64,000 nt of DNA from Hyphomicrobiales bacterium (GTDB taxonomy: Bacteria > Pseudomonadota > Alphaproteobacteria > Rhizobiales > Beijerinckiaceae). The notes below the pieces were generated by a model. It searched no databases. It saw only the letters and a list, made by a program, of their open reading frames with translations, and was not told the origin of the DNA. Positions 1 through 64,000 of this stretch are shown in pieces (position 1 is the first letter of the stretch; each line of letters opens with the position of its first letter). The stretch covers positions 1 to 64,000 of the forward strand of contig SEEM01000013.1 of NCBI GenBank assembly GCA_004144595.1, in the 5' to 3' direction. A program made the position numbers and the translations under genes.

Positions 1-111
1 GGCTGCGGGGGCGGCGGCCTGCGCCCAGACCCGCGGCGCGGCAGAGATGGCGAGCGCGGCAGCGCCCAGGCCGATCAGGCCACGGCGGGAGACGGCGGAA
101 ATTGCGGTCAT
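1..111 (-). CDS. N-terminus of a Tat-exported protein (truncated by window edge)
   Basis: Reverse complement from ATG at 111 reads MTAISAVSRRGLIGLGAAALAISAAPRVWAQAAAPAA, a twin-arginine signal peptide with an AxA-like cleavage region. Confidence 0.6.
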   Translation of the reverse strand, partial: MTAISAVSRRGLIGLGAAALAISAAPRVWAQAAAPAA

Positions 112-357
112 TGAATTCCTCCGGAAAGCGTTCGAGCGTGTTTGCTTCTGGTTCAACGCGCGTGTCCCGTTGCGGGTCCGCCGTCTATCGAGGCTGGTGT
201 AGCACGGCCGCGCGTAGCCGTTGACCCAAGGGCAATATCACAATTCCAGCTTGTATACGAAGCGTGGCAATCACCCGCACCGCCTCTTAACCGGCGATTT
301 ACCGCGTTTCTCTACGGTTCCGTGAGAAATCCTCCCGGGTTGAAGGGGCGTCCCGCC

Positions 358-1830
358 ATGCATGCACTGGCTCGCAAGCTCGACCTGCCCGTTCGCGCGG
401 TGGCCTCAGGCCCGGATGGCGAGCCCGCAGAGGCCGGAGCCGAGCGCGCCGTGCGCGAGATCGCCGCCCGTTTCGGCAAGCTGAGCGCCGAGATCACCGA
501 CATCGCCGGGCGCGTCGGAGACGTGACGCAGCAATTCGACCAGCAGACGGCGGGCCTGCGCCGCGTCGTCGGGGCGGTCGAGCAGGTGTCCCAAGCCAAC
601 AATGCGATCCGACAGGCAGCCGAGGGTGCGCAGGCGGCTGCCTCGGGCGTCCGTAACGGTCTCGAACGCGTGACCAAGTCGGTCCGGCTCGGGCTCAATG
701 CTGCGCAGGCCGATATCGAGACCCTGTCCCAGGAGGCACAGTCGATGTCGCAGGTGCTGGCGCAGGCGGTCGGCGATGCCCACAAGGCGCGGGCATCGAG
801 CGATGCGATCCAGTCAATCACCCGTGAAATTCAGCTGCTCTCGATCAATGCCGGTGTCGAGGCGGCACGCAGCGGCGAGGCCGGCAAGGGCTTCGCGGTC
901 ATCGCCGCCGCGGTGAAGACGCTGGCGGAGCAGACCCGCCAGGCGACGGCGGCGAGCGCAGCCCAGCTCGACCTCCTGGTCAAGGCGGTCGATGCGGTTG
1001 CCCGCCGCAGCCAGGAGAACGCGCAGACGGCGCAGCGCGCGCAGGCGGGCAGCCAGAATATTTCGCTGCAGATCGGCGAGTTCGACAGCTTCGGGCGCTC
1101 CGTCGTCGAGCTGATCGGCGAGATCGAGGCGGTGTCGCGGCCGACGCGGGAGAATGCCGAGGCTTGCGAAAAGGCGGGGGCGGACCTCGCGGGTTTGGTG
1201 AGCGGGGTCGACGCCTCGACCGACAATCTCGAACAGGCAGGCAAGCGCACCGAGGCGCTGGTGGCGATCAGCGAGGGCATTCTCGGCTCGATCGCGGCTT
1301 CAGGCGTCAGGACTGCCCAGTCGGAGTTGATCGCAACCGCCATGGAGACGGCCAGCCAGATCAGCGAGCTGTTCGAGGCGGCGCTGCTGCGCGGCGAGAT
1401 CGGGCTCGCGGACCTGTTCGACGAGGCCTATCGGCCAATCCCGGGCTCGGACCCGGTCCAGCACATGACCCGCTTCGTCGCGCTGACCGACCGGCTGCTG
1501 CCACCCCTCCAGGAAGAGCTCCTGACTTCGAACGGGCGGATCGTGTTCTGCGCGGCGGTGGACCGCAACGGCTTCCTCCCGACGCATAACCGCAAATATG
1601 CGCAACCGCAGGGCAGCGACCCCGTCTGGAACAACGCCAATTGCCGCAACCGGCGAATCTTCGACGACCGCACGGGGGCGGCCGCCGCCCGGAACCGCAA
1701 GCCGTTTCTGTTGCAGAGCTACCGACGCGACATGGGCGGCGGGCAGTTTCTCGTGATGGAGGACCTCTCGGCGCCGATCATGGTCAGGGGCCGGCACTGG
1801 GGCGCCTTCCGCTTCGGCCTCAAGGTCTAG
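358..1830 (+). CDS. Soluble methyl-accepting chemotaxis protein with C-terminal sensor-like domain
   Basis: MCP signalling hairpin ([43 protein letters not shown]) followed by a C-terminal domain; no obvious TM segments. Internal ATG at 358 preferred over the ORF start at 142. Confidence 0.85.
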
Positions 1831-1892
1831 TCCTGTTGCCCGGCCTGTGCCGACCCTGTCGAGTTGAGTGAACGAGTTTCCGAGTCCGCGTC

Positions 1893-2360
1893 ATGCATAT
1901 CGCGCCCTCCTTCCCCAACCTGTCGGTGCTGCTCATCGATCCGAGCCCGCATTACCGCCGGATCGTGCGCACGATGCTGTATCAGGCGCAGCTCAACCGC
2001 ATCTTCGAGGCGTCGGACCTCTCTTCGGCTGCTTCCACCTTCATCCAGAAACAACCAAACATCGTCATCCTCGACTGGGACATGCCCGAGGGCAACAGCA
2101 TCAAATGCCTGGCGGCGATCCGCTCCTTCAGGACCTCGCCCTTCGCCAAGGCGCCGGTGCTGGTGATGATGGAGCGGCCGGACCGGCGCTCAGTCGTCCA
2201 GGCGGCGAAGCTCGGCGCGCACGAGATCATCACCAAGCCGATCTCGCCCAACAATCTCTGGTTGCACCTGTCCGGCGTCATCAACGTGCCCCGGAAATAC
2301 AGGGAAGCGACGGGCAAGATCACGCTGGTTCCCCGCGCGATCAGCAACAGCATGTTCTGA
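1893..2360 (+). CDS. CheY-like response regulator receiver protein
   Basis: Receiver-like pattern LLIDPSPHYRRIVRTML...IVILDWDMPEG...IITKPIS. Confidence 0.75.
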   Translation: MHIAPSFPNLSVLLIDPSPHYRRIVRTMLYQAQLNRIFEASDLSSAASTFIQKQPNIVILDWDMPEGNSIKCLAAIRSFRTSPFAKAPVLVMMERPDRRSVVQAAKLGAHEIITKPISPNNLWLHLSGVINVPRKYREATGKITLVPRAISNSMF

Positions 2361-2483
2361 TGGGTCCGCGTTCGTGCCGCAATTGCCGCGAAATCGCCAA
2401 GAGTATTGACGCGCCTAAACATATTTAGCGAAGTTTTTACCAGTTTGACGCGATGCTCCGGACGCAATCCTGGGTCGCCCTTC

Positions 2484-2765
2484 ATGGTCATCACCGTCTC
2501 GCTCCCCCCTTTCCTCGGCCGGTCCGAGGCCGCGACGTTCCGCAACCAGCTTCTGGTGGCGCTGGAACAGCGGGAAAGCATCGCTGTCGAATGCGCCGAG
2601 GCGGGGGCCCTGCCCAGCCTCTGGATACAGCTTCTCCATTCCGCAGCCACCAGCGCCGCCGCGCGGGGGCTTTCGGTCACGCTCAAGGCGGCTTCCGAAG
2701 AATGCCGCGAATCCTTGCGGGCGATCGGCTTCGATGCCGCTCACAGCGCTCTCGTTCTGGAGTGA
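2484..2765 (+). CDS. STAS-domain-like protein in chemotaxis operon
   Basis: MVITVSLPPFLGRSEAATFRNQLLVALEQRESIAVECAEAGALPSLWIQLLHSA..., STAS-like pattern between CheY-like genes. Confidence 0.6.
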   Translation: MVITVSLPPFLGRSEAATFRNQLLVALEQRESIAVECAEAGALPSLWIQLLHSAATSAAARGLSVTLKAASEECRESLRAIGFDAAHSALVLE

Positions 2766-2770
2766 CAGGC

Positions 2771-3130
2771 ATGAAAATCCTGGCGATCGACGATACCAAA
2801 ACCTTGCTCAGTCTGCTGAGCCTGACGCTCCGCAATGCCGGGCATGAGGTGGCGGAGGCCGAGAACGGCGAGGACGGCCTCAGCAAGTTCGACCAGTTCC
2901 GCCCCGATCTGGTGATCACCGATCTCAATATGCCGATCATGGATGGCATCGAGTTCACCCGGGCCTGCCGCTCGCGCCCGGCCGGGCAGAACACGCCGAT
3001 CATCGTGCTGACCACGGAGAACGGAGCCGAGATCAAGGCGGAAGGCCGCCGTGCCGGCGCCAGCGCCTGGATGGTCAAGCCCTTCGAACCCAACACGCTG
3101 CTCGGCCTCGTCGCGCGCTACCAGAACTGA
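2771..3130 (+). CDS. cheY: Chemotaxis response regulator CheY
   Basis: MKILAIDDTKTLLSLLSLTLRNAGHEV...DLVITDLNMPIMDGIEFTR...WMVKPFEP; directly upstream of cheA. Confidence 0.85.
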   Translation: MKILAIDDTKTLLSLLSLTLRNAGHEVAEAENGEDGLSKFDQFRPDLVITDLNMPIMDGIEFTRACRSRPAGQNTPIIVLTTENGAEIKAEGRRAGASAWMVKPFEPNTLLGLVARYQN

Positions 3131-3140
3131 AGGTCGGCCG

Positions 3141-5462
3141 ATGGATCCGTTGGCAGAACTCAAGCAGACCTTCTTCCAGGAATGCGAAGAACTCCTTGGC
3201 GCTCTGGAGCAGAAGCTCCAGGCTCTCGACGAGGGCTCCGTCGATCCTGAGGACGTCAATGCCGCCTTCCGCGCCATTCACTCGATCAAGGGTGGCGCCG
3301 GAGCCTTCGGCTGCACGGAGCTGGTCGGCTTCGCGCATGTCTTCGAGGCCTCGCTCGATCATCTGAGATCCGGCCGCGTCGCCGTCGAGGATGCGCCGTT
3401 CACGCTTTTCCTGCGCTGCGCCGACGCCGTCGCCGATCTCGTGTCGGCCGCCCGCAACGACGAGATCGCGACCGAGCGGCCCGATCTCCTGGCCGCGCTC
3501 GAGCAGGTCGGCAAGGAACCGCAGGCGCCCGTCGCCGCGCCGCCGCCGCCGGCTCCCGTTGCGCCCCCTCCGGCGCAGGTCGCTCCTGCCGCCAACAGCG
3601 ATGCGCCTATCGGCATCGCTGCGCTCGGCAACCTGCTCGCCATGGTCGAGGCGAAGACGGCGGCTCCCGCGCCCGCAGCCTCGGATGATGGCTGGGACGA
3701 CGAGCCCGTCGCCGCCCCTGCGCCCCCCGCAGGCAAGCCCGGCCGCGACGTGCAGCTGCGCATCATGCCGGAGCAGGACCTGTTCCGGCGCGTGATCGAG
3801 CCGCGCGTCGTCCTGGGTTCGCTGCCGGCCGCCGACATCGTCTCGATCCGCTGCGACCTGAGCCAGGTGCCGCCGCTGGAAAGCCTGGATGTCAGCGATT
3901 GCTGGCTGCGTTTCGACGTTGACCTGCGCACCGAGCTATCGGTCGAGGATCTGCACGGGCGCTTCGATTTCAGCCTCGCGAACGAGGAATTCGAGATCGC
4001 CGTCGCCGAGAGGGTCGCCACCGAATCTCAGCAGATCGCCGAGGCGCCGGCGCCCCAGTCCGAGGTTTCCAGCACGGTCGCTGCGGATCTCTCCGCGATC
4101 CTGGCCAAGCTCGGCGCGGCTCCGGAAGCGGCGAGCGAGCCCGATATCCAGCCTCAGCCGGTGCCGCTTGCCGTTCCCGCGCCGGTCGTCGTCGCGGAGG
4201 CGCCTGCCGCCAGCCGGGCCCCGCGTGCTCCGGCCGTGGCCGACAATTCGGCGCGGCAGCGCCAGCCGGTCAGCGTGCGCGTCGATCTTGACCGCATCGA
4301 CAAGCTGATGAACCTGGTCGGCGAGATCGTCATCACCCAGTCGATGCTGGTCGAATGCGTCCGCGCGCTGCCCTATGACGTCCACGCCAAGACGGCGGAG
4401 GGCATGCTGACGCTCTCGCGCCAGACGCGCGAATTGCAGGACCATGTCATGGCGGTCCGCGCGCAGCCGGTGAAGGCCGTGTTCCAGCGCATGCCGCGCC
4501 TGGTGCGCGAACTCGCCCAGACGCTGGGCAAGGAAGTGCGCCTCGTGCTGGAAGGCGAGAACACCGAGGTCGACAAGACGATCATCGAGGAACTCGCCGA
4601 TCCGCTGACGCACATGATCCGCAACTCGATGGATCACGGACTGGAGACGCCGGACGATCGCATCGAGGCCGGCAAGCCGCGCGAAGGCACGATCAAGCTG
4701 GTCGCTGAGCATCGCGCCGGCCGGATCGTCATCTCCGTCACCGATGACGGGCGCGGCATCGGCCGCGACCGGCTCCTGGCCAAGGCCCGCTCGCGCGGCC
4801 TCGTCGGCGCCGACGAGAAGCTCGCGCCCGAGGAGATCGACCAGCTGATCTTCGCCGCCGGCCTGTCGACGGCCGAGGTCGTCAGCGACGTCTCGGGACG
4901 CGGTGTCGGCATGGACGTGGTGCGCCGGAACGTCGAATCGCTCGGCGGACGCATCAGCGTCGATTCCGAGCCTGGCCGAGGCTGCAAGTTCACGCTCGCC
5001 CTGCCGCTGACGCTCGCCGTGCTCGAAGGCATGGTGATCCGCTGCGGCGACGACCGCTACGTCATCCCGATCGCCTCGGTGATCGAGACCCAGCATCTCG
5101 CCTCGACCCCGATCGAGCGCCTGCCCTTCGGCCAGGAAGTCCTGCGCTGGCGCGGCGAGGTCACTCCGCTCTACCGGCTGGGCGACGTGATGGGCTCGAT
5201 GGGCCAGACCAACGAGAACATCGTCATCATCGCCGAGACCGAGCGCGGCAACAACGTCGGCATCGCCGTCGACGAGATCGTCGGCCAGCAGCAGGTCGTC
5301 GTGAAGAGCCTCGAGGCGAATTACGGCGCGGTCAACGGTGCCTCGGCGGCGACGATTCTCGGCGACGGCCTCGTCGCCCTGATCCTGGATATCGATTCGA
5401 TGCTGCGGCTTGCCGCCTCCGGCAGCCGTTCCCCCCAATCTGACCTCAAGATGGCTGGATGA
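3141..5462 (+). CDS. cheA: Chemotaxis histidine kinase CheA
   Basis: HPt motif AIHSIKGGAGAFG, P3 dimerisation, HATPase (DPLTHMIRNSMDHGLE, DDGRGIG, VSGRGVGMDVVR), CheW-like C-terminus. Confidence 0.95.
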   Translation: MDPLAELKQTFFQECEELLGALEQKLQALDEGSVDPEDVNAAFRAIHSIKGGAGAFGCTELVGFAHVFEASLDHLRSGRVAVEDAPFTLFLRCADAVADLVSAARNDEIATERPDLLAALEQVGKEPQAPVAAPPPPAPVAPPPAQVAPAANSDAPIGIAALGNLLAMVEAKTAAPAPAASDDGWDDEPVAAPAPPAGKPGRDVQLRIMPEQDLFRRVIEPRVVLGSLPAADIVSIRCDLSQVPPLESLDVSDCWLRFDVDLRTELSVEDLHGRFDFSLANEEFEIAVAERVATESQQIAEAPAPQSEVSSTVAADLSAILAKLGAAPEAASEPDIQPQPVPLAVPAPVVVAEAPAASRAPRAPAVADNSARQRQPVSVRVDLDRIDKLMNLVGEIVITQSMLVECVRALPYDVHAKTAEGMLTLSRQTRELQDHVMAVRAQPVKAVFQRMPRLVRELAQTLGKEVRLVLEGENTEVDKTIIEELADPLTHMIRNSMDHGLETPDDRIEAGKPREGTIKLVAEHRAGRIVISVTDDGRGIGRDRLLAKARSRGLVGADEKLAPEEIDQLIFAAGLSTAEVVSDVSGRGVGMDVVRRNVESLGGRISVDSEPGRGCKFTLALPLTLAVLEGMVIRCGDDRYVIPIASVIETQHLASTPIERLPFGQEVLRWRGEVTPLYRLGDVMGSMGQTNENIVIIAETERGNNVGIAVDEIVGQQQVVVKSLEANYGAVNGASAATILGDGLVALILDIDSMLRLAASGSRSPQSDLKMAG

Positions 5463-5971
5463 CCATGAGCCTCCAACTCGGCGAAAAGCACTTCTCGTCG
5501 GCGCAGCCCGAGTCGGCGGCGCGTCGGATCGTGACCTTCAAGGTCGGCGACCGCACCTTCGGCATCGATGTCGGCATGGTCCGCGAGATCAAGGGCTGGC
5601 AGGCGACGACGCCGCTGCCGCATGCGGCCCCGCATGTGCGCGGCGTCCTCAACCTGCGCGGCGTCATCCTCGCGGTCTATGACCTGCGCACCGCGATCGG
5701 GCTCGGCGCCACCGAGGCGACCGCGACCCATGTGATCGTTGTCGTCGATGTCGAGGACAAGACCGCCGGCCTGCTGGTCGACTCGGTCTCGGACATCGTG
5801 GATGTGCCGGTCTCGGCTGTTCGCCCCGCACCGGACCTGGAGCGCGACGAGCACGGCCTGATCGAAGGTCTGGTCCTGCTCGACACCGACATCGTGGCGT
5901 TGCTCGACCTCGCGGCCGTGATCCGCGACGGCGGCGCCGAGGCCCAGATCAAGACCAGCCGGGCCGCCTGA
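5459..5971 (+). CDS. cheW: Chemotaxis coupling protein CheW
   Basis: CheW fold pattern ([52 protein letters not shown]). Confidence 0.92.
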
Positions 5972-6038
5972 GCATTCTAGAGACCAGCCCGAGCGTAGCG
6001 TTCAAAAAGCGGGCGAGAACAAGAAACGATCGAACCTC

Positions 6039-7853
6039 ATGGGCAGCGCGCTCGGCCCCTTCTTACGTCTCTCGGTCAGCCTGCCGCTGCTCGCCGCCGG
6101 TTCGGCGGCGCTCGCCGGGAGCCTGGCAACCTATGCAGCGGTCGCCGGCGCGCCCGCTCTCGGCGCCGCTTCAGTGACCGTTGTCGCATTGCTCGGCGGC
6201 GTGGCCGCCTGGGGCGCGGCCCGACCGCTCGCGCGCGGCGCCGCGGCTGCGGCGCGTCTCGCCGAGGGCGGCGATGTCAGCCTGCCCAACGCATCCGGCT
6301 CCGGCGAAGGTGCGGATTTGGCGCGCGCGCTGGCGGCGATCCACGAGCAGGGCCAGGAAGCCGAAAGGCTGCGCGCTGCGCTCGACCATGGCCGCGCCAG
6401 CGTCATGCTCTGCGATCCTGAGGGTCGTGTCGTCTATGTCAGCAAGGCGCTGCTGCGCTTCTTCGGCGAGGCGCAGGAGGATTTTCGCGTCGCTTTTCCG
6501 GGCTGTTCGGCCAAGGACATGCTGGGCGGCGTGATGGAGCGCGTGCAGGGCGAGCATCAGCCGCTCAGCGGCCAGCCGGTGCGCCTGACGCTGGGCCGTC
6601 GCACGGTTTGCCTGACTCTGAACGCCATGACGCATGGCGACGGCCGCAGCCTCGGCACCGCCGTCGAATGGCGCGAGATGACCGGCGATCTCAAGCTCGC
6701 TGCCGAAATCGTGGCCCTGGTCGAGGCGGCCGAGGCCGGCGACTTTTCCCACCGCCTGTCGTCGGAAGGGCAGCCTCTGCCGCTCGGCCACGCGGTCAAA
6801 GGCTTTAACCGGATCAACACGCTGCTCGAAGCTACGTTCGACGAGATGGCCCATGCCGTCGCGGGCGTGGCCGGCGGCGATTTCAGCCGGCAGATCCCGG
6901 TGACCAGCCAGGGCAGCCTGGGTTTCCTGCAGGACAGCCTCAACGACGCATTCGGTCATATCGGCGCGACGCTTGCGACGATCCGCGATAGCGCGGGACG
7001 GGTTTCGCGTGCTGCGGCGGAGGTCGATGCCGTGACCGCCGAGCTTGCGGCGGGCGCCGGGCAGGCAGCAGCGGATTTGGGAGAAGCCTCGGCCGCGGCC
7101 GAGCAGGTTTCGGCTTCGGTCGGGCGCAGCAGCATCCGCACGCGCGAGGCCGGCGACATCGCCGGCGAGACGATGAGCGTCGCGAAGCACGGGCAAGGTG
7201 TCGTCACCCGCGCCGTCGGTGCGATCGAGCGCATCGAAAGCTCGTCGGTGAAGATTGCCGAGATCGTCGGCGTCATCGACGAGATCGCCTTCCAGACCAA
7301 TCTGCTGGCGCTGAATGCCGCCGTCGAGGCGGCGCGGGCTGGCGATGCCGGCAAGGGCTTTGCGGTGGTCGCGTCCGAAGTGCGCTCGCTGGCACAGCGC
7401 TCCGCGCAGGCCGCCAAGGACATCAAAGGCCTCATCGCGTCGTCGAACGGGCAGGTCGCGGAAGGCGTCGGCTTCGTTCGCGAAACCGGCACGGCGCTGG
7501 AGCGCATCGTCACTGCGGCGGGCAAGGTTTCGACGACCGTCTCCGAGATTTCCACGGCGACCGCAGAACAGGCTCAAGGAGCGAGCGAGATGGGGCGCAG
7601 CGTCGCGAAGATGGACAAGGGCACCCGCCAGAACGCCGATCTGGCCGGGCGGAATGCCGAGGCGGCGGCCGAACTCGCCGATCAGGCGGCGGCGCTGCAC
7701 GCCTATATCGAAGCATTCAGCGCTGGCCATGCCGCGTCCGGTGGCGCCCTGCCGCCGCGGCGCAACATGGCGCCGGCAGCGACGCAACCGTCGCGGACGA
7801 TGCCGCAGCCACCGCCGCGCCGCGTGGCCGCCGGCGGCCGCATGGGGATTTGA
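6039..7853 (+). CDS. Membrane methyl-accepting chemotaxis protein (PAS-like, HAMP, MCP signal)
   Basis: Hydrophobic N-terminal segments, PAS-like region, MCP hairpin [51 protein letters not shown]. Confidence 0.93.
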
Positions 7854-7856
7854 GAG

Positions 7857-8735
7857 ATGAACAGAACAGCCCCGTCCAATCCCTTCGCGCTCACCCAGCC
7901 CGCCATGGCCGACGTCACGCTGACGCGCGACGACATGAAGTTCATCGCGACGCTGGTCTACGAGCAGGCCGGCATCGTCATCCGCGAGCACAAGGAGGCG
8001 ATGACGCGCGGCCGGCTGGCGCGGCGCGTCAAGGCGCTCGGCATGAACTCGGTCGCGGAGTACTGCGCCTTCCTGAAGACGCCGCAGGCGGCGGGCGAAC
8101 TACCCGAGCTGATCAATGCGGTGACCACCAACCACACCGCCTTCTTCCGCGAGCGCCACCATTTCGACCATCTGCGCAAGGACGTGATGCCGCGCCTGCT
8201 GCAGGAGCGCGGTGGCCGGCGCGGCCGCATCCGGATCTGGTCGGCGGCCTGCTCCTCGGGCGAGGAACCCTATTCGATCGCCGCTTCCTGCCGCGAGGTG
8301 ATGGGGCCGCGCAGCGACGTCGATTTCAAGATCCTGGCGACCGATATCGATACCGACATCCTGACGCGGGCCGAGGCCGGCATCTATCCGGCCGAGCTTT
8401 TCGAACGGCTGCCGGGCGATGTGAAGCCGCTGCTCAAGCTTGAGAGCGGGGCAGGGCGGGGCGATGCCCGGATCGTCGAGGAGCTGCGCCGGATGATCGC
8501 CTTCAAGCGCCTGAACCTGATCGAGAAATGGCCGATGGGCGGCCCGTTCGACGTGATCTTCTGCCGCAACGTCTTCATCTATTTCGACACGCAGACCAAG
8601 GCCTCGATCCTCGACCGTTTCGTCACGCTGCTGGCGCCGGGCGGCTTCCTCTATCTCGGGCATTCGGAATCGCTGCCGCAGCCGCACCCGAAACTGCGCC
8701 TGATCGGCCGCACCATCTACGAGAGGACTGCATGA
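7857..8735 (+). CDS. cheR: Chemotaxis protein methyltransferase CheR
   Basis: TTNHTAFFRERHHFDHL, IWSAACSSGEEPYSIA, FDVIFCRNVFIYFD. Confidence 0.93.
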   Translation: MNRTAPSNPFALTQPAMADVTLTRDDMKFIATLVYEQAGIVIREHKEAMTRGRLARRVKALGMNSVAEYCAFLKTPQAAGELPELINAVTTNHTAFFRERHHFDHLRKDVMPRLLQERGGRRGRIRIWSAACSSGEEPYSIAASCREVMGPRSDVDFKILATDIDTDILTRAEAGIYPAELFERLPGDVKPLLKLESGAGRGDARIVEELRRMIAFKRLNLIEKWPMGGPFDVIFCRNVFIYFDTQTKASILDRFVTLLAPGGFLYLGHSESLPQPHPKLRLIGRTIYERTA

Positions 8736-9325
8736 GCGTCTCCCGGTCCTCCCGCCGCTATTTCGATCCCCGTTTCCAGGCGACGATCATCACGGTTGCG
8801 CCCGGCGAGCACGAGATCACCTCCGCCAAGGACGAGATCGTCGCCACGGTGCTCGGTTCCTGCGTCTCGGTCTGCATGCGCGATCCCATCGCGGGGGTCG
8901 GCGGCCTGAACCATTTCCTGCTGCCGAAGAACAACGGCAATGCCGATCCCAGTGCCGGCGAGCGCTATGGCGACACCGCCATGGAAGTCCTGATCAACGA
9001 CCTGCTGAAGCGCGGCGCCAAGAGGAGCAATTTCGAGGCGAAAGTGTTCGGCGGGGCGCGCGTGCTCTCGGGTGCGACGATGCTGGCGATCGGCGACGGC
9101 AATATCGCCTTCGTCAACGAGTTCCTTAAGGTCGAGGGCATTCCGGTGGTCTCGCGCGATGTCGGCGGCACGCGCTCGCGGCGCATCCATTACCAGCCCT
9201 CGACGGGCCGGGCCTGGGTGCAACATGTCCAGCCGACCGCGCGCGACAGCGGCCACGAGCAGGAAATCGCCTATCTCAACCGGCTCAAGACGCAGCCGGT
9301 GGCCGGTGAAGTGGAGGTCTGGTGA
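8732..9325 (+). CDS. cheD: Chemoreceptor glutamine deamidase CheD
   Basis: ATVLGSCVSVCMRDPIAGVGGLNHFLLP ... KVFGGARVL; between cheR and cheB, ATGA overlap with cheR. Confidence 0.93.
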   Translation: MSVSRSSRRYFDPRFQATIITVAPGEHEITSAKDEIVATVLGSCVSVCMRDPIAGVGGLNHFLLPKNNGNADPSAGERYGDTAMEVLINDLLKRGAKRSNFEAKVFGGARVLSGATMLAIGDGNIAFVNEFLKVEGIPVVSRDVGGTRSRRIHYQPSTGRAWVQHVQPTARDSGHEQEIAYLNRLKTQPVAGEVEVW

Positions 9326-10422
9326 TGGCTATCGCGGCATCCTCCGGAGCTCCGGTCAAGGTCCTCGTCGTCGACGATTCCATCCTGATGCAGAAGCTGA
9401 TGACGCAGATCATCAACGGAGCGCCGGGCTTCGAGGTGATCGGCATCGCAGGCAGCGCCGAAGAAGGCTGGGACAAGATCCAGGAACTGCGGCCCGATGT
9501 CGTGACGCTCGATCTCGAACTGCCGGGCCGGCACGGCCTCAAGCTCCTGGCGCGCGTGCTCAAGCAGGACCCGCTGCCGGTGCTGATCGTCTCGGCCTTC
9601 GGCGGGCCGGGCGCCGACAACACCATCCAGGCACTGGAACTCGGCGCGATCGACTTCATCGAGAAGCCCGACGGCACGACGCATACGCTCGACGGCTTCA
9701 TGAAGCACCTCGTCGCCGGCCTGCAGCGCGCCGCGGGCAGCCGCAAGATGCTCGCCGCCGCGCGGCAGGTGGCCCAGCTCGGTGCCGCTGCGCCGGCCCG
9801 TGCGGCCGTGACCCCGGCGCGCAGCGGCAAGACCTCGCTGATCGCGATCGGGGCCTCGACCGGCGGCGTCCCGGCCGTGCAGACCGTGATGCGCGACCTC
9901 GCCCATCTCAGGCTGCCGATCGTCGTCGTGCAGCACATGCCGCCGGGCTACACGGCGAAGTTCGCGGCCCGGCTGGCAACCGCGACCGGCCTCGACGTCC
10001 ATGAGGCCGCCGACGGCGACAGGCTGAGGCCCGGCATGGCGGTCGTCGCGCCCGGCGGCCCGCGCCATCTCGAGATCGAGGAGCGCCGCGGCGAATTCGT
10101 CTGCGTGCTGCGCGAGGGGCCGCTGGTCAGCGGTCATTCGCCGTCCGTCGACGTGATGTTCCATTCGGTGGCCCGCAGCGCCGGCAGCCATGCGGTCGGC
10201 ATCCTGCTCACCGGCATGGGGCGCGACGGCGCTGACGGTTTGTTAGCCATGCGCAAAGCCGGCGCCGAGACGTTAATCCAAAGCGGGGAGACCTGCGTGG
10301 TAAACGGGATGCCGAAAGCGGCCTTCGAGTTGGGGGCGACCGAGCGGGTCGTTCCACTCACACAGATTGGTACCGCGGTCAGCCAGTTGATCGGCGAGAA
10401 GCCGAACCTGCGCACCGCGTAA
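9325..10422 (+). CDS. cheB: Chemotaxis response regulator protein-glutamate methylesterase CheB
   Basis: Receiver domain plus methylesterase motifs IGASTGGVPAVQ, VVQHMPPGYTAKFAARL, LLTGMGRDGADGL; TGATG overlap with cheD. Confidence 0.95.
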   Translation: MAIAASSGAPVKVLVVDDSILMQKLMTQIINGAPGFEVIGIAGSAEEGWDKIQELRPDVVTLDLELPGRHGLKLLARVLKQDPLPVLIVSAFGGPGADNTIQALELGAIDFIEKPDGTTHTLDGFMKHLVAGLQRAAGSRKMLAAARQVAQLGAAAPARAAVTPARSGKTSLIAIGASTGGVPAVQTVMRDLAHLRLPIVVVQHMPPGYTAKFAARLATATGLDVHEAADGDRLRPGMAVVAPGGPRHLEIEERRGEFVCVLREGPLVSGHSPSVDVMFHSVARSAGSHAVGILLTGMGRDGADGLLAMRKAGAETLIQSGETCVVNGMPKAAFELGATERVVPLTQIGTAVSQLIGEKPNLRTA

Positions 10423-10432
10423 GGAGAGTAAG

Positions 10433-10819
10433 ATGTCAAAGGCCAGAAGCGAATACCGCATCCTGGTGGTCGACGACCAGAAGAGCATGCGCGGCCTGGC
10501 GACCTATTTCCTCAAGCAGATCGAATTCCAGGACATCGACGAGGCGGAGAACGCCCGCGAGGCCCTGATGAAGATGCAGACCAAGCGCTACGACCTGCTG
10601 CTGCTCGACTGGAACATGGACGGCATGAGCGGCATCGACCTGTTGCGCGCCATCCGCTCGGTGCCCGAGCTGAACCAGATCAAGATCATCATGGCGACCT
10701 CCGAGCGCTCGGTCGACAAGATGGACGAGGCGACCACCAACGGCGCCGACCATTACGTCGTGAAGCCCTACGAACTGCGCGATCTCGAAGTGCGCGTAAA
10801 GAAGGTCCTCGCCTGCTGA
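10433..10819 (+). CDS. cheY: Chemotaxis response regulator CheY
   Basis: ILVVDDQKSMRGLATYFLKQI...LLLLDWNMDGMSGIDLL...HYVVKPYEL. Confidence 0.88.
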   Translation: MSKARSEYRILVVDDQKSMRGLATYFLKQIEFQDIDEAENAREALMKMQTKRYDLLLLDWNMDGMSGIDLLRAIRSVPELNQIKIIMATSERSVDKMDEATTNGADHYVVKPYELRDLEVRVKKVLAC

Positions 10820-10857
10820 GAATTGCCTGCCGAGGCTTTGCGGTCTCGCCATCGTGA

Positions 10858-10896
10858 AGCGAAGCTCCGCGCCGGCCAGCTGCGGGGCTTTTCGCT
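10858..10896 (+). terminator. Imperfect terminator-like hairpin at end of che locus
   Basis: AGCGAAGCTCCGC ... GCGGGGCTTTTCGCT inverted repeat after the last cheY. Confidence 0.4.
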
Positions 10897-10942
10897 TTCA
10901 GGCATGATGGTACCCGTTCGATCGTCGGACCGGAGGGAAGCC

Positions 10943-11512
10943 ATGCTGCCGTCGCGTCGCCAGATCGTGGCCGGGATCGCCGGTGCCGCCGCTACCGGCT
11001 TCGTCTCCCGCGCGGCTCAGGCACAAGCCCTCACAGGCGCCCATGCCTTCGGCTTCGACAAGCCGGGTGGCGGGCGCATGCCGCTGGCCGATTATCGCGG
11101 CCGGCCGATCCTCGTCGTCAACACCGCGACGCGCTGCGGCTATGCCGGGCAGATGGCGACGCTGGAGCAGCTCTGGCAGCGCTACCAGGCGCGCGGGCTG
11201 ATGCTCGTCGCCGTGCCGAGCAATGATTTCGGCGGGCAGGAGCCGCTCGACGGTGCGGCGATTGCCGAGGCTGCAAGGCAGGACCATGGCGCGACCTACG
11301 CCTTCGTCGAGAAGAGCGTGGTGCGCGGGCCGGAGGCGCATCCGTTCTATCGCTGGGCCGCCTCGGAGAAGCCGGCGGACACACCGCGCTGGAACTTCCA
11401 CAAATACCTGATCGGGCGAGACGGCGCTTTGCTCGGCGGCTTTCCGGCCGCGACCGATCCGCTCTCGCCGCAGCTCGTGCAGGCGATCGGGCGGGAGCTG
11501 GCGGCCGGCTAG
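10943..11512 (+). CDS. Glutathione peroxidase-family protein with Tat-like signal
   Basis: MLPSRRQIVAGIAGAAATG signal; PILVVNTATRCGYAGQMATLEQLWQRYQARGLMLVAVPSNDFGGQEP; WNFHKYLIGRDG. Confidence 0.82.
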   Translation: MLPSRRQIVAGIAGAAATGFVSRAAQAQALTGAHAFGFDKPGGGRMPLADYRGRPILVVNTATRCGYAGQMATLEQLWQRYQARGLMLVAVPSNDFGGQEPLDGAAIAEAARQDHGATYAFVEKSVVRGPEAHPFYRWAASEKPADTPRWNFHKYLIGRDGALLGGFPAATDPLSPQLVQAIGRELAAG

Positions 11513-11516
11513 CCGT

Positions 11517-12062
11517 TCAGGCTTTCGGCTTCGCTCCCGGCCGGAACGCCGCAATCGCCGCCGGGTCGGTTTCGAGCCACGGCCCCTCGATCAGGTCGAT
11601 GCAATAGGGGATCGCCGGCATCACCGCATCGAGGCATTCGGCGATGGCGCGGGGGCGGCCGGGCAGGTTGACGATCAGCGATTTGCCCCGAATGCCCGCC
11701 GTCTGGCGCGAGAGGATCGCGGTCGGCACCTTGGCGAGGCTGACCTGACGCATCAATTCGCCGAAGCCGGGCATTGGCTTTTCGATGACGTCCTCCGTCG
11801 CCTCCGGCGTGACATCGCGCGGAGCCGGGCCGGTGCCTCCGGTGGTGACGATCAGGCAGCAGCCTTCCGTGTCGGCAAGGTCGCGCAAAGTCTGCGCGAT
11901 CACGGCGCGATCGTCAGGGATGACCCGCGCGACCGCTTCCCAGGGCGAGGTCAGGACCTTGCGGAAATAGGCATCGATGGCCGGGCCGCCCTCGTCGGTA
12001 TAGATGCCGGCCGAGGCACGATCGGAGACCGTGACGATTCCAATCCGGGCAGTCGCGGTCAT
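11517..12062 (-). CDS. mogA: Molybdenum cofactor biosynthesis protein (MogA/MoaB family)
   Basis: RIGIVTVSDRASAGIYTDEGGPAI...TTGGTGPAPRDVTPEATEDVIEKPMPGFGELMR. Confidence 0.85.
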   Translation of the reverse strand: MTATARIGIVTVSDRASAGIYTDEGGPAIDAYFRKVLTSPWEAVARVIPDDRAVIAQTLRDLADTEGCCLIVTTGGTGPAPRDVTPEATEDVIEKPMPGFGELMRQVSLAKVPTAILSRQTAGIRGKSLIVNLPGRPRAIAECLDAVMPAIPYCIDLIEGPWLETDPAAIAAFRPGAKPKA

Positions 12063-12157
12063 CGGCTTTCTCCTGCGGGTGGCCTGCTGTATCGGCGGGC
12101 CGGATGGACGGTCAAGCCGGCCTCGCCAGCACCGGGTTGATCTGGTAGCGCAGCGTC

Positions 12158-13171
12158 ATGCGCCTTGCAGCCGCCTTGTCCCGTTCCGCCGAGCCACGCA
12201 GCTTTGCCCCCTGCTTCGCGGCCACGGTCTCGTTGGCGGTCGGACTTCTGACCGTGCTGACGCTCTGGCGCGATCCCTACTGGGTGTTTCGCGACACCCC
12301 GCCCTGGACACATGACGGCGTCGGCGCGAGCCGCCTGCTCGATGTCGAGATGCGCCTGATCAAGCCCCTCCAGATTGCGCGGCTGAAGCCACAGACGCTG
12401 CTGATCGGCTCGTCGGTGGTCTATCGCGGCCTCGATCCTCGCGATGTCTCTGCCGCAGGGGGCCAGGTCTACAATGCCGGCTTCTCCGCGCTGATGGCGC
12501 GGGAAATCCCGACGCTCGCGGCGCTGGCCGTCGATGTCGGCAGCGTCAGACGCGTCGTGATCGAGCTCGACTATTTCATGTTCACGTCCTGGCCGCCGCC
12601 ACCGCCGATCGACCGCAAGCTCGCGACGGCCTCCGGGCGCTCGGAAGCGCTGGTCTCGGTCGTGCTGAATCCGAAGGCGATCGACAATCTGCGCGGGCCG
12701 CGAGCCTTGCGGACGGAGCCGGGCCTCTGGTACGGCGACGGCTACAAGCAGACCCCGGATTTCGATGCGGAGCTGGTGGGCAAGGTCACCCGCGAGCAGA
12801 ACATCGCGGCGATGGTCTATCGTCCCGACGACATCTCGCATCTCGAACGGGCGCTCGACCTGCTGCAAGCGCGCGATGTCACGATCGTCCTGTCGCCGAT
12901 GAGCGCGGTACAGCGGCAGCTCGTTGCAGATGGCGGGCGCGCGCCCGAGCTCTCGGCCTGGCGACGGGATATCGCGACGCTCGCTGCGCAGCGCGGCCTG
13001 CCGTTTCACGATTTCGTCTCAGGCCATCCGTTCGAGGATTTCGATCCGGGAAAGGCGTCGTCGCGCTACTGGCTCGACACCTTGCACTTCAAGCCGGAGG
13101 TCGGCCGCTGGCTGCTCGGGCGGATCGGGCTCGGACGAAATCCCGCAGGCGCCGCAGCCACATCCGGCTGA
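12158..13171 (+). CDS. Membrane-anchored SGNH-hydrolase-like protein of unknown function
   Basis: N-terminal hydrophobic helix, LLIGSSVVYRGLDP (GxS block), C-terminal YWLDTLHFKPEVG (DxxH). Confidence 0.6.
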   Translation: MRLAAALSRSAEPRSFAPCFAATVSLAVGLLTVLTLWRDPYWVFRDTPPWTHDGVGASRLLDVEMRLIKPLQIARLKPQTLLIGSSVVYRGLDPRDVSAAGGQVYNAGFSALMAREIPTLAALAVDVGSVRRVVIELDYFMFTSWPPPPPIDRKLATASGRSEALVSVVLNPKAIDNLRGPRALRTEPGLWYGDGYKQTPDFDAELVGKVTREQNIAAMVYRPDDISHLERALDLLQARDVTIVLSPMSAVQRQLVADGGRAPELSAWRRDIATLAAQRGLPFHDFVSGHPFEDFDPGKASSRYWLDTLHFKPEVGRWLLGRIGLGRNPAGAAATSG

Positions 13172-14285
13172 AGGCCGCCATCTGCGTGGCGCCAGCCCGA
13201 CCCGGACCGACACGGATGACGGCGTTGGCCATCTCGCGGCGTTCGCCCCAGACATAGGTGCCGGCATCGACGCCTTCGCCGGCGCCGCTATCGAAGAAGG
13301 CGGGCGGCGTGCCGTTGAAATCCGCCTGGAGCATGGCGATCGCGAGCGTACGGCCCGGTGAATGACGGCTTTGCGTCTCGTCATAGGCGATCTTGATGAA
13401 ATGCCGGCGGTTGCCGCTCTCGATCAGCAGGCCCATGGCGATGGCGCGGCCGTCATGCAGCAGCGTGTCGATCAGCAGGGTGTCGTCATGGGCGCAGAGT
13501 TCGGCGAGACGGCGGATATAGGCGGTATCAGCCGGCAGGCAGGCGATGGCCGTACCTTCCTCGCCCTTCCAGCCGGAGGCTTCCAGCACGAGGAAGGCGT
13601 GGAGCGCTTCCAGTGCGCCGCGGCCGCGATTGCGCCGGAAGGTCAGGGCGCCCTGCTTCGCCACGGCCCGGAATTGCTGCATGCGCTTCTTGTAGCCTGA
13701 CCCGAGCGCGCGGCGCAGATAGGCCTCGAAACTGTCATCCGGGCGCGGGATCATCACGGGCCTGATCCAGCGCTCATAGGTCGAGATCGCGCTGCCGGTC
13801 TGGCGGCAGGCCTCGGCGAGGGCGGCATAGCACGGGCCGTCGAGCGGCAGCAGCGGCAGCAGCAGACGATGGGGCAGGTCGCGCGAGGCGAGCAGATAGC
13901 GCATCAGGGCGCGGGCCGCCTCCGATGCGTGGTCGCGGTCGAGCACCGGCAGTGAGGAGACCTCGTAGAGCGGCACGAGCGGCGCGGCGAGAGCGGCGGA
14001 AAAGCCGCTGCGCCAGCTCTTCACGCGCCGGAAGGCCCAGATGCCGACGAGCTGCTCGAAATCGAGGGCTTCACTGCGCCAGGCGCAGAGGACGACGATC
14101 TCCCCTTCCGGCACGAGCGTCGTCGCCGCCACGATCGCAGCGGGTGCCATATGCGGATTGGGCTCGAGCGCATGGCGCGCAAGCTCCGCGAAAACCGGCC
14201 CCAGCTCCGCGTATGCGGTGGGGCCGAGGCGCCTGACGACGATCGTGCTCAAGGCCGATGGCCGTCCCGGTTCGGCCGGCGCCAT
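13089..14285 (-). CDS. GNAT/BioF2-like acyltransferase
   Basis: ORF with acyltransferase-like pattern (RRALGSGYKKRMQQFRAVAKQG...FLVLEASGWKGEEGTAIAC...FIKIAYDETQSRHSPGRTLAIAML). Confidence 0.65.
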   Translation of the reverse strand: MAPAEPGRPSALSTIVVRRLGPTAYAELGPVFAELARHALEPNPHMAPAAIVAATTLVPEGEIVVLCAWRSEALDFEQLVGIWAFRRVKSWRSGFSAALAAPLVPLYEVSSLPVLDRDHASEAARALMRYLLASRDLPHRLLLPLLPLDGPCYAALAEACRQTGSAISTYERWIRPVMIPRPDDSFEAYLRRALGSGYKKRMQQFRAVAKQGALTFRRNRGRGALEALHAFLVLEASGWKGEEGTAIACLPADTAYIRRLAELCAHDDTLLIDTLLHDGRAIAMGLLIESGNRRHFIKIAYDETQSRHSPGRTLAIAMLQADFNGTPPAFFDSGAGEGVDAGTYVWGERREMANAVIRVGPGRAGATQMAAFSRMWLRRLRDFVRARSARAASGRPPA

Positions 14286-14542
14286 TCGCCGCGCAGGGAG
14301 AGGACGAAGGCGATCACCTGCGCCGTGGCCCGGTAGAGTTCTTCCGGGATCTGGTCGTCGAGCTCGACCGCCGAAAGCGCCTGGGCGAGGATCGCGTTCT
14401 GCTCGACGGCGACGTTGTGCTCCCGCCCGGTCTCGACGATGCGCTCTGCCAGTTCGCCGCGGCCCTTGGCGGTGACGCGCGGTGCGCCATGCCCGTCATA
14501 TTCGAGCGCGACGGCGATCCGGGGCGGCTGCGGCGCGCTCAT
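14249..14542 (-). CDS. FlhB C-terminal-domain-like small protein
   Basis: AVALEYDGHGAPRVTAKGRGELAERIVETGREHNVAVEQNAILAQALSAVELDDQIPEELYRATAQVIAFVLSL matches the FlhB/EscU cytoplasmic C-domain pattern. Confidence 0.75.
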   Translation of the reverse strand: MSAPQPPRIAVALEYDGHGAPRVTAKGRGELAERIVETGREHNVAVEQNAILAQALSAVELDDQIPEELYRATAQVIAFVLSLRGEWRRPNRDGHRP

Positions 14543-16179
14543 GACAGGCGGTCCAGGAACTGGCCGGCGGTCGGCTGCATGACGCGTGGCTGGCCGGTAT
14601 GGATATCGATGGCGCCGCTGGCGAAATCGGCATCGAGCAAGGCGCCTTCGAGGCCGGGTGCCGCGCCGCGCAGGAGCTGGCTGGTCTCCTCGCGCTCGGC
14701 CCAGATCGAGACGCCGACATCGCGGCCCTGCAAGGTGACGACGCCCTGCAACGGCCCCATCGGCTCGACATCGAGCGCAAAGCGGATGCGCCAGACTGGC
14801 GGGCTCACGCCTTGCGCATCGCGACGCGGGGCGTCGCGCTCGACCTGGAGCGGCAGCATCGCAATGCCCTGCTGAAAGGCGAGCGGGACCTCGGCGAGCC
14901 AGCGCTGCGCCGGCTGCGTGCCGTCCTGCCGGGCGGGTTCGAGCGGCAGCGAGGCGTATTGCGTCAGCTTGATCCGGTCGAGCGCGGCCTCGGTCTGATC
15001 GAGCAGGGCCTCGGCGATGGCGAGGGGTTTCTCGCCCGGCGCCAGCGAGGGCTCGACCGCGGGCTGGGGCGCGAGCGGCCCGTCCCGGCGCGGCGGCGCG
15101 AGGCGGGTGGGCTGGTCGCTGGAAGCGAGGTCGGCCTGCTGGTCCGCAGCCTGGATCTGGCGGCCGGCCTTCGGGTCCGGCGAGAGAGCGTCGACGATCG
15201 GCAGCAAGGTTTCGCGCAGCGCCTGCAGCCCGGCTTTGAGATCGCCTTGCCTCGGTACCGGCAGCCCCGCGGCCTGCCGTGCGTCGAAGAAGAGCCCGGA
15301 GGTCTGGAAGGCTTCCTTCAGTCTCGTCGCCGTCGGCGCTTGCCGCTCGGCTGGTACGGCCTGGGCCAGGACCTGCTGGACGGCGGGAGTCAGCGTCTTG
15401 GGCAGGGCCAGCGCAATCGAGCCCTGTGCCAAGGCGCGCAGATTGGCGAAGAGCGGGGCGAGGCCGTCCTGTCGTTGCAACAACGGGCCGAGCAGCGGGC
15501 CTGCGACGGCGCGCGCGATCGCGGGAGGAACGGGAGCCGTAGCAGCCGTCGCTGGTGTGGCAGGATTGGCGGCGCCGGCGATCGCGGGCGAGATGCCCGT
15601 CCCGCCCGGGAGCGTGGCAGTGGGGGGCGCCGCCGGGAGACCCAGCGTTTGCAGGGCTTGCTGCAGGAGGGCCTGCTGCATTGCCACCGGTGAAGGTGGG
15701 TGCGCGGCCTGTGCGGTTGCCGGTATTGTGCCAGGCTGCAGCGCGGGAACGGGCGCAGCCGCGGGGACCGCACGCACGGGAGCCGATGCTGAAGCCGGGG
15801 GAGCGGCCGGTTGAGCCGGAGGGAGGGCCTGGGCCGGAGGAAGCGCCTCGGGCGGTTGCGGCTGGGCTTGCGCGGATGGGGATGCCGAGGGCGGACGAAC
15901 CTCGACCAGCGTCGCGCGCAGGTCGCCGCCGGGCTGCTCGGGCGGGTCGAGCCGCAGCAGCAGCGTGGCGCCCGGTTGCAGCGCTGCCTGCCTGGCCTGC
16001 GGGCCGGCGAGGACGAGCGCGACCTTGGTCTCGCCGATGACCGCGGTCGCGGTGCCGTCCGGCTCCAGCGAAGTCAGCCGCGCCTGTACCGTCCGGCCAG
16101 CCGTCAGCTCTCCGCTTGCGTCGAGCGCCTGCAGCAGGGTGGCGAGGGTCTGGCTCTTGACGAGCTGGGCGAGATTCAT
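14539..16179 (-). CDS. FliK-like flagellar hook-length control protein
   Basis: Pro/Ala/Gln-rich central region and C-terminal VEPMGPLQGVVTLQGRDVGVSIWAEREETSQLLRGAAPGLEGALLDADF; overlaps the FlhB-C gene by 4 bp. Confidence 0.7.
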   Translation of the reverse strand: MNLAQLVKSQTLATLLQALDASGELTAGRTVQARLTSLEPDGTATAVIGETKVALVLAGPQARQAALQPGATLLLRLDPPEQPGGDLRATLVEVRPPSASPSAQAQPQPPEALPPAQALPPAQPAAPPASASAPVRAVPAAAPVPALQPGTIPATAQAAHPPSPVAMQQALLQQALQTLGLPAAPPTATLPGGTGISPAIAGAANPATPATAATAPVPPAIARAVAGPLLGPLLQRQDGLAPLFANLRALAQGSIALALPKTLTPAVQQVLAQAVPAERQAPTATRLKEAFQTSGLFFDARQAAGLPVPRQGDLKAGLQALRETLLPIVDALSPDPKAGRQIQAADQQADLASSDQPTRLAPPRRDGPLAPQPAVEPSLAPGEKPLAIAEALLDQTEAALDRIKLTQYASLPLEPARQDGTQPAQRWLAEVPLAFQQGIAMLPLQVERDAPRRDAQGVSPPVWRIRFALDVEPMGPLQGVVTLQGRDVGVSIWAEREETSQLLRGAAPGLEGALLDADFASGAIDIHTGQPRVMQPTAGQFLDRLS

Positions 16180-16332
16180 CGGGTGGCCTTGTGACGACGC
16201 ATCACCCTGTCACGAAAGATTAAGCATTTCCTTGCCGACGGCCTTTCGATGCAGGGCGCGCCTGCGCGTCGGGCGCTGGCCTCGGGCACGGCGCTGCGGC
16301 AGGGTCGGTCACCCCGTTCGAGGATATCAGCC

Positions 16333-17340
16333 ATGGATTACCGCCGTCTCGGCCGCTCCGGCCTCAAGGTCTCGCCGCTCTGCCTGGGCACGATGATGTT
16401 CGGCGGCCCGACTGACGAGGCGACGTCGCGCCGGATCATCGACAGCGCGCATGGAGCCGGCATCAATTTCATCGATACGGCCGACGCTTATAACGAGGGC
16501 CGGTCCGAGGAAGTGACCGGCCGGGCCATCGCGAACGATCGCCATGACTGGGTGCTGGCGACGAAGGTCGCGAACCCCATGGGCAAGGGGCCGATGAATG
16601 GCGGGCTGTCGCGGCGCTGGATCATGCGCGCCTGCGAGGACAGCCTGCGCCGGCTCGGCACCGGGACGATCGATATCTACTACCTCCACAAGGAGGATCA
16701 TACGACCCCGCTGGAGGAGACGGTGCACGCGATCGCGGATCTCGTCCGGCAGGGCAAGATCCGGCATTTCGGCGTCTCGAACTATCGCGCCTGGCGCCTC
16801 GCCGAGATCTGCCGGCTCTGCGATGAGCTCGGCATCGACCGCCCCGTGGTCAGCCAGCCCTATTACAACGCGATGAACCGGATGCCGGAGGTCGAGCATC
16901 TGCCGGCCTGCGGTCATTTCGGCCTGGGCGTGGCCTCCTATTCACCCCTGGCGCGTGGCGTTCTGACCGCGAAATATGCGCCGGGACAGGCGCCGGCGGA
17001 GGGCACCCGCGCCGGGCGCGGCGACCGGCGCATGATGCAGGCGGAGTGGCGCGAGGAGAGCCTGATCATCGCGCAGACGATCAAGGAGCATGCCGCGCGC
17101 AAGGGGCTGACGCCGATCCAGTTCGCGGTGCGCTGGGTGCTGAACAACGCCTTCGTCACGGCGGCGATCGCCGGCCCGCGCACCTTCGAGCAATGGGAGG
17201 CGTATCTTGCGGCGCTGGATGCCGGTTTCGACGCCGAGGACGAAGCGCTGGTCGACCGGCTGGTGCCGGCAGGCCACCCCTCGACGCCGGGCTACAGCGA
17301 TCCGGCCTATCCGCTGGAAGGGCGTGTCAGCCGCGTCTGA
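16333..17340 (+). CDS. Aldo/keto reductase
   Basis: MDYRRLGRSGLKVSPLCLGTMMFGG, FIDTADAYNEGRSEEVTGRAI, DIYYLHKEDHTTPLEETV. Confidence 0.9.
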   Translation: MDYRRLGRSGLKVSPLCLGTMMFGGPTDEATSRRIIDSAHGAGINFIDTADAYNEGRSEEVTGRAIANDRHDWVLATKVANPMGKGPMNGGLSRRWIMRACEDSLRRLGTGTIDIYYLHKEDHTTPLEETVHAIADLVRQGKIRHFGVSNYRAWRLAEICRLCDELGIDRPVVSQPYYNAMNRMPEVEHLPACGHFGLGVASYSPLARGVLTAKYAPGQAPAEGTRAGRGDRRMMQAEWREESLIIAQTIKEHAARKGLTPIQFAVRWVLNNAFVTAAIAGPRTFEQWEAYLAALDAGFDAEDEALVDRLVPAGHPSTPGYSDPAYPLEGRVSRV

Positions 17341-17352
17341 GCGGGGGCGCCT

Positions 17353-17676
17353 TCAGTTCATCATGCAGAAGCCGTTGACCACGACGTCGGTCTGGCACCA
17401 CGGCTTCCTGGCTTCGCCGTTCGCCGAGAGGCGCAGGAGCACGGGCTCCTCGCTTTGCGCGGTCGCGGAGGGAAAGGGCATCCGCTCGGGCTGGCCGGTT
17501 GCGTCCTGCGCGCGGCTCGCGCCGAAGGCGGCGCCAGGCACGACGATGACGCTGCGGCTGGTCTTCGCCGACGCGCCGGAGCTGCGCCCTCCGAAGCGGA
17601 ACCTGGCCGCCTCGGCCTGAAGAGGCAGCAAGGTGGCGGTCGCCAGCAGGCAAGTGAAAGCGGCGATGCGACGCAT
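17353..17676 (-). CDS. Small secreted hypothetical protein
   Basis: Signal peptide MRRIAAFTCLLATATLLPLQAEAARF; no recognised domain. Confidence 0.55.
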   Translation of the reverse strand: MRRIAAFTCLLATATLLPLQAEAARFRFGGRSSGASAKTSRSVIVVPGAAFGASRAQDATGQPERMPFPSATAQSEEPVLLRLSANGEARKPWCQTDVVVNGFCMMN

Positions 17677-17770
17677 GAAAGCGGTCTCCCGATTGCCGAC
17701 AGCATGCCGCGATCTGCCGCAACGGCAAGGAAAGCCTGAGATCAGCCTCAGCGAGGCGTTAACGCCGGCT

Positions 17771-18577
17771 CTACTGACCGGGCAGGACGATCATAGTGGG
17801 TTTGGCCGGGAGCGTCGCCTTGCCCAGCGTGATCGTGGCCTGCTCGCGGCGCTCGACCGGCCAGATATCCTGCGTGCTGGCGAGGAAACGGTTCAGCGTG
17901 CCGCCGCCGAAGAAATGCATGGGGATCATCACCCGCGCCTGGATCGATTTCAGCACGTCCAGCATGCCGCTCTGATCGAGCGTGTAGCTGCCGTCGACCG
18001 GGAAGAGCACGATGTCGACCCGGCCGAGCGCGCGCAGATGGCCGGGCTCAAGCGGGTGATGCAGATGGCCGAGATGGGCAATGCAAAGCTCGCCGATCTC
18101 GAAGACGAAGATCGAGTTGCCGTCATAATCGGTGCCGCCTTCATAAGTGCGGATATTGGTCGGCACGTTGCGGACGCGGACATCGCCGAGCGTGAGATCG
18201 TGCTGCGCAGCCCCCCGGCCGTAGAGTTCCCAGCCGGGCAGGACATGCTTGATGGCGGGATCGGGGTTGCGCGAATTATGCGTCGAGTGCGCCTTGTTCA
18301 TCGTGGCGATGTCGGGCGTCACAGGCGGGCGGACATAGTCGTTGTAGTCGGTCGCGATCTTGACGCCGCCCGGCGTCTCGATGAGGAAGGTGGCATGGCC
18401 GACGAAGGTGAGCTTCGCTTCGTCCCTGGCCAACTGGATCCGGTGGATCGGCCAACCGAGGCTGGCCATTTCCGGCCGGCAGCCGGGCTCGTTCGACTGG
18501 GCGCGGGCCGAAGGCGCCAACAGCAGCGCGAAGGCGAAGCTCGCAAGCAGACGCAACGGGACGGCGGGCAGGCTCAT
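17771..18577 (-). CDS. Exported MBL-fold metallohydrolase
   Basis: Signal peptide; LTFVGHATFLIETPGGVKIATDYNDYVRP; AHLGHLHHPL; MIPMHFFGGG. Start set at ATG 18577. Confidence 0.8.
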   Translation of the reverse strand: MSLPAVPLRLLASFAFALLLAPSARAQSNEPGCRPEMASLGWPIHRIQLARDEAKLTFVGHATFLIETPGGVKIATDYNDYVRPPVTPDIATMNKAHSTHNSRNPDPAIKHVLPGWELYGRGAAQHDLTLGDVRVRNVPTNIRTYEGGTDYDGNSIFVFEIGELCIAHLGHLHHPLEPGHLRALGRVDIVLFPVDGSYTLDQSGMLDVLKSIQARVMIPMHFFGGGTLNRFLASTQDIWPVERREQATITLGKATLPAKPTMIVLPGQ

Positions 18578-18782
18578 CGGCGGGCTCCGGCATCGTTCAG
18601 GCCATGGGAGCTTCAGGCAAAAGCCGGGCCGGGGGAAGGGCGCCGGAAGTGCCGCTACCGCATTCGTGAAGAGGGGTGGCCTTACCGGCAGGCGGTTGCG
18701 GGCGGCGCGGCTCACCGCTACATAGCGGCCAGATTTCCCGACATCCCTGTCGCAGCGCCTTAAAGCGGAGCCCGCTCGCCCC

Positions 18783-20194
<1,412 letters not shown>

Positions 20195-20213
20195 ATGCTC
20201 GATATCTGAAGCG

Positions 20214-20248
20214 GAAAGCCCCGCGATGCCGCAAGGTCCGCGGGGTTT
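20214..20248 (+). terminator. Rho-independent terminator after ettA
   Basis: AAAGCCCCGCG ATGCCGCAAGGTC CGCGGGGTTTT stem-loop with T tract. Confidence 0.75.
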
Positions 20249-20339
20249 TCACGTATCGCTTCAAGAATGCCTCTGCGTGGCGGGCGGTTCGGCATCCCGG
20301 GCGCTGGACTGCAATCGCGCGCCGGCTTGAACTGCAGGC

Positions 20340-20978
20340 ATGCTGACCCTCGACCATCTCACCGTCATCGCCCCGACGCTCGTGGAAGGCGTCGCGCATG
20401 TGCGCGACTGTCTCGGCCTCGATGTGCCCTTTGGCCAGCGGCACGGCTATATGGGCACCCATAACCACCTGCTCCAGCTCGGCGAGTCCGTCTATCTGGA
20501 GATCGTCGCGCTCGATCCTGATGGGACGCATCCCGGTCGGGCGCGCTGGTTCGGCCTCGACGACGAGAAGCAGGTTCGGCGGGATTGGGATGCCGGCCAT
20601 CGCTTGCGCGGCTGGGTCGCCCGGACCGAACGGATCGACGATGTGCTGAAGGGCCGCGAGGCGACCTTCGGCCGCAAGGTGGGCTTGCCGATGGGTGCCC
20701 CTGTCTTCGACTTCGCCATTCCGGACGATGGCTCGCTGCCATGGGGCGGGGCGGCTCCCTCGATCATCGATCGGCGCGGCAAGCAGCGCTCCATGGCGTC
20801 GATCGCGGATCTGGGCGCCCGCTTGCGCGGGTTTTCGCTGGAGCATCCGCAGGCCGAGGCGCTCGTGGCGCTGTTGCAGGAACTGGGAACGGATCGTGGG
20901 CCTGTCGTCAGCCATGGGCCGGAGCTGCGCTATCGGGCGCAGATCGAGACGTCCACGGGTCTCCATGAGTTGTCCTGA
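20340..20978 (+). CDS. VOC/glyoxalase-like domain protein
   Basis: LDHLTVIAPTLVEGVAHVRDCLGLDVPFGQRHGYMGTHNHLLQLGESVYLEIVALDPDG. Confidence 0.75.
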   Translation: MLTLDHLTVIAPTLVEGVAHVRDCLGLDVPFGQRHGYMGTHNHLLQLGESVYLEIVALDPDGTHPGRARWFGLDDEKQVRRDWDAGHRLRGWVARTERIDDVLKGREATFGRKVGLPMGAPVFDFAIPDDGSLPWGGAAPSIIDRRGKQRSMASIADLGARLRGFSLEHPQAEALVALLQELGTDRGPVVSHGPELRYRAQIETSTGLHELS

Positions 20979-21080
20979 CCATGGGGAAGATCTCGCAGCG
21001 TTTCAGCGTCGGAGATCAGCGTAATCCGACTGGTGCCCCGAGTGCCAAGCGGGTCCGCCATGCGGCCTTCTCCTGACGAC

Positions 21081-21095
21081 TTAAGTTATGATTAA
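21081..21095. promoter_or_regulatory. Candidate CtrA-type site upstream of SBP gene
   Basis: TTAAGTTATGATTAA, exact TTAA-N7-TTAA, ~120 bp upstream of the ATG at 21218. Confidence 0.35.
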
Positions 21096-21217
21096 GGCAG
21101 CGGCCCTAGGACCAGAGTCGCGTCCAAAGCAATTCTGCGCCTTGGAGCTGATAAATCCGATCTTGAACTGGTCAAGTTATTGATCGTGTTCTTGCTGCCA
21201 TGACGTGAAGGTTGATT

Positions 21218-23005
21218 ATGACTAGCCAGTATATCCAGGGTATGGTGCAGAATCTGAAGGAAGGCGGCCTGTCGCGCCGCTCCTTCATCCAGAGGATGGC
21301 GGCGCTCGGCATCACCGCGCCGATCGCGACCCAGATTCTCGCCTGGAACGATGTCGCGATGGCCAATGCCACGCTCGACTACAAGCCGACCAAGGCCGGT
21401 GGCGGCGGGCCGCTGAAGATGCTGCTCTGGCAGGCCCCGACCCTGCTGAACCCGCATTTCGCCTCGGGCACCAAGGACCAGATCGCGTCCCGCGTGTTCT
21501 ACGAGCCGCTCGCCGGCTGGGACAAGGAAGGCAACCTGATCCCGCAGCTCGCGGCCGAGGTTCCGACCAAGGCCAATGGCGGCCTTTCCGAGGACGGCAC
21601 GACGGTCACCTGGAAGCTGAAGAAGGACGTGAAGTGGCATGACGGCAAGCCGTTCACGGCCGACGACGTCGTCTTCACCTGGGAATATGCCGCCGATCCC
21701 GCGACGGCCGCCTACACCACCGGCGCCTACAAGGACATCAAGGTCGAGAAGGTCGACGATTTCACCGTCAAGGTGATCTTCGCCAAGCCGACGCCGTTCT
21801 GGGCCGACCCCTTCGTCGGCGTCGCCGGCATGATCATCCCGAAGCATCATTTCGGCGATTACAAGGGCGCCAAGTCGCGCGAGGCTCCGGCCAACCTGAA
21901 GCCTGTCGGAACCGGCCCCTACAAGTTCGCCGACTTCAAGCCGGGCGATATCCTCTCCGGCACCCGCAACGAGAGCTATCACGTCGCCAACCGTCCGCAT
22001 TTCGATACGTTCGAGATCAAGGGCGGTGGTGATGCGGTTTCGGCGGCCCGCGCCGTACTCCAGACCGGCGAATACGACTATGCCTGGGATACGCTGGTCG
22101 AGGACGAGGTCCTCAAGCGCATGGAGATGGGCGGCCGCGGCAAGATCAGCGCGGCGCCTGCCGGCGATATCGAGTTCGTCACGCTGAACACGACCGATCC
22201 GTGGACCGAGGTCGATGGCGAGCGCTCCAGCGTCAAAACCAAGCACCCGACCCTGTCGGACCCCGCCGTGCGCCAGGCGATCAACCTGCTGATCGACCGC
22301 GACTCGATCCAGAAGTTCATCTATGGCCGCGCTGGCGCGGCCACGGCAAGCTTCGTCAACGAGCCCAAGCAGTTCAAGTCGGAGAAGCTGAAATACGAGT
22401 TCAGCGTCGAGAAGGCGAACAAGATCCTCGACGATGCCGGTTGGAAGAAGGGTTCCGACGGCATCCGCGAGAAGGATGGCAAGAAGCTCAAGTATGTCTT
22501 CCAGACCTCGATCAATGCTCCGCGCCAGAAGGTCCAGGCCATCATCAAGCAGGCCTGCCAGCGCGCCGGCATCGACCTTGAGCTGAAGTCGGTGACAGCC
22601 TCGGTGTTCTTCTCGTCGGATGTCGCCAACCCCGACACCTACACCAAGCTGTATGTGGACATCGAGATGTACACCACGACGCAGCCGCAGCCCGATCCGG
22701 AGCGCTTCCTCAACCAGTTCGTCTCCTGGGAAGTCGCCAACAAGGAGAACAAGTGGCTGGGCCGCAACGTCTCGCGCTACACCGACCCGGCTGCGGACGA
22801 GGCCTACAAGTCCGCCCAGAAGGAACTCGACCCGGCCAAGCGCGCCGCGTACCTGATCAAGGTCAACGAGATATTCTGCGAGGCCAACGTCATCCTGCCG
22901 ATCCTGTCGCGCAAGAAGGTGGTCGCCGCGTCGAACACCCTTTCGCACGATCATTCGGGCTGGGACGTTGACACCTGGAACCTCGCGTCCTGGTATCGCG
23001 CCTGA
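21218..23005 (+). CDS. Peptide/nickel-type ABC transporter substrate-binding protein (SBP family 5) with Tat-like signal
   Basis: GLSRRSFIQRMAALGITAPI signal; LIPQLAAEVPTKANGGLSEDGTTVTWKLKKDVKWHDGKPFTADDVVFTWEYAADP. Confidence 0.9.
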   Translation: MTSQYIQGMVQNLKEGGLSRRSFIQRMAALGITAPIATQILAWNDVAMANATLDYKPTKAGGGGPLKMLLWQAPTLLNPHFASGTKDQIASRVFYEPLAGWDKEGNLIPQLAAEVPTKANGGLSEDGTTVTWKLKKDVKWHDGKPFTADDVVFTWEYAADPATAAYTTGAYKDIKVEKVDDFTVKVIFAKPTPFWADPFVGVAGMIIPKHHFGDYKGAKSREAPANLKPVGTGPYKFADFKPGDILSGTRNESYHVANRPHFDTFEIKGGGDAVSAARAVLQTGEYDYAWDTLVEDEVLKRMEMGGRGKISAAPAGDIEFVTLNTTDPWTEVDGERSSVKTKHPTLSDPAVRQAINLLIDRDSIQKFIYGRAGAATASFVNEPKQFKSEKLKYEFSVEKANKILDDAGWKKGSDGIREKDGKKLKYVFQTSINAPRQKVQAIIKQACQRAGIDLELKSVTASVFFSSDVANPDTYTKLYVDIEMYTTTQPQPDPERFLNQFVSWEVANKENKWLGRNVSRYTDPAADEAYKSAQKELDPAKRAAYLIKVNEIFCEANVILPILSRKKVVAASNTLSHDHSGWDVDTWNLASWYRA

Positions 23006-23018
23006 CCTAAAATCGAAC

Positions 23019-23087
23019 CCTTGCGGAGCGTGATCTCCGCAAGGAAGGCCCATGAAGAAGGCCCGGCGGAGCAGCTCCGCCGGGCCT
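23019..23087 (+). terminator. Two tandem strong hairpins downstream of SBP gene
   Basis: CCTTGCGGAG cgtgat CTCCGCAAGG (23019-23044) and AGGCCCGGCGGAG cag CTCCGCCGGGCCT (23059-23087). Confidence 0.65.
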
Positions 23088-23123
23088 ATTCTATGGTCGT
23101 TGGCTGTTTGACTGGGGGAGCCG

Positions 23124-24293
23124 TCAGCCCGCCAGCCGCTTGATCGCCCCGGCGCGGCCGCCGACGAGGATGCGCTCGTCGACTTGCCTGATGTCGCGCA
23201 GGCCGCAGAGCGCCATGGTGGTGTCGAGCTCCTTGCGGATGATGTCGAGCGCGGCGGTGACGCCCTGCTCGCCCATCGCGCCGAGCCCATAGAGGAAGGC
23301 GCGGCCGATGAAGGTGCCGTGCGCGCCGAGCGCGATCGCCTTCAGGACGTCCTGGCCCGAGCGGATGCCCCCGTCGAACAGGACCTCGAGGCGGTTGCCG
23401 ACCTGCTCGACAATGCCGGGCAGGGCCTCGATCGAGGACAGCGCGCCGTCGAGCTGGCGGCCGCCATGGTTCGAGACGATCAGGGCGTCGGCGCCGCTCC
23501 TGGCCGCCATCTCGGCGTCTTCCGGATCGAGGATGCCCTTCAGGATCAGCTTGCCGCCCCATTGCTCCTTGATCCACTGCACATCGTCCCAGTTCAGCTG
23601 CGGGTCGAACTGGCTGGCGGTCCAGGAGGAGAGCGACGACATGTCGGCGACGCCGGTGACATGGCCGACGATGTTGCCGAACTGCCGGCGCGGCGTGTCC
23701 AGCATCTTCAGGCACCAACGCGGCTTGAAGGCGAGGTTGATCAGATTGGCGATGGTCGGCTTCGGCGGCGCGGAGAGGCCATTGCGGATGTCCTTGTGGC
23801 GCTGGCCGAGGATTTGGAGGTCGAGCGTCAGGACGAGGGCCGAGCAACCGGCCGCCTTGGCGCGCTGGATCAGCCGCGCGATGAAGTCTCGGTCCTTCAT
23901 CACATAGAGCTGGAACCAGAAGGGCGCGCTGGTGTGGTTCGCGACATCCTCGATCGAGCAGATGCTCATGGTCGAGAGGGTGAAGGGCACGCCGGCCCTG
24001 GCGGCAGCCTTGGCCGCGAGGATCTCGCCATCGGCGTGCTGCATGCCGGTCAGGCCGGTGGGGGCGAGCGCGACCGGCATTGCGACCGGCTGGCCGATCA
24101 TCTCGGAGGCGAGCGAGCGGTTCGTCATGTCGACGGCCACGCGCTGGCGCAGCTTCACCTTGGCGAAATCGGTCTCGTTCGAGCGATAGGTACCCTCGGT
24201 CCAGGCGCCGGAATCGGCGTAATCGTAGAACATGCGCGGCACGCGGCGCTTGGCCATGAGGCGCAGGTCTTCGATGGTCAGGGGCTGTGCCAT
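23124..24293 (-). CDS. FMN-dependent alpha-hydroxy-acid dehydrogenase (L-lactate dehydrogenase-like)
   Basis: LRLMAKRRVPRMFYDYADSGAWTE..., ALAPTGLTGMQHADGE, ILDPEDAEMAARSGADALIVSNHGGRQLDG, VLFDGGIRSGQDVLKAIALGA. Confidence 0.9.
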   Translation of the reverse strand: MAQPLTIEDLRLMAKRRVPRMFYDYADSGAWTEGTYRSNETDFAKVKLRQRVAVDMTNRSLASEMIGQPVAMPVALAPTGLTGMQHADGEILAAKAAARAGVPFTLSTMSICSIEDVANHTSAPFWFQLYVMKDRDFIARLIQRAKAAGCSALVLTLDLQILGQRHKDIRNGLSAPPKPTIANLINLAFKPRWCLKMLDTPRRQFGNIVGHVTGVADMSSLSSWTASQFDPQLNWDDVQWIKEQWGGKLILKGILDPEDAEMAARSGADALIVSNHGGRQLDGALSSIEALPGIVEQVGNRLEVLFDGGIRSGQDVLKAIALGAHGTFIGRAFLYGLGAMGEQGVTAALDIIRKELDTTMALCGLRDIRQVDERILVGGRAGAIKRLAG

Positions 24294-24388
24294 GTCTCGT
24301 CTCGCCGTTGGCGTCCCGTCTTGTCTTACCGGTTTGCTCGCATGCTGGCGGGCAGGGCGCAACCGCCCAGCCTCACGGACGGCCTGCG

Positions 24389-25012
24389 TCACGAGACCGC
24401 CATGTAGCGGCCGGGCTTGTGATTCATGCCCAGGATCGCGTTGAGCACGAGCGTGCCGAGCAGGGACAGCGCGACCTTGTCCGGTGGCAGCACGAAGAGC
24501 GCGGCCGCGAAGATAGCCGTGTCTATGGCGAGCTGTACCCAGCCGGCGCGCCAGCCCCGGCGCTCCTGCAGATAAAGCGCGAGGATATTGACCCCGCCGA
24601 TCGCGGTGCGGTGACGGGCGAGCGCCAGCAGGCCGAGCCCCATCGCGACGCCGCCCGCGATAGCGGCGTAGAGCGGCGCCACTGCCTCGATGCGGAACCA
24701 GCCGGGCGTCGCCCAGACCAGCAGCGAGACCAGCCCGACGGCGGCGAATGTCCGTAGCGTGAAGGGCAGCCCCATTCGCCGGAACGCCAGCCAATAAAAC
24801 GGCAGGTTGATGACGAAGAAGAGCAGGCTGAAATCCGTCCCCGTAGCGAATTGCAACAACAGCGCGAGGCCTGCCGCGCCGCCGGTCAGCACCGTCGCCT
24901 TGGCGAAGAGGACGATGCCGAAGCTGATCATCAGGGTGCCCAGCGGCAGGGCGATGAGGTCTTCGTAGAAGCGGTGTTGCTGCGGCATGGCGGCGCTGGC
25001 GGTTTGGGACAT
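24389..25012 (-). CDS. YitT-family membrane protein
   Basis: GTLMISFGIVLFAKATVLTGGAAGLALLLQFATG..., AIAGGVAMGLGLLALARHRTAIGGVNILALYL. Confidence 0.75.
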   Translation of the reverse strand: MSQTASAAMPQQHRFYEDLIALPLGTLMISFGIVLFAKATVLTGGAAGLALLLQFATGTDFSLLFFVINLPFYWLAFRRMGLPFTLRTFAAVGLVSLLVWATPGWFRIEAVAPLYAAIAGGVAMGLGLLALARHRTAIGGVNILALYLQERRGWRAGWVQLAIDTAIFAAALFVLPPDKVALSLLGTLVLNAILGMNHKPGRYMAVS

Positions 25013-25534
25013 GGCGTGGCCTGTATCGGCTGCCGGTTGCGTCCGCCAGAGGCTAGCAAGGATCGCGCCGGGAGACGCCCGGTTTCCCGGCCGGATTGTC
25101 GCGGTAAGCGATCCGAGCGCGCCGGGAAGCTGCATTTGGCTGTTCCTGCGCGCGGAACCGGGTGCTGGTCTTGCTTCGCTAGTTGGGGCGAATTGCCCTT
25201 GCGATGGCGGGTATCGCGGGATTTTGCCAAGATGAGGCTTTGCCCGGCGAGGCGATGGCCGTCGATTTCGAGCTGGAATCGCTCAATCGGGGAAATTGCG
25301 AAGAGAGCGACGCTACGTCGTCGATCCCGGATCGATCGAATTCGATCTGACCGATTCTTGTCGCGCCTGCGCCAAGATACGGATCGTGCTGACAAAATCT
25401 TGCATGACGGAAGAGACCGCTGCCCGCCCTTTCATCTCGACAAGAATGGGTTTTCGGTCAATCCTTACCTTGCCGGCATAGGAGCCATGCGTTCCGTGCT
25501 GGTTTGAGACGCTTTGGCTTCGAGGGATGTGGCG

Positions 25535-25738
25535 ATGGCGACCGGAACCGTAAAATGGTTCAACACTGAGAAGGGGTTTGGCTTCATTCAACCGGCGGAC
25601 GGCGGCAAGGATGTGTTCGTGCACATCACAGCCGTGAAAGAGGCCGGCATGATGACGCTGACGGAGGGGCAGAAGGTTTCGTTCGAGCTGAAGACCGAGC
25701 GCGGCAAAACGGCCGCGGGCGATCTGAAGGTGCTCTGA
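25535..25738 (+). CDS. cspA: Cold shock protein (CspA family)
   Basis: [34 protein letters not shown]. Confidence 0.95.
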
Positions 25739-26135
25739 GACCCGTCTTCCGCCTTGAGGCTCGCCGGCCGCGTGCGGCGGGGCGCTGGCGAACGCGCGCC
25801 AAAAATCACGACTGGATCGGCGTTGATGCCGCCTTTCCTGAGCGTTCCCTCTTGACGTGACATGTTGCACCGAAGGCCCTGTCCAGGCCTGGCCCGCGGC
25901 AGGCAGCTCGATCATTTCCGAGGACGCGCGAAGCGCAGGCAGCGCTCACACTCGGTGGCTGCTCGACGATGTCGAAACGATGTCGGACGGCGGCACCTTT
26001 GCTTGCCCGGCTCACCAGCAGCGGTACGGCCGCCCTTCTCCGCGATGTAGAGCCTGCGGCGCGCTAGGATTGCGCACTCCCATGCGCCGGTGAGGCTCAG
26101 AATCCGCCCCAGCAACACCAGCCAGACCAATCTCG

Positions 26136-26150
26136 TTAACGTTCAGTTAA
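26136..26150. promoter_or_regulatory. Candidate CtrA-type site TTAA-N7-TTAA upstream of coiled-coil cluster
   Basis: TTAACGTTCAGTTAA, exact match to the TTAA-N7-TTAA CtrA consensus. Confidence 0.45.
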
Positions 26151-26387
26151 ATTTGAGCTTTTTCTGCTGGACGAAGCGTCGTCCTAATGATACCTATAAG
26201 TTGTTCAAATAAAGAAAATAGAGTTTCGGGTTATCTGCGCGTCGTGTTTCGTTCTCCAAGATTTATCAGCTTGGGTCTCGTTGAGATTTACCGATCTCAA
26301 GATTTTGCAAGTTGGTATTCTCTGGAATGCGATTCGCATCCGCGGCCTCCGGCCTGAACTCATCCAGAACTGGGGTAGTGAGGCGTC

Positions 26388-27881
26388 ATGGCGTGGAAAG
26401 CTTTCCGCAGTGTGCTCTCGGGCGCGCCTTCGCCTCAGGGAGAGCCCGGAGTTGAACCCTCGCGTGGCGCTCAGTCACTATCCAGCCATCAGCCAGCCAA
26501 GCTGGCGCCGAAGCCTCTCGCCCTGGATGCCATCGGTCAGCGCGACGAGGTCGTAAGGCAGCGCATCGGTGCGATGCTGGATCGCCTCGACGATCTGCGC
26601 AGCTTGCGGGACGATTTTTCGTCTATTCTTGAGCCGCTGGTTCAAATCAGCGACGAGTTGCCTCGCTCCAGTATGCGCATCGCCGAGCTGGAGGTCTCTC
26701 TTTCGCAGGAGCGCCAATCCTTCGCGGCGGTTCGGCAGGATCTGGCCGATGCGCTCTCCAAGTCCGGTGTCGTTGCCAACGATCTTTCCGAAGCCCTGGC
26801 CAGAGCGGACAGGGCCGAGAGCGAGCTCATGGATCGCGAGCGCCTGATTGCGGAGCAAGCGATCGCGCTGCGTGACAAGACAATGGCGACCGAAAACCTG
26901 GAGCGTCAGCTTTTCGGCGAGACAGAGCTGGCCAAGGCCCTCGCTAGCGAGAACAAGGCCCTGCGCTTGGAAGCGCAGGCCGCCGATTCAGCGCTTTCGC
27001 GATCGGAGCATGAACTCCTCACCGCACGGGAACGTCTGGGTATTCTCGATCAAGACAGCCGCAAGCTGCAGATCCTGAGCGAGGAACAGAGCCGCCATCT
27101 CTCTGATCTGACCGAGCGCTTCAAGGAAATGGAAGGAACGGCTGAAGCCAGCCGGCACAGGCTGCGCACGGTCGAGGCCGATCTGATCGGCGAGAAAGAA
27201 GCGCGCGAGCGTCTGGAGGCGCAAAACGAGGTCGAGGTCGGCAGTTACAAGACCGAGCGCGCTGCGTTGAGCATGAAGCTTGAAGCAGCCGAGAATCGTG
27301 CTGCGACGAACGATCAGTTGCTTTCTCAGACTCGCAGTCTCCTTCGAGAGAAGGATGAGGCGCATCGGACTGCCGAGCGCAATTTGAAGGAAGCGACCAT
27401 AGCCAGGGCGACGGCCGAGCGCCGCGTCGAAGCCTTGCAGGCGGATCTCGTCCGGCAGACCGAGCGCTTCCAGGAAGCTCAACGCGTCAGGGCCGAGCTC
27501 GATAGCCGTGCCGCCATGCTCAACAAGGCGATGGCAGCAAAGGATTCGGCGCTGGATCAGGCGACGATGCGCAATACGGGCTTGACCGATCGCATCGCCG
27601 AGCTGACGCGCAAACATGAGGCGACCCGCGCCGAACTCGAGATCGGCAACCGGCGGCTGGCCGAGGATCTCGAGAACGAGCGTTCGGAAAGAACCCTGTT
27701 GCAGGGCGCTCTCGACATCGCGCGAGAAACGAGGGTCGCCCTCCAGAAACAGCATGAGGCCTTGAAGCGCTCGGGCCGCCATTGGCGCGATGATGCGAAG
27801 GCCGAGATCGATCACGAAGCCGAGCAAGCTGGCGATAGCAGCAATGTCCGGCCGTTTGCAGCACCTGCCAAGCCCGTTTGA
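26388..27881 (+). CDS. Large coiled-coil protein (IF-like/CCRP candidate)
   Basis: ~350-residue continuous heptad-like E/A/L/R/Q-rich region with short non-coil N- and C-termini; no recognisable enzymatic motif. Confidence 0.75.
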   Translation: MAWKAFRSVLSGAPSPQGEPGVEPSRGAQSLSSHQPAKLAPKPLALDAIGQRDEVVRQRIGAMLDRLDDLRSLRDDFSSILEPLVQISDELPRSSMRIAELEVSLSQERQSFAAVRQDLADALSKSGVVANDLSEALARADRAESELMDRERLIAEQAIALRDKTMATENLERQLFGETELAKALASENKALRLEAQAADSALSRSEHELLTARERLGILDQDSRKLQILSEEQSRHLSDLTERFKEMEGTAEASRHRLRTVEADLIGEKEARERLEAQNEVEVGSYKTERAALSMKLEAAENRAATNDQLLSQTRSLLREKDEAHRTAERNLKEATIARATAERRVEALQADLVRQTERFQEAQRVRAELDSRAAMLNKAMAAKDSALDQATMRNTGLTDRIAELTRKHEATRAELEIGNRRLAEDLENERSERTLLQGALDIARETRVALQKQHEALKRSGRHWRDDAKAEIDHEAEQAGDSSNVRPFAAPAKPV

Positions 27882-27932
27882 CCATAGAAATCGCTTTCCC
27901 GGGAGAGCTTTCTCGAAAGCCAGGATGAAACC

Positions 27933-28430
27933 GTGACCGATCAAGCGCTCAAAGGTATCGCCGCGTTCGTTCCCGCTCTGAACGCCCACGCGGCCCGCCA
28001 ACGTCAGCTTTCCCCGCTTCCTCTCAGCGAAAAGGTCGTTTCGTTGGCGCTCCCGATTGTCGAACAGCCTGTCGCGCAAGCAGATGTGCCCGTTACGCGA
28101 GACTGGGCTGCGGCGCTCGAGCTTGTTCGAGAGGCAAGCGAGGCGATCCGTGTCGGCGAAGAACGGGCCAGCCAGCTCGAGCAGCATCTGGCGGACGTTC
28201 TCACGGAGGCGAATGCCGAGATCAAGCGCCTCACCGACCTCATCTCAGCCGGCGAGAACAAGTTGGCCCAGTCCGAGGCGAAAGCGAGCGCAGCGGAGAC
28301 GCGGGCAGTGGAAGCCGAAGCATGGCTGAGCAAGCTGCATGACGCCGTCGTCGCTTCCTTTGCTCCTATGCTCGGTAAAAGCGAAGAACTGCAGCCCGAC
28401 GATATCCAGGCCAGTTCGGTGCAGAACTAG
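27933..28430 (+). CDS. Small coiled-coil protein
   Basis: GTG start; coiled coil ending AKASAAETRAVEAEAWLSKLHDAVVASFAPML. Confidence 0.65.
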   Translation: MTDQALKGIAAFVPALNAHAARQRQLSPLPLSEKVVSLALPIVEQPVAQADVPVTRDWAAALELVREASEAIRVGEERASQLEQHLADVLTEANAEIKRLTDLISAGENKLAQSEAKASAAETRAVEAEAWLSKLHDAVVASFAPMLGKSEELQPDDIQASSVQN

Positions 28431-28549
28431 ATCGTCGCGAATCTGCTGGGCTGGGGGGCCGGGCTTGATTGTGGCGTGACGTTGGAAAGGCAGCTTTCCG
28501 GTATTCCGATCGCCGCTTCGAGCATCTCGATTTGGGTCTCACAGATAAC

Positions 28550-29029
28550 ATGAACGAACCCATGCGATATCCGATGCTGGTCGCCCCAACAGCGGCTTCT
28601 GCCGAAAAGACGCTCCACCGCGCAGCACAGCTCCAGAAGGATGCCGGCTTTCATTCGACGCTCGTTTGCGTCGAGCGAGCGGCAGAGATGATCAGGACGC
28701 TGCAAAACGAAAACGAGCTTGCCAGGCGCCAGATTGCGGCGCTTCGGGAGCAACTTTCCCAAGAAAAGCAGGACAGCCAAAAAGAGGCTGACAAACTGAA
28801 TGCGCTTGTCGGAAGTTGGCACGATCGGGCCAAGGCTGCAGAGAAGGCCAATGTTGAAGCAAGTGCTCTTGCCGTGGCCGCAATTGCGCAATGCGAGGAA
28901 TTGGCTGCGCATGAGCTTGAGCTAAGGGGGCAGTTGAAACAGGCTGAATCACGGGCGGTCGAGGCAGAGAATTACCTTACAGGGTTGCAGAACGCGATCG
29001 AGTTCGAGCTTTCAAGCGTCTTGCCGTGA
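28550..29029 (+). CDS. Small coiled-coil protein, paralogue-like to preceding gene
   Basis: MNEPMRYPMLVAPTAASAEKTLHRAAQ...; C-terminus KQAESRAVEAENYLTGLQNAIEFELSSVLP resembles the preceding ORF. Start chosen at ATG 28550. Confidence 0.65.
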   Translation: MNEPMRYPMLVAPTAASAEKTLHRAAQLQKDAGFHSTLVCVERAAEMIRTLQNENELARRQIAALREQLSQEKQDSQKEADKLNALVGSWHDRAKAAEKANVEASALAVAAIAQCEELAAHELELRGQLKQAESRAVEAENYLTGLQNAIEFELSSVLP

Positions 29030-29511
29030 AGCCGGCCATGAACTCCGAAGATCTTGAGGCCGCCGACAAGGAAGGCGGGCCCCATTCCGGGGATGTTGCA
29101 TTATTTGCGCGGTTCGCGGAGTTGGTTTCGAACGCTTCGCATCCGCCGTCACCGACTGGCGACCAAGCGCGAGTCGTCACCCAGAAATGGGAGAGTTCCC
29201 TCAGATTCATCAAAGACGTCGGAGAGCGCCTGCGCGAGTCTCAGAGGCGCTCCGAACAGGTGACCAGCGACGCCTACGAAATTGCTCGCAAAGCCATTTT
29301 AGCGATGCAGGAAGAAAGGGAGCGCGCAAATCACGCCGAGACGGCAGCGGCGGATGCGATGGCGAGAGCGAACGCTGCGGAAAGCGAAGTGCAGGCTTTG
29401 AGGCGCCAGCTGGAGCAAGGCGATGCCCCGCCGAGCGAGATCGATCACTGGCTTCGCGAAGCGCATGCCCGGCTTCTATTGGTGCGCCGTGACGCAACCG
29501 AGCATCGATAG
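29026..29511 (+). CDS. Small coiled-coil protein
   Basis: GTGA 4-bp overlap with upstream gene (alternative ATG at 29038); AAADAMARANAAESEVQALRRQLEQGD. Confidence 0.6.
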   Translation: MKPAMNSEDLEAADKEGGPHSGDVALFARFAELVSNASHPPSPTGDQARVVTQKWESSLRFIKDVGERLRESQRRSEQVTSDAYEIARKAILAMQEERERANHAETAAADAMARANAAESEVQALRRQLEQGDAPPSEIDHWLREAHARLLLVRRDATEHR

Positions 29512-29701
29512 CAACGATTACCTTTTAGCGTCGTCTCATGCCCCGAAGAGCCTGGGCATTATCGAATTGCCTAGCAGCAAGTGCGGCAGGCATGGCCCAT
29601 CCGACCCGGTTTCGCCGAACTCTCTCTTTTCCTGAGGGGAGACGGAAGGAACCTCTGTCCTATCTTCCGCACGACAATCCGCTTGCACGAACGGTGTATT
29701 C

Positions 29702-29723
29702 GATATAAAGATATCTTTATATC
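29702..29723. promoter_or_regulatory. Perfect 22-bp palindrome, candidate operator of the ArsR-MT regulator
   Basis: GATATAAAGATATCTTTATATC equals its own reverse complement; sits immediately upstream of the ArsR-methyltransferase gene. Confidence 0.65.
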
Positions 29724-29753
29724 TTTTTCCGTGTGGGCAGAGGGCGCGAACCG

Positions 29754-30767
29754 GTGCGGCAGCCGACAACATTGTCTTCCGATGTGCTTCTCGCAGGCTT
29801 GCGTGCGGCCGGCGAGGAGACGCGGCTGCGCATTCTCGCCCTGCTCTCCGAAGGCGAGCTCTCGGTCTCCGACCTGACCGACATCCTCGGCCAATCGCAG
29901 CCGCGCATCTCGCGCCATCTCAAGCTTCTCGCCGAGGCCGGGCTGGTCAGGCGTTCGCGTGAGGGCGCCTGGGCCTTCTTCCGGCTCGACGAAACCGGGC
30001 CGGGCGGGGCCTTCGCCGCCTCGCTGGCCGCCTGGCTCGACCTGAGCGATCCGGTGCTCGCTGCCGACCGGGAGAGGCTCGCCGCTGTTCGCACGACGCG
30101 GGCGGAGGCTGCGCAGAATTATTTCGCCAGCGTCGCGCGGGACTGGGACCGGTTGCGCGGACTGCATGTGCCCGATCATGCGGTCGAGGCCGCGGTCGAG
30201 GAGGCCGTCGGCGAGGGCTCGCCCGGAGCGATGCTCGATCTCGGCACCGGAACGGGGCGGATGCTGGAGCGGATCGCGCCGAAATTCGGCCGCGCCGTCG
30301 GCGTCGATGCCAATCACGCGATGCTGGCGGTGGCCCGCGCCAATCTGGAGCAGGCGGGGCTTTCCCGCGTCGAACTCCGGCAGGGCGACATCTATGCGCT
30401 GCCCTTCGCGCGCGGCACCTTCGATCTCGTCGTCATCCATCAAGTCCTGCATTTCCTCGACGATCCCGGACGAGCCGTGCGCGAGGCCGCCGCGATGCTG
30501 GCGCGCGAAGGTCGCTTGATCGTCGTCGATTTCGCGCCGCACGACATGGAATTTCTGCGAACCGAGCATGCGCATCGCCGGCTGGGCTTCTCCCGCCAGC
30601 AGATTGCCGCCTGGTTCTCCGAAGCGGGCCTGTCCTGCGACATCTCCCGCGAAGTCACCCTTGCCGATGGCGGCTCGGGCCAGCTCCCGGTCATGCTCTG
30701 GCGTGGCCGCGACCGGCGCGTCCAGGCCGATCCGCCGGTCCGCACGATCAATCTCGAGGTTGCGTGA
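29754..30767 (+). CDS. ArsR-family HTH fused to SAM-dependent methyltransferase domain
   Basis: EETRLRILALLSEGELSVSDLTDILGQSQPRISRHLKLLAEAGLVRRSREG HTH; MLDLGTGTGRMLERIAPKFGRAVGVDANHAML methyltransferase motif. Start GTG at 29754 or 29733 uncertain. Confidence 0.85.
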   Translation: MRQPTTLSSDVLLAGLRAAGEETRLRILALLSEGELSVSDLTDILGQSQPRISRHLKLLAEAGLVRRSREGAWAFFRLDETGPGGAFAASLAAWLDLSDPVLAADRERLAAVRTTRAEAAQNYFASVARDWDRLRGLHVPDHAVEAAVEEAVGEGSPGAMLDLGTGTGRMLERIAPKFGRAVGVDANHAMLAVARANLEQAGLSRVELRQGDIYALPFARGTFDLVVIHQVLHFLDDPGRAVREAAAMLAREGRLIVVDFAPHDMEFLRTEHAHRRLGFSRQQIAAWFSEAGLSCDISREVTLADGGSGQLPVMLWRGRDRRVQADPPVRTINLEVA

Positions 30768-31678
30768 TGAATGCTTTCCGTCCCAGCCGCCACGGCTCGC
30801 GCCGTCCGCGCGTTTCCTTCGAATTCTTCCCGCCGAAATCCGAGGAGATGGAGGTCGCGCTGTGGGAGAGCGTGCGCCGGCTCGAGCCGGTCGGCCCCAG
30901 CTTCGTCTCGGTGACCTATGGCGCCGGCGGCTCCACCCGCGAGCGCACCCACGCCACCGTCAAGCGCATGATCGAGGAGACCGGGTTGAAGCCGGCTGCG
31001 CATCTGACCTGCGTCTCGGCCTCCAGGTCCGAGGTGGACGAGGTCATCCGCTCCTATTGGGATGCGGGCGTGCGCCATGTCGTGGCCCTGCGCGGCGATC
31101 CGGCCGGCGGCCTCGGCACGACCTACGAGCCGCACCCCCAAGGCTACGACCAGACTTCGGACCTCGTCGCCGGCCTGAAGCGGATCGGCGACTTCGAGGT
31201 TACCGTTTCGGCCTATCCGGAGAAGCATCCGGAAGCCGCTTCGCTCGACGACGATATCGATGCACTCCAGAAAAAGGTCGATGCCGGCGCGACGCGGGCG
31301 ATCACCCAGTTCTTCTTCGATAACGACGTCTATTTCCGCTATCTCGACAAGGTGCGTGCGCGCGGTATCGAAATCCCGATCCTGCCCGGCATCGTGCCCG
31401 TCGAGAATTTCAAGCAAACCGCGAACTTCGCCCGCAAGACCGGCGCCAGCGTGCCGCAATGGCTGGCCGACCGTTTCGAGGGGCTGGAGGAGGATGTCGC
31501 GACCCGGCGTCTGGTGGCCGCTGCCGTCTGCGCCGAGCAGGTCCTCGACCTGATCGATCGCGGCGCTACCGACCTGCATTTCTACACGATGAACAAGGCC
31601 GACCTCGTCTATGCCATTTGCCATCTCGTGGGGTTGAAGCCCGAGAAGGCGGCGGCGCAGGCAGTGGCGGCGGAGTAA
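30764..31678 (+). CDS. metF: Methylenetetrahydrofolate reductase
   Basis: RVSFEFFPPKSEEMEVALWESVRRLEPVGPSFVSVTYGAGGSTRERTH; ITQFFFDNDVYFRY; ATGA overlap with upstream gene. Confidence 0.95.
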   Translation: MMNAFRPSRHGSRRPRVSFEFFPPKSEEMEVALWESVRRLEPVGPSFVSVTYGAGGSTRERTHATVKRMIEETGLKPAAHLTCVSASRSEVDEVIRSYWDAGVRHVVALRGDPAGGLGTTYEPHPQGYDQTSDLVAGLKRIGDFEVTVSAYPEKHPEAASLDDDIDALQKKVDAGATRAITQFFFDNDVYFRYLDKVRARGIEIPILPGIVPVENFKQTANFARKTGASVPQWLADRFEGLEEDVATRRLVAAAVCAEQVLDLIDRGATDLHFYTMNKADLVYAICHLVGLKPEKAAAQAVAAE

Positions 31679-31681
31679 AAG

Positions 31682-31769
31682 CGTCATTGCGAGCGCAGCG
31701 AAGCAATCCAGGAGACGTAGAGCTCAGCGACCCCTGGATTGCTTCGTCGCTCCGCTCCTCGCAATGACG
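31682..31769. repeat. Intergenic palindromic repeat (CGTCATTGCGAGCGnAGCGAAGCAATCCAGG type)
   Basis: CGTCATTGCGAGCGCAGCGAAGCAATCCAGG ... CCTGGATTGCTTCGTCGCTCCGCTCCTCGCAATGACG inverted arms. Confidence 0.85.
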
Positions 31770-31804
31770 GCCATGACTGAGCATCAATTGGCGAAAGCGT
31801 AACG

Positions 31805-35557
<3,753 letters not shown>

Positions 35558-35613
35558 TTGCCTTCCAGTGTTGCGGCAGGCATCACGCCTGTCGCAGCGA
35601 GGGAGAGATTGTC

Positions 35614-36048
35614 GTGACGACTGACGAGGCAAGGCTGATCCGCAAGGCGGTGGCGGCGGACCAGCCGCGCATCCACGCCATTCGCATGGGCGTGCGCGAG
35701 AACATCCTGAGCGACCCTTCCAAGGTGACGGCCGAGGATGTCGCCTGGTATCGCGAGCAGGCCATCTTCCTCGTCGCGGAAAGCGCGGGCGAGATCGCCG
35801 CCTTCGCGTGCGCCAATCATCAGACCGGTCTGATCTGGGCCTTGTTCGTCGACCCGGCTCTGGAAGGGCAGGGCCATGGCCGCGCCCTGCTCGATGCGGC
35901 GCTGGCGGGGCTGAAGGCTGCCGGCCATGCCCAGGCCTGGCTCGAAACCGGGGCGGGCACGCGGGCGGAACGCTTCTACATCCGCCACGGCTGGCGCGAC
36001 ATGGGCCGCGGCCTCGACGGGCAGACCGTCTTCACCAAGCTGCTCTGA
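35614..36048 (+). CDS. GNAT-family N-acetyltransferase
   Basis: ALFVDPALEGQGHGRALLDAALAGLKAAGHAQAWLETGAGTRAERFYIRHGWRDMG; GTG start. Confidence 0.85.
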   Translation: MTTDEARLIRKAVAADQPRIHAIRMGVRENILSDPSKVTAEDVAWYREQAIFLVAESAGEIAAFACANHQTGLIWALFVDPALEGQGHGRALLDAALAGLKAAGHAQAWLETGAGTRAERFYIRHGWRDMGRGLDGQTVFTKLL

Positions 36049-36167
36049 CGACAGAAAGCCGCCCGATGGGGCGGCTTAAGCGCCGACGATTCGGGCGATC
36101 GCCGGGCGCCGAGCGCAAGGCGTTGGCACAGGGGCATCGCTCCGGCGGCAACGCCGCATCGGGAATG

Positions 36168-37109
36168 TCAGGCTGAAACGGCGGCAGGGCGCAGCCCGGT
36201 GGCTGGCCCGTCGAAGACGCGGACGCAATCCCCGCCTGCCAGGCCCGCGACATGGAGCGCCGCCTCGGCTTCCGTGAAAACGTCGTTCTGCTCGCGGTAG
36301 TTCTCCGGCTTCAGCAGGGCCGCGCCGATCGAAAGCGTGAAATCGATGACGAGGTAGCCCCGCGGCATCGGTCGACACAGCAGCTTGCGCGTGCCGGCGA
36401 GCATCGAGGCCAGGTAGCCCTTGTCGCACGGCATCCGCAGCATCAGAGCGAAAGCGCCCGGTCCTGTCTGGTCTATCGCCAGTGCATCGGGGAAGAGCCG
36501 GCGCAGGCGCTCGCCGAAGCAGCGCATGACGTCCTCGCCCGCAGCCCGGCCATGGTGTTCGACGATTGCCGGAAAGCTGTCGATCTCGAAGATCGCGACG
36601 GCGATACGGTCGGGCTCGCGATCCGGTGCCTGCCGGAAATGCCTGAGCGCTTCGGTTAAGCTGCGGCGCGCTGCGGGGCTGGTCGGCGGTTCCGCCCGTG
36701 TGAGGTTCGAAACGCCGTTCCACAAGCCCTTCTCGGCGGTCACGTCCTGCTTGGAGCCGAAGATCCTGATCGGCCGGCCATGCTGATGGCCGACGCCGAC
36801 GATGAGACGCATCCAACGCTTCTCGCCATTCACCGCCCTGATCCGGCAATCGAGCGCAAAACCCTGCCCGGTGCGGAGGCTGTTGCTGCGATGCTGCTCC
36901 ATATCGCGCCTGGACCGCTCCTCGTAGAGATCGAGCGTCGCCTTGCGGTAGATCTCGCTGCCGCGCTGGAGGCCGAACAGGTCGTAGACGCCGTCCGTCC
37001 AGCTCAGCGTCTCGTTGGCCAGGTTGCATTCCCAGGCACCCAGCGCGGAAGGCGAGAGCGCGCTCTCGTAAAGGGGCCTGGTTGCTGCGACGAGCTGCTG
37101 GCTGTTCAC
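36168..37109 (-). CDS. PAS domain plus degenerate GGDEF-like protein
   Basis: PAS-like GAWECNLANETLSWTDGVYDLFGL...; GGDEF-like fold region IAVAIFEIDSFPAIVEHHGRAAGEDVMRCFGERL... but TGPGAFALML in place of GGDEF. Confidence 0.6.
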   Translation of the reverse strand: MNSQQLVAATRPLYESALSPSALGAWECNLANETLSWTDGVYDLFGLQRGSEIYRKATLDLYEERSRRDMEQHRSNSLRTGQGFALDCRIRAVNGEKRWMRLIVGVGHQHGRPIRIFGSKQDVTAEKGLWNGVSNLTRAEPPTSPAARRSLTEALRHFRQAPDREPDRIAVAIFEIDSFPAIVEHHGRAAGEDVMRCFGERLRRLFPDALAIDQTGPGAFALMLRMPCDKGYLASMLAGTRKLLCRPMPRGYLVIDFTLSIGAALLKPENYREQNDVFTEAEAALHVAGLAGGDCVRVFDGPATGLRPAAVSA

Positions 37110-37199
37110 GATGCCCCCCTACCGGTCGACCGGTGGAGGCAGACTATGTCCGGGAGCGTTAAGCGTCCCTTGCCGCATGCAGGAAAATCGAGCGCCGTC

Positions 37200-38428
<1,229 letters not shown>

Positions 38429-38432
<4 letters not shown>

Positions 38433-39193
38433 GCCGCAGCCTCCGGCAGATCCGCCTCTGGCAAGGCAGCACCTGCATCGAGCCCAGCCAGCGCGGCGCG
38501 GGCATCGGCCGGCTCCTGCCTGAGATCGCTGAGCAGATGGCCATCGCGGAAGCGGATCAGGCGCCTGGCATGGCGGGCGACCTCGGCATCATGGGTGACC
38601 AGGACGACGGTGACGCCCTCGCGGTTGAGGTCCTGGAAGAGGGCGAGGATTTCGAGCGCGGTGCGGCTGTCGAGAGCGCCGGTCGGCTCGTCGGCGAGCA
38701 GCAGGCGCGGCTCGTTGACCAGCGCGCGGGCGATGGCGACGCGCTGCTGCTGGCCGCCGGAGAGCTGCATCGGGCGGTGATGGGCGCGCTCGGCAAGGCC
38801 GACGCGGGCAAGTGCGGCCAACGCGCGCCGCTTCCGTTCGGCACGGGCGACCCCGGCATAGACCATCGGCAGTTCGACATTGGCGCAGGCGTCGATGCGC
38901 GGCAGCAGGTTGAACTGCTGGAAGACGAAGCCGAGCTTGCGATTGCGAAGCTCCGCCAGCCCATCGCCCGACAAGGTCTCGACCGCGACGCCATCAAGCA
39001 CGTAGTGCCCACCGCTTGGCCGGTCGAGGCAGCCGATGAGGTTCATGAAGGTCGATTTGCCGGAGCCGGACGGCCCCATCACGGCGGCGAGGTCGCCGGC
39101 ATCGATCGCCAGCGAGACCCGGTCCAGTGCCGTGACGCGGCCGGAATCGAGATCGTAGACGCGCGAGAGGTCGCGGGTTTCGATCAGGGGCAT
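38429..39193 (-). CDS. MacB/LolD-type ABC transporter ATP-binding protein
   Basis: GPSGSGKSTFMNLIGCLDRPSGG, LSGGQQQRVAIARALVNEPRLLLADEPTGALDSRT. Confidence 0.95.
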
Positions 39194-39227
39194 GGCGTGT
39201 GCTCCGTCGTCTGAGACGAGGCAGTAC

Positions 39228-39320
39228 CGTCATGCTCGCCCTTGTGGCGAGCATCCGCGTCTTGAACGCGACTTTTGACCGGCGAAGACGTGGATGGTCG
39301 GGACAAGCCCGACCATGACG
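39228..39320. repeat. Intergenic palindromic repeat (CGTCATGCTCG type)
   Basis: CGTCATGCTCGCCCTTGTGGCGAGCATCC ... GGATGGTCGGGACAAGCCCGACCATGACG. Confidence 0.75.
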
Positions 39321-39353
39321 TCGAGCGCGCGGACCAGTCTTGGTTGCTGACCA

Positions 39354-41099
39354 TCAGAACAGCCGCGGCCCGCGGGCGCGGGAGGCCGGCGGTTCGGGTG
39401 CCGTCGTCAGGCGCGGGCCGCCGCCGGTCACGACCTGCGCGCCATCCTTGACCTCGCCGGTCAGCAATTCGGTGAAGGCGCCATCGGTCGGGCCGAGCAT
39501 CACCGTGACAGGCTTGGGCTGGCCGGCCTCGTCGAGCACATAGACGCGACCGGGAACGCCCTGACGCGGTGCCCCGCGGCCTTCCTGCATGATCGCCTCG
39601 AACCTGGCACGCCGCTCGGGGTCGAGCACGGCGCCGATCTTCGTGACGATCTCGTTGCGCGCCGTGCGGAAGGCGGCGCGCCGCTCCTCCGGCGAGAGCC
39701 CTGCCATGGCCTCGCGATTGCCGCGACGTTCCCGGAGGATTTCGCCGATCGCCTGCTTCTGCTCGGGCGTCGGCTGCAACTCGGTCTCGATCCGCTCGCG
39801 CAGGGCCGAGGCGGCGCGCGGGGCCCGTTCACCGGCATCCGGAACAACCACCGGTCCGCCGACAGAGGATGGCGGGGCGCCGGCCGCGCCGACAGGGCGG
39901 AAGCGCAGGGCGGCATTGGGTACGCGCAAAGCGTCCGGCCGGTCCTCGGTCACGACCTGAAGATTGGCGGTCATGCCCGGCAGGAGCGCCATGTCGCGAT
40001 TCTCGACGCGGACGATGCCGGTATAGGTGACAACGTTCTGGATGGTCTGGGCACCGAGCCGGACCATCTCGACCCGGCCCTGGAAATTGCGGTTGGGATA
40101 GGCGTTGACGGTGAAAGAGACCGGCTGGCCGGGCTTCAGCCGGCCGACATCGGCCTCGTCGATATTGGCATAGATGTCGATGGTGCGCAGGTCCTGCGCG
40201 ATCTGGAACAATGTCGGCGCCGAGAGCGAGGCGGCGACGGTCTGGCCGAGATCGACCTGACGCTGGACCACCACGCCATCGACCGGCGAGCGGATCTGCG
40301 TGCGTTCGAGATCGATCAGGATGTCCCGCAGCTTGGCATCGCGGCCGGCGATCAGGGCCTGGGAGGACTGGACCTGCCCCTCGCCGAGCTGGATATCGGC
40401 ATCGAGCCCCTTGAGCTCGGCCTGCGCCGAGGCGAGCTGGGCCTCGTTCGAGGCGAGCGAGGCGGTCTGGACCTCGACCTGCGTGCGGGCTGTATCGAGG
40501 TTCTGTTGCGAGCCGGTGCTGCGGCTGAAGAGCTGCTCCTGCCGCTCGAAGGTTCGCTTCGCGTCGGCGAGCTGGGCGGAGGTGCGGGTGCGCTGCGCCT
40601 CGATATCGCGGATGAACGAATCCGCCTTGATCCGCGCGGCGCGGGCGCGTTCGAGCTGAGCGGTCTTGACGACGAGATCGGCCCTGGCCTGCTCGAGATC
40701 GGCCTGCGCGGCGTCCCGACGCGTCCGGATCTGATCGCTCTGCAGGCTGGCGACGACCTGGCCGGCCTTCACCTGCGAATTGTAGTCGGCGAGAACCTCG
40801 ACGATCTGGCCGGACAATTGCGAGCCCACGAGCACGGTGGTGACCGGCGTCAGCGTGCCGGTGGCGCGCACCGCCGCAGTGATGCGGCCGCGATCGAGCG
40901 CCGCCGTGCGATAGGGCGGCTCGTTGGCGTTGCCGCCGGCAGGGCGCAGCGCCCAGTAGCCGGCAGCCACCGCAAGCACGATCAGCCCGGTCCCGATCAG
41001 CCATCTGCGCAAGGTCGTATCCCCATCCGTCCGCGCCTCGGCGCGGGCTTGGGAGAGATTGACAGAAACCGCGCCCTCCGGCGAGTTAACTTCCTGCAA
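39354..41099 (-). CDS. MacA-like efflux periplasmic adaptor subunit with inserted helical region
   Basis: Single N-terminal TM; VLVGSQLSGQIVEVLADYNSQVKAGQVVA; long coiled-coil; beta-barrel RSPVDGVVVQRQVDLGQTVAAS; operonic with ABC genes. Confidence 0.88.
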   Translation of the reverse strand: MQEVNSPEGAVSVNLSQARAEARTDGDTTLRRWLIGTGLIVLAVAAGYWALRPAGGNANEPPYRTAALDRGRITAAVRATGTLTPVTTVLVGSQLSGQIVEVLADYNSQVKAGQVVASLQSDQIRTRRDAAQADLEQARADLVVKTAQLERARAARIKADSFIRDIEAQRTRTSAQLADAKRTFERQEQLFSRSTGSQQNLDTARTQVEVQTASLASNEAQLASAQAELKGLDADIQLGEGQVQSSQALIAGRDAKLRDILIDLERTQIRSPVDGVVVQRQVDLGQTVAASLSAPTLFQIAQDLRTIDIYANIDEADVGRLKPGQPVSFTVNAYPNRNFQGRVEMVRLGAQTIQNVVTYTGIVRVENRDMALLPGMTANLQVVTEDRPDALRVPNAALRFRPVGAAGAPPSSVGGPVVVPDAGERAPRAASALRERIETELQPTPEQKQAIGEILRERRGNREAMAGLSPEERRAAFRTARNEIVTKIGAVLDPERRARFEAIMQEGRGAPRQGVPGRVYVLDEAGQPKPVTVMLGPTDGAFTELLTGEVKDGAQVVTGGGPRLTTAPEPPASRARGPRLF

Positions 41100-41118
41100 T
41101 CTTTGACTTAGCCAGAGT

Positions 41119-41922
41119 TCAGGCGGTGCGGGCGCCCTGCGAGGCGGCGAGCAGGTCGCGCAGCGTGGTGATCGTCGAGGAATCGGCGACGCCGTCGACC
41201 TTGTCCGGGCGCCAGTGACGCTGGAAGGCCGCGACCACCGCCTCCAGCTTATCGTCGAAGACGCCGTCGACCGTCACGCCATAGCCCAGCATGGCGAACA
41301 TCGCCTGCAGCGCCTCGACCGGCTGGCCGCTCTCGCCGCGGGCGAGGAAGCGCCCGCCGCGGATCGGAGCGGGTTCGCTCCATAGTCCGATGCCGGCCTC
41401 GGCGAAACGGCGCCACGGGAATTTCTCGCCGGGATCGATCTTGCGGCCGGGCGCGATATCGGAATGGGCGAGCACGCGCTCGGACGGGATCGACCAGCGC
41501 TCGCAGATGTCGCGGCAGAGGTTCAGCGTCGCCGCGATCTGCTCTTCCGGATAGTCGGGGAGGCCGCCGGGATGGCCGGGATTGGCGATCTCGATGCCGA
41601 TCGAGCAGGAATTGACGTCGGTCTCGCCAGCCCAGTGCGAGGCGCCGGCATGCCAGGCGCGCCGGCCCTCCGGCACGAGCTGGAGCGTATGGCCGTTCTC
41701 GAAGACGAAATAGTGCGACGAGACCTGCGCGACCGGATTGCACAGCCATTGCAGCGCTTCGCCCGCGACCGGCATGCCGGTGTAGTGCAGGATCAGCATA
41801 TCGGGCCGGCGGCCCGGCGTCCCGTCCGCATGCTTGCGCTCGCCATGGTTGGGCGAGGGGAAGATTTTTGCGGCGAAGCGGCTGTCGGGCTTGGCCGCGT
41901 CCGGCGAGGCGATGTCGGTCAT
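41119..41922 (-). CDS. N-acetylmuramoyl-L-alanine amidase with peptidoglycan-binding domain
   Basis: MLILHYTGMPVAGEALQWLCNPVAQVSSHYFVFENG; SIGIEIANPGH; VLAHSDIAPGRKIDPGEKFPW; C-terminal PG-binding repeat. Confidence 0.9.
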   Translation of the reverse strand: MTDIASPDAAKPDSRFAAKIFPSPNHGERKHADGTPGRRPDMLILHYTGMPVAGEALQWLCNPVAQVSSHYFVFENGHTLQLVPEGRRAWHAGASHWAGETDVNSCSIGIEIANPGHPGGLPDYPEEQIAATLNLCRDICERWSIPSERVLAHSDIAPGRKIDPGEKFPWRRFAEAGIGLWSEPAPIRGGRFLARGESGQPVEALQAMFAMLGYGVTVDGVFDDKLEAVVAAFQRHWRPDKVDGVADSSTITTLRDLLAASQGARTA

Positions 41923-41930
41923 GGAGCGGC

Positions 41931-42680
41931 TCAGGCGGGTTGCTGCGCGAGGCTGCGGTTCATGCCGCGTTCCCGTTGGATCGCGTCCCAGGCGGCATTG
42001 ATGGCGGCGATGCGGCGGGTCGCGATGGCGATCGCTTCCTCCGGCAGGCCGCGGGCGATTTCGCGGTCGGGATGGGTCTCGGCGACGAGGCGGCGGTAAT
42101 GGCGCTTGAGTTCGGCGTCGTCCATCTCGCGGCTGGCGCCAAGAACGAGGTAGGGATCGTCGGGGCGGCGGGCATGGCGGGCCTCGATCCGGGCAAAATC
42201 GGGCTCGGTGATGCCGAAGATGCCGGCGACGGATTGAAGATAGGCGTGCTCGGCCTCGTGGATCGCGCCATCGGCCGCGGCGATCAGGAAGAGCCCGTCG
42301 AGCACATCCTCAAGCAGGGCGGGCTCGTCCTTGAAGGCGGCGGCGATCTGCTCAGCATAGGCCTCGAAGCCGGCGCTGGTCTGCTTGGCGAGATCGAACA
42401 GCGCCTCGATGCGCTGCTGCTGGTCGGGCGGGACATCGACGATGCGCCGGAACGCGGTGATCTCGTCGCAGGTCACGACCCCGTCGGAGCGAGCCATCTT
42501 GGCGGCGAGCGCGACGAGGCCGGTGGTGAAGACCAGCTCGCGCGGCGCTGCGCCGAAGGGCGCGCCCTCGCGGTCGACCAGGACATGGCCGGCGAGCGCG
42601 CCGACAAGTGCACCCAGCGGGCCGCCGATCACGAGGCCGAGTCCGCCGCCGCCCAGAGCGCCCCAGAAAGAGGAAGCCAT
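41931..42680 (-). CDS. TerB/DnaJ (DjlA-like) co-chaperone
   Basis: Glycine-rich N-terminus, TerB-like helices, C-terminal J domain DPYLVLGASREMDDAELKRHYRRLVAETHPDRE with HPD motif. Confidence 0.85.
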   Translation of the reverse strand: MASSFWGALGGGGLGLVIGGPLGALVGALAGHVLVDREGAPFGAAPRELVFTTGLVALAAKMARSDGVVTCDEITAFRRIVDVPPDQQQRIEALFDLAKQTSAGFEAYAEQIAAAFKDEPALLEDVLDGLFLIAAADGAIHEAEHAYLQSVAGIFGITEPDFARIEARHARRPDDPYLVLGASREMDDAELKRHYRRLVAETHPDREIARGLPEEAIAIATRRIAAINAAWDAIQRERGMNRSLAQQPA

Positions 42681-43032
42681 CACAAAACCGATCCCGTGAA
42701 TCCGAATGCCCGGATGATGGAAGAAGGGGGCTTGTCCGCGCAAGAGCGCCCGGTGCGACGGCCTGCCGCGCCCAAAAAGTACATCCGGCCGCGAATGAGC
42801 CCGAAATGCGGCAGCTGATTCGCCTGCTTGATTCGTACCCGGAGGCCGGAAGCCGACAAAGATTTTTCAGCGAGCGAATACATATGAATACTGAATAGCT
42901 AAATACAGAATAGATTTATGTGAGCGCCTATTATTTTGGTTTTGTCTGAGAATGTGACAGATTATCGACACATTCGCCCATCAGTTGAGCGGCCCCATCG
43001 GCCAGTCATGGCTCAACGGGGTTCAATACGAC

Positions 43033-43671
43033 ATGCGGTATATCTGTGGTGGTCTCGCGGTTACGTGCCTGATTAGCCTCTCCGGGGTGGCCCTGGCCGA
43101 GGAATTCGTCAACGCGGAAACGGACCCCAGAGCTATCGTTCGCCGCGACGCCGAGATCGCCCGTGCCAAGGCTGCCGAGGACAAGGGCGAGGAGGTCCAG
43201 GCCGAGGCGCCCAAGGCGCAGCCTGCGACCCGTGCTGCCAAGGCCGAAACCGAGAAGCACGAGACCCGCGCCAGCCGCGTGCCGGCTGCACCGGTCGGGG
43301 CTGAGGACATCAAGGCAATCGTGGCCCGCCATGCCGCCGCCAATGGCGTGCCGTTCTCGCTGGCCGACGCGATCGTGCGCGTCGAGAGCCGCTACAATCC
43401 CCGCGCTGCGCATGCCGGCAATTTCGGCCTGATGCAGATCCGCCACCAGACGGCGCGCGGCATGGGCTATTCCGGCGGCGCCGGCGGGCTGCTCGATGCC
43501 GAGACCAACGCGCGCTACGGCATGAAGTACCTCGCCATGGCCTACAAGATGGCCGGCGGCGACACCTGCCGCACCATCATGAAATATCAGAGCGGCCATA
43601 TGGCGACCCGGATGAGCGGCGCCAACCGCACCTATTGCGCCAAGGTGCGCACGATCACCGCCCGCAACTGA
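43033..43671 (+). CDS. Exported lytic transglycosylase (SLT domain)
   Basis: Signal peptide; PFSLADAIVRVESRYNPRAAHAGNFGLMQIRHQTARGMGYSGG...ETNARYGMKYLAMAYKMAGGD. Confidence 0.85.
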   Translation: MRYICGGLAVTCLISLSGVALAEEFVNAETDPRAIVRRDAEIARAKAAEDKGEEVQAEAPKAQPATRAAKAETEKHETRASRVPAAPVGAEDIKAIVARHAAANGVPFSLADAIVRVESRYNPRAAHAGNFGLMQIRHQTARGMGYSGGAGGLLDAETNARYGMKYLAMAYKMAGGDTCRTIMKYQSGHMATRMSGANRTYCAKVRTITARN

Positions 43672-43726
43672 TCCGAAACGGCCCGGTTTTGCTTGACGCC
43701 GCGCGCGCCAGCGCGCATCTCCCCCT

Positions 43727-44133
43727 CGCCAGTCGGCCGGACGGCCGCTCTCGCTCGCGAGGGAGGAAAGTCCGGGCTCCACGGAAATACGGTGCCGGAT
43801 AACGTCCGGCGGGGGCGACCCCAGGGAAAGCGCCACAGAGATCGAACCGCCTTGCGCTGGAGAGCTTCGGCTTTTCCGGCGAGGTAAGGGTGAAAAGGTG
43901 CGGTAAGAGCGCACCGCGGACCCGGCAACGGGGACGGCATGGCAAGCCCCACCGGGAGCAAAACCGAATAGGGACGATGCTGCCCGCGCAAGCGGGGAGG
44001 GGCAGGTTTCTGTGCCTTGTCGTCCGGGTTGGTTGCTCGAGGCGCGCAGCAATGCGCGTCCCAGAGGAATGGCCGTCACGTCGGGGGAGCGATCCTCCGG
44101 CCATCCAAAACCCGGCTTACAGGCCGACTGGCG
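43727..44133 (+). ncRNA. rnpB: RNase P RNA (bacterial class A)
   Basis: GAGGAAAGTCCGGGCTCCACGG near 5' end, CAGGGAAAGCGCCACAGA, 3' CCGGCTTACAGGCCGACTGGCG; P1 arms CGCCAGTCGGCC / GGCCGACTGGCG complementary. Confidence 0.95.
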
Positions 44134-44307
44134 CTTCGACCGTCGTGAATTCTGCTCCGCGGGGCATCCGACGCGGCCTTCTGCGCTTCCGGTGCTCCCG
44201 GACTGATGTCCGCGGCGCGCCGGTTCTCGAAAGCCACGCCGGCCGCCTCACCGGAGCGAATTCCCGATCGGTCTCAAGGCTCGGCTCATCAAGCCGGGAT
44301 ATTGGCC

Positions 44308-44730
44308 TTAGGCCACCGTCGTCTCGACCGGGATGTTGCCCTTCGTCGCGTGCGAATAGGGGCAGACCACATGGGCCTTCGTCACGAGGTCCTCGACTGC
44401 GGCCTTGTCGAGGCCGGGCACGGACACCGTCAGCTTCGCGGTGATGCCGAAGCCCTGGCCGTCATCGCGCGGGCCGATGCCTATATCGGCCGAGACCTTC
44501 GCGTCATCCGGGATCTTCACGTTCTCCTTGCCGGCGACGAACTTGAGCGCGCCGAGGAAGCAGGCCGAATAGCCCATGGCGAAGAGCTGTTCGGGGTTGG
44601 TGCCTTCGCCGCCGCCGCCGCCGAGTTCCTTTGGCGTGTTCAGCACGAGCTTGACGTTGCCGGTATCGGTCGCGGCCTGGCCTTCGCGGCCGCCGGTGGC
44701 GGAACCATGGGCGGTATAGAGCGTCTTCAT
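44308..44730 (-). CDS. ohr: Organic hydroperoxide resistance protein Ohr
   Basis: MKTLYTAHGSATGGREGQAATDTGNVKLVLNTPKELGG...GTNPEQLFAMGYSACFLGAL...VVCPYSHATKGNI. Confidence 0.94.
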   Translation of the reverse strand: MKTLYTAHGSATGGREGQAATDTGNVKLVLNTPKELGGGGGEGTNPEQLFAMGYSACFLGALKFVAGKENVKIPDDAKVSADIGIGPRDDGQGFGITAKLTVSVPGLDKAAVEDLVTKAHVVCPYSHATKGNIPVETTVA

Positions 44731-44767
44731 GGCGGGTCTCCTGCCTCGCTGGGTTGATGGTTGTCTT

Positions 44768-44804
44768 TAGATTGTACACAATTAGATTGTCAACGATTAA
44801 ATTG
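44768..44804. promoter_or_regulatory. AT-rich operator-like region between ohr and ohrR
   Basis: TAGATTGTACACAATTAGATTGTCAACGATTAAATTG, repeated ATTAGATTGT-like elements in the divergent intergenic region. Confidence 0.55.
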
Positions 44805-44860
44805 AGCCGAAGCAGAAGGCGGTTGATTGTGGCGCCGCTTTCGGTTTTGCCTGAAACAGG

Positions 44861-45346
44861 ATGACGGGCGAGGGTGCGATGACGAAGCGGGACAAGGCCG
44901 GGGATGGAGGGCCGCGTCTGGAGCAGCAGCTTTGCTTCGCGATCTATCAGGTCGGCCATGCCTTCAACCGGGCCTATCGCGCGATCCTGGGCGAACTCGG
45001 GCTGACCTATCCGCAATATCTCGTGATGCTCGTGCTGTGGGAGCGGGACGGGCTGACGGTGAAGGCGCTCGGCGAGCGCTTGCTGCTTGATTCCGGCACG
45101 CTGACGCCGCTCCTGAAACGGCTCGAAGCGTCCGGCCTGATCCGGCGCGAGCGCGACGCCCGCGACGAGCGGCAGGTGCGAATCCATCTGGCCGAAAAGG
45201 GTGAGGGGCTGCGCGGGCAGGGACGTTGCGTCCAGGAGGCGATCGGGCAGGCGCTGGGCGGTACGGCTGGGGAAGCGGGACGCTTGCGCGACCAGCTTGG
45301 GCTCGTCCGCGATGCGCTGCTGACGTCGTCGTCTCGCAAGGACTGA
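44861..45346 (+). CDS. ohrR: MarR-family regulator OhrR
   Basis: LEQQLCFAIYQVGHAFNRAYRAIL (conserved reactive Cys), GLTYPQYLVMLVLWERDGLTVKALGERLLLDSGTLTPLLKRLE; divergent from ohr. Confidence 0.92.
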   Translation: MTGEGAMTKRDKAGDGGPRLEQQLCFAIYQVGHAFNRAYRAILGELGLTYPQYLVMLVLWERDGLTVKALGERLLLDSGTLTPLLKRLEASGLIRRERDARDERQVRIHLAEKGEGLRGQGRCVQEAIGQALGGTAGEAGRLRDQLGLVRDALLTSSSRKD

Positions 45347-45634
45347 GCCGGCGCTTTTTGCATCAGCTGCCAAGCTTGTCCGGGGCTTCGCGCCTGCGGC
45401 GCGCCCTGGAACGACAAAGGGTACGCGCCCCTCGTGTCGCTTCCGGGCTGTCATGTTTTGCGCTGACCAAAAAGAACGGCGCGCCTTCATAAAATTTTTC
45501 GCAACGTTGATGCGTTCCGCCGCCTGCCCATAGGGCCGCGCCGTGCCGAATTGCGCGTGCTTACGGATACTTAACCTTAACGAGCTGTGATGCCGGAGAG
45601 ACCCTGCCGGTGCGTTGCCGCGCCCCCGATTCCA

Positions 45635-45674
45635 TTGACGCCCATAAAGGCCCATGCTATCCCAAATCATCCCG
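45635..45674 (+). promoter_or_regulatory. Putative dcw promoter with 10-bp-phased MraZ-box-like repeats
   Basis: TTGACG-17-TATCCC overlapping CCCATAAAGG CCCATGCTAT CCCAAATCAT CCCG (TGGG-N6 repeats on the minus strand). Confidence 0.6.
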
Positions 45675-45822
45675 TCGAAGCCGGCAGGCAATCCAAAGGT
45701 CAGGCTCCGTGTGCCGCGCGGAATCTGGCGTGCGGGAGTGCCTTGCCCGCTTCGACGGGAAGACCTTTCGCCGCTGGCTCATCTGCGCCGCGGCGCCTTG
45801 AAGAGCAGGCCGGGAGGCGGCG

Positions 45823-46299
45823 TTGACGGACCGCTTCGTCTCGAACTTCACGAACCGGCTCGACGCCAAGGGGCGTGTTTCCATTCCCTCGAGCTTTCGG
45901 GCTGTCCTTGCGAAGGACGGCTACGAGGGCCTCTACGTCCATCAAGCGCTCGACCTGCCGGCGCTGGATGCCGGCGGCAACGCGCTCAGGTCCACGATCG
46001 ACGACATCCTGGCGCGCTTCTCGCCGTTCTCGGACGAGTGGGAATTGCTCTCGACGGCGCTGAACGGCACCTCGGAGGTGCTGAAGATCGACACGGAGGG
46101 ACGGATGATGCTGAGCGAGGCGCTGAAGGTGCATGCCGGGATCGGCGACGCCGTGACCTTCGTCGGCCACGGCCACAAATTCCAGATCTGGGAGCCGGAG
46201 CGGTTCCGCGCGCATCTCGAGACGGCGCGAACAAGGCTGCGCGACGTGAAGCGCACGCTCGGCGGCTTGACGGCTCCAACGGGAGGCGCGGGCACATGA
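45823..46299 (+). CDS. mraZ: Transcriptional regulator MraZ
   Basis: [28 protein letters not shown] start; first gene of dcw cluster. Confidence 0.93.
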
Positions 46300-47336
46300 G
46301 CGACCATGGCGACCGTTCCGGCGGAGCCATTGGCGGACCGGCTCGTCATTTGCCCGTGTTGCTTGCCGAGGTTCTCGCCGCGCTCGCGCCGCAGGCCGGC
46401 GGGCGCTATCTCGACGGAACCTTCGGGGCAGGGGGGTATTCGCGCGCCATCCTCGATTCCGCGCCGGGCCTGACGCTTCTCGGGCTCGACCGCGACCCTT
46501 CGGCGATCGCCGGCGGGGCCGATCTCGTCGCAGCGATGGCTGGACGCCTGACATTGTCGCAGGCCAATTTCGGCGAACTGGCCGAGGAGGCGCAGCGTTT
46601 CCAGATGGCGCCGCTCGACGGCGTCGTGCTCGATATCGGCGTTTCTTCCATGCAGATCGATCAGGCCGAGCGCGGCTTTTCGTTCCGCTTCGACGGACCG
46701 CTCGACATGCGCATGAGCAGCAGCGGGCAGAGTGCCGCCGATCTGGTCAATGAGGCCGAGGAAGGGCTGCTCGCCAATATCTTCTACCATTACGGCGAGG
46801 AGCGTCGCTCGCGCGCCGTGGCGCGGGCCGTGATCGAGGCCCGCCGCAAGGCGCCGATCACCACGACCAAGCAACTGGCCGATCTCGTCGCCGGTGTGGT
46901 GTGGGGCGAGCCGGGTGGGGCGCATCCGGCGACGCGCGTCTTCCAGGCGCTGCGCATCGCCGTCAATGACGAACTCGGCGAGCTGGTCAGGGCGCTGCAT
47001 GCGGCCGAGACGGTTCTGAAGCCCGGCGGACGGCTGGTCGTGGTCACTTTCCATTCCCTCGAGGATCGCATCGTCAAGCAGTTCTTCGCCGAGCGTTCGG
47101 GCCGGGTGCCGTCGGGCTCGCGCCATGCACCCGCGGTCGCCGCCGCTCAGCCGACCTTCAAGCTGGTCGAGAAGGGCGCCGTCGCGCCGTCCGAGGCGGA
47201 GATGCGGATCAACCCGCGGGCACGCTCGGCCAAGCTGCGCGCCGCCGAACGCAACGAGGCACCGGGTCGCCGGGCCGATGCCGGTCTCGTCGCGCTCTCC
47301 ACCGTCCCCGACCCGCAGCCGCGCCGGAGGCCCTGA
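46296..47336 (+). CDS. rsmH: 16S rRNA (cytosine(1402)-N(4))-methyltransferase RsmH
   Basis: [68 protein letters not shown]. Confidence 0.96.
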
Positions 47337-47338
47337 GC

Positions 47339-47725
47339 GTGATCAAGCTCCTGCATGTCATCGCCATCGGCGCGCTGGTCTCCTCGGCGGTCTATGCCTA
47401 TTCGATCAAGTACGAGACGACGCTGGCGACCGAGCATCTCCAGAAGCTCAAGGGCAAGACCCAGCGCGAGCGCGACGCCATCGCCGTGCTCAAGGCCGAA
47501 TGGCAGTTCCTCAACCGGCCGGATCGCGTCCAGATGCTGGCCGAGCGCCATCTCGACCTGCAGCCCTTCGTCGTGACCCAGGTGGTCAAGCCCTCCGACA
47601 TCCCGAACCGCGGCCCGAAGGTCGACACCATCGGCCGCAAGCTCGAGGATCTCGGGCTCGGCCTGCCGACCGAGACGCCCCGGAGCACCAAAGCGGGCGC
47701 GACCACGCCGAGGCCGATGCCATGA
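47339..47725 (+). CDS. ftsL: Cell division protein FtsL
   Basis: Short bitopic protein with coiled coil ESxxxL-type EHLQKLKGKTQRERDAIAVLKAEWQFLNRPDRVQMLAERHLDLQP between rsmH and ftsI. Confidence 0.85.
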   Translation: MIKLLHVIAIGALVSSAVYAYSIKYETTLATEHLQKLKGKTQRERDAIAVLKAEWQFLNRPDRVQMLAERHLDLQPFVVTQVVKPSDIPNRGPKVDTIGRKLEDLGLGLPTETPRSTKAGATTPRPMP

Positions 47726-49500
47726 CCGAACCTACAGGACACGGGATTCCGATGGAGCACCAGCACGAGGCAGCCGAGGGCGCGGTGAAGCGCGGGCGCC
47801 TGGCCTGGCTCCGCGACGTCTTCCGCATGAGCGGCGAGAAGAGCGAGCCGCGGGTCGGCCTCGTCATCCTCGGCTTCTCCGCCCTGTTTCTCGCCATCAC
47901 CGGCCGGCTTGTGTATCTCGGCGTGGCGCCCAACGAGCAGGTGGGCCTGCGCCGCGCCACCTCCAATGCCATCTCCTCCGCCCGGCCCGATATCGTCGAC
48001 CGCAACGGCGAGGTCATGGCCACCGATATCCGCACGGTCTCGGTCTTCGCCGAGCCGCGCCGCATCCTCGACAAGGACGAGGCGACGGAGCTGCTGACTG
48101 CCGTGCTGCCGGATCTCGACGCCAAGGACCTGCGCGACAAGCTCGGCACCAAGAAGGGCTTCGTCTGGGTGAAGCGCGAGATCACCCCGCGCCAGCAGGC
48201 GGAAGTGCACCGTCTCGGCATTCCCGGCGTCGGCTTCGTGCCCGAGAACAAGCGCGTCTATCCGAACGGCAACGCCGCGGCGCATGTGCTGGGCTTCGCC
48301 AATATCGACAATGTCGGCATTGCCGGCATTGAAAAATACATCGACTCGCAGGGGTTGCAGGATCTGAACGGCGCCGGCCTCGCGACCGAGGCGTCGGACC
48401 TGAAGCCGGTCAGGCTCTCGATCGACCTGCGCGTCCAGCACCTGCTGCGCGACGAGCTCTCCAAGGGGTTGGAGCGCTTCAAGGCGATCGCGGCCGCAGG
48501 CGCCATCATGGACGTTAATACCGGCGAGGTGATCGCGCTGGTCTCGCTGCCCGATTTCGATCCCGGCAATCCGGTCGATGCGCTGGAGAAGGACCGGATC
48601 AACCGAATGAATGTCGGCGTCTACGAGATGGGCTCGACCTTCAAGGCGCTGACCATCGCGATGGCGCTCGATTCCGGCAAGGTCAACATCAATTCGAGCT
48701 TCTCGACCGCCGGCGGCATGATGCGGTTCGGCCGCCAGGTCATCAAGGAATACCACGGCACCGGCCGGACGCTGACCGTGCCGGAAGTATTCCTGCATTC
48801 GTCTAACATGGGCTCGATCAAGATGGCGCTGGCCGTCGGCGTCGAGGGCCACAAGGCCTTCCTCAAGAAGATGATGCAACTCGACCGGATGACGACGGAG
48901 CTGCCGGAGAGCGCCGCCCCGATCGTCCCGCAGCGCTGGGGCGAGATCAACACGGCGACCATCGCCTTCGGGCACGGCCTCGCCGTCGCGCCGCTCCAGG
49001 CGCTGACCGCGGTGGCGGCGCTGGTCAATGGCGGCTACCTGATGAAGCCGACCTTCCTGCAGCGTTCCGAGGATGACGCACGCAAGGTCTCGACGCGCGT
49101 CATCAAGACGGAAACCTCCGAGGCGATGCGCTACATCATGCGTCTCAACGGCGAGAAGGGCTCGGCGCGCAAGGCGAATATCGAAGGCTATTTCGTCGGC
49201 GGCAAGACCGGCACGGCCGAGAAGGTCATCAACGGCCGCTACGCCAAGAACAGGAACTTCACGACCTTCACGGCGATCGCCCCCTCCGACAAGCCGAAAT
49301 ACCTGTTCCTCGCGATCTACGACGAGCCGAAGGGCTATGCCGAGAGCGGCGGCTATTCGACCGCGGCGTGGAATGCCGGTGTGACCACGGGCAAGGTGAT
49401 CGAGCGCGCCGCGCCGATCCTCGGGCTCAACCCGCGCTTCGACCCGCCGCCGTCGCCGTTCCCGCTGATGGCCCGGCTCGGCGCCTGGGGTTCGCGCTGA
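47722..49500 (+). CDS. ftsI: Peptidoglycan transpeptidase FtsI (PBP3)
   Basis: RPDIVDRNGEVMATDIRTVSVFAEP; YEMGSTFKALTIAMALDSGKV (SxxK); VGGKTGTAEKV (KTG). Confidence 0.95.
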   Translation: MTEPTGHGIPMEHQHEAAEGAVKRGRLAWLRDVFRMSGEKSEPRVGLVILGFSALFLAITGRLVYLGVAPNEQVGLRRATSNAISSARPDIVDRNGEVMATDIRTVSVFAEPRRILDKDEATELLTAVLPDLDAKDLRDKLGTKKGFVWVKREITPRQQAEVHRLGIPGVGFVPENKRVYPNGNAAAHVLGFANIDNVGIAGIEKYIDSQGLQDLNGAGLATEASDLKPVRLSIDLRVQHLLRDELSKGLERFKAIAAAGAIMDVNTGEVIALVSLPDFDPGNPVDALEKDRINRMNVGVYEMGSTFKALTIAMALDSGKVNINSSFSTAGGMMRFGRQVIKEYHGTGRTLTVPEVFLHSSNMGSIKMALAVGVEGHKAFLKKMMQLDRMTTELPESAAPIVPQRWGEINTATIAFGHGLAVAPLQALTAVAALVNGGYLMKPTFLQRSEDDARKVSTRVIKTETSEAMRYIMRLNGEKGSARKANIEGYFVGGKTGTAEKVINGRYAKNRNFTTFTAIAPSDKPKYLFLAIYDEPKGYAESGGYSTAAWNAGVTTGKVIERAAPILGLNPRFDPPPSPFPLMARLGAWGSR

Positions 49501-49521
49501 TCTCGATCTATAACGGTGACC

Positions 49522-50982
49522 ATGACGATGACCGGACACAGCCTCGGAGACCTCTTCCCCGAGATTTTCGAGGCTGAGGCCGCCAGCCAGCAGGTGAATG
49601 GCGTCGCCTTCGACAGCCGCAAGGTGACCGGCGACGACGTCTTCGTCGCGCTCGCCGGGGCAAAGGCCGATGGCGCGCGCTTCATCATGGATGCGGTCGG
49701 GCATGGCGCCGTCGCCGTGGTTTCGGGCGGGCCGCGACCGGCGGACCTGCCGGCCGGCGTCGCCTTCGCGCGGGTCGCCGACCCTCGGCTCGCTCTCTCG
49801 CTGGCGGCGGCGAAAATCCATCCGCGCCAGCCCAAGACCATCGTTGCGGTGACCGGCACCAGCGGCAAATCCTCGGTCGCGGATTTCACCAGGCAGATCT
49901 TCCAGGCGCTCGGCCATGAGGCGGCGAGCGTCGGCACCATCGGCGTGGTGACAGCCAAGAGCGCCGATTACGGCTCGCTGACCACGCCCGATCCGCTTTC
50001 GCTCCATGCCTCGTTCGACAAGCTCGCGGGCGAGGGCGTCACGCATCTGGCCATGGAAGCCTCCTCGCATGGTCTCGACCAGCGCCGCCTCGACGGCGTG
50101 CGATTGAGCGCCGGCGCCTTTCTCAATCTCGGGCGCGACCATCTCGACTATCATCAAAGCGTCGAGGAGTACCTTGCCGCGAAGCTACGGCTCTGGGAGT
50201 TGCTGCCGGCAGGCGCGCCGGTGGTGATCAATCGCGACGAACCCTATGCAGGGGAGGCGGCTGAGGCTGCGGTCAAGGCCGGGCATCCGATCATCGGCAT
50301 CGGCCGCAAGGGCGAGACGCTGACCCTGCTGCGCAACGAGCGCGACGGCTTCTCTCAGCGGCTGACGGTCGGTTTCGACGGGCAGGAACTGTCCGTCGAG
50401 CTGCCACTGGTCGGCGATTTCATGGCCGGCAATGCGCTGGTTGCTGCCGGGCTCGCCATTGCGACCGGCGAGGACAAGGCTGCGTCGCTGAAGGCAAGTT
50501 CCGGTCTTACGGGCGTCGCCGGGCGGCTCGAACGCGTCGGCGAGGCCAATGGCGGGCTCGTCGTCGTCGACTACGCCCATAAGCCTGATGCGCTCGCGGC
50601 GGTGCTGACGACACTCAGGCCCTATGCGACAGGGCGCCTGATCTGCGTCTTCGGTTGCGGTGGCGACCGCGACAAGGGCAAGCGCCCGCTGATGGGTGCG
50701 ATCGCCGCCGAGAAGGCCGATATCGCGATCGTCACCGACGACAATCCGCGCTCCGAGGACCCGGCGACGATCCGGGCCGAGATCATGGCCGCCTCGCCGA
50801 ATCTTTCGGAGATCGGTGATCGCGAGGAAGCTATCCACGCCGCCGTCAGGATGCTGAAGCCTGGGGATTTGCTGGTCGTAGCCGGAAAGGGTCATGAATC
50901 CGGCCAGATCATAGGCGACCGGACGCTGCCCTTCTCGGATCACGACGTGGTTCGCAAGGCGCTATCGGAGATCACGAGATGA
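49522..50982 (+). CDS. murE: UDP-MurNAc-tripeptide synthetase MurE
   Basis: VTGTSGKSSVADFTRQIFQALGHEAASVGTIGV; MEASSHGLDQRRLDGV; DDNPRSEDP. Confidence 0.96.
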   Translation: MTMTGHSLGDLFPEIFEAEAASQQVNGVAFDSRKVTGDDVFVALAGAKADGARFIMDAVGHGAVAVVSGGPRPADLPAGVAFARVADPRLALSLAAAKIHPRQPKTIVAVTGTSGKSSVADFTRQIFQALGHEAASVGTIGVVTAKSADYGSLTTPDPLSLHASFDKLAGEGVTHLAMEASSHGLDQRRLDGVRLSAGAFLNLGRDHLDYHQSVEEYLAAKLRLWELLPAGAPVVINRDEPYAGEAAEAAVKAGHPIIGIGRKGETLTLLRNERDGFSQRLTVGFDGQELSVELPLVGDFMAGNALVAAGLAIATGEDKAASLKASSGLTGVAGRLERVGEANGGLVVVDYAHKPDALAAVLTTLRPYATGRLICVFGCGGDRDKGKRPLMGAIAAEKADIAIVTDDNPRSEDPATIRAEIMAASPNLSEIGDREEAIHAAVRMLKPGDLLVVAGKGHESGQIIGDRTLPFSDHDVVRKALSEITR

Positions 50983-52406
50983 GCGGCCCTCTGTGGACCG
51001 GAGATAAGTTGATCGCGGCGATGCGTGCGCGGCCCGAGGGCGCCGTGCCGCCGGCCGTGACCGGCGCCTCGATCGATACCCGCACGCTGGAGCCCGGCGA
51101 CGTCTTCTTCGCCATCCAGGGCGAGACGCGGGACGGGCATGAGTTCGTCAAGGGCGCGCTTGGCAAGGGCGCGGCACTCGCCGTGATCGACGAAGCGCAT
51201 GCTGCGGAATTCGAAGGTGCCGGGGCGCTTGCCGTCGTGCCGGACGTGCTGAAGGCGATGGAACATGCTGGCACGGCGCGGCGCGCCGAGCTCAAGGCCG
51301 GCGTCGTCGCGGTCACGGGCTCCGTCGGCAAGACGGGCACCAAGGAGGCGCTGCGCCTCGTGCTCTCGCGCCAGGGCAAGACCCATGCGCCGGTTGCCTC
51401 CTACAACAACCATTGGGGCGTGCCGCTGACGCTGGTGCGCACGCCGGCCGACATAGCCTATGGCGTCTATGAGATCGGCATGAACAGCCCCGGCGAGATC
51501 CTGCCGCTGGCGCGGATGGTGCGCCCGCAGGTCGCGATCATCACCACGATCCAGCCAGTGCATCTCGCCGCCTTCGCCTCGGTCGAGGGGATCGCCGAGG
51601 AGAAGGCAGGCGTTTACTGGGAGCTCGAGAAGGGCGGCACGGCGATCGTCAACGCCGATATCCCGCAATCCGAGCTGCTGCGCGATATCGCCCGGTCCGG
51701 ACCGGCCGGGCGGATCATCACCTTCGGCGAAAGTCCGGATGCCGATGTGAAGCTGATTTCCTGCGCGCTCAAACCCGACCTGTCGACGGTCGAGGCCCGC
51801 GTCTTCGGTGAACCCGTGACCTATCGCCTGGGCAGCCCGGGCAAGCATATCGTGCTGAACTCGCTCAGTGTGCTAGCCGCCGTACACGCGCTCGGCGCCG
51901 ATCTCGCGCTGGCGGCGCTGGCGCTGGGCGACCTCAAGCCGCCGGCCGGGCGCGGCGCGCGGCAAGTGCTGCAGGCGCCTGGCGGCAGGATCACGCTGCT
52001 CGACGAGAGCTATAACGGCAATCCGGCCTCGATGCGCGCCGCGATCGAGAATCTCGGCCGGCTGCCCGTCGAAGGCCGCGGCCGGCGCATCGCCGTGCTC
52101 GGTGACATGCTGGAGCTCGGGCCGACCGGGCCGGAGCTGCATCGCGGCCTGGGGGAACCGCTGGTTTCCAACGGAATCGACAAGGTCTTCACCTGTGGCC
52201 CGTTGATGAAAGGGCTCCATGAGAGCTTGCCTTCCGCCATGCGGGGGGCTTATGCCGCCACGGCGAGCGAGCTGGAGCCGCTCGTGCTCGATGCGATCCG
52301 CGGCGGCGATACCGTCACGGTCAAGGGATCGCTGGGCACGCGCATGGGTCCGATCGTCAAGGCGATACTCGCGCGTTTTCCTGCCGTGCCTGCCGAAGAC
52401 CAATAG
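50979..52406 (+). CDS. murF: UDP-MurNAc-pentapeptide synthetase MurF
   Basis: VTGSVGKTGTKEALRLVLSRQGKTHAPVASYNNHWGVPLTL; LLDESYNGNPASMRAAIENL. Confidence 0.96.
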   Translation: MSGPLWTGDKLIAAMRARPEGAVPPAVTGASIDTRTLEPGDVFFAIQGETRDGHEFVKGALGKGAALAVIDEAHAAEFEGAGALAVVPDVLKAMEHAGTARRAELKAGVVAVTGSVGKTGTKEALRLVLSRQGKTHAPVASYNNHWGVPLTLVRTPADIAYGVYEIGMNSPGEILPLARMVRPQVAIITTIQPVHLAAFASVEGIAEEKAGVYWELEKGGTAIVNADIPQSELLRDIARSGPAGRIITFGESPDADVKLISCALKPDLSTVEARVFGEPVTYRLGSPGKHIVLNSLSVLAAVHALGADLALAALALGDLKPPAGRGARQVLQAPGGRITLLDESYNGNPASMRAAIENLGRLPVEGRGRRIAVLGDMLELGPTGPELHRGLGEPLVSNGIDKVFTCGPLMKGLHESLPSAMRGAYAATASELEPLVLDAIRGGDTVTVKGSLGTRMGPIVKAILARFPAVPAEDQ

Positions 52407-52424
52407 ACAAGAGAACCCTGCAGC

Positions 52425-53507
52425 ATGCTCGTCTGGCTCGCCGACTTCGCCGGCACCTTCCCGGTGCTGAACGTCTTCCGCTACATCACGTTCCGCGCAG
52501 GCGGAGCGACCGCGACGGCACTGCTCTTCGTCTTCTTCTTCGGGCCCTCGGCCATTTCCTGGCTCCGCATCAAGCAGGGCAAGGGCCAGCCGATCCGCAC
52601 CGACGGGCCGGAATCGCACCTCGCCAAGCGCGGCACGCCGACAATGGGCGGGCTGATGATCCTGACAGGCGTATTCGTCGCCGTGCTGCTTTGGGGCAAC
52701 CTGCGCAATCCTTATGTCTGGATCGTGCTCGGCGTCACCGCGGCCTATGGCGCGATCGGTTTCTATGACGATTTCCTCAAGGTCACCAAGCAGTCGCACA
52801 AGGGCTTCTCCGGCAAGGCGCGCATCGCGATCGAGGTCGTCGTCGCGCTGATCGCCTGCTATTTCGTCATGCAGAACCAGCCGCCGGCGATCGGGTCCGG
52901 CTTCGCGATGCCCTTCCTCAAGGAAGCGATCATTCCGCTCGGCATCCTGTTCCCGCTGGTCGCGTCCTTCGTCGTGGTCGGCGCCGGCAATTCGGTGAAC
53001 CTGACCGACGGGCTCGACGGTCTCGCCATCGTGCCGGTGATGATCGCGGCCGGCACCTTCGGCTTCATCTCCTACCTCGTCGGCAATGCGATCTTCGCCA
53101 ACTACCTGCAGATCCACCACATCCCCGGCGCGGGCGAGCTCGCGGTGATCTGCGGCGCGGTGATCGGCGCCGGCCTCGGCTTCCTCTGGTTCAACGCGCC
53201 GCCGGCCCAGATCTTCATGGGCGATACCGGCTCGCTCGGGCTGGGCGGCCTGCTCGGCACCATCGCGGTCGCGACCAAGCACGAGATCGTGCTGGCCATC
53301 GTCGGCGGCCTCTTCGTCGTCGAGGCGCTCTCGGTCATCATCCAGGTCTTCGTGTTCAAGCGCACGGGCAAGCGCGTCTTCCTGATGGCGCCGATCCACC
53401 ACCATTTCGAGAAGCTGGGCTGGACCGAGCCGCAGGTCGTGATCCGTTTCTGGATCATCTCGGTCGTGCTGGCGCTGGTCGGCCTCGCCACTCTGAAGCT
53501 GCGCTGA
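52425..53507 (+). CDS. mraY: Phospho-MurNAc-pentapeptide transferase MraY
   Basis: [65 protein letters not shown]. Confidence 0.97.
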
Positions 53508-53508
53508 G

Positions 53509-54942
53509 ATGACTCCGGTTACGGTCTTTTCCGGGCGCAAGGTCGCCCTGTTCGGGCTCGGCGGTTCCGGGCTTGCGACGGCGCGCGCGCTCAAGGCGGG
53601 CGGCGCAGAGGTAGCGGCCTGGGACGACAATGAGAAGAGCCGGGAGAAGGCGACGACTGAGGGCATCGCCGTCCTCGATCTGACAACCGCCGACTGGTCG
53701 GGCTTCGCGGCCTTCGTGCTGTCGCCCGGCGTGCCGTTGACCCATCCCGAGCCGCACTGGACCGTGGCAAAGGCGAAGGCTGCCGGCGTCGCGATCATCG
53801 GCGACGTCGAATTATTCTTCCTGGAGCGGGCTAAGATCGCGCCGGGCTCCCCGATCATTTGCATCACCGGCACCAACGGCAAGTCGACCACGACGGCGCT
53901 GATCGCGCATGTGCTAAGGGAAGCCGGCCGAGACGTGCAGATGGGCGGTAATATCGGTACCGCCGTGCTGGCGCTGGAGCCGCCGGCCGAAAACCGCATT
54001 CATGTCATCGAGTGCTCGAGCTACCAGATCGACCTCGCGCCCTCGCTCGCGCCGACCCTCGGCATCCAGATGAACCTGACGCCGGATCATCTCGACCGGC
54101 ACGGCACGCTCGAAAACTACGCCGCGATCAAGGAGCGGCTGGTTACTGCCGCCGATATCGCGGTCGTCGGCGTCGACGACGACGCCTCGAAGCAGATGGC
54201 GCGCCGCCGCGCTGCTTGCGGGCGCCCGCTGGTCAAGATCAGCGGCGAGCAGCCGCTCGACGAGGGCGTCTTCGCTGGCGTCACCGCTAATCAGGGCCGG
54301 CTCGACACGCGCATCGTCGAGGTCAAGGGCGGCAAGCCGCGCGTCGTCGCCAATCTCGCCGGCATCGGTAGCCTACGCGGCTCGCATAACGCGCAGAATG
54401 CTGCCGCTGCCTTCGCCGCCTGCTCGGCATTGGGCCTCACCGCAGACGAGATCGCGGCGGGCTTCAAGACCTATCCGGGGCTGGCGCATCGCATGGAGGA
54501 GATCGGCCGGATCGGCCGCGTCGTCTTCATCAACGATTCCAAGGCGACCAATGCGGATTCGACCGAGAAGGCGCTGACCTCCTTCCACGGCATCTTCTGG
54601 ATACTCGGCGGCAAGGCCAAGGACGGCGGCATCGAGAGTCTGCGCCGCTATTTCCCGAACATCGCACGGGCCTACCTGATCGGGGCGGCGAGCGACCTCT
54701 TCGCCGCGACCTTCGACGATGACGGGCGCGTCGCCTACGAGCGCAGTGTCACGCTCGACAAGGCCGTGGCGGATGCGACGCGCGACGCGCTGGCGGCGCC
54801 GGGCGATGGCGAGATCGCTGTGCTGCTCTCGCCGGCCTGCGCTTCCTTCGACCAGTTTCCGAATTTCGAGGTGCGCGGCGACGCGTTCCGCAAGCTGGTC
54901 GCGGAATTGCCGGGTTTCCAGCCTTTCGGCGGCAAGCGCTAG
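53509..54942 (+). CDS. murD: UDP-MurNAc-L-Ala:D-Glu ligase MurD
   Basis: [62 protein letters not shown]. Confidence 0.96.
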
Positions 54943-54945
54943 GCC

Positions 54946-55425
54946 TCAGCCGCGTCGGGCGGCCTCGATCTTGGCGACGTCGATCTTCTGCATCGTCATC
55001 ATCGCGGCGAAGGCGCGCTTCGATTCCTCGCCGCCGGCGGCGAGCGCCTCGGTCAGCACGCGTGGCGTGATCTGCCAGGACAGGCCCCATTTGTCCCGGC
55101 ACCAGCCGCACTCGCTCTCCTTACCGCCATTGCCGACGATGGCGTTCCAGTAGCGATCCGTCTCCTCCTGGTCCTCGGTGGCGATCTGGAAGGAGAAAGC
55201 TTCGCTGTGCTTGAACATCGGCCCGCCATTGAGCCCGAGGCAGGGGATGCCGAGCACCGTGAAGGTGACGGTCAGCACGTCGCCGGCCTTGCCTGAGGGA
55301 AAGTCGGTCGGTGCGCGGAAGACCTCTTTCACCGCGCTGTCGGGGAAGGTCTGGGCATAGAAGCGGGCGGCGGCCTCGGCGTCCTTGTCGTACCACAGGC
55401 AGATCGTGTTCTTGGCGGTGGCCAT
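54946..55425 (-). CDS. VOC-family (PhnB-like) protein
   Basis: MATAKNTICLWYDKDAEAAARFYAQTFPDSAVKEVFRAPTDFPSGKAGDVLTVTFTVLGIPCLGLNGGPMFKHSEAFSFQIATEDQEETDRYWNAIVGNGGKESECGWCRDKWGLSWQITP. Confidence 0.88.
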   Translation of the reverse strand: MATAKNTICLWYDKDAEAAARFYAQTFPDSAVKEVFRAPTDFPSGKAGDVLTVTFTVLGIPCLGLNGGPMFKHSEAFSFQIATEDQEETDRYWNAIVGNGGKESECGWCRDKWGLSWQITPRVLTEALAAGGEESKRAFAAMMTMQKIDVAKIEAARRG

Positions 55426-55720
55426 GATCAGTCCTTTCGCTGTCGAGACGGTGCGGCGCGCAACTCCCGGTATGAGCACGACAATGCGTGTCAGGAGTGC
55501 TCGTTGCATCTCGGACGGTGCAAGGCTATCGCGGCGTCGAGATGGCGAGCGCGAGGCGGGAGCCGCCATCTCCGCATCCCGGCTTCCCGTTTCCGGGTGA
55601 TCCGGCCGCGGGCCGCCGTGCTTCTCGTCGGCGTCGCTGCGGCGTTCCGGGCCGCGCCGGCACCATGATGTGGATGGCGGTGCCCGAAACCCGGCGATCC
55701 GACGGATCGGAATCAATCGG

Positions 55721-55735
55721 TTAACCATTCATTGA
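55721..55735. promoter_or_regulatory. Near-consensus CtrA-like site upstream of ftsW
   Basis: TTAACCATTCATTGA: TTAA-N7-TTGA, one mismatch to TTAA-N7-TTAA. Confidence 0.25.
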
Positions 55736-55799
55736 CAGAGTGATTCGCCACGCAAGCGCGGTTTCGGCCGCGCGGAATTTGCCGATAGGACGCCCCGTC

Positions 55800-56924
55800 A
55801 TGGTCTCGCGCGCGGAACCTTCTCTCAGCGGTCGCTGGTGGTGGTCGATCGACCGCCTGATCCTCACCGCGCTCGTCGCGCTGATGGTCTCGGGCGTCGT
55901 GCTGCTGATGGCGGGCGGGCCGCCGGTCGCAGAGCGGCTCGGCCTCTCGACCTTCCATTTCGTCAACCGGCAGGCCGCCTATCTCGGCGCCGCGATGGTG
56001 ATCTTCCTCGGGGTGTCGCTGATGACGCCGCGCCAGGTGCGCCGCGCCGCGCTGCTGATCTATCTCGGTTCGCTCGTCATGGTGGTGGCGACGCTTTATT
56101 TCGGCGTCGAGGTGAAGGGCGCGAAACGCTGGCTGACGCTCGGACCGCTCGGCTCCGTGCAGCCCTCTGAATTCCTGAAGCCCGCCTTCGTGGTGATGGC
56201 GGCCTGGGCCTTTGCCGAAGGCATGCGCCGGCCCGACCTGCCGGGTACGATCCTCGCGTTGCTGCTGCTGCCGTTCACCATCGTGCCGCTCGTCCTCCAG
56301 CCCGATTTCGGCCAGACCATGCTGGTCAGCCTGGTCTGGGCCGGACTGTTCTTCGTGGCCGGCCTGCACTGGTTCTGGGTGGTCGGGCTGGGGGGCATCG
56401 GCGCCGTTGGCATCGTCGTCGCCTATGAACTCGTGCCGCATGTCCGTGCCCGCATCGAGCGCTTCATGGACAAGGGTTCGGGTGACTCGTTCCAGGTCGA
56501 TACGGCGCTGGAGAGCTTCGCGCAGGGTGGCTGGCTCGGCAAAGGTCCGGGCGAGGGCACGGTGAAGCGCATCCTGCCCGACGCCCATACCGACTTCATC
56601 TTCGCGGTCACGGCCGAGGAGTTCGGCATCGTGGTCTGCATGCTGCTCGTCGCGCTCTTCGCGGTCATCGTGATCCGGGCGCTGCTCGTGGCGCAGAAGT
56701 CGGAAGACCCGTTCATCCGTCTGGCGGTCACCGGCCTCGCACTGCTCTTCGGCATCCAGGCGGCGATCAATATGATGGTCAACCTGCACATGATGCCGGC
56801 CAAGGGCATGACGCTGCCCTTCATTTCTTATGGCGGCTCGTCGCTGCTTTCGCTCGCGGTCGGGATGGGTTTCCTGCTGGCGCTGACCCGGCGACGCCCG
56901 CGCTCCGTCGATTTCGGGCGCTGA
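55800..56924 (+). CDS. ftsW: Peptidoglycan polymerase FtsW (SEDS)
   Basis: FHFVNRQAAYLGAAMVIFLGVSL; GAKRWLTLGPLGSVQPSEFLKPAFV; LPDAHTDFIFAVTAEEFG; LPFISYGGSSLLSLAVGMGFLLALTRRRP. Confidence 0.96.
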   Translation: MVSRAEPSLSGRWWWSIDRLILTALVALMVSGVVLLMAGGPPVAERLGLSTFHFVNRQAAYLGAAMVIFLGVSLMTPRQVRRAALLIYLGSLVMVVATLYFGVEVKGAKRWLTLGPLGSVQPSEFLKPAFVVMAAWAFAEGMRRPDLPGTILALLLLPFTIVPLVLQPDFGQTMLVSLVWAGLFFVAGLHWFWVVGLGGIGAVGIVVAYELVPHVRARIERFMDKGSGDSFQVDTALESFAQGGWLGKGPGEGTVKRILPDAHTDFIFAVTAEEFGIVVCMLLVALFAVIVIRALLVAQKSEDPFIRLAVTGLALLFGIQAAINMMVNLHMMPAKGMTLPFISYGGSSLLSLAVGMGFLLALTRRRPRSVDFGR

Positions 56925-56928
56925 GCCG

Positions 56929-58032
56929 ATGGCGGCTGGCAAACTCGTCATGCTGGCGGCCGGGGGAACCGGCGGCCATCTCTTCCCGGCGGAGGCGCTG
57001 AGCCACGCGCTCCATGCCAAGGGCATGCGCGTCGTGCTGATGACCGATACGCGCGCTGCCGCGTTCGCCGGTAGTTTCCCGGCAGAGGCCGTCCATGCCG
57101 TGCCGGCGGCGACGCCGTCCGGGCGCTCGCCGCTGCAGAAGGCCAAAGCGCTCTTCGCCATCGCCAAGGGTACTTTCGCGGCGCGACGCATCATCGGGCA
57201 GGTGAAGCCTGCCGTGGTCGTCGGCTTCGGTGGTTATCCGACCGTGCCGCCGGTGCTCGGCGCTTCGCTCGCAGGCGTGCGCACCCTGATCCACGAGCAG
57301 AACGCCGTGATCGGCCGGGCCAACCGCTTCCTCGCCGGGCGGGCCGATGTTATCGCCACCGGCTTCGCAGAGGTCGGCGGGCTCACCCAGGCGCAGCAGG
57401 CGAAGTGCCGCCATGTCGGCAATCCCGTGCGCCCGGCCGTGATCGAGGCTGCCGGTCGCGACTATGACGGGCCGAGCGAAGGCAAGATCAGGCTGCTCGT
57501 CTTCGGCGGCAGCCAGGGCGCGCGCATCATGGCCGACATCGTGCCGCCGGCGCTCGAGCTTCTGACCGAGGCCGAGCGGGCACGCCTGACCATCGTCCAG
57601 CAGGCGCGCGCCGAGGACGACCAGCGCGTGCGTGGCATCTACGAGACGCTCGGCATCCAGGCGACGATCGCGCCTTTCTTCAAGGATCTGCCGGCGCAGA
57701 TGGCGGCGGCGCAACTCGTCATCGCGCGCTCCGGGGCCTCGACGGTGGCGGAACTCACCGTGATCGGCCGGCCGGCTTTGCTGGTGCCGCTGCCGGGCTC
57801 GCTCGACCAGGACCAGGCCGCGAATGCCGCCTTCCTCCAAGGGGTGGGCGGGGCGATCCGCATCCTCCAGCCTGATTTCACGCCGCGCCATCTTGCTGAC
57901 GAATTGTCGAAGCTGATCGCACAGCCCGCACACTTGACGATGATGGCCGCAAACGCGAAGAGCGCCGGTATCCCCGACGCTGCCGACCGCCTGGCCGATC
58001 TCGTGATCGCCACGGCCCATTCCCAGAACTGA
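56929..58032 (+). CDS. murG: UDP-GlcNAc transferase MurG
   Basis: LVMLAAGGTGGHLFPAEALSHALHAKG; VVGFGGYPTVPPVLGA; LLVFGGSQGARIMADIVP; IARSGASTVAELTVIGRPALLVPLPGSLDQDQAANA. Confidence 0.97.
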   Translation: MAAGKLVMLAAGGTGGHLFPAEALSHALHAKGMRVVLMTDTRAAAFAGSFPAEAVHAVPAATPSGRSPLQKAKALFAIAKGTFAARRIIGQVKPAVVVGFGGYPTVPPVLGASLAGVRTLIHEQNAVIGRANRFLAGRADVIATGFAEVGGLTQAQQAKCRHVGNPVRPAVIEAAGRDYDGPSEGKIRLLVFGGSQGARIMADIVPPALELLTEAERARLTIVQQARAEDDQRVRGIYETLGIQATIAPFFKDLPAQMAAAQLVIARSGASTVAELTVIGRPALLVPLPGSLDQDQAANAAFLQGVGGAIRILQPDFTPRHLADELSKLIAQPAHLTMMAANAKSAGIPDAADRLADLVIATAHSQN

Positions 58033-58047
58033 CAGGATTCAAGGACC

Positions 58048-59454
<1,407 letters not shown>

Positions 59455-59476
59455 CCGCGGCTCGCCGCAATTGCGC

Positions 59477-59553
59477 CGTCATGCTCGGGCTTGACCCGAG
59501 CATCTCCTGCCAGAGATTCTCGGGTCTACGCTTCGCTTCGCCCGAGAATGACG
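59477..59553. repeat. Intergenic palindromic repeat (CGTCATGCTCGGGCTTGACCCGAGCATC type)
   Basis: CGTCATGCTCGGGCTTGACCCGAGCATCTC ... GAGATTCTCGGGTCTACGCTTCGCTTCGCCCGAGAATGACG. Confidence 0.8.
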
Positions 59554-59593
59554 GCCTGTTCCGTCTCGGACCACCATGCTCTAAAGCGACGCC

Positions 59594-60520
59594 ATGCCCT
59601 TCGCAGACCTTTCCTCCGACATCCGTGCCTCGGCTCCCGATCTGCGGGGCCGGCTCCTCGCCAATCAGGAGCTTTCGGGCCTGACCTGGTTCCGCGTCGG
59701 CGGCCCGGCGCAGATCCTGTTCACGCCGGCCGATGAAGACGACCTCGCCTATCTCCTGTCGAAGCTGCCCGAAGACCTTCCGGTCACGGTGATCGGGCTC
59801 GGCTCCAACCTGATCGTGCGTGATGGCGGCATTCCCGGTGTCGTGATCCGGCTCGGCGGCAAGGCCTTCGGCGAGATCGCGCTGGAGAGCGGCGACCGCC
59901 TGCGCGCCGGCACGGCCGTGCCGGACGTCAAGGTCGCCCGCGCTGCCGCCGATGCCTCGCTCGACGGGCTTGCCTTCTATCGCGGCATTCCCGGCTCGAT
60001 CGGCGGGGCGCTGCGCATGAATGCCGGCGCCCATGGCGGCGAGACGACCGACGTGCTGGTCTCCGTGCGTGGCGTCACCCGCAAGGGCGAGATCGTCACG
60101 CTCTCCCATGCGGAGATGGGCTTCACCTATCGCAACAGCGCGGCCTCGACCCGCGACGTCATCTTCACCTCCGCGCTGTTTCAGGGCCGGCCGGGCGATC
60201 AGGCGGACATCCAGGCCGAGATGGACCGGGTGACGCAGGCGCGCGAAGCGGCGCAGCCGATCAAGGAGCGCACCGGCGGGTCGACCTTCAAGAACCCCGA
60301 CGGCGGCAAGGCCTGGAAGCTGATCGATGCCGCCGGCTGCCGCGGCTTGCGCGTCGGCGGGGCGCAGGTCTCGGAGATGCATTGCAACTTCCTCATCAAC
60401 ACCGGGGGCGCTACAGCCGCCGATGTCGAGGGGTTGGGCGAGGAGGTTCGCCGCCGGGTCAAGGAGAATTCCGGCTTCGACCTGCAGTGGGAGATCAAAC
60501 GGCTGGGTGTGGCGGGCTGA
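59594..60520 (+). CDS. murB: UDP-N-acetylenolpyruvoylglucosamine reductase MurB
   Basis: [123 protein letters not shown]. Confidence 0.97.
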
Positions 60521-60526
60521 CGCGGA

Positions 60527-60901
60527 TCAGCCGCTGCCGCCAGGCGGAAAGTTCACGCCGAGAATCACGAACCACGCCAGGATGGCGCCGACCCAGAGCA
60601 CGGCGAGATAGCACAGGCGCCGCCAGCCCGGCGTGATACCGCGCCGCTTGAGCAGCAGCCCGAGAGCCCCCGCGACCATGAAGCTGGGCGCCCAGGCGAC
60701 GGTTACGCCCACGAGCACAGGCCATACCCATGGCCCGTGCCATTGCTCCATGGGCGGATAACGCAGCGTCAGGAGCGGCGAGGCGACGGCGTAAAGGATA
60801 AGGCTGGAGTATCCGAGCGTGAGAAAGGCCGCCGCAATCGCCACGGCAAATGCGATAAGCGATCCGCGCATCGCCCAGACGGCTCTCAGGATCTGACGCA
60901 C
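60527..60901 (-). CDS. Small hypothetical membrane protein
   Basis: Three to four hydrophobic segments; antisense orientation within dcw cluster. Confidence 0.5.
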   Translation of the reverse strand: MRQILRAVWAMRGSLIAFAVAIAAAFLTLGYSSLILYAVASPLLTLRYPPMEQWHGPWVWPVLVGVTVAWAPSFMVAGALGLLLKRRGITPGWRRLCYLAVLWVGAILAWFVILGVNFPPGGSG

Positions 60902-60975
60902 CGGCTGTCTCCTTTCGTCGGGCGCTTATGCGTCACTGATGGGCCGAGAATGTGAAGCCGACCGATCAGGCCGCA

Positions 60976-60990
60976 TTAACCCCGCGTTAA
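60976..60990. promoter_or_regulatory. Candidate CtrA site TTAA-N7-TTAA upstream of ddlB-ftsQ-ftsA
   Basis: TTAACCCCGCGTTAACC exact match, followed by an additional TTAACCATGGTTAACC palindrome. Confidence 0.6.
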
Positions 60991-61033
60991 CCATGGTTAA
61001 CCACAGTCCGACGCAAGCGGGAGCGAAGCGTCG

Positions 61034-61948
61034 ATGACCAAACATGTCGCAGTGCTGATGGGCGGCTGGTCCGTCGAGCGGGAGGTCAGCCTCAACAGTG
61101 GCGCGGCCTGCGCCCGGGCGCTGGAAAGCATCGGCTACCGCGTCACCCGCGTCGACGTGCAGCGCGACATCGCCGAGGTGCTGGCAAAGCTGAAGCCGGA
61201 CGTCGCCTTCAACGCCCTGCATGGCCGCTTCGGCGAGGACGGCACGATCCAGGGCGTGCTGGAGATCCTGCGCATCCCCTACAGCCATTCCGGCGTGTTG
61301 GCCTCGGCTCTGGCGATCCGCAAGGATCGGGCGAAGACCGTGGTGAAGGCGGCCGGCGTGCCGGTCGCGCACGGTGTCAACGTCTCGCGATTCGCGGCCG
61401 CGAAAACGCACGTGCTGCCGCCCCCTTACGTGCTCAAGCCGATCGACGAGGGCTCTTCAGTCGGCGTCGTGATCGTGAAGCAGGGCAGGGAGCATCCGCC
61501 GCAGGAAATCGCCCGGCCGGACTGGCCTTGCGGCGAGATGCTGCTGGCTGAGACCTTCATCGCCGGGCGCGAACTGACCTGCGCCGTGATGGGCGAGCGC
61601 AGCCTCGGTGTGACCGAAATACAAGCCGCAACCGGTGAGTTTTACGACTACGACGCGAAGTACGCGAAAGGTGGCTCGATCCACATCTGTCCGGCTCAAA
61701 TTTTACCAAAAATTTACCAGCAGATCGAAGAGTGTGCGTTAACGGCGCATCAAGCAATCGGATGCCGGGGCGTCAGCCGATCTGACTTCCGCTACCACGA
61801 CGAGAGCGACACGCTCGTCTGGCTGGAAGTCAATACGCAGCCCGGGATGACCGAGACCAGCCTGGTGCCCGAATTGGCTGCCCATGCGGGCCTGGATTTC
61901 GGTGAGCTCGTCAAATGGATGGTGGACGACGCCTCCCTCGATCGGTGA
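61034..61948 (+). CDS. ddlB: D-alanine--D-alanine ligase
   Basis: VAVLMGGWSVEREVSLNSGAACARALE; PYVLKPIDEGSSVGVVIV; WLEVNTQPGMTETSLVPELAAHAGLDFGELV. Confidence 0.95.
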   Translation: MTKHVAVLMGGWSVEREVSLNSGAACARALESIGYRVTRVDVQRDIAEVLAKLKPDVAFNALHGRFGEDGTIQGVLEILRIPYSHSGVLASALAIRKDRAKTVVKAAGVPVAHGVNVSRFAAAKTHVLPPPYVLKPIDEGSSVGVVIVKQGREHPPQEIARPDWPCGEMLLAETFIAGRELTCAVMGERSLGVTEIQAATGEFYDYDAKYAKGGSIHICPAQILPKIYQQIEECALTAHQAIGCRGVSRSDFRYHDESDTLVWLEVNTQPGMTETSLVPELAAHAGLDFGELVKWMVDDASLDR

Positions 61949-61953
61949 AAGCG

Positions 61954-62913
61954 ATGACGGCGAAACCCGTTCCTGTGCGCAAATTCGCTCCAGCCCGGCC
62001 GCTCTCGCGGCTGCCGGTGCCGTCTGCCGCCCCGCAATTGCTGGTCGGGGAGCGGCAGGGCCGCTGGATGCGCCGGTCGCGCCGCAGCGCGGTCGCGGTG
62101 CCGCTGGCGCAGCGCCTGCCCCGCAGCCTCGGCACCTGGCTGGCGCTCGGCTTTCTCACGCTCAGCCTCGGCAGCGGCTTCGTGCTCGGCGGCCACTGGC
62201 AGACCATGCAGGACAATTACGGCGAACCGCGGCACATGTTCGCGCGGGCGCTGGGCTTCGGCATCGACCGCATCACCATTTCAGGGCTCTCGGGCCTGTC
62301 GGAGCAGGAAGTCCTGGTCGCGGCCGGCATCGATTCGAAAACCTCGCTGGTGTTCTTCGACGCCGACGAGGCCCGCAAGCAGCTCGAGGCGACGCCGCTG
62401 ATCCGCGAGGCCGCCGTGCGCAAGCTCTATCCGGGCGAGGTCTCGATCCAGCTCACCGAGCGCGAGCCCTATGCGCTCTGGCAGGTGAAGGGCGAGCTCT
62501 TCGTGATCGCTGCCGACGGCACGGTGATCGACAAGATGGATGACGGTCGCTTCGCCTATCTGCCGCTGGTCGTCGGCAAGGACGCCAACAGCCGCGCCGC
62601 CGAATATCTGGCGATCCGCAGCCAGGCCGGCGCCTTCGCCCAGCATATCCGCGCCGCGACGCTCGTCTCCGGGCGCCGCTGGAACCTGAAACTCGACAAC
62701 GGCATGGATGTGCGCTTGCCCGAGACCAAGCCGGAAGCCGCGGTGCAGCGCCTCGTGTCGATGGAGAGCGATTATCGCATCCTCGAAAAGGACGTGCTCG
62801 CCATCGACCTGCGCCAGCCCGACCGGGTGACGATGCGGCTCTCGGAGGAGGCGGCCGCGGCGCGTGCCGAGCTGCTCAAGAGCAAGGCCAAGAAGAAGGG
62901 AGGCGAGGCGTGA
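61954..62913 (+). CDS. ftsQ: Cell division protein FtsQ
   Basis: POTRA region GFGIDRITISGLSGLSEQEVLVAAGIDSKTSLVFFDADEARKQLEATPLIREAAVRKLYPGEVSIQLTEREPYALWQ; between ddlB and ftsA. Confidence 0.93.
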   Translation: MTAKPVPVRKFAPARPLSRLPVPSAAPQLLVGERQGRWMRRSRRSAVAVPLAQRLPRSLGTWLALGFLTLSLGSGFVLGGHWQTMQDNYGEPRHMFARALGFGIDRITISGLSGLSEQEVLVAAGIDSKTSLVFFDADEARKQLEATPLIREAAVRKLYPGEVSIQLTEREPYALWQVKGELFVIAADGTVIDKMDDGRFAYLPLVVGKDANSRAAEYLAIRSQAGAFAQHIRAATLVSGRRWNLKLDNGMDVRLPETKPEAAVQRLVSMESDYRILEKDVLAIDLRQPDRVTMRLSEEAAAARAELLKSKAKKKGGEA

Positions 62914-64000
62914 ACCACGTTACCTCCCAGGGCCTGACCCCGCGCATGCGTCCCCTGTCGTCGCGCAAGAGCGCGACCTTGTCGATTCTCGACATCGGCA
63001 CCAGCAAGGTCGTCTGCCTCATCGCCGAGCTCAGCCCGGCTGAGACTAACGAGCGGCTGCGCGGCCGCACCCATGTCGCCCGCATCATCGGCATCGGCCA
63101 CCAGCGCTCGCTTGGCCTGAAGGGCGGCGCGATCGTCGATCTCGAAAGCGCCGAGCGCGCGATTCGGGCTGCCGTGGATGCGGCCGAGCGCATGGCCAAG
63201 GTCGAGGTGCAGTCGGTCATCGTCAACCTGACCGGCGGGCGCATCGGCTCGCAGCATTATGCGGCCAGCGTCGACCTGCGCTCCGGCTCGGTCGGCGATG
63301 CCGATGTGAAGCGCGTGCTCGCGACCGCCGCGACCCATGCGTTGCGCCCCGGCAAGGCCGTGCTCCATGCCCTGCCGACAGGCTATGCACTGGACGGCGT
63401 GCCGGGCGTGCTCGATCCGCGCGGGCTGATCGGCGGCAAGCTTTCGGTCGACATGCATGTCGTCGCCAGCGAAGTGGCGGCGGCGCGCAACGTCATGCTC
63501 GCGGTCGAACGCTGCCATCTCGAAGTCGAGGCGGTGGTGGCAACGCCCTACGCCTCCGGCCTCTCGGTCCTCGTCGACGACGAATCGGAGATGGGCGTCG
63601 TCCTCGTCGATCTCGGCGGCGGCTCGACCTCGCTGGGCGTCTTCTCGGGCGGGCATCTCGTCCATGCCGACGCGATCGCCGTCGGCGGCAACCACATCAC
63701 CATGGACGTGGCGCGCGGCCTTTCAACCCGCGTCTCGGCGGCCGAGCGGCTGAAGACGCTGCACGGTTCCTGCATCGCCAGCGCCTCCGACGAGCGCGAC
63801 ATGATCGCGGTGCCTCAGGTCGACGACGACGAGCGCGACATGCCGAACCATCTCGCCAAGTCGCATCTGGTGCGCATCATCAAGCCGCGCGTCGAGGAAA
63901 TCCTCGAACTGGTGCGCGACCGGCTGAACAATGCCGGCTTCTCGGCCCAGGCCGGGCGGCGCGTCGTCCTCACCGGCGGTGCCTGCCAGCTCACCGGCCT
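62910..64000 (+). CDS. ftsA: Cell division protein FtsA (truncated by window end)
   Basis: GTG start overlapping the ftsQ stop; LSILDIGTSKVVCLIAEL; GLKGGAIVDLESAERAIRAAVDAAERMA; VLVDLGGGSTSLGVFSGG; open reading continues to 64000. Confidence 0.95.
   Translation, partial: MNHVTSQGLTPRMRPLSSRKSATLSILDIGTSKVVCLIAELSPAETNERLRGRTHVARIIGIGHQRSLGLKGGAIVDLESAERAIRAAVDAAERMAKVEVQSVIVNLTGGRIGSQHYAASVDLRSGSVGDADVKRVLATAATHALRPGKAVLHALPTGYALDGVPGVLDPRGLIGGKLSVDMHVVASEVAAARNVMLAVERCHLEVEAVVATPYASGLSVLVDDESEMGVVLVDLGGGSTSLGVFSGGHLVHADAIAVGGNHITMDVARGLSTRVSAAERLKTLHGSCIASASDERDMIAVPQVDDDERDMPNHLAKSHLVRIIKPRVEEILELVRDRLNNAGFSAQAGRRVVLTGGACQLTG

Follow-up and report, generated by a model that had tools for sequence, protein, structure and literature searches.

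A crescentin gene with co-inherited small coiled-coil genes: a candidate filament operon in Bosea and its relatives

Crescentin (CreS) of Caulobacter crescentus is a filament protein that gives the cells their bend, and we know of no dedicated partner that is encoded beside it; fusions of CreS to GFP are reported to be non-functional. Its attachment to the membrane is thought to need another, unidentified component, and both the membrane attachment and the action of the filament on wall growth are regarded as open questions (PMC10873595). According to PMC12700997, crescentin-like proteins have already been published in 13 families of Hyphomicrobiales, the relatives carrying CreS are curved, and creS from Chelatococcus reniformis restores curvature in a C. 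crescentus delta-creS background.

We analyzed a stretch of 64,000 nucleotides (the window) from a Hyphomicrobiales bacterium (GenBank assembly GCA_004144595.1, contig SEEM01000013.1, positions 1 to 64,000), assigned here to Bosea, in which the original prediction had placed four consecutive same-strand genes encoding proteins that are almost entirely coiled coil. The four plus-strand genes, here called creS, S1, S2, and S3, are present as predicted (Table 1), including the GTGA by which the reading frames of S2 and S3 overlap; a TTG at 28469 is a possible alternative start for S2, and the invariant Met5 is one for S3. Their coiled-coil nature is borne out by a hydrophobic periodicity of 3.50–3.55 residues, reached by 0 of 1000 shuffles for the large protein and by 0.1–0.8% of the shuffles for the small ones, and by AlphaFold, which predicts helices for the large and the 165-aa proteins. 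The lower GC content that had been noted relative to the neighbors also holds (GC3 of 0.61–0.72 vs. 0.82–0.89 in four neighboring genes), as does the AT-rich character of the region ahead of creS (47% GC over 26100–26387). All four genes are real and under purifying selection: when they are compared with their counterparts in Bosea G012, dN/dS is 0.10 for creS, 0.15 for S1, 0.23 for S2, and 0.17 for S3 (MetF, 0.09). The search of Rfam gave no match, nor did a sigma-70-type promoter pattern match within 25700–29800.

Table 1. Coordinates of the cluster and associated features in the window
Feature	Position	Strand	Description
Inserted segment	25900-29594		3695 bp; relative to near-empty site in Bosea G021
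CtrA-type box TTAA-N7-TTAA	26136-26150		Exact match, 252 bp upstream of creS; putative function
creS	26388-27881	+	497 aa; head 1-47, rod 48-463, tail 464-497 (PF19220, PDB crescentin profile, AF2)
S1	27933-28430	+	165 aa, GTG start; disordered N-tail with motif EKVVSL, then 93-residue helix; unnamed family
S2	28550-29029	+	159 aa, coiled coil; ATG start
S3	29026-29511	+	161 aa, coiled coil; GTG start

The cluster is flanked by csp and arsR-metF-metH, and the cassette of this strain is a cleanly inserted segment with csp on one side and arsR-metF on the other. Bosea G021 has an ArsR-methyltransferase 97% identical to that of the window, and there 111 bp separate the two flanks, which match the window up to position 25899 and again from 29595 (L158). 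Two further Bosea genomes hold other DNA at this place (L159, 1186–2267, in G018; L160, 5993–8229, in G029), and therefore the slot between csp and arsR-metF is variable. No integration machinery, recombinase, or convincing flanking repeats were seen within 25700–29800. The genes could be imagined as remnants of a phage tail, i.e., a tape measure with its chaperones, and a published tree does group crescentin-like proteins with alphaproteobacterial tape-measure proteins, with low support (PMC12700997). However, no relative was recovered from 2.9 million viral contigs, 50,697 phage records, and 72,556 plasmids, and the large protein has no PHROG match, so that a phage, virus, or plasmid origin was rejected; the neighboring csp and arsR-metF-metH genes and the purifying selection also argue against a phage tail, which retains next to no probability. 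Homology to a well-characterized family, with a phage tape measure as an example, had been named as grounds for abandoning the idea of an undescribed system; the tape measure was not found, but the large protein does match such a family, namely crescentin.

On sequence evidence, the large protein, CreS, is a full-length crescentin homologue, as had been guessed from its layout, and adds a member to a family that is already known. It matches the Pfam model PF19220 (Rod_CreS) over profile positions 1–359 of 359 with 394.8 bits (E = 4.7e-118), nearly 395 bits against a curated cut-off of 100, and among 14 control genomes the strict PF19220 threshold was passed by Caulobacter only. Profile comparison, using eight Hyphomicrobiales proteins and no Caulobacter sequence, aligned CreS with the solved Caulobacter crescentin at E = 1.7e-27, collinearly and with no net gaps (40–459 vs. 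23–442, 420 positions each), while the next-best coiled coil in the same search of solved structures scored 0.016. A phmmer alignment of CreS with the solved crescentin was likewise printed without gaps, and the sequence AIGQR at its start is common to both. The AlphaFold (AF2) model agrees with the anticipated arrangement of head, long rod, and tail, with a disordered head, helices at 48–266 and 280–463, and a disordered tail, and a start resembling MxWxxFRxVLSG is conserved in several CreS members. Further, when the heptad register is modeled, it shifts by 3 near residue 427, the shift that a four-residue stutter would give (the crescentin stutter at 406–409 would map to 417–420); the jump is kept at penalties up to 2.5 and gone at 3.0, and as a crescentin-like stutter it is suggestive, not firm. 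Foldseek searches with the predicted models of CreS and S1 returned no usable match, which is expected for long helices. Since the main component is crescentin by both the curated model and the profile comparison with a solved structure, the idea of a cytoskeleton without ties to known families is refuted for the large protein, and the lack of family matches for S1, S2, and S3 leaves it only a very slight chance. What had been proposed as an undescribed system is thus not so for CreS, given the published Hyphomicrobiales proteins (PMC12700997), and stands for the small proteins, which are unnamed in the libraries searched.

Neither Pfam nor NCBIfam held a family matching S1, S2, or S3; across 18 members of the S1 family there were 0 NCBIfam matches, and two Pfam families each matched a single member at about 1e-4. 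AlphaFold predicts for S1 a disordered N-terminal tail and one 93-residue helix (58–150, pLDDT mostly 95–98), in which the positions invariant in 18 sequences include A121, E122, R124, A125, A128, E129, W131, L132, H136, and F143. In 22 of 28 sequences, ten of them from close relatives, the tail carries a motif, [DE][KR][VI]xx[FL], that lies 21–46 residues ahead of the helix; shuffled sequences would give 0.12. Profile comparison relates S3 to S1 (90.5%) and S2 to the gene that stands third in the g28/G301 cassettes (94.7%), whereas S1 and S2 reach 35% and S3 and S2m, a small gene of the short-rod cassettes described below, show none, all of these scores being inflated by coiled-coil composition; a common origin of S1, S2, and S3 as paralogues is thus supported in part only. 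The suggestion that the small genes encode accessory rod components was a good guess for proteins unnamed in these libraries, and the evidence from co-inheritance and adjacency concerns S1.

Comparison with relatives establishes that creS and S1 are adjacent and co-inherited, and that the cluster, whose conservation had been put forward as a check, is kept in relatives but is accessory and patchy rather than universal. Of 253 genomes assigned to the same GTDB family as the host, 59 pass the CreS cut-off and 31 carry S1, and in 14 of those genomes, representing 8 genera, creS is immediately followed by S1 on the same strand. Together with G012, G085, and G301, this gives 17 loci with S1 directly 3' of creS, spread over 8 genera of the Bosea family and one genome of another family (G301); an 18th (L259) is cut by a contig end. 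The two genes are spaced by 3–107 nt or overlap by 4 nt (L234, L236, and L239), and an additional S1-like gene lies upstream of creS in L232–L235, L237, and L259. The complete order CreS-S1-S2-S3 is kept in Bosea G012 and G085, in the latter at another site, so that S2 is the third and S3 the fourth gene in all three full-length Bosea cassettes; in G262, G381, and G301, the gene after CreS-S1 also encodes a small coiled-coil protein, but a different one. Individual loci show a tandem pair of crescentin genes, the first of 846 aa (L243, 3551–7715, G921), and a creS split into two ORFs by an intervening stop, with S1 intact downstream (L238, 4261–5763, G882). Some genomes have S1-like genes without a neighboring rod (G365, G441, g447, and others), for example as two tandem genes with no rod nearby at L116 8458–9505 (G365), and as a lone gene with no adjoining rod at L117 8311–8826 (G441, of another family), where an exact TTAA-N7-TTAA box is found 69 bp upstream.

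In a tree of 31 CreS proteins, all 16 S1-linked ones fall inside one 100/100 clade of 20, whose four S1-less members come from Microvirga and from genus g438, grouped with Microvirga in the tree, and the S1 label requires 2 changes on the tree vs. 10.6 with shuffled labels. The CreS and S1 distance matrices are correlated (r = 0.794; 0 of 5000 permutations reached this value), and shared species history accounts for part of this correlation. Within Bosea, S1 is present in 14 of 67 genomes, exactly those with a crescentin-type rod (3 full-length and 11 short), and is absent from the other 53; weak PF19220 matches in G021, G078, and G082, which lack S1, were taken as non-specific coiled coil. 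Because it is co-inherited with the crescentin gene across several genera, S1 is probably a working partner of the shape-determining filament. Alternatively, CreS alone might be the functional filament, with S1–S3 as co-inherited passengers that have an unrelated cytoplasmic role. Such passengers would fit the rod-less S1-like genes and the eight lineages, Microvirga among them, that have CreS but no S1, and Microvirga, which keeps creS without S1, argues against an essential role of S1. In addition, creS of Ch. reniformis alone suffices to bend C. crescentus (PMC12700997), and therefore S proteins are not strictly required there. However, passengers would not be expected to show start/stop overlaps of S1 with creS in some loci, adjacency kept in 8 genera with correlated divergence, and no Bosea genome with S1 but without a rod (14 and 14 of 67), and we consider this alternative unlikely.

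Full-length CreS is found in only 3 of the 67 Bosea genomes. Another 11 carry a rod of about 250–300 aa that aligns to 166 C-terminal positions of CreS (hhalign E = 1.5e-11), in a cassette ordered as short rod, S1 (overlapping the rod end in several), S2m, and a second rod of 372–410 aa with a basic start (L119 8256–11444 in Bosea G010, also L118 and L120–L127; conserved basic N-terminus of the second rod, MIGASLRRLIGG). The second rod is present in all 11 short-rod genomes, although G031 has it in partial form and G084 with a frameshift, and three more genomes carry it as well (G074, G076, and G088); the G084 gene (L120, 10312–11544) matches in two frames, and the frameshift suggests decay or a sequencing error. 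The truncated rod together with the second rod would offer a natural experiment on the roles of the rod parts. It is also unlike a plain curvature filament to have a short rod covering the C-terminal 166 positions and a separate rod of 372 aa in 11 Bosea genomes, which would suit a CreS-type filament that does not serve to curve the cell but, for instance, stiffens the envelope or acts as a scaffold at the pole or stalk. However, CreS-bearing relatives are curved and one CreS restores curvature (PMC12700997), so that a non-curvature use seems improbable as well. A bolder reading, in which S1 would be the obligate native partner of one crescentin lineage (e.g., the missing attachment or assembly factor) and the short rod with the second rod would form a previously undescribed split, multi-subunit intermediate filament-like cytoskeleton, is possible but doubtful.

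The sequence TTAA-N7-TTAA is the CtrA consensus, and exact copies number 3 in the window vs. 0.02 expected, and 21 in the 4.95-Mb genome vs. 11 for a reversed control. The box upstream of creS recurs in G012 (at −254) and in G085 (at −270, with a different spacer), and it is confined to the three full-length Bosea cassettes (3 of about 30 creS loci) and one distant S1. CtrA control as a general feature of creS was therefore rejected, and since most other creS loci lack the box, it is at best a Bosea feature, through which the cassette might come under cell-cycle control. The other two copies in the window lie just upstream of ddl-ftsQ in a division and cell-wall cluster (60976–60990) and upstream of a gene for a family 5 solute-binding protein (21081–21095).

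Taken together, the cluster is probably an operon for a crescentin filament, in which the small coiled-coil proteins would be filament-binding partners from an accessory family not described before. In this model, CreS would most likely dimerize as a parallel coiled coil, and the dimers would build a stable, non-polar filament beneath the inner membrane; the disordered, partly basic head of CreS would attach the filament, directly or via a partner. The filament would then slow wall growth on one side and produce a curved cell; filament formation and curvature are known for relatives and are carried over here from the family, so that curvature would be expected in the window's strain. Our literature search found no report on the morphology of the CreS-positive Bosea strains. 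S1, S2, and S3 would be short coiled-coil satellites, probably on the same transcript as creS, whose most likely role is to bind the filament and modulate how it assembles or attaches to the membrane, with S1 perhaps docking via the conserved motif in its disordered tail. Binding of S1 to CreS is suggested by gene order and co-inheritance. A family of small proteins whose gene has been passed on in one operon with creS across several genera provides a concrete, testable candidate for a crescentin partner.

FilP, Scy, and TipN are bacterial cytoskeletal proteins with a long coiled coil and a structural role, as would be expected of this cluster; neither family searches nor solved-structure searches with CreS recovered them, and only crescentin was found. 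The crescentin-like proteins of Hyphomicrobiales are of the same order and have the same Pfam domain, and the CreS of the window belongs to this group, for which the available part of PMC12700997 makes no mention of partner genes or of a short-rod variant. Caulobacter crescentin (8AFL/8AFM, PF19220) is alike in having a head, a rod that aligns gap-free, a stutter-like jump near the same place, a short tail, and no enzymatic domain. By contrast, the head sequences are unlike, and the tail of the window's CreS is about 34 disordered residues long, compared with 13 aa predicted for crescentin. Further, the window's creS is followed by three small coiled-coil genes, unlike Caulobacter crescentin as compared here. 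Crescentin itself is already known; the new part is the operon with its unnamed partner family, together with the split-rod form in Bosea.
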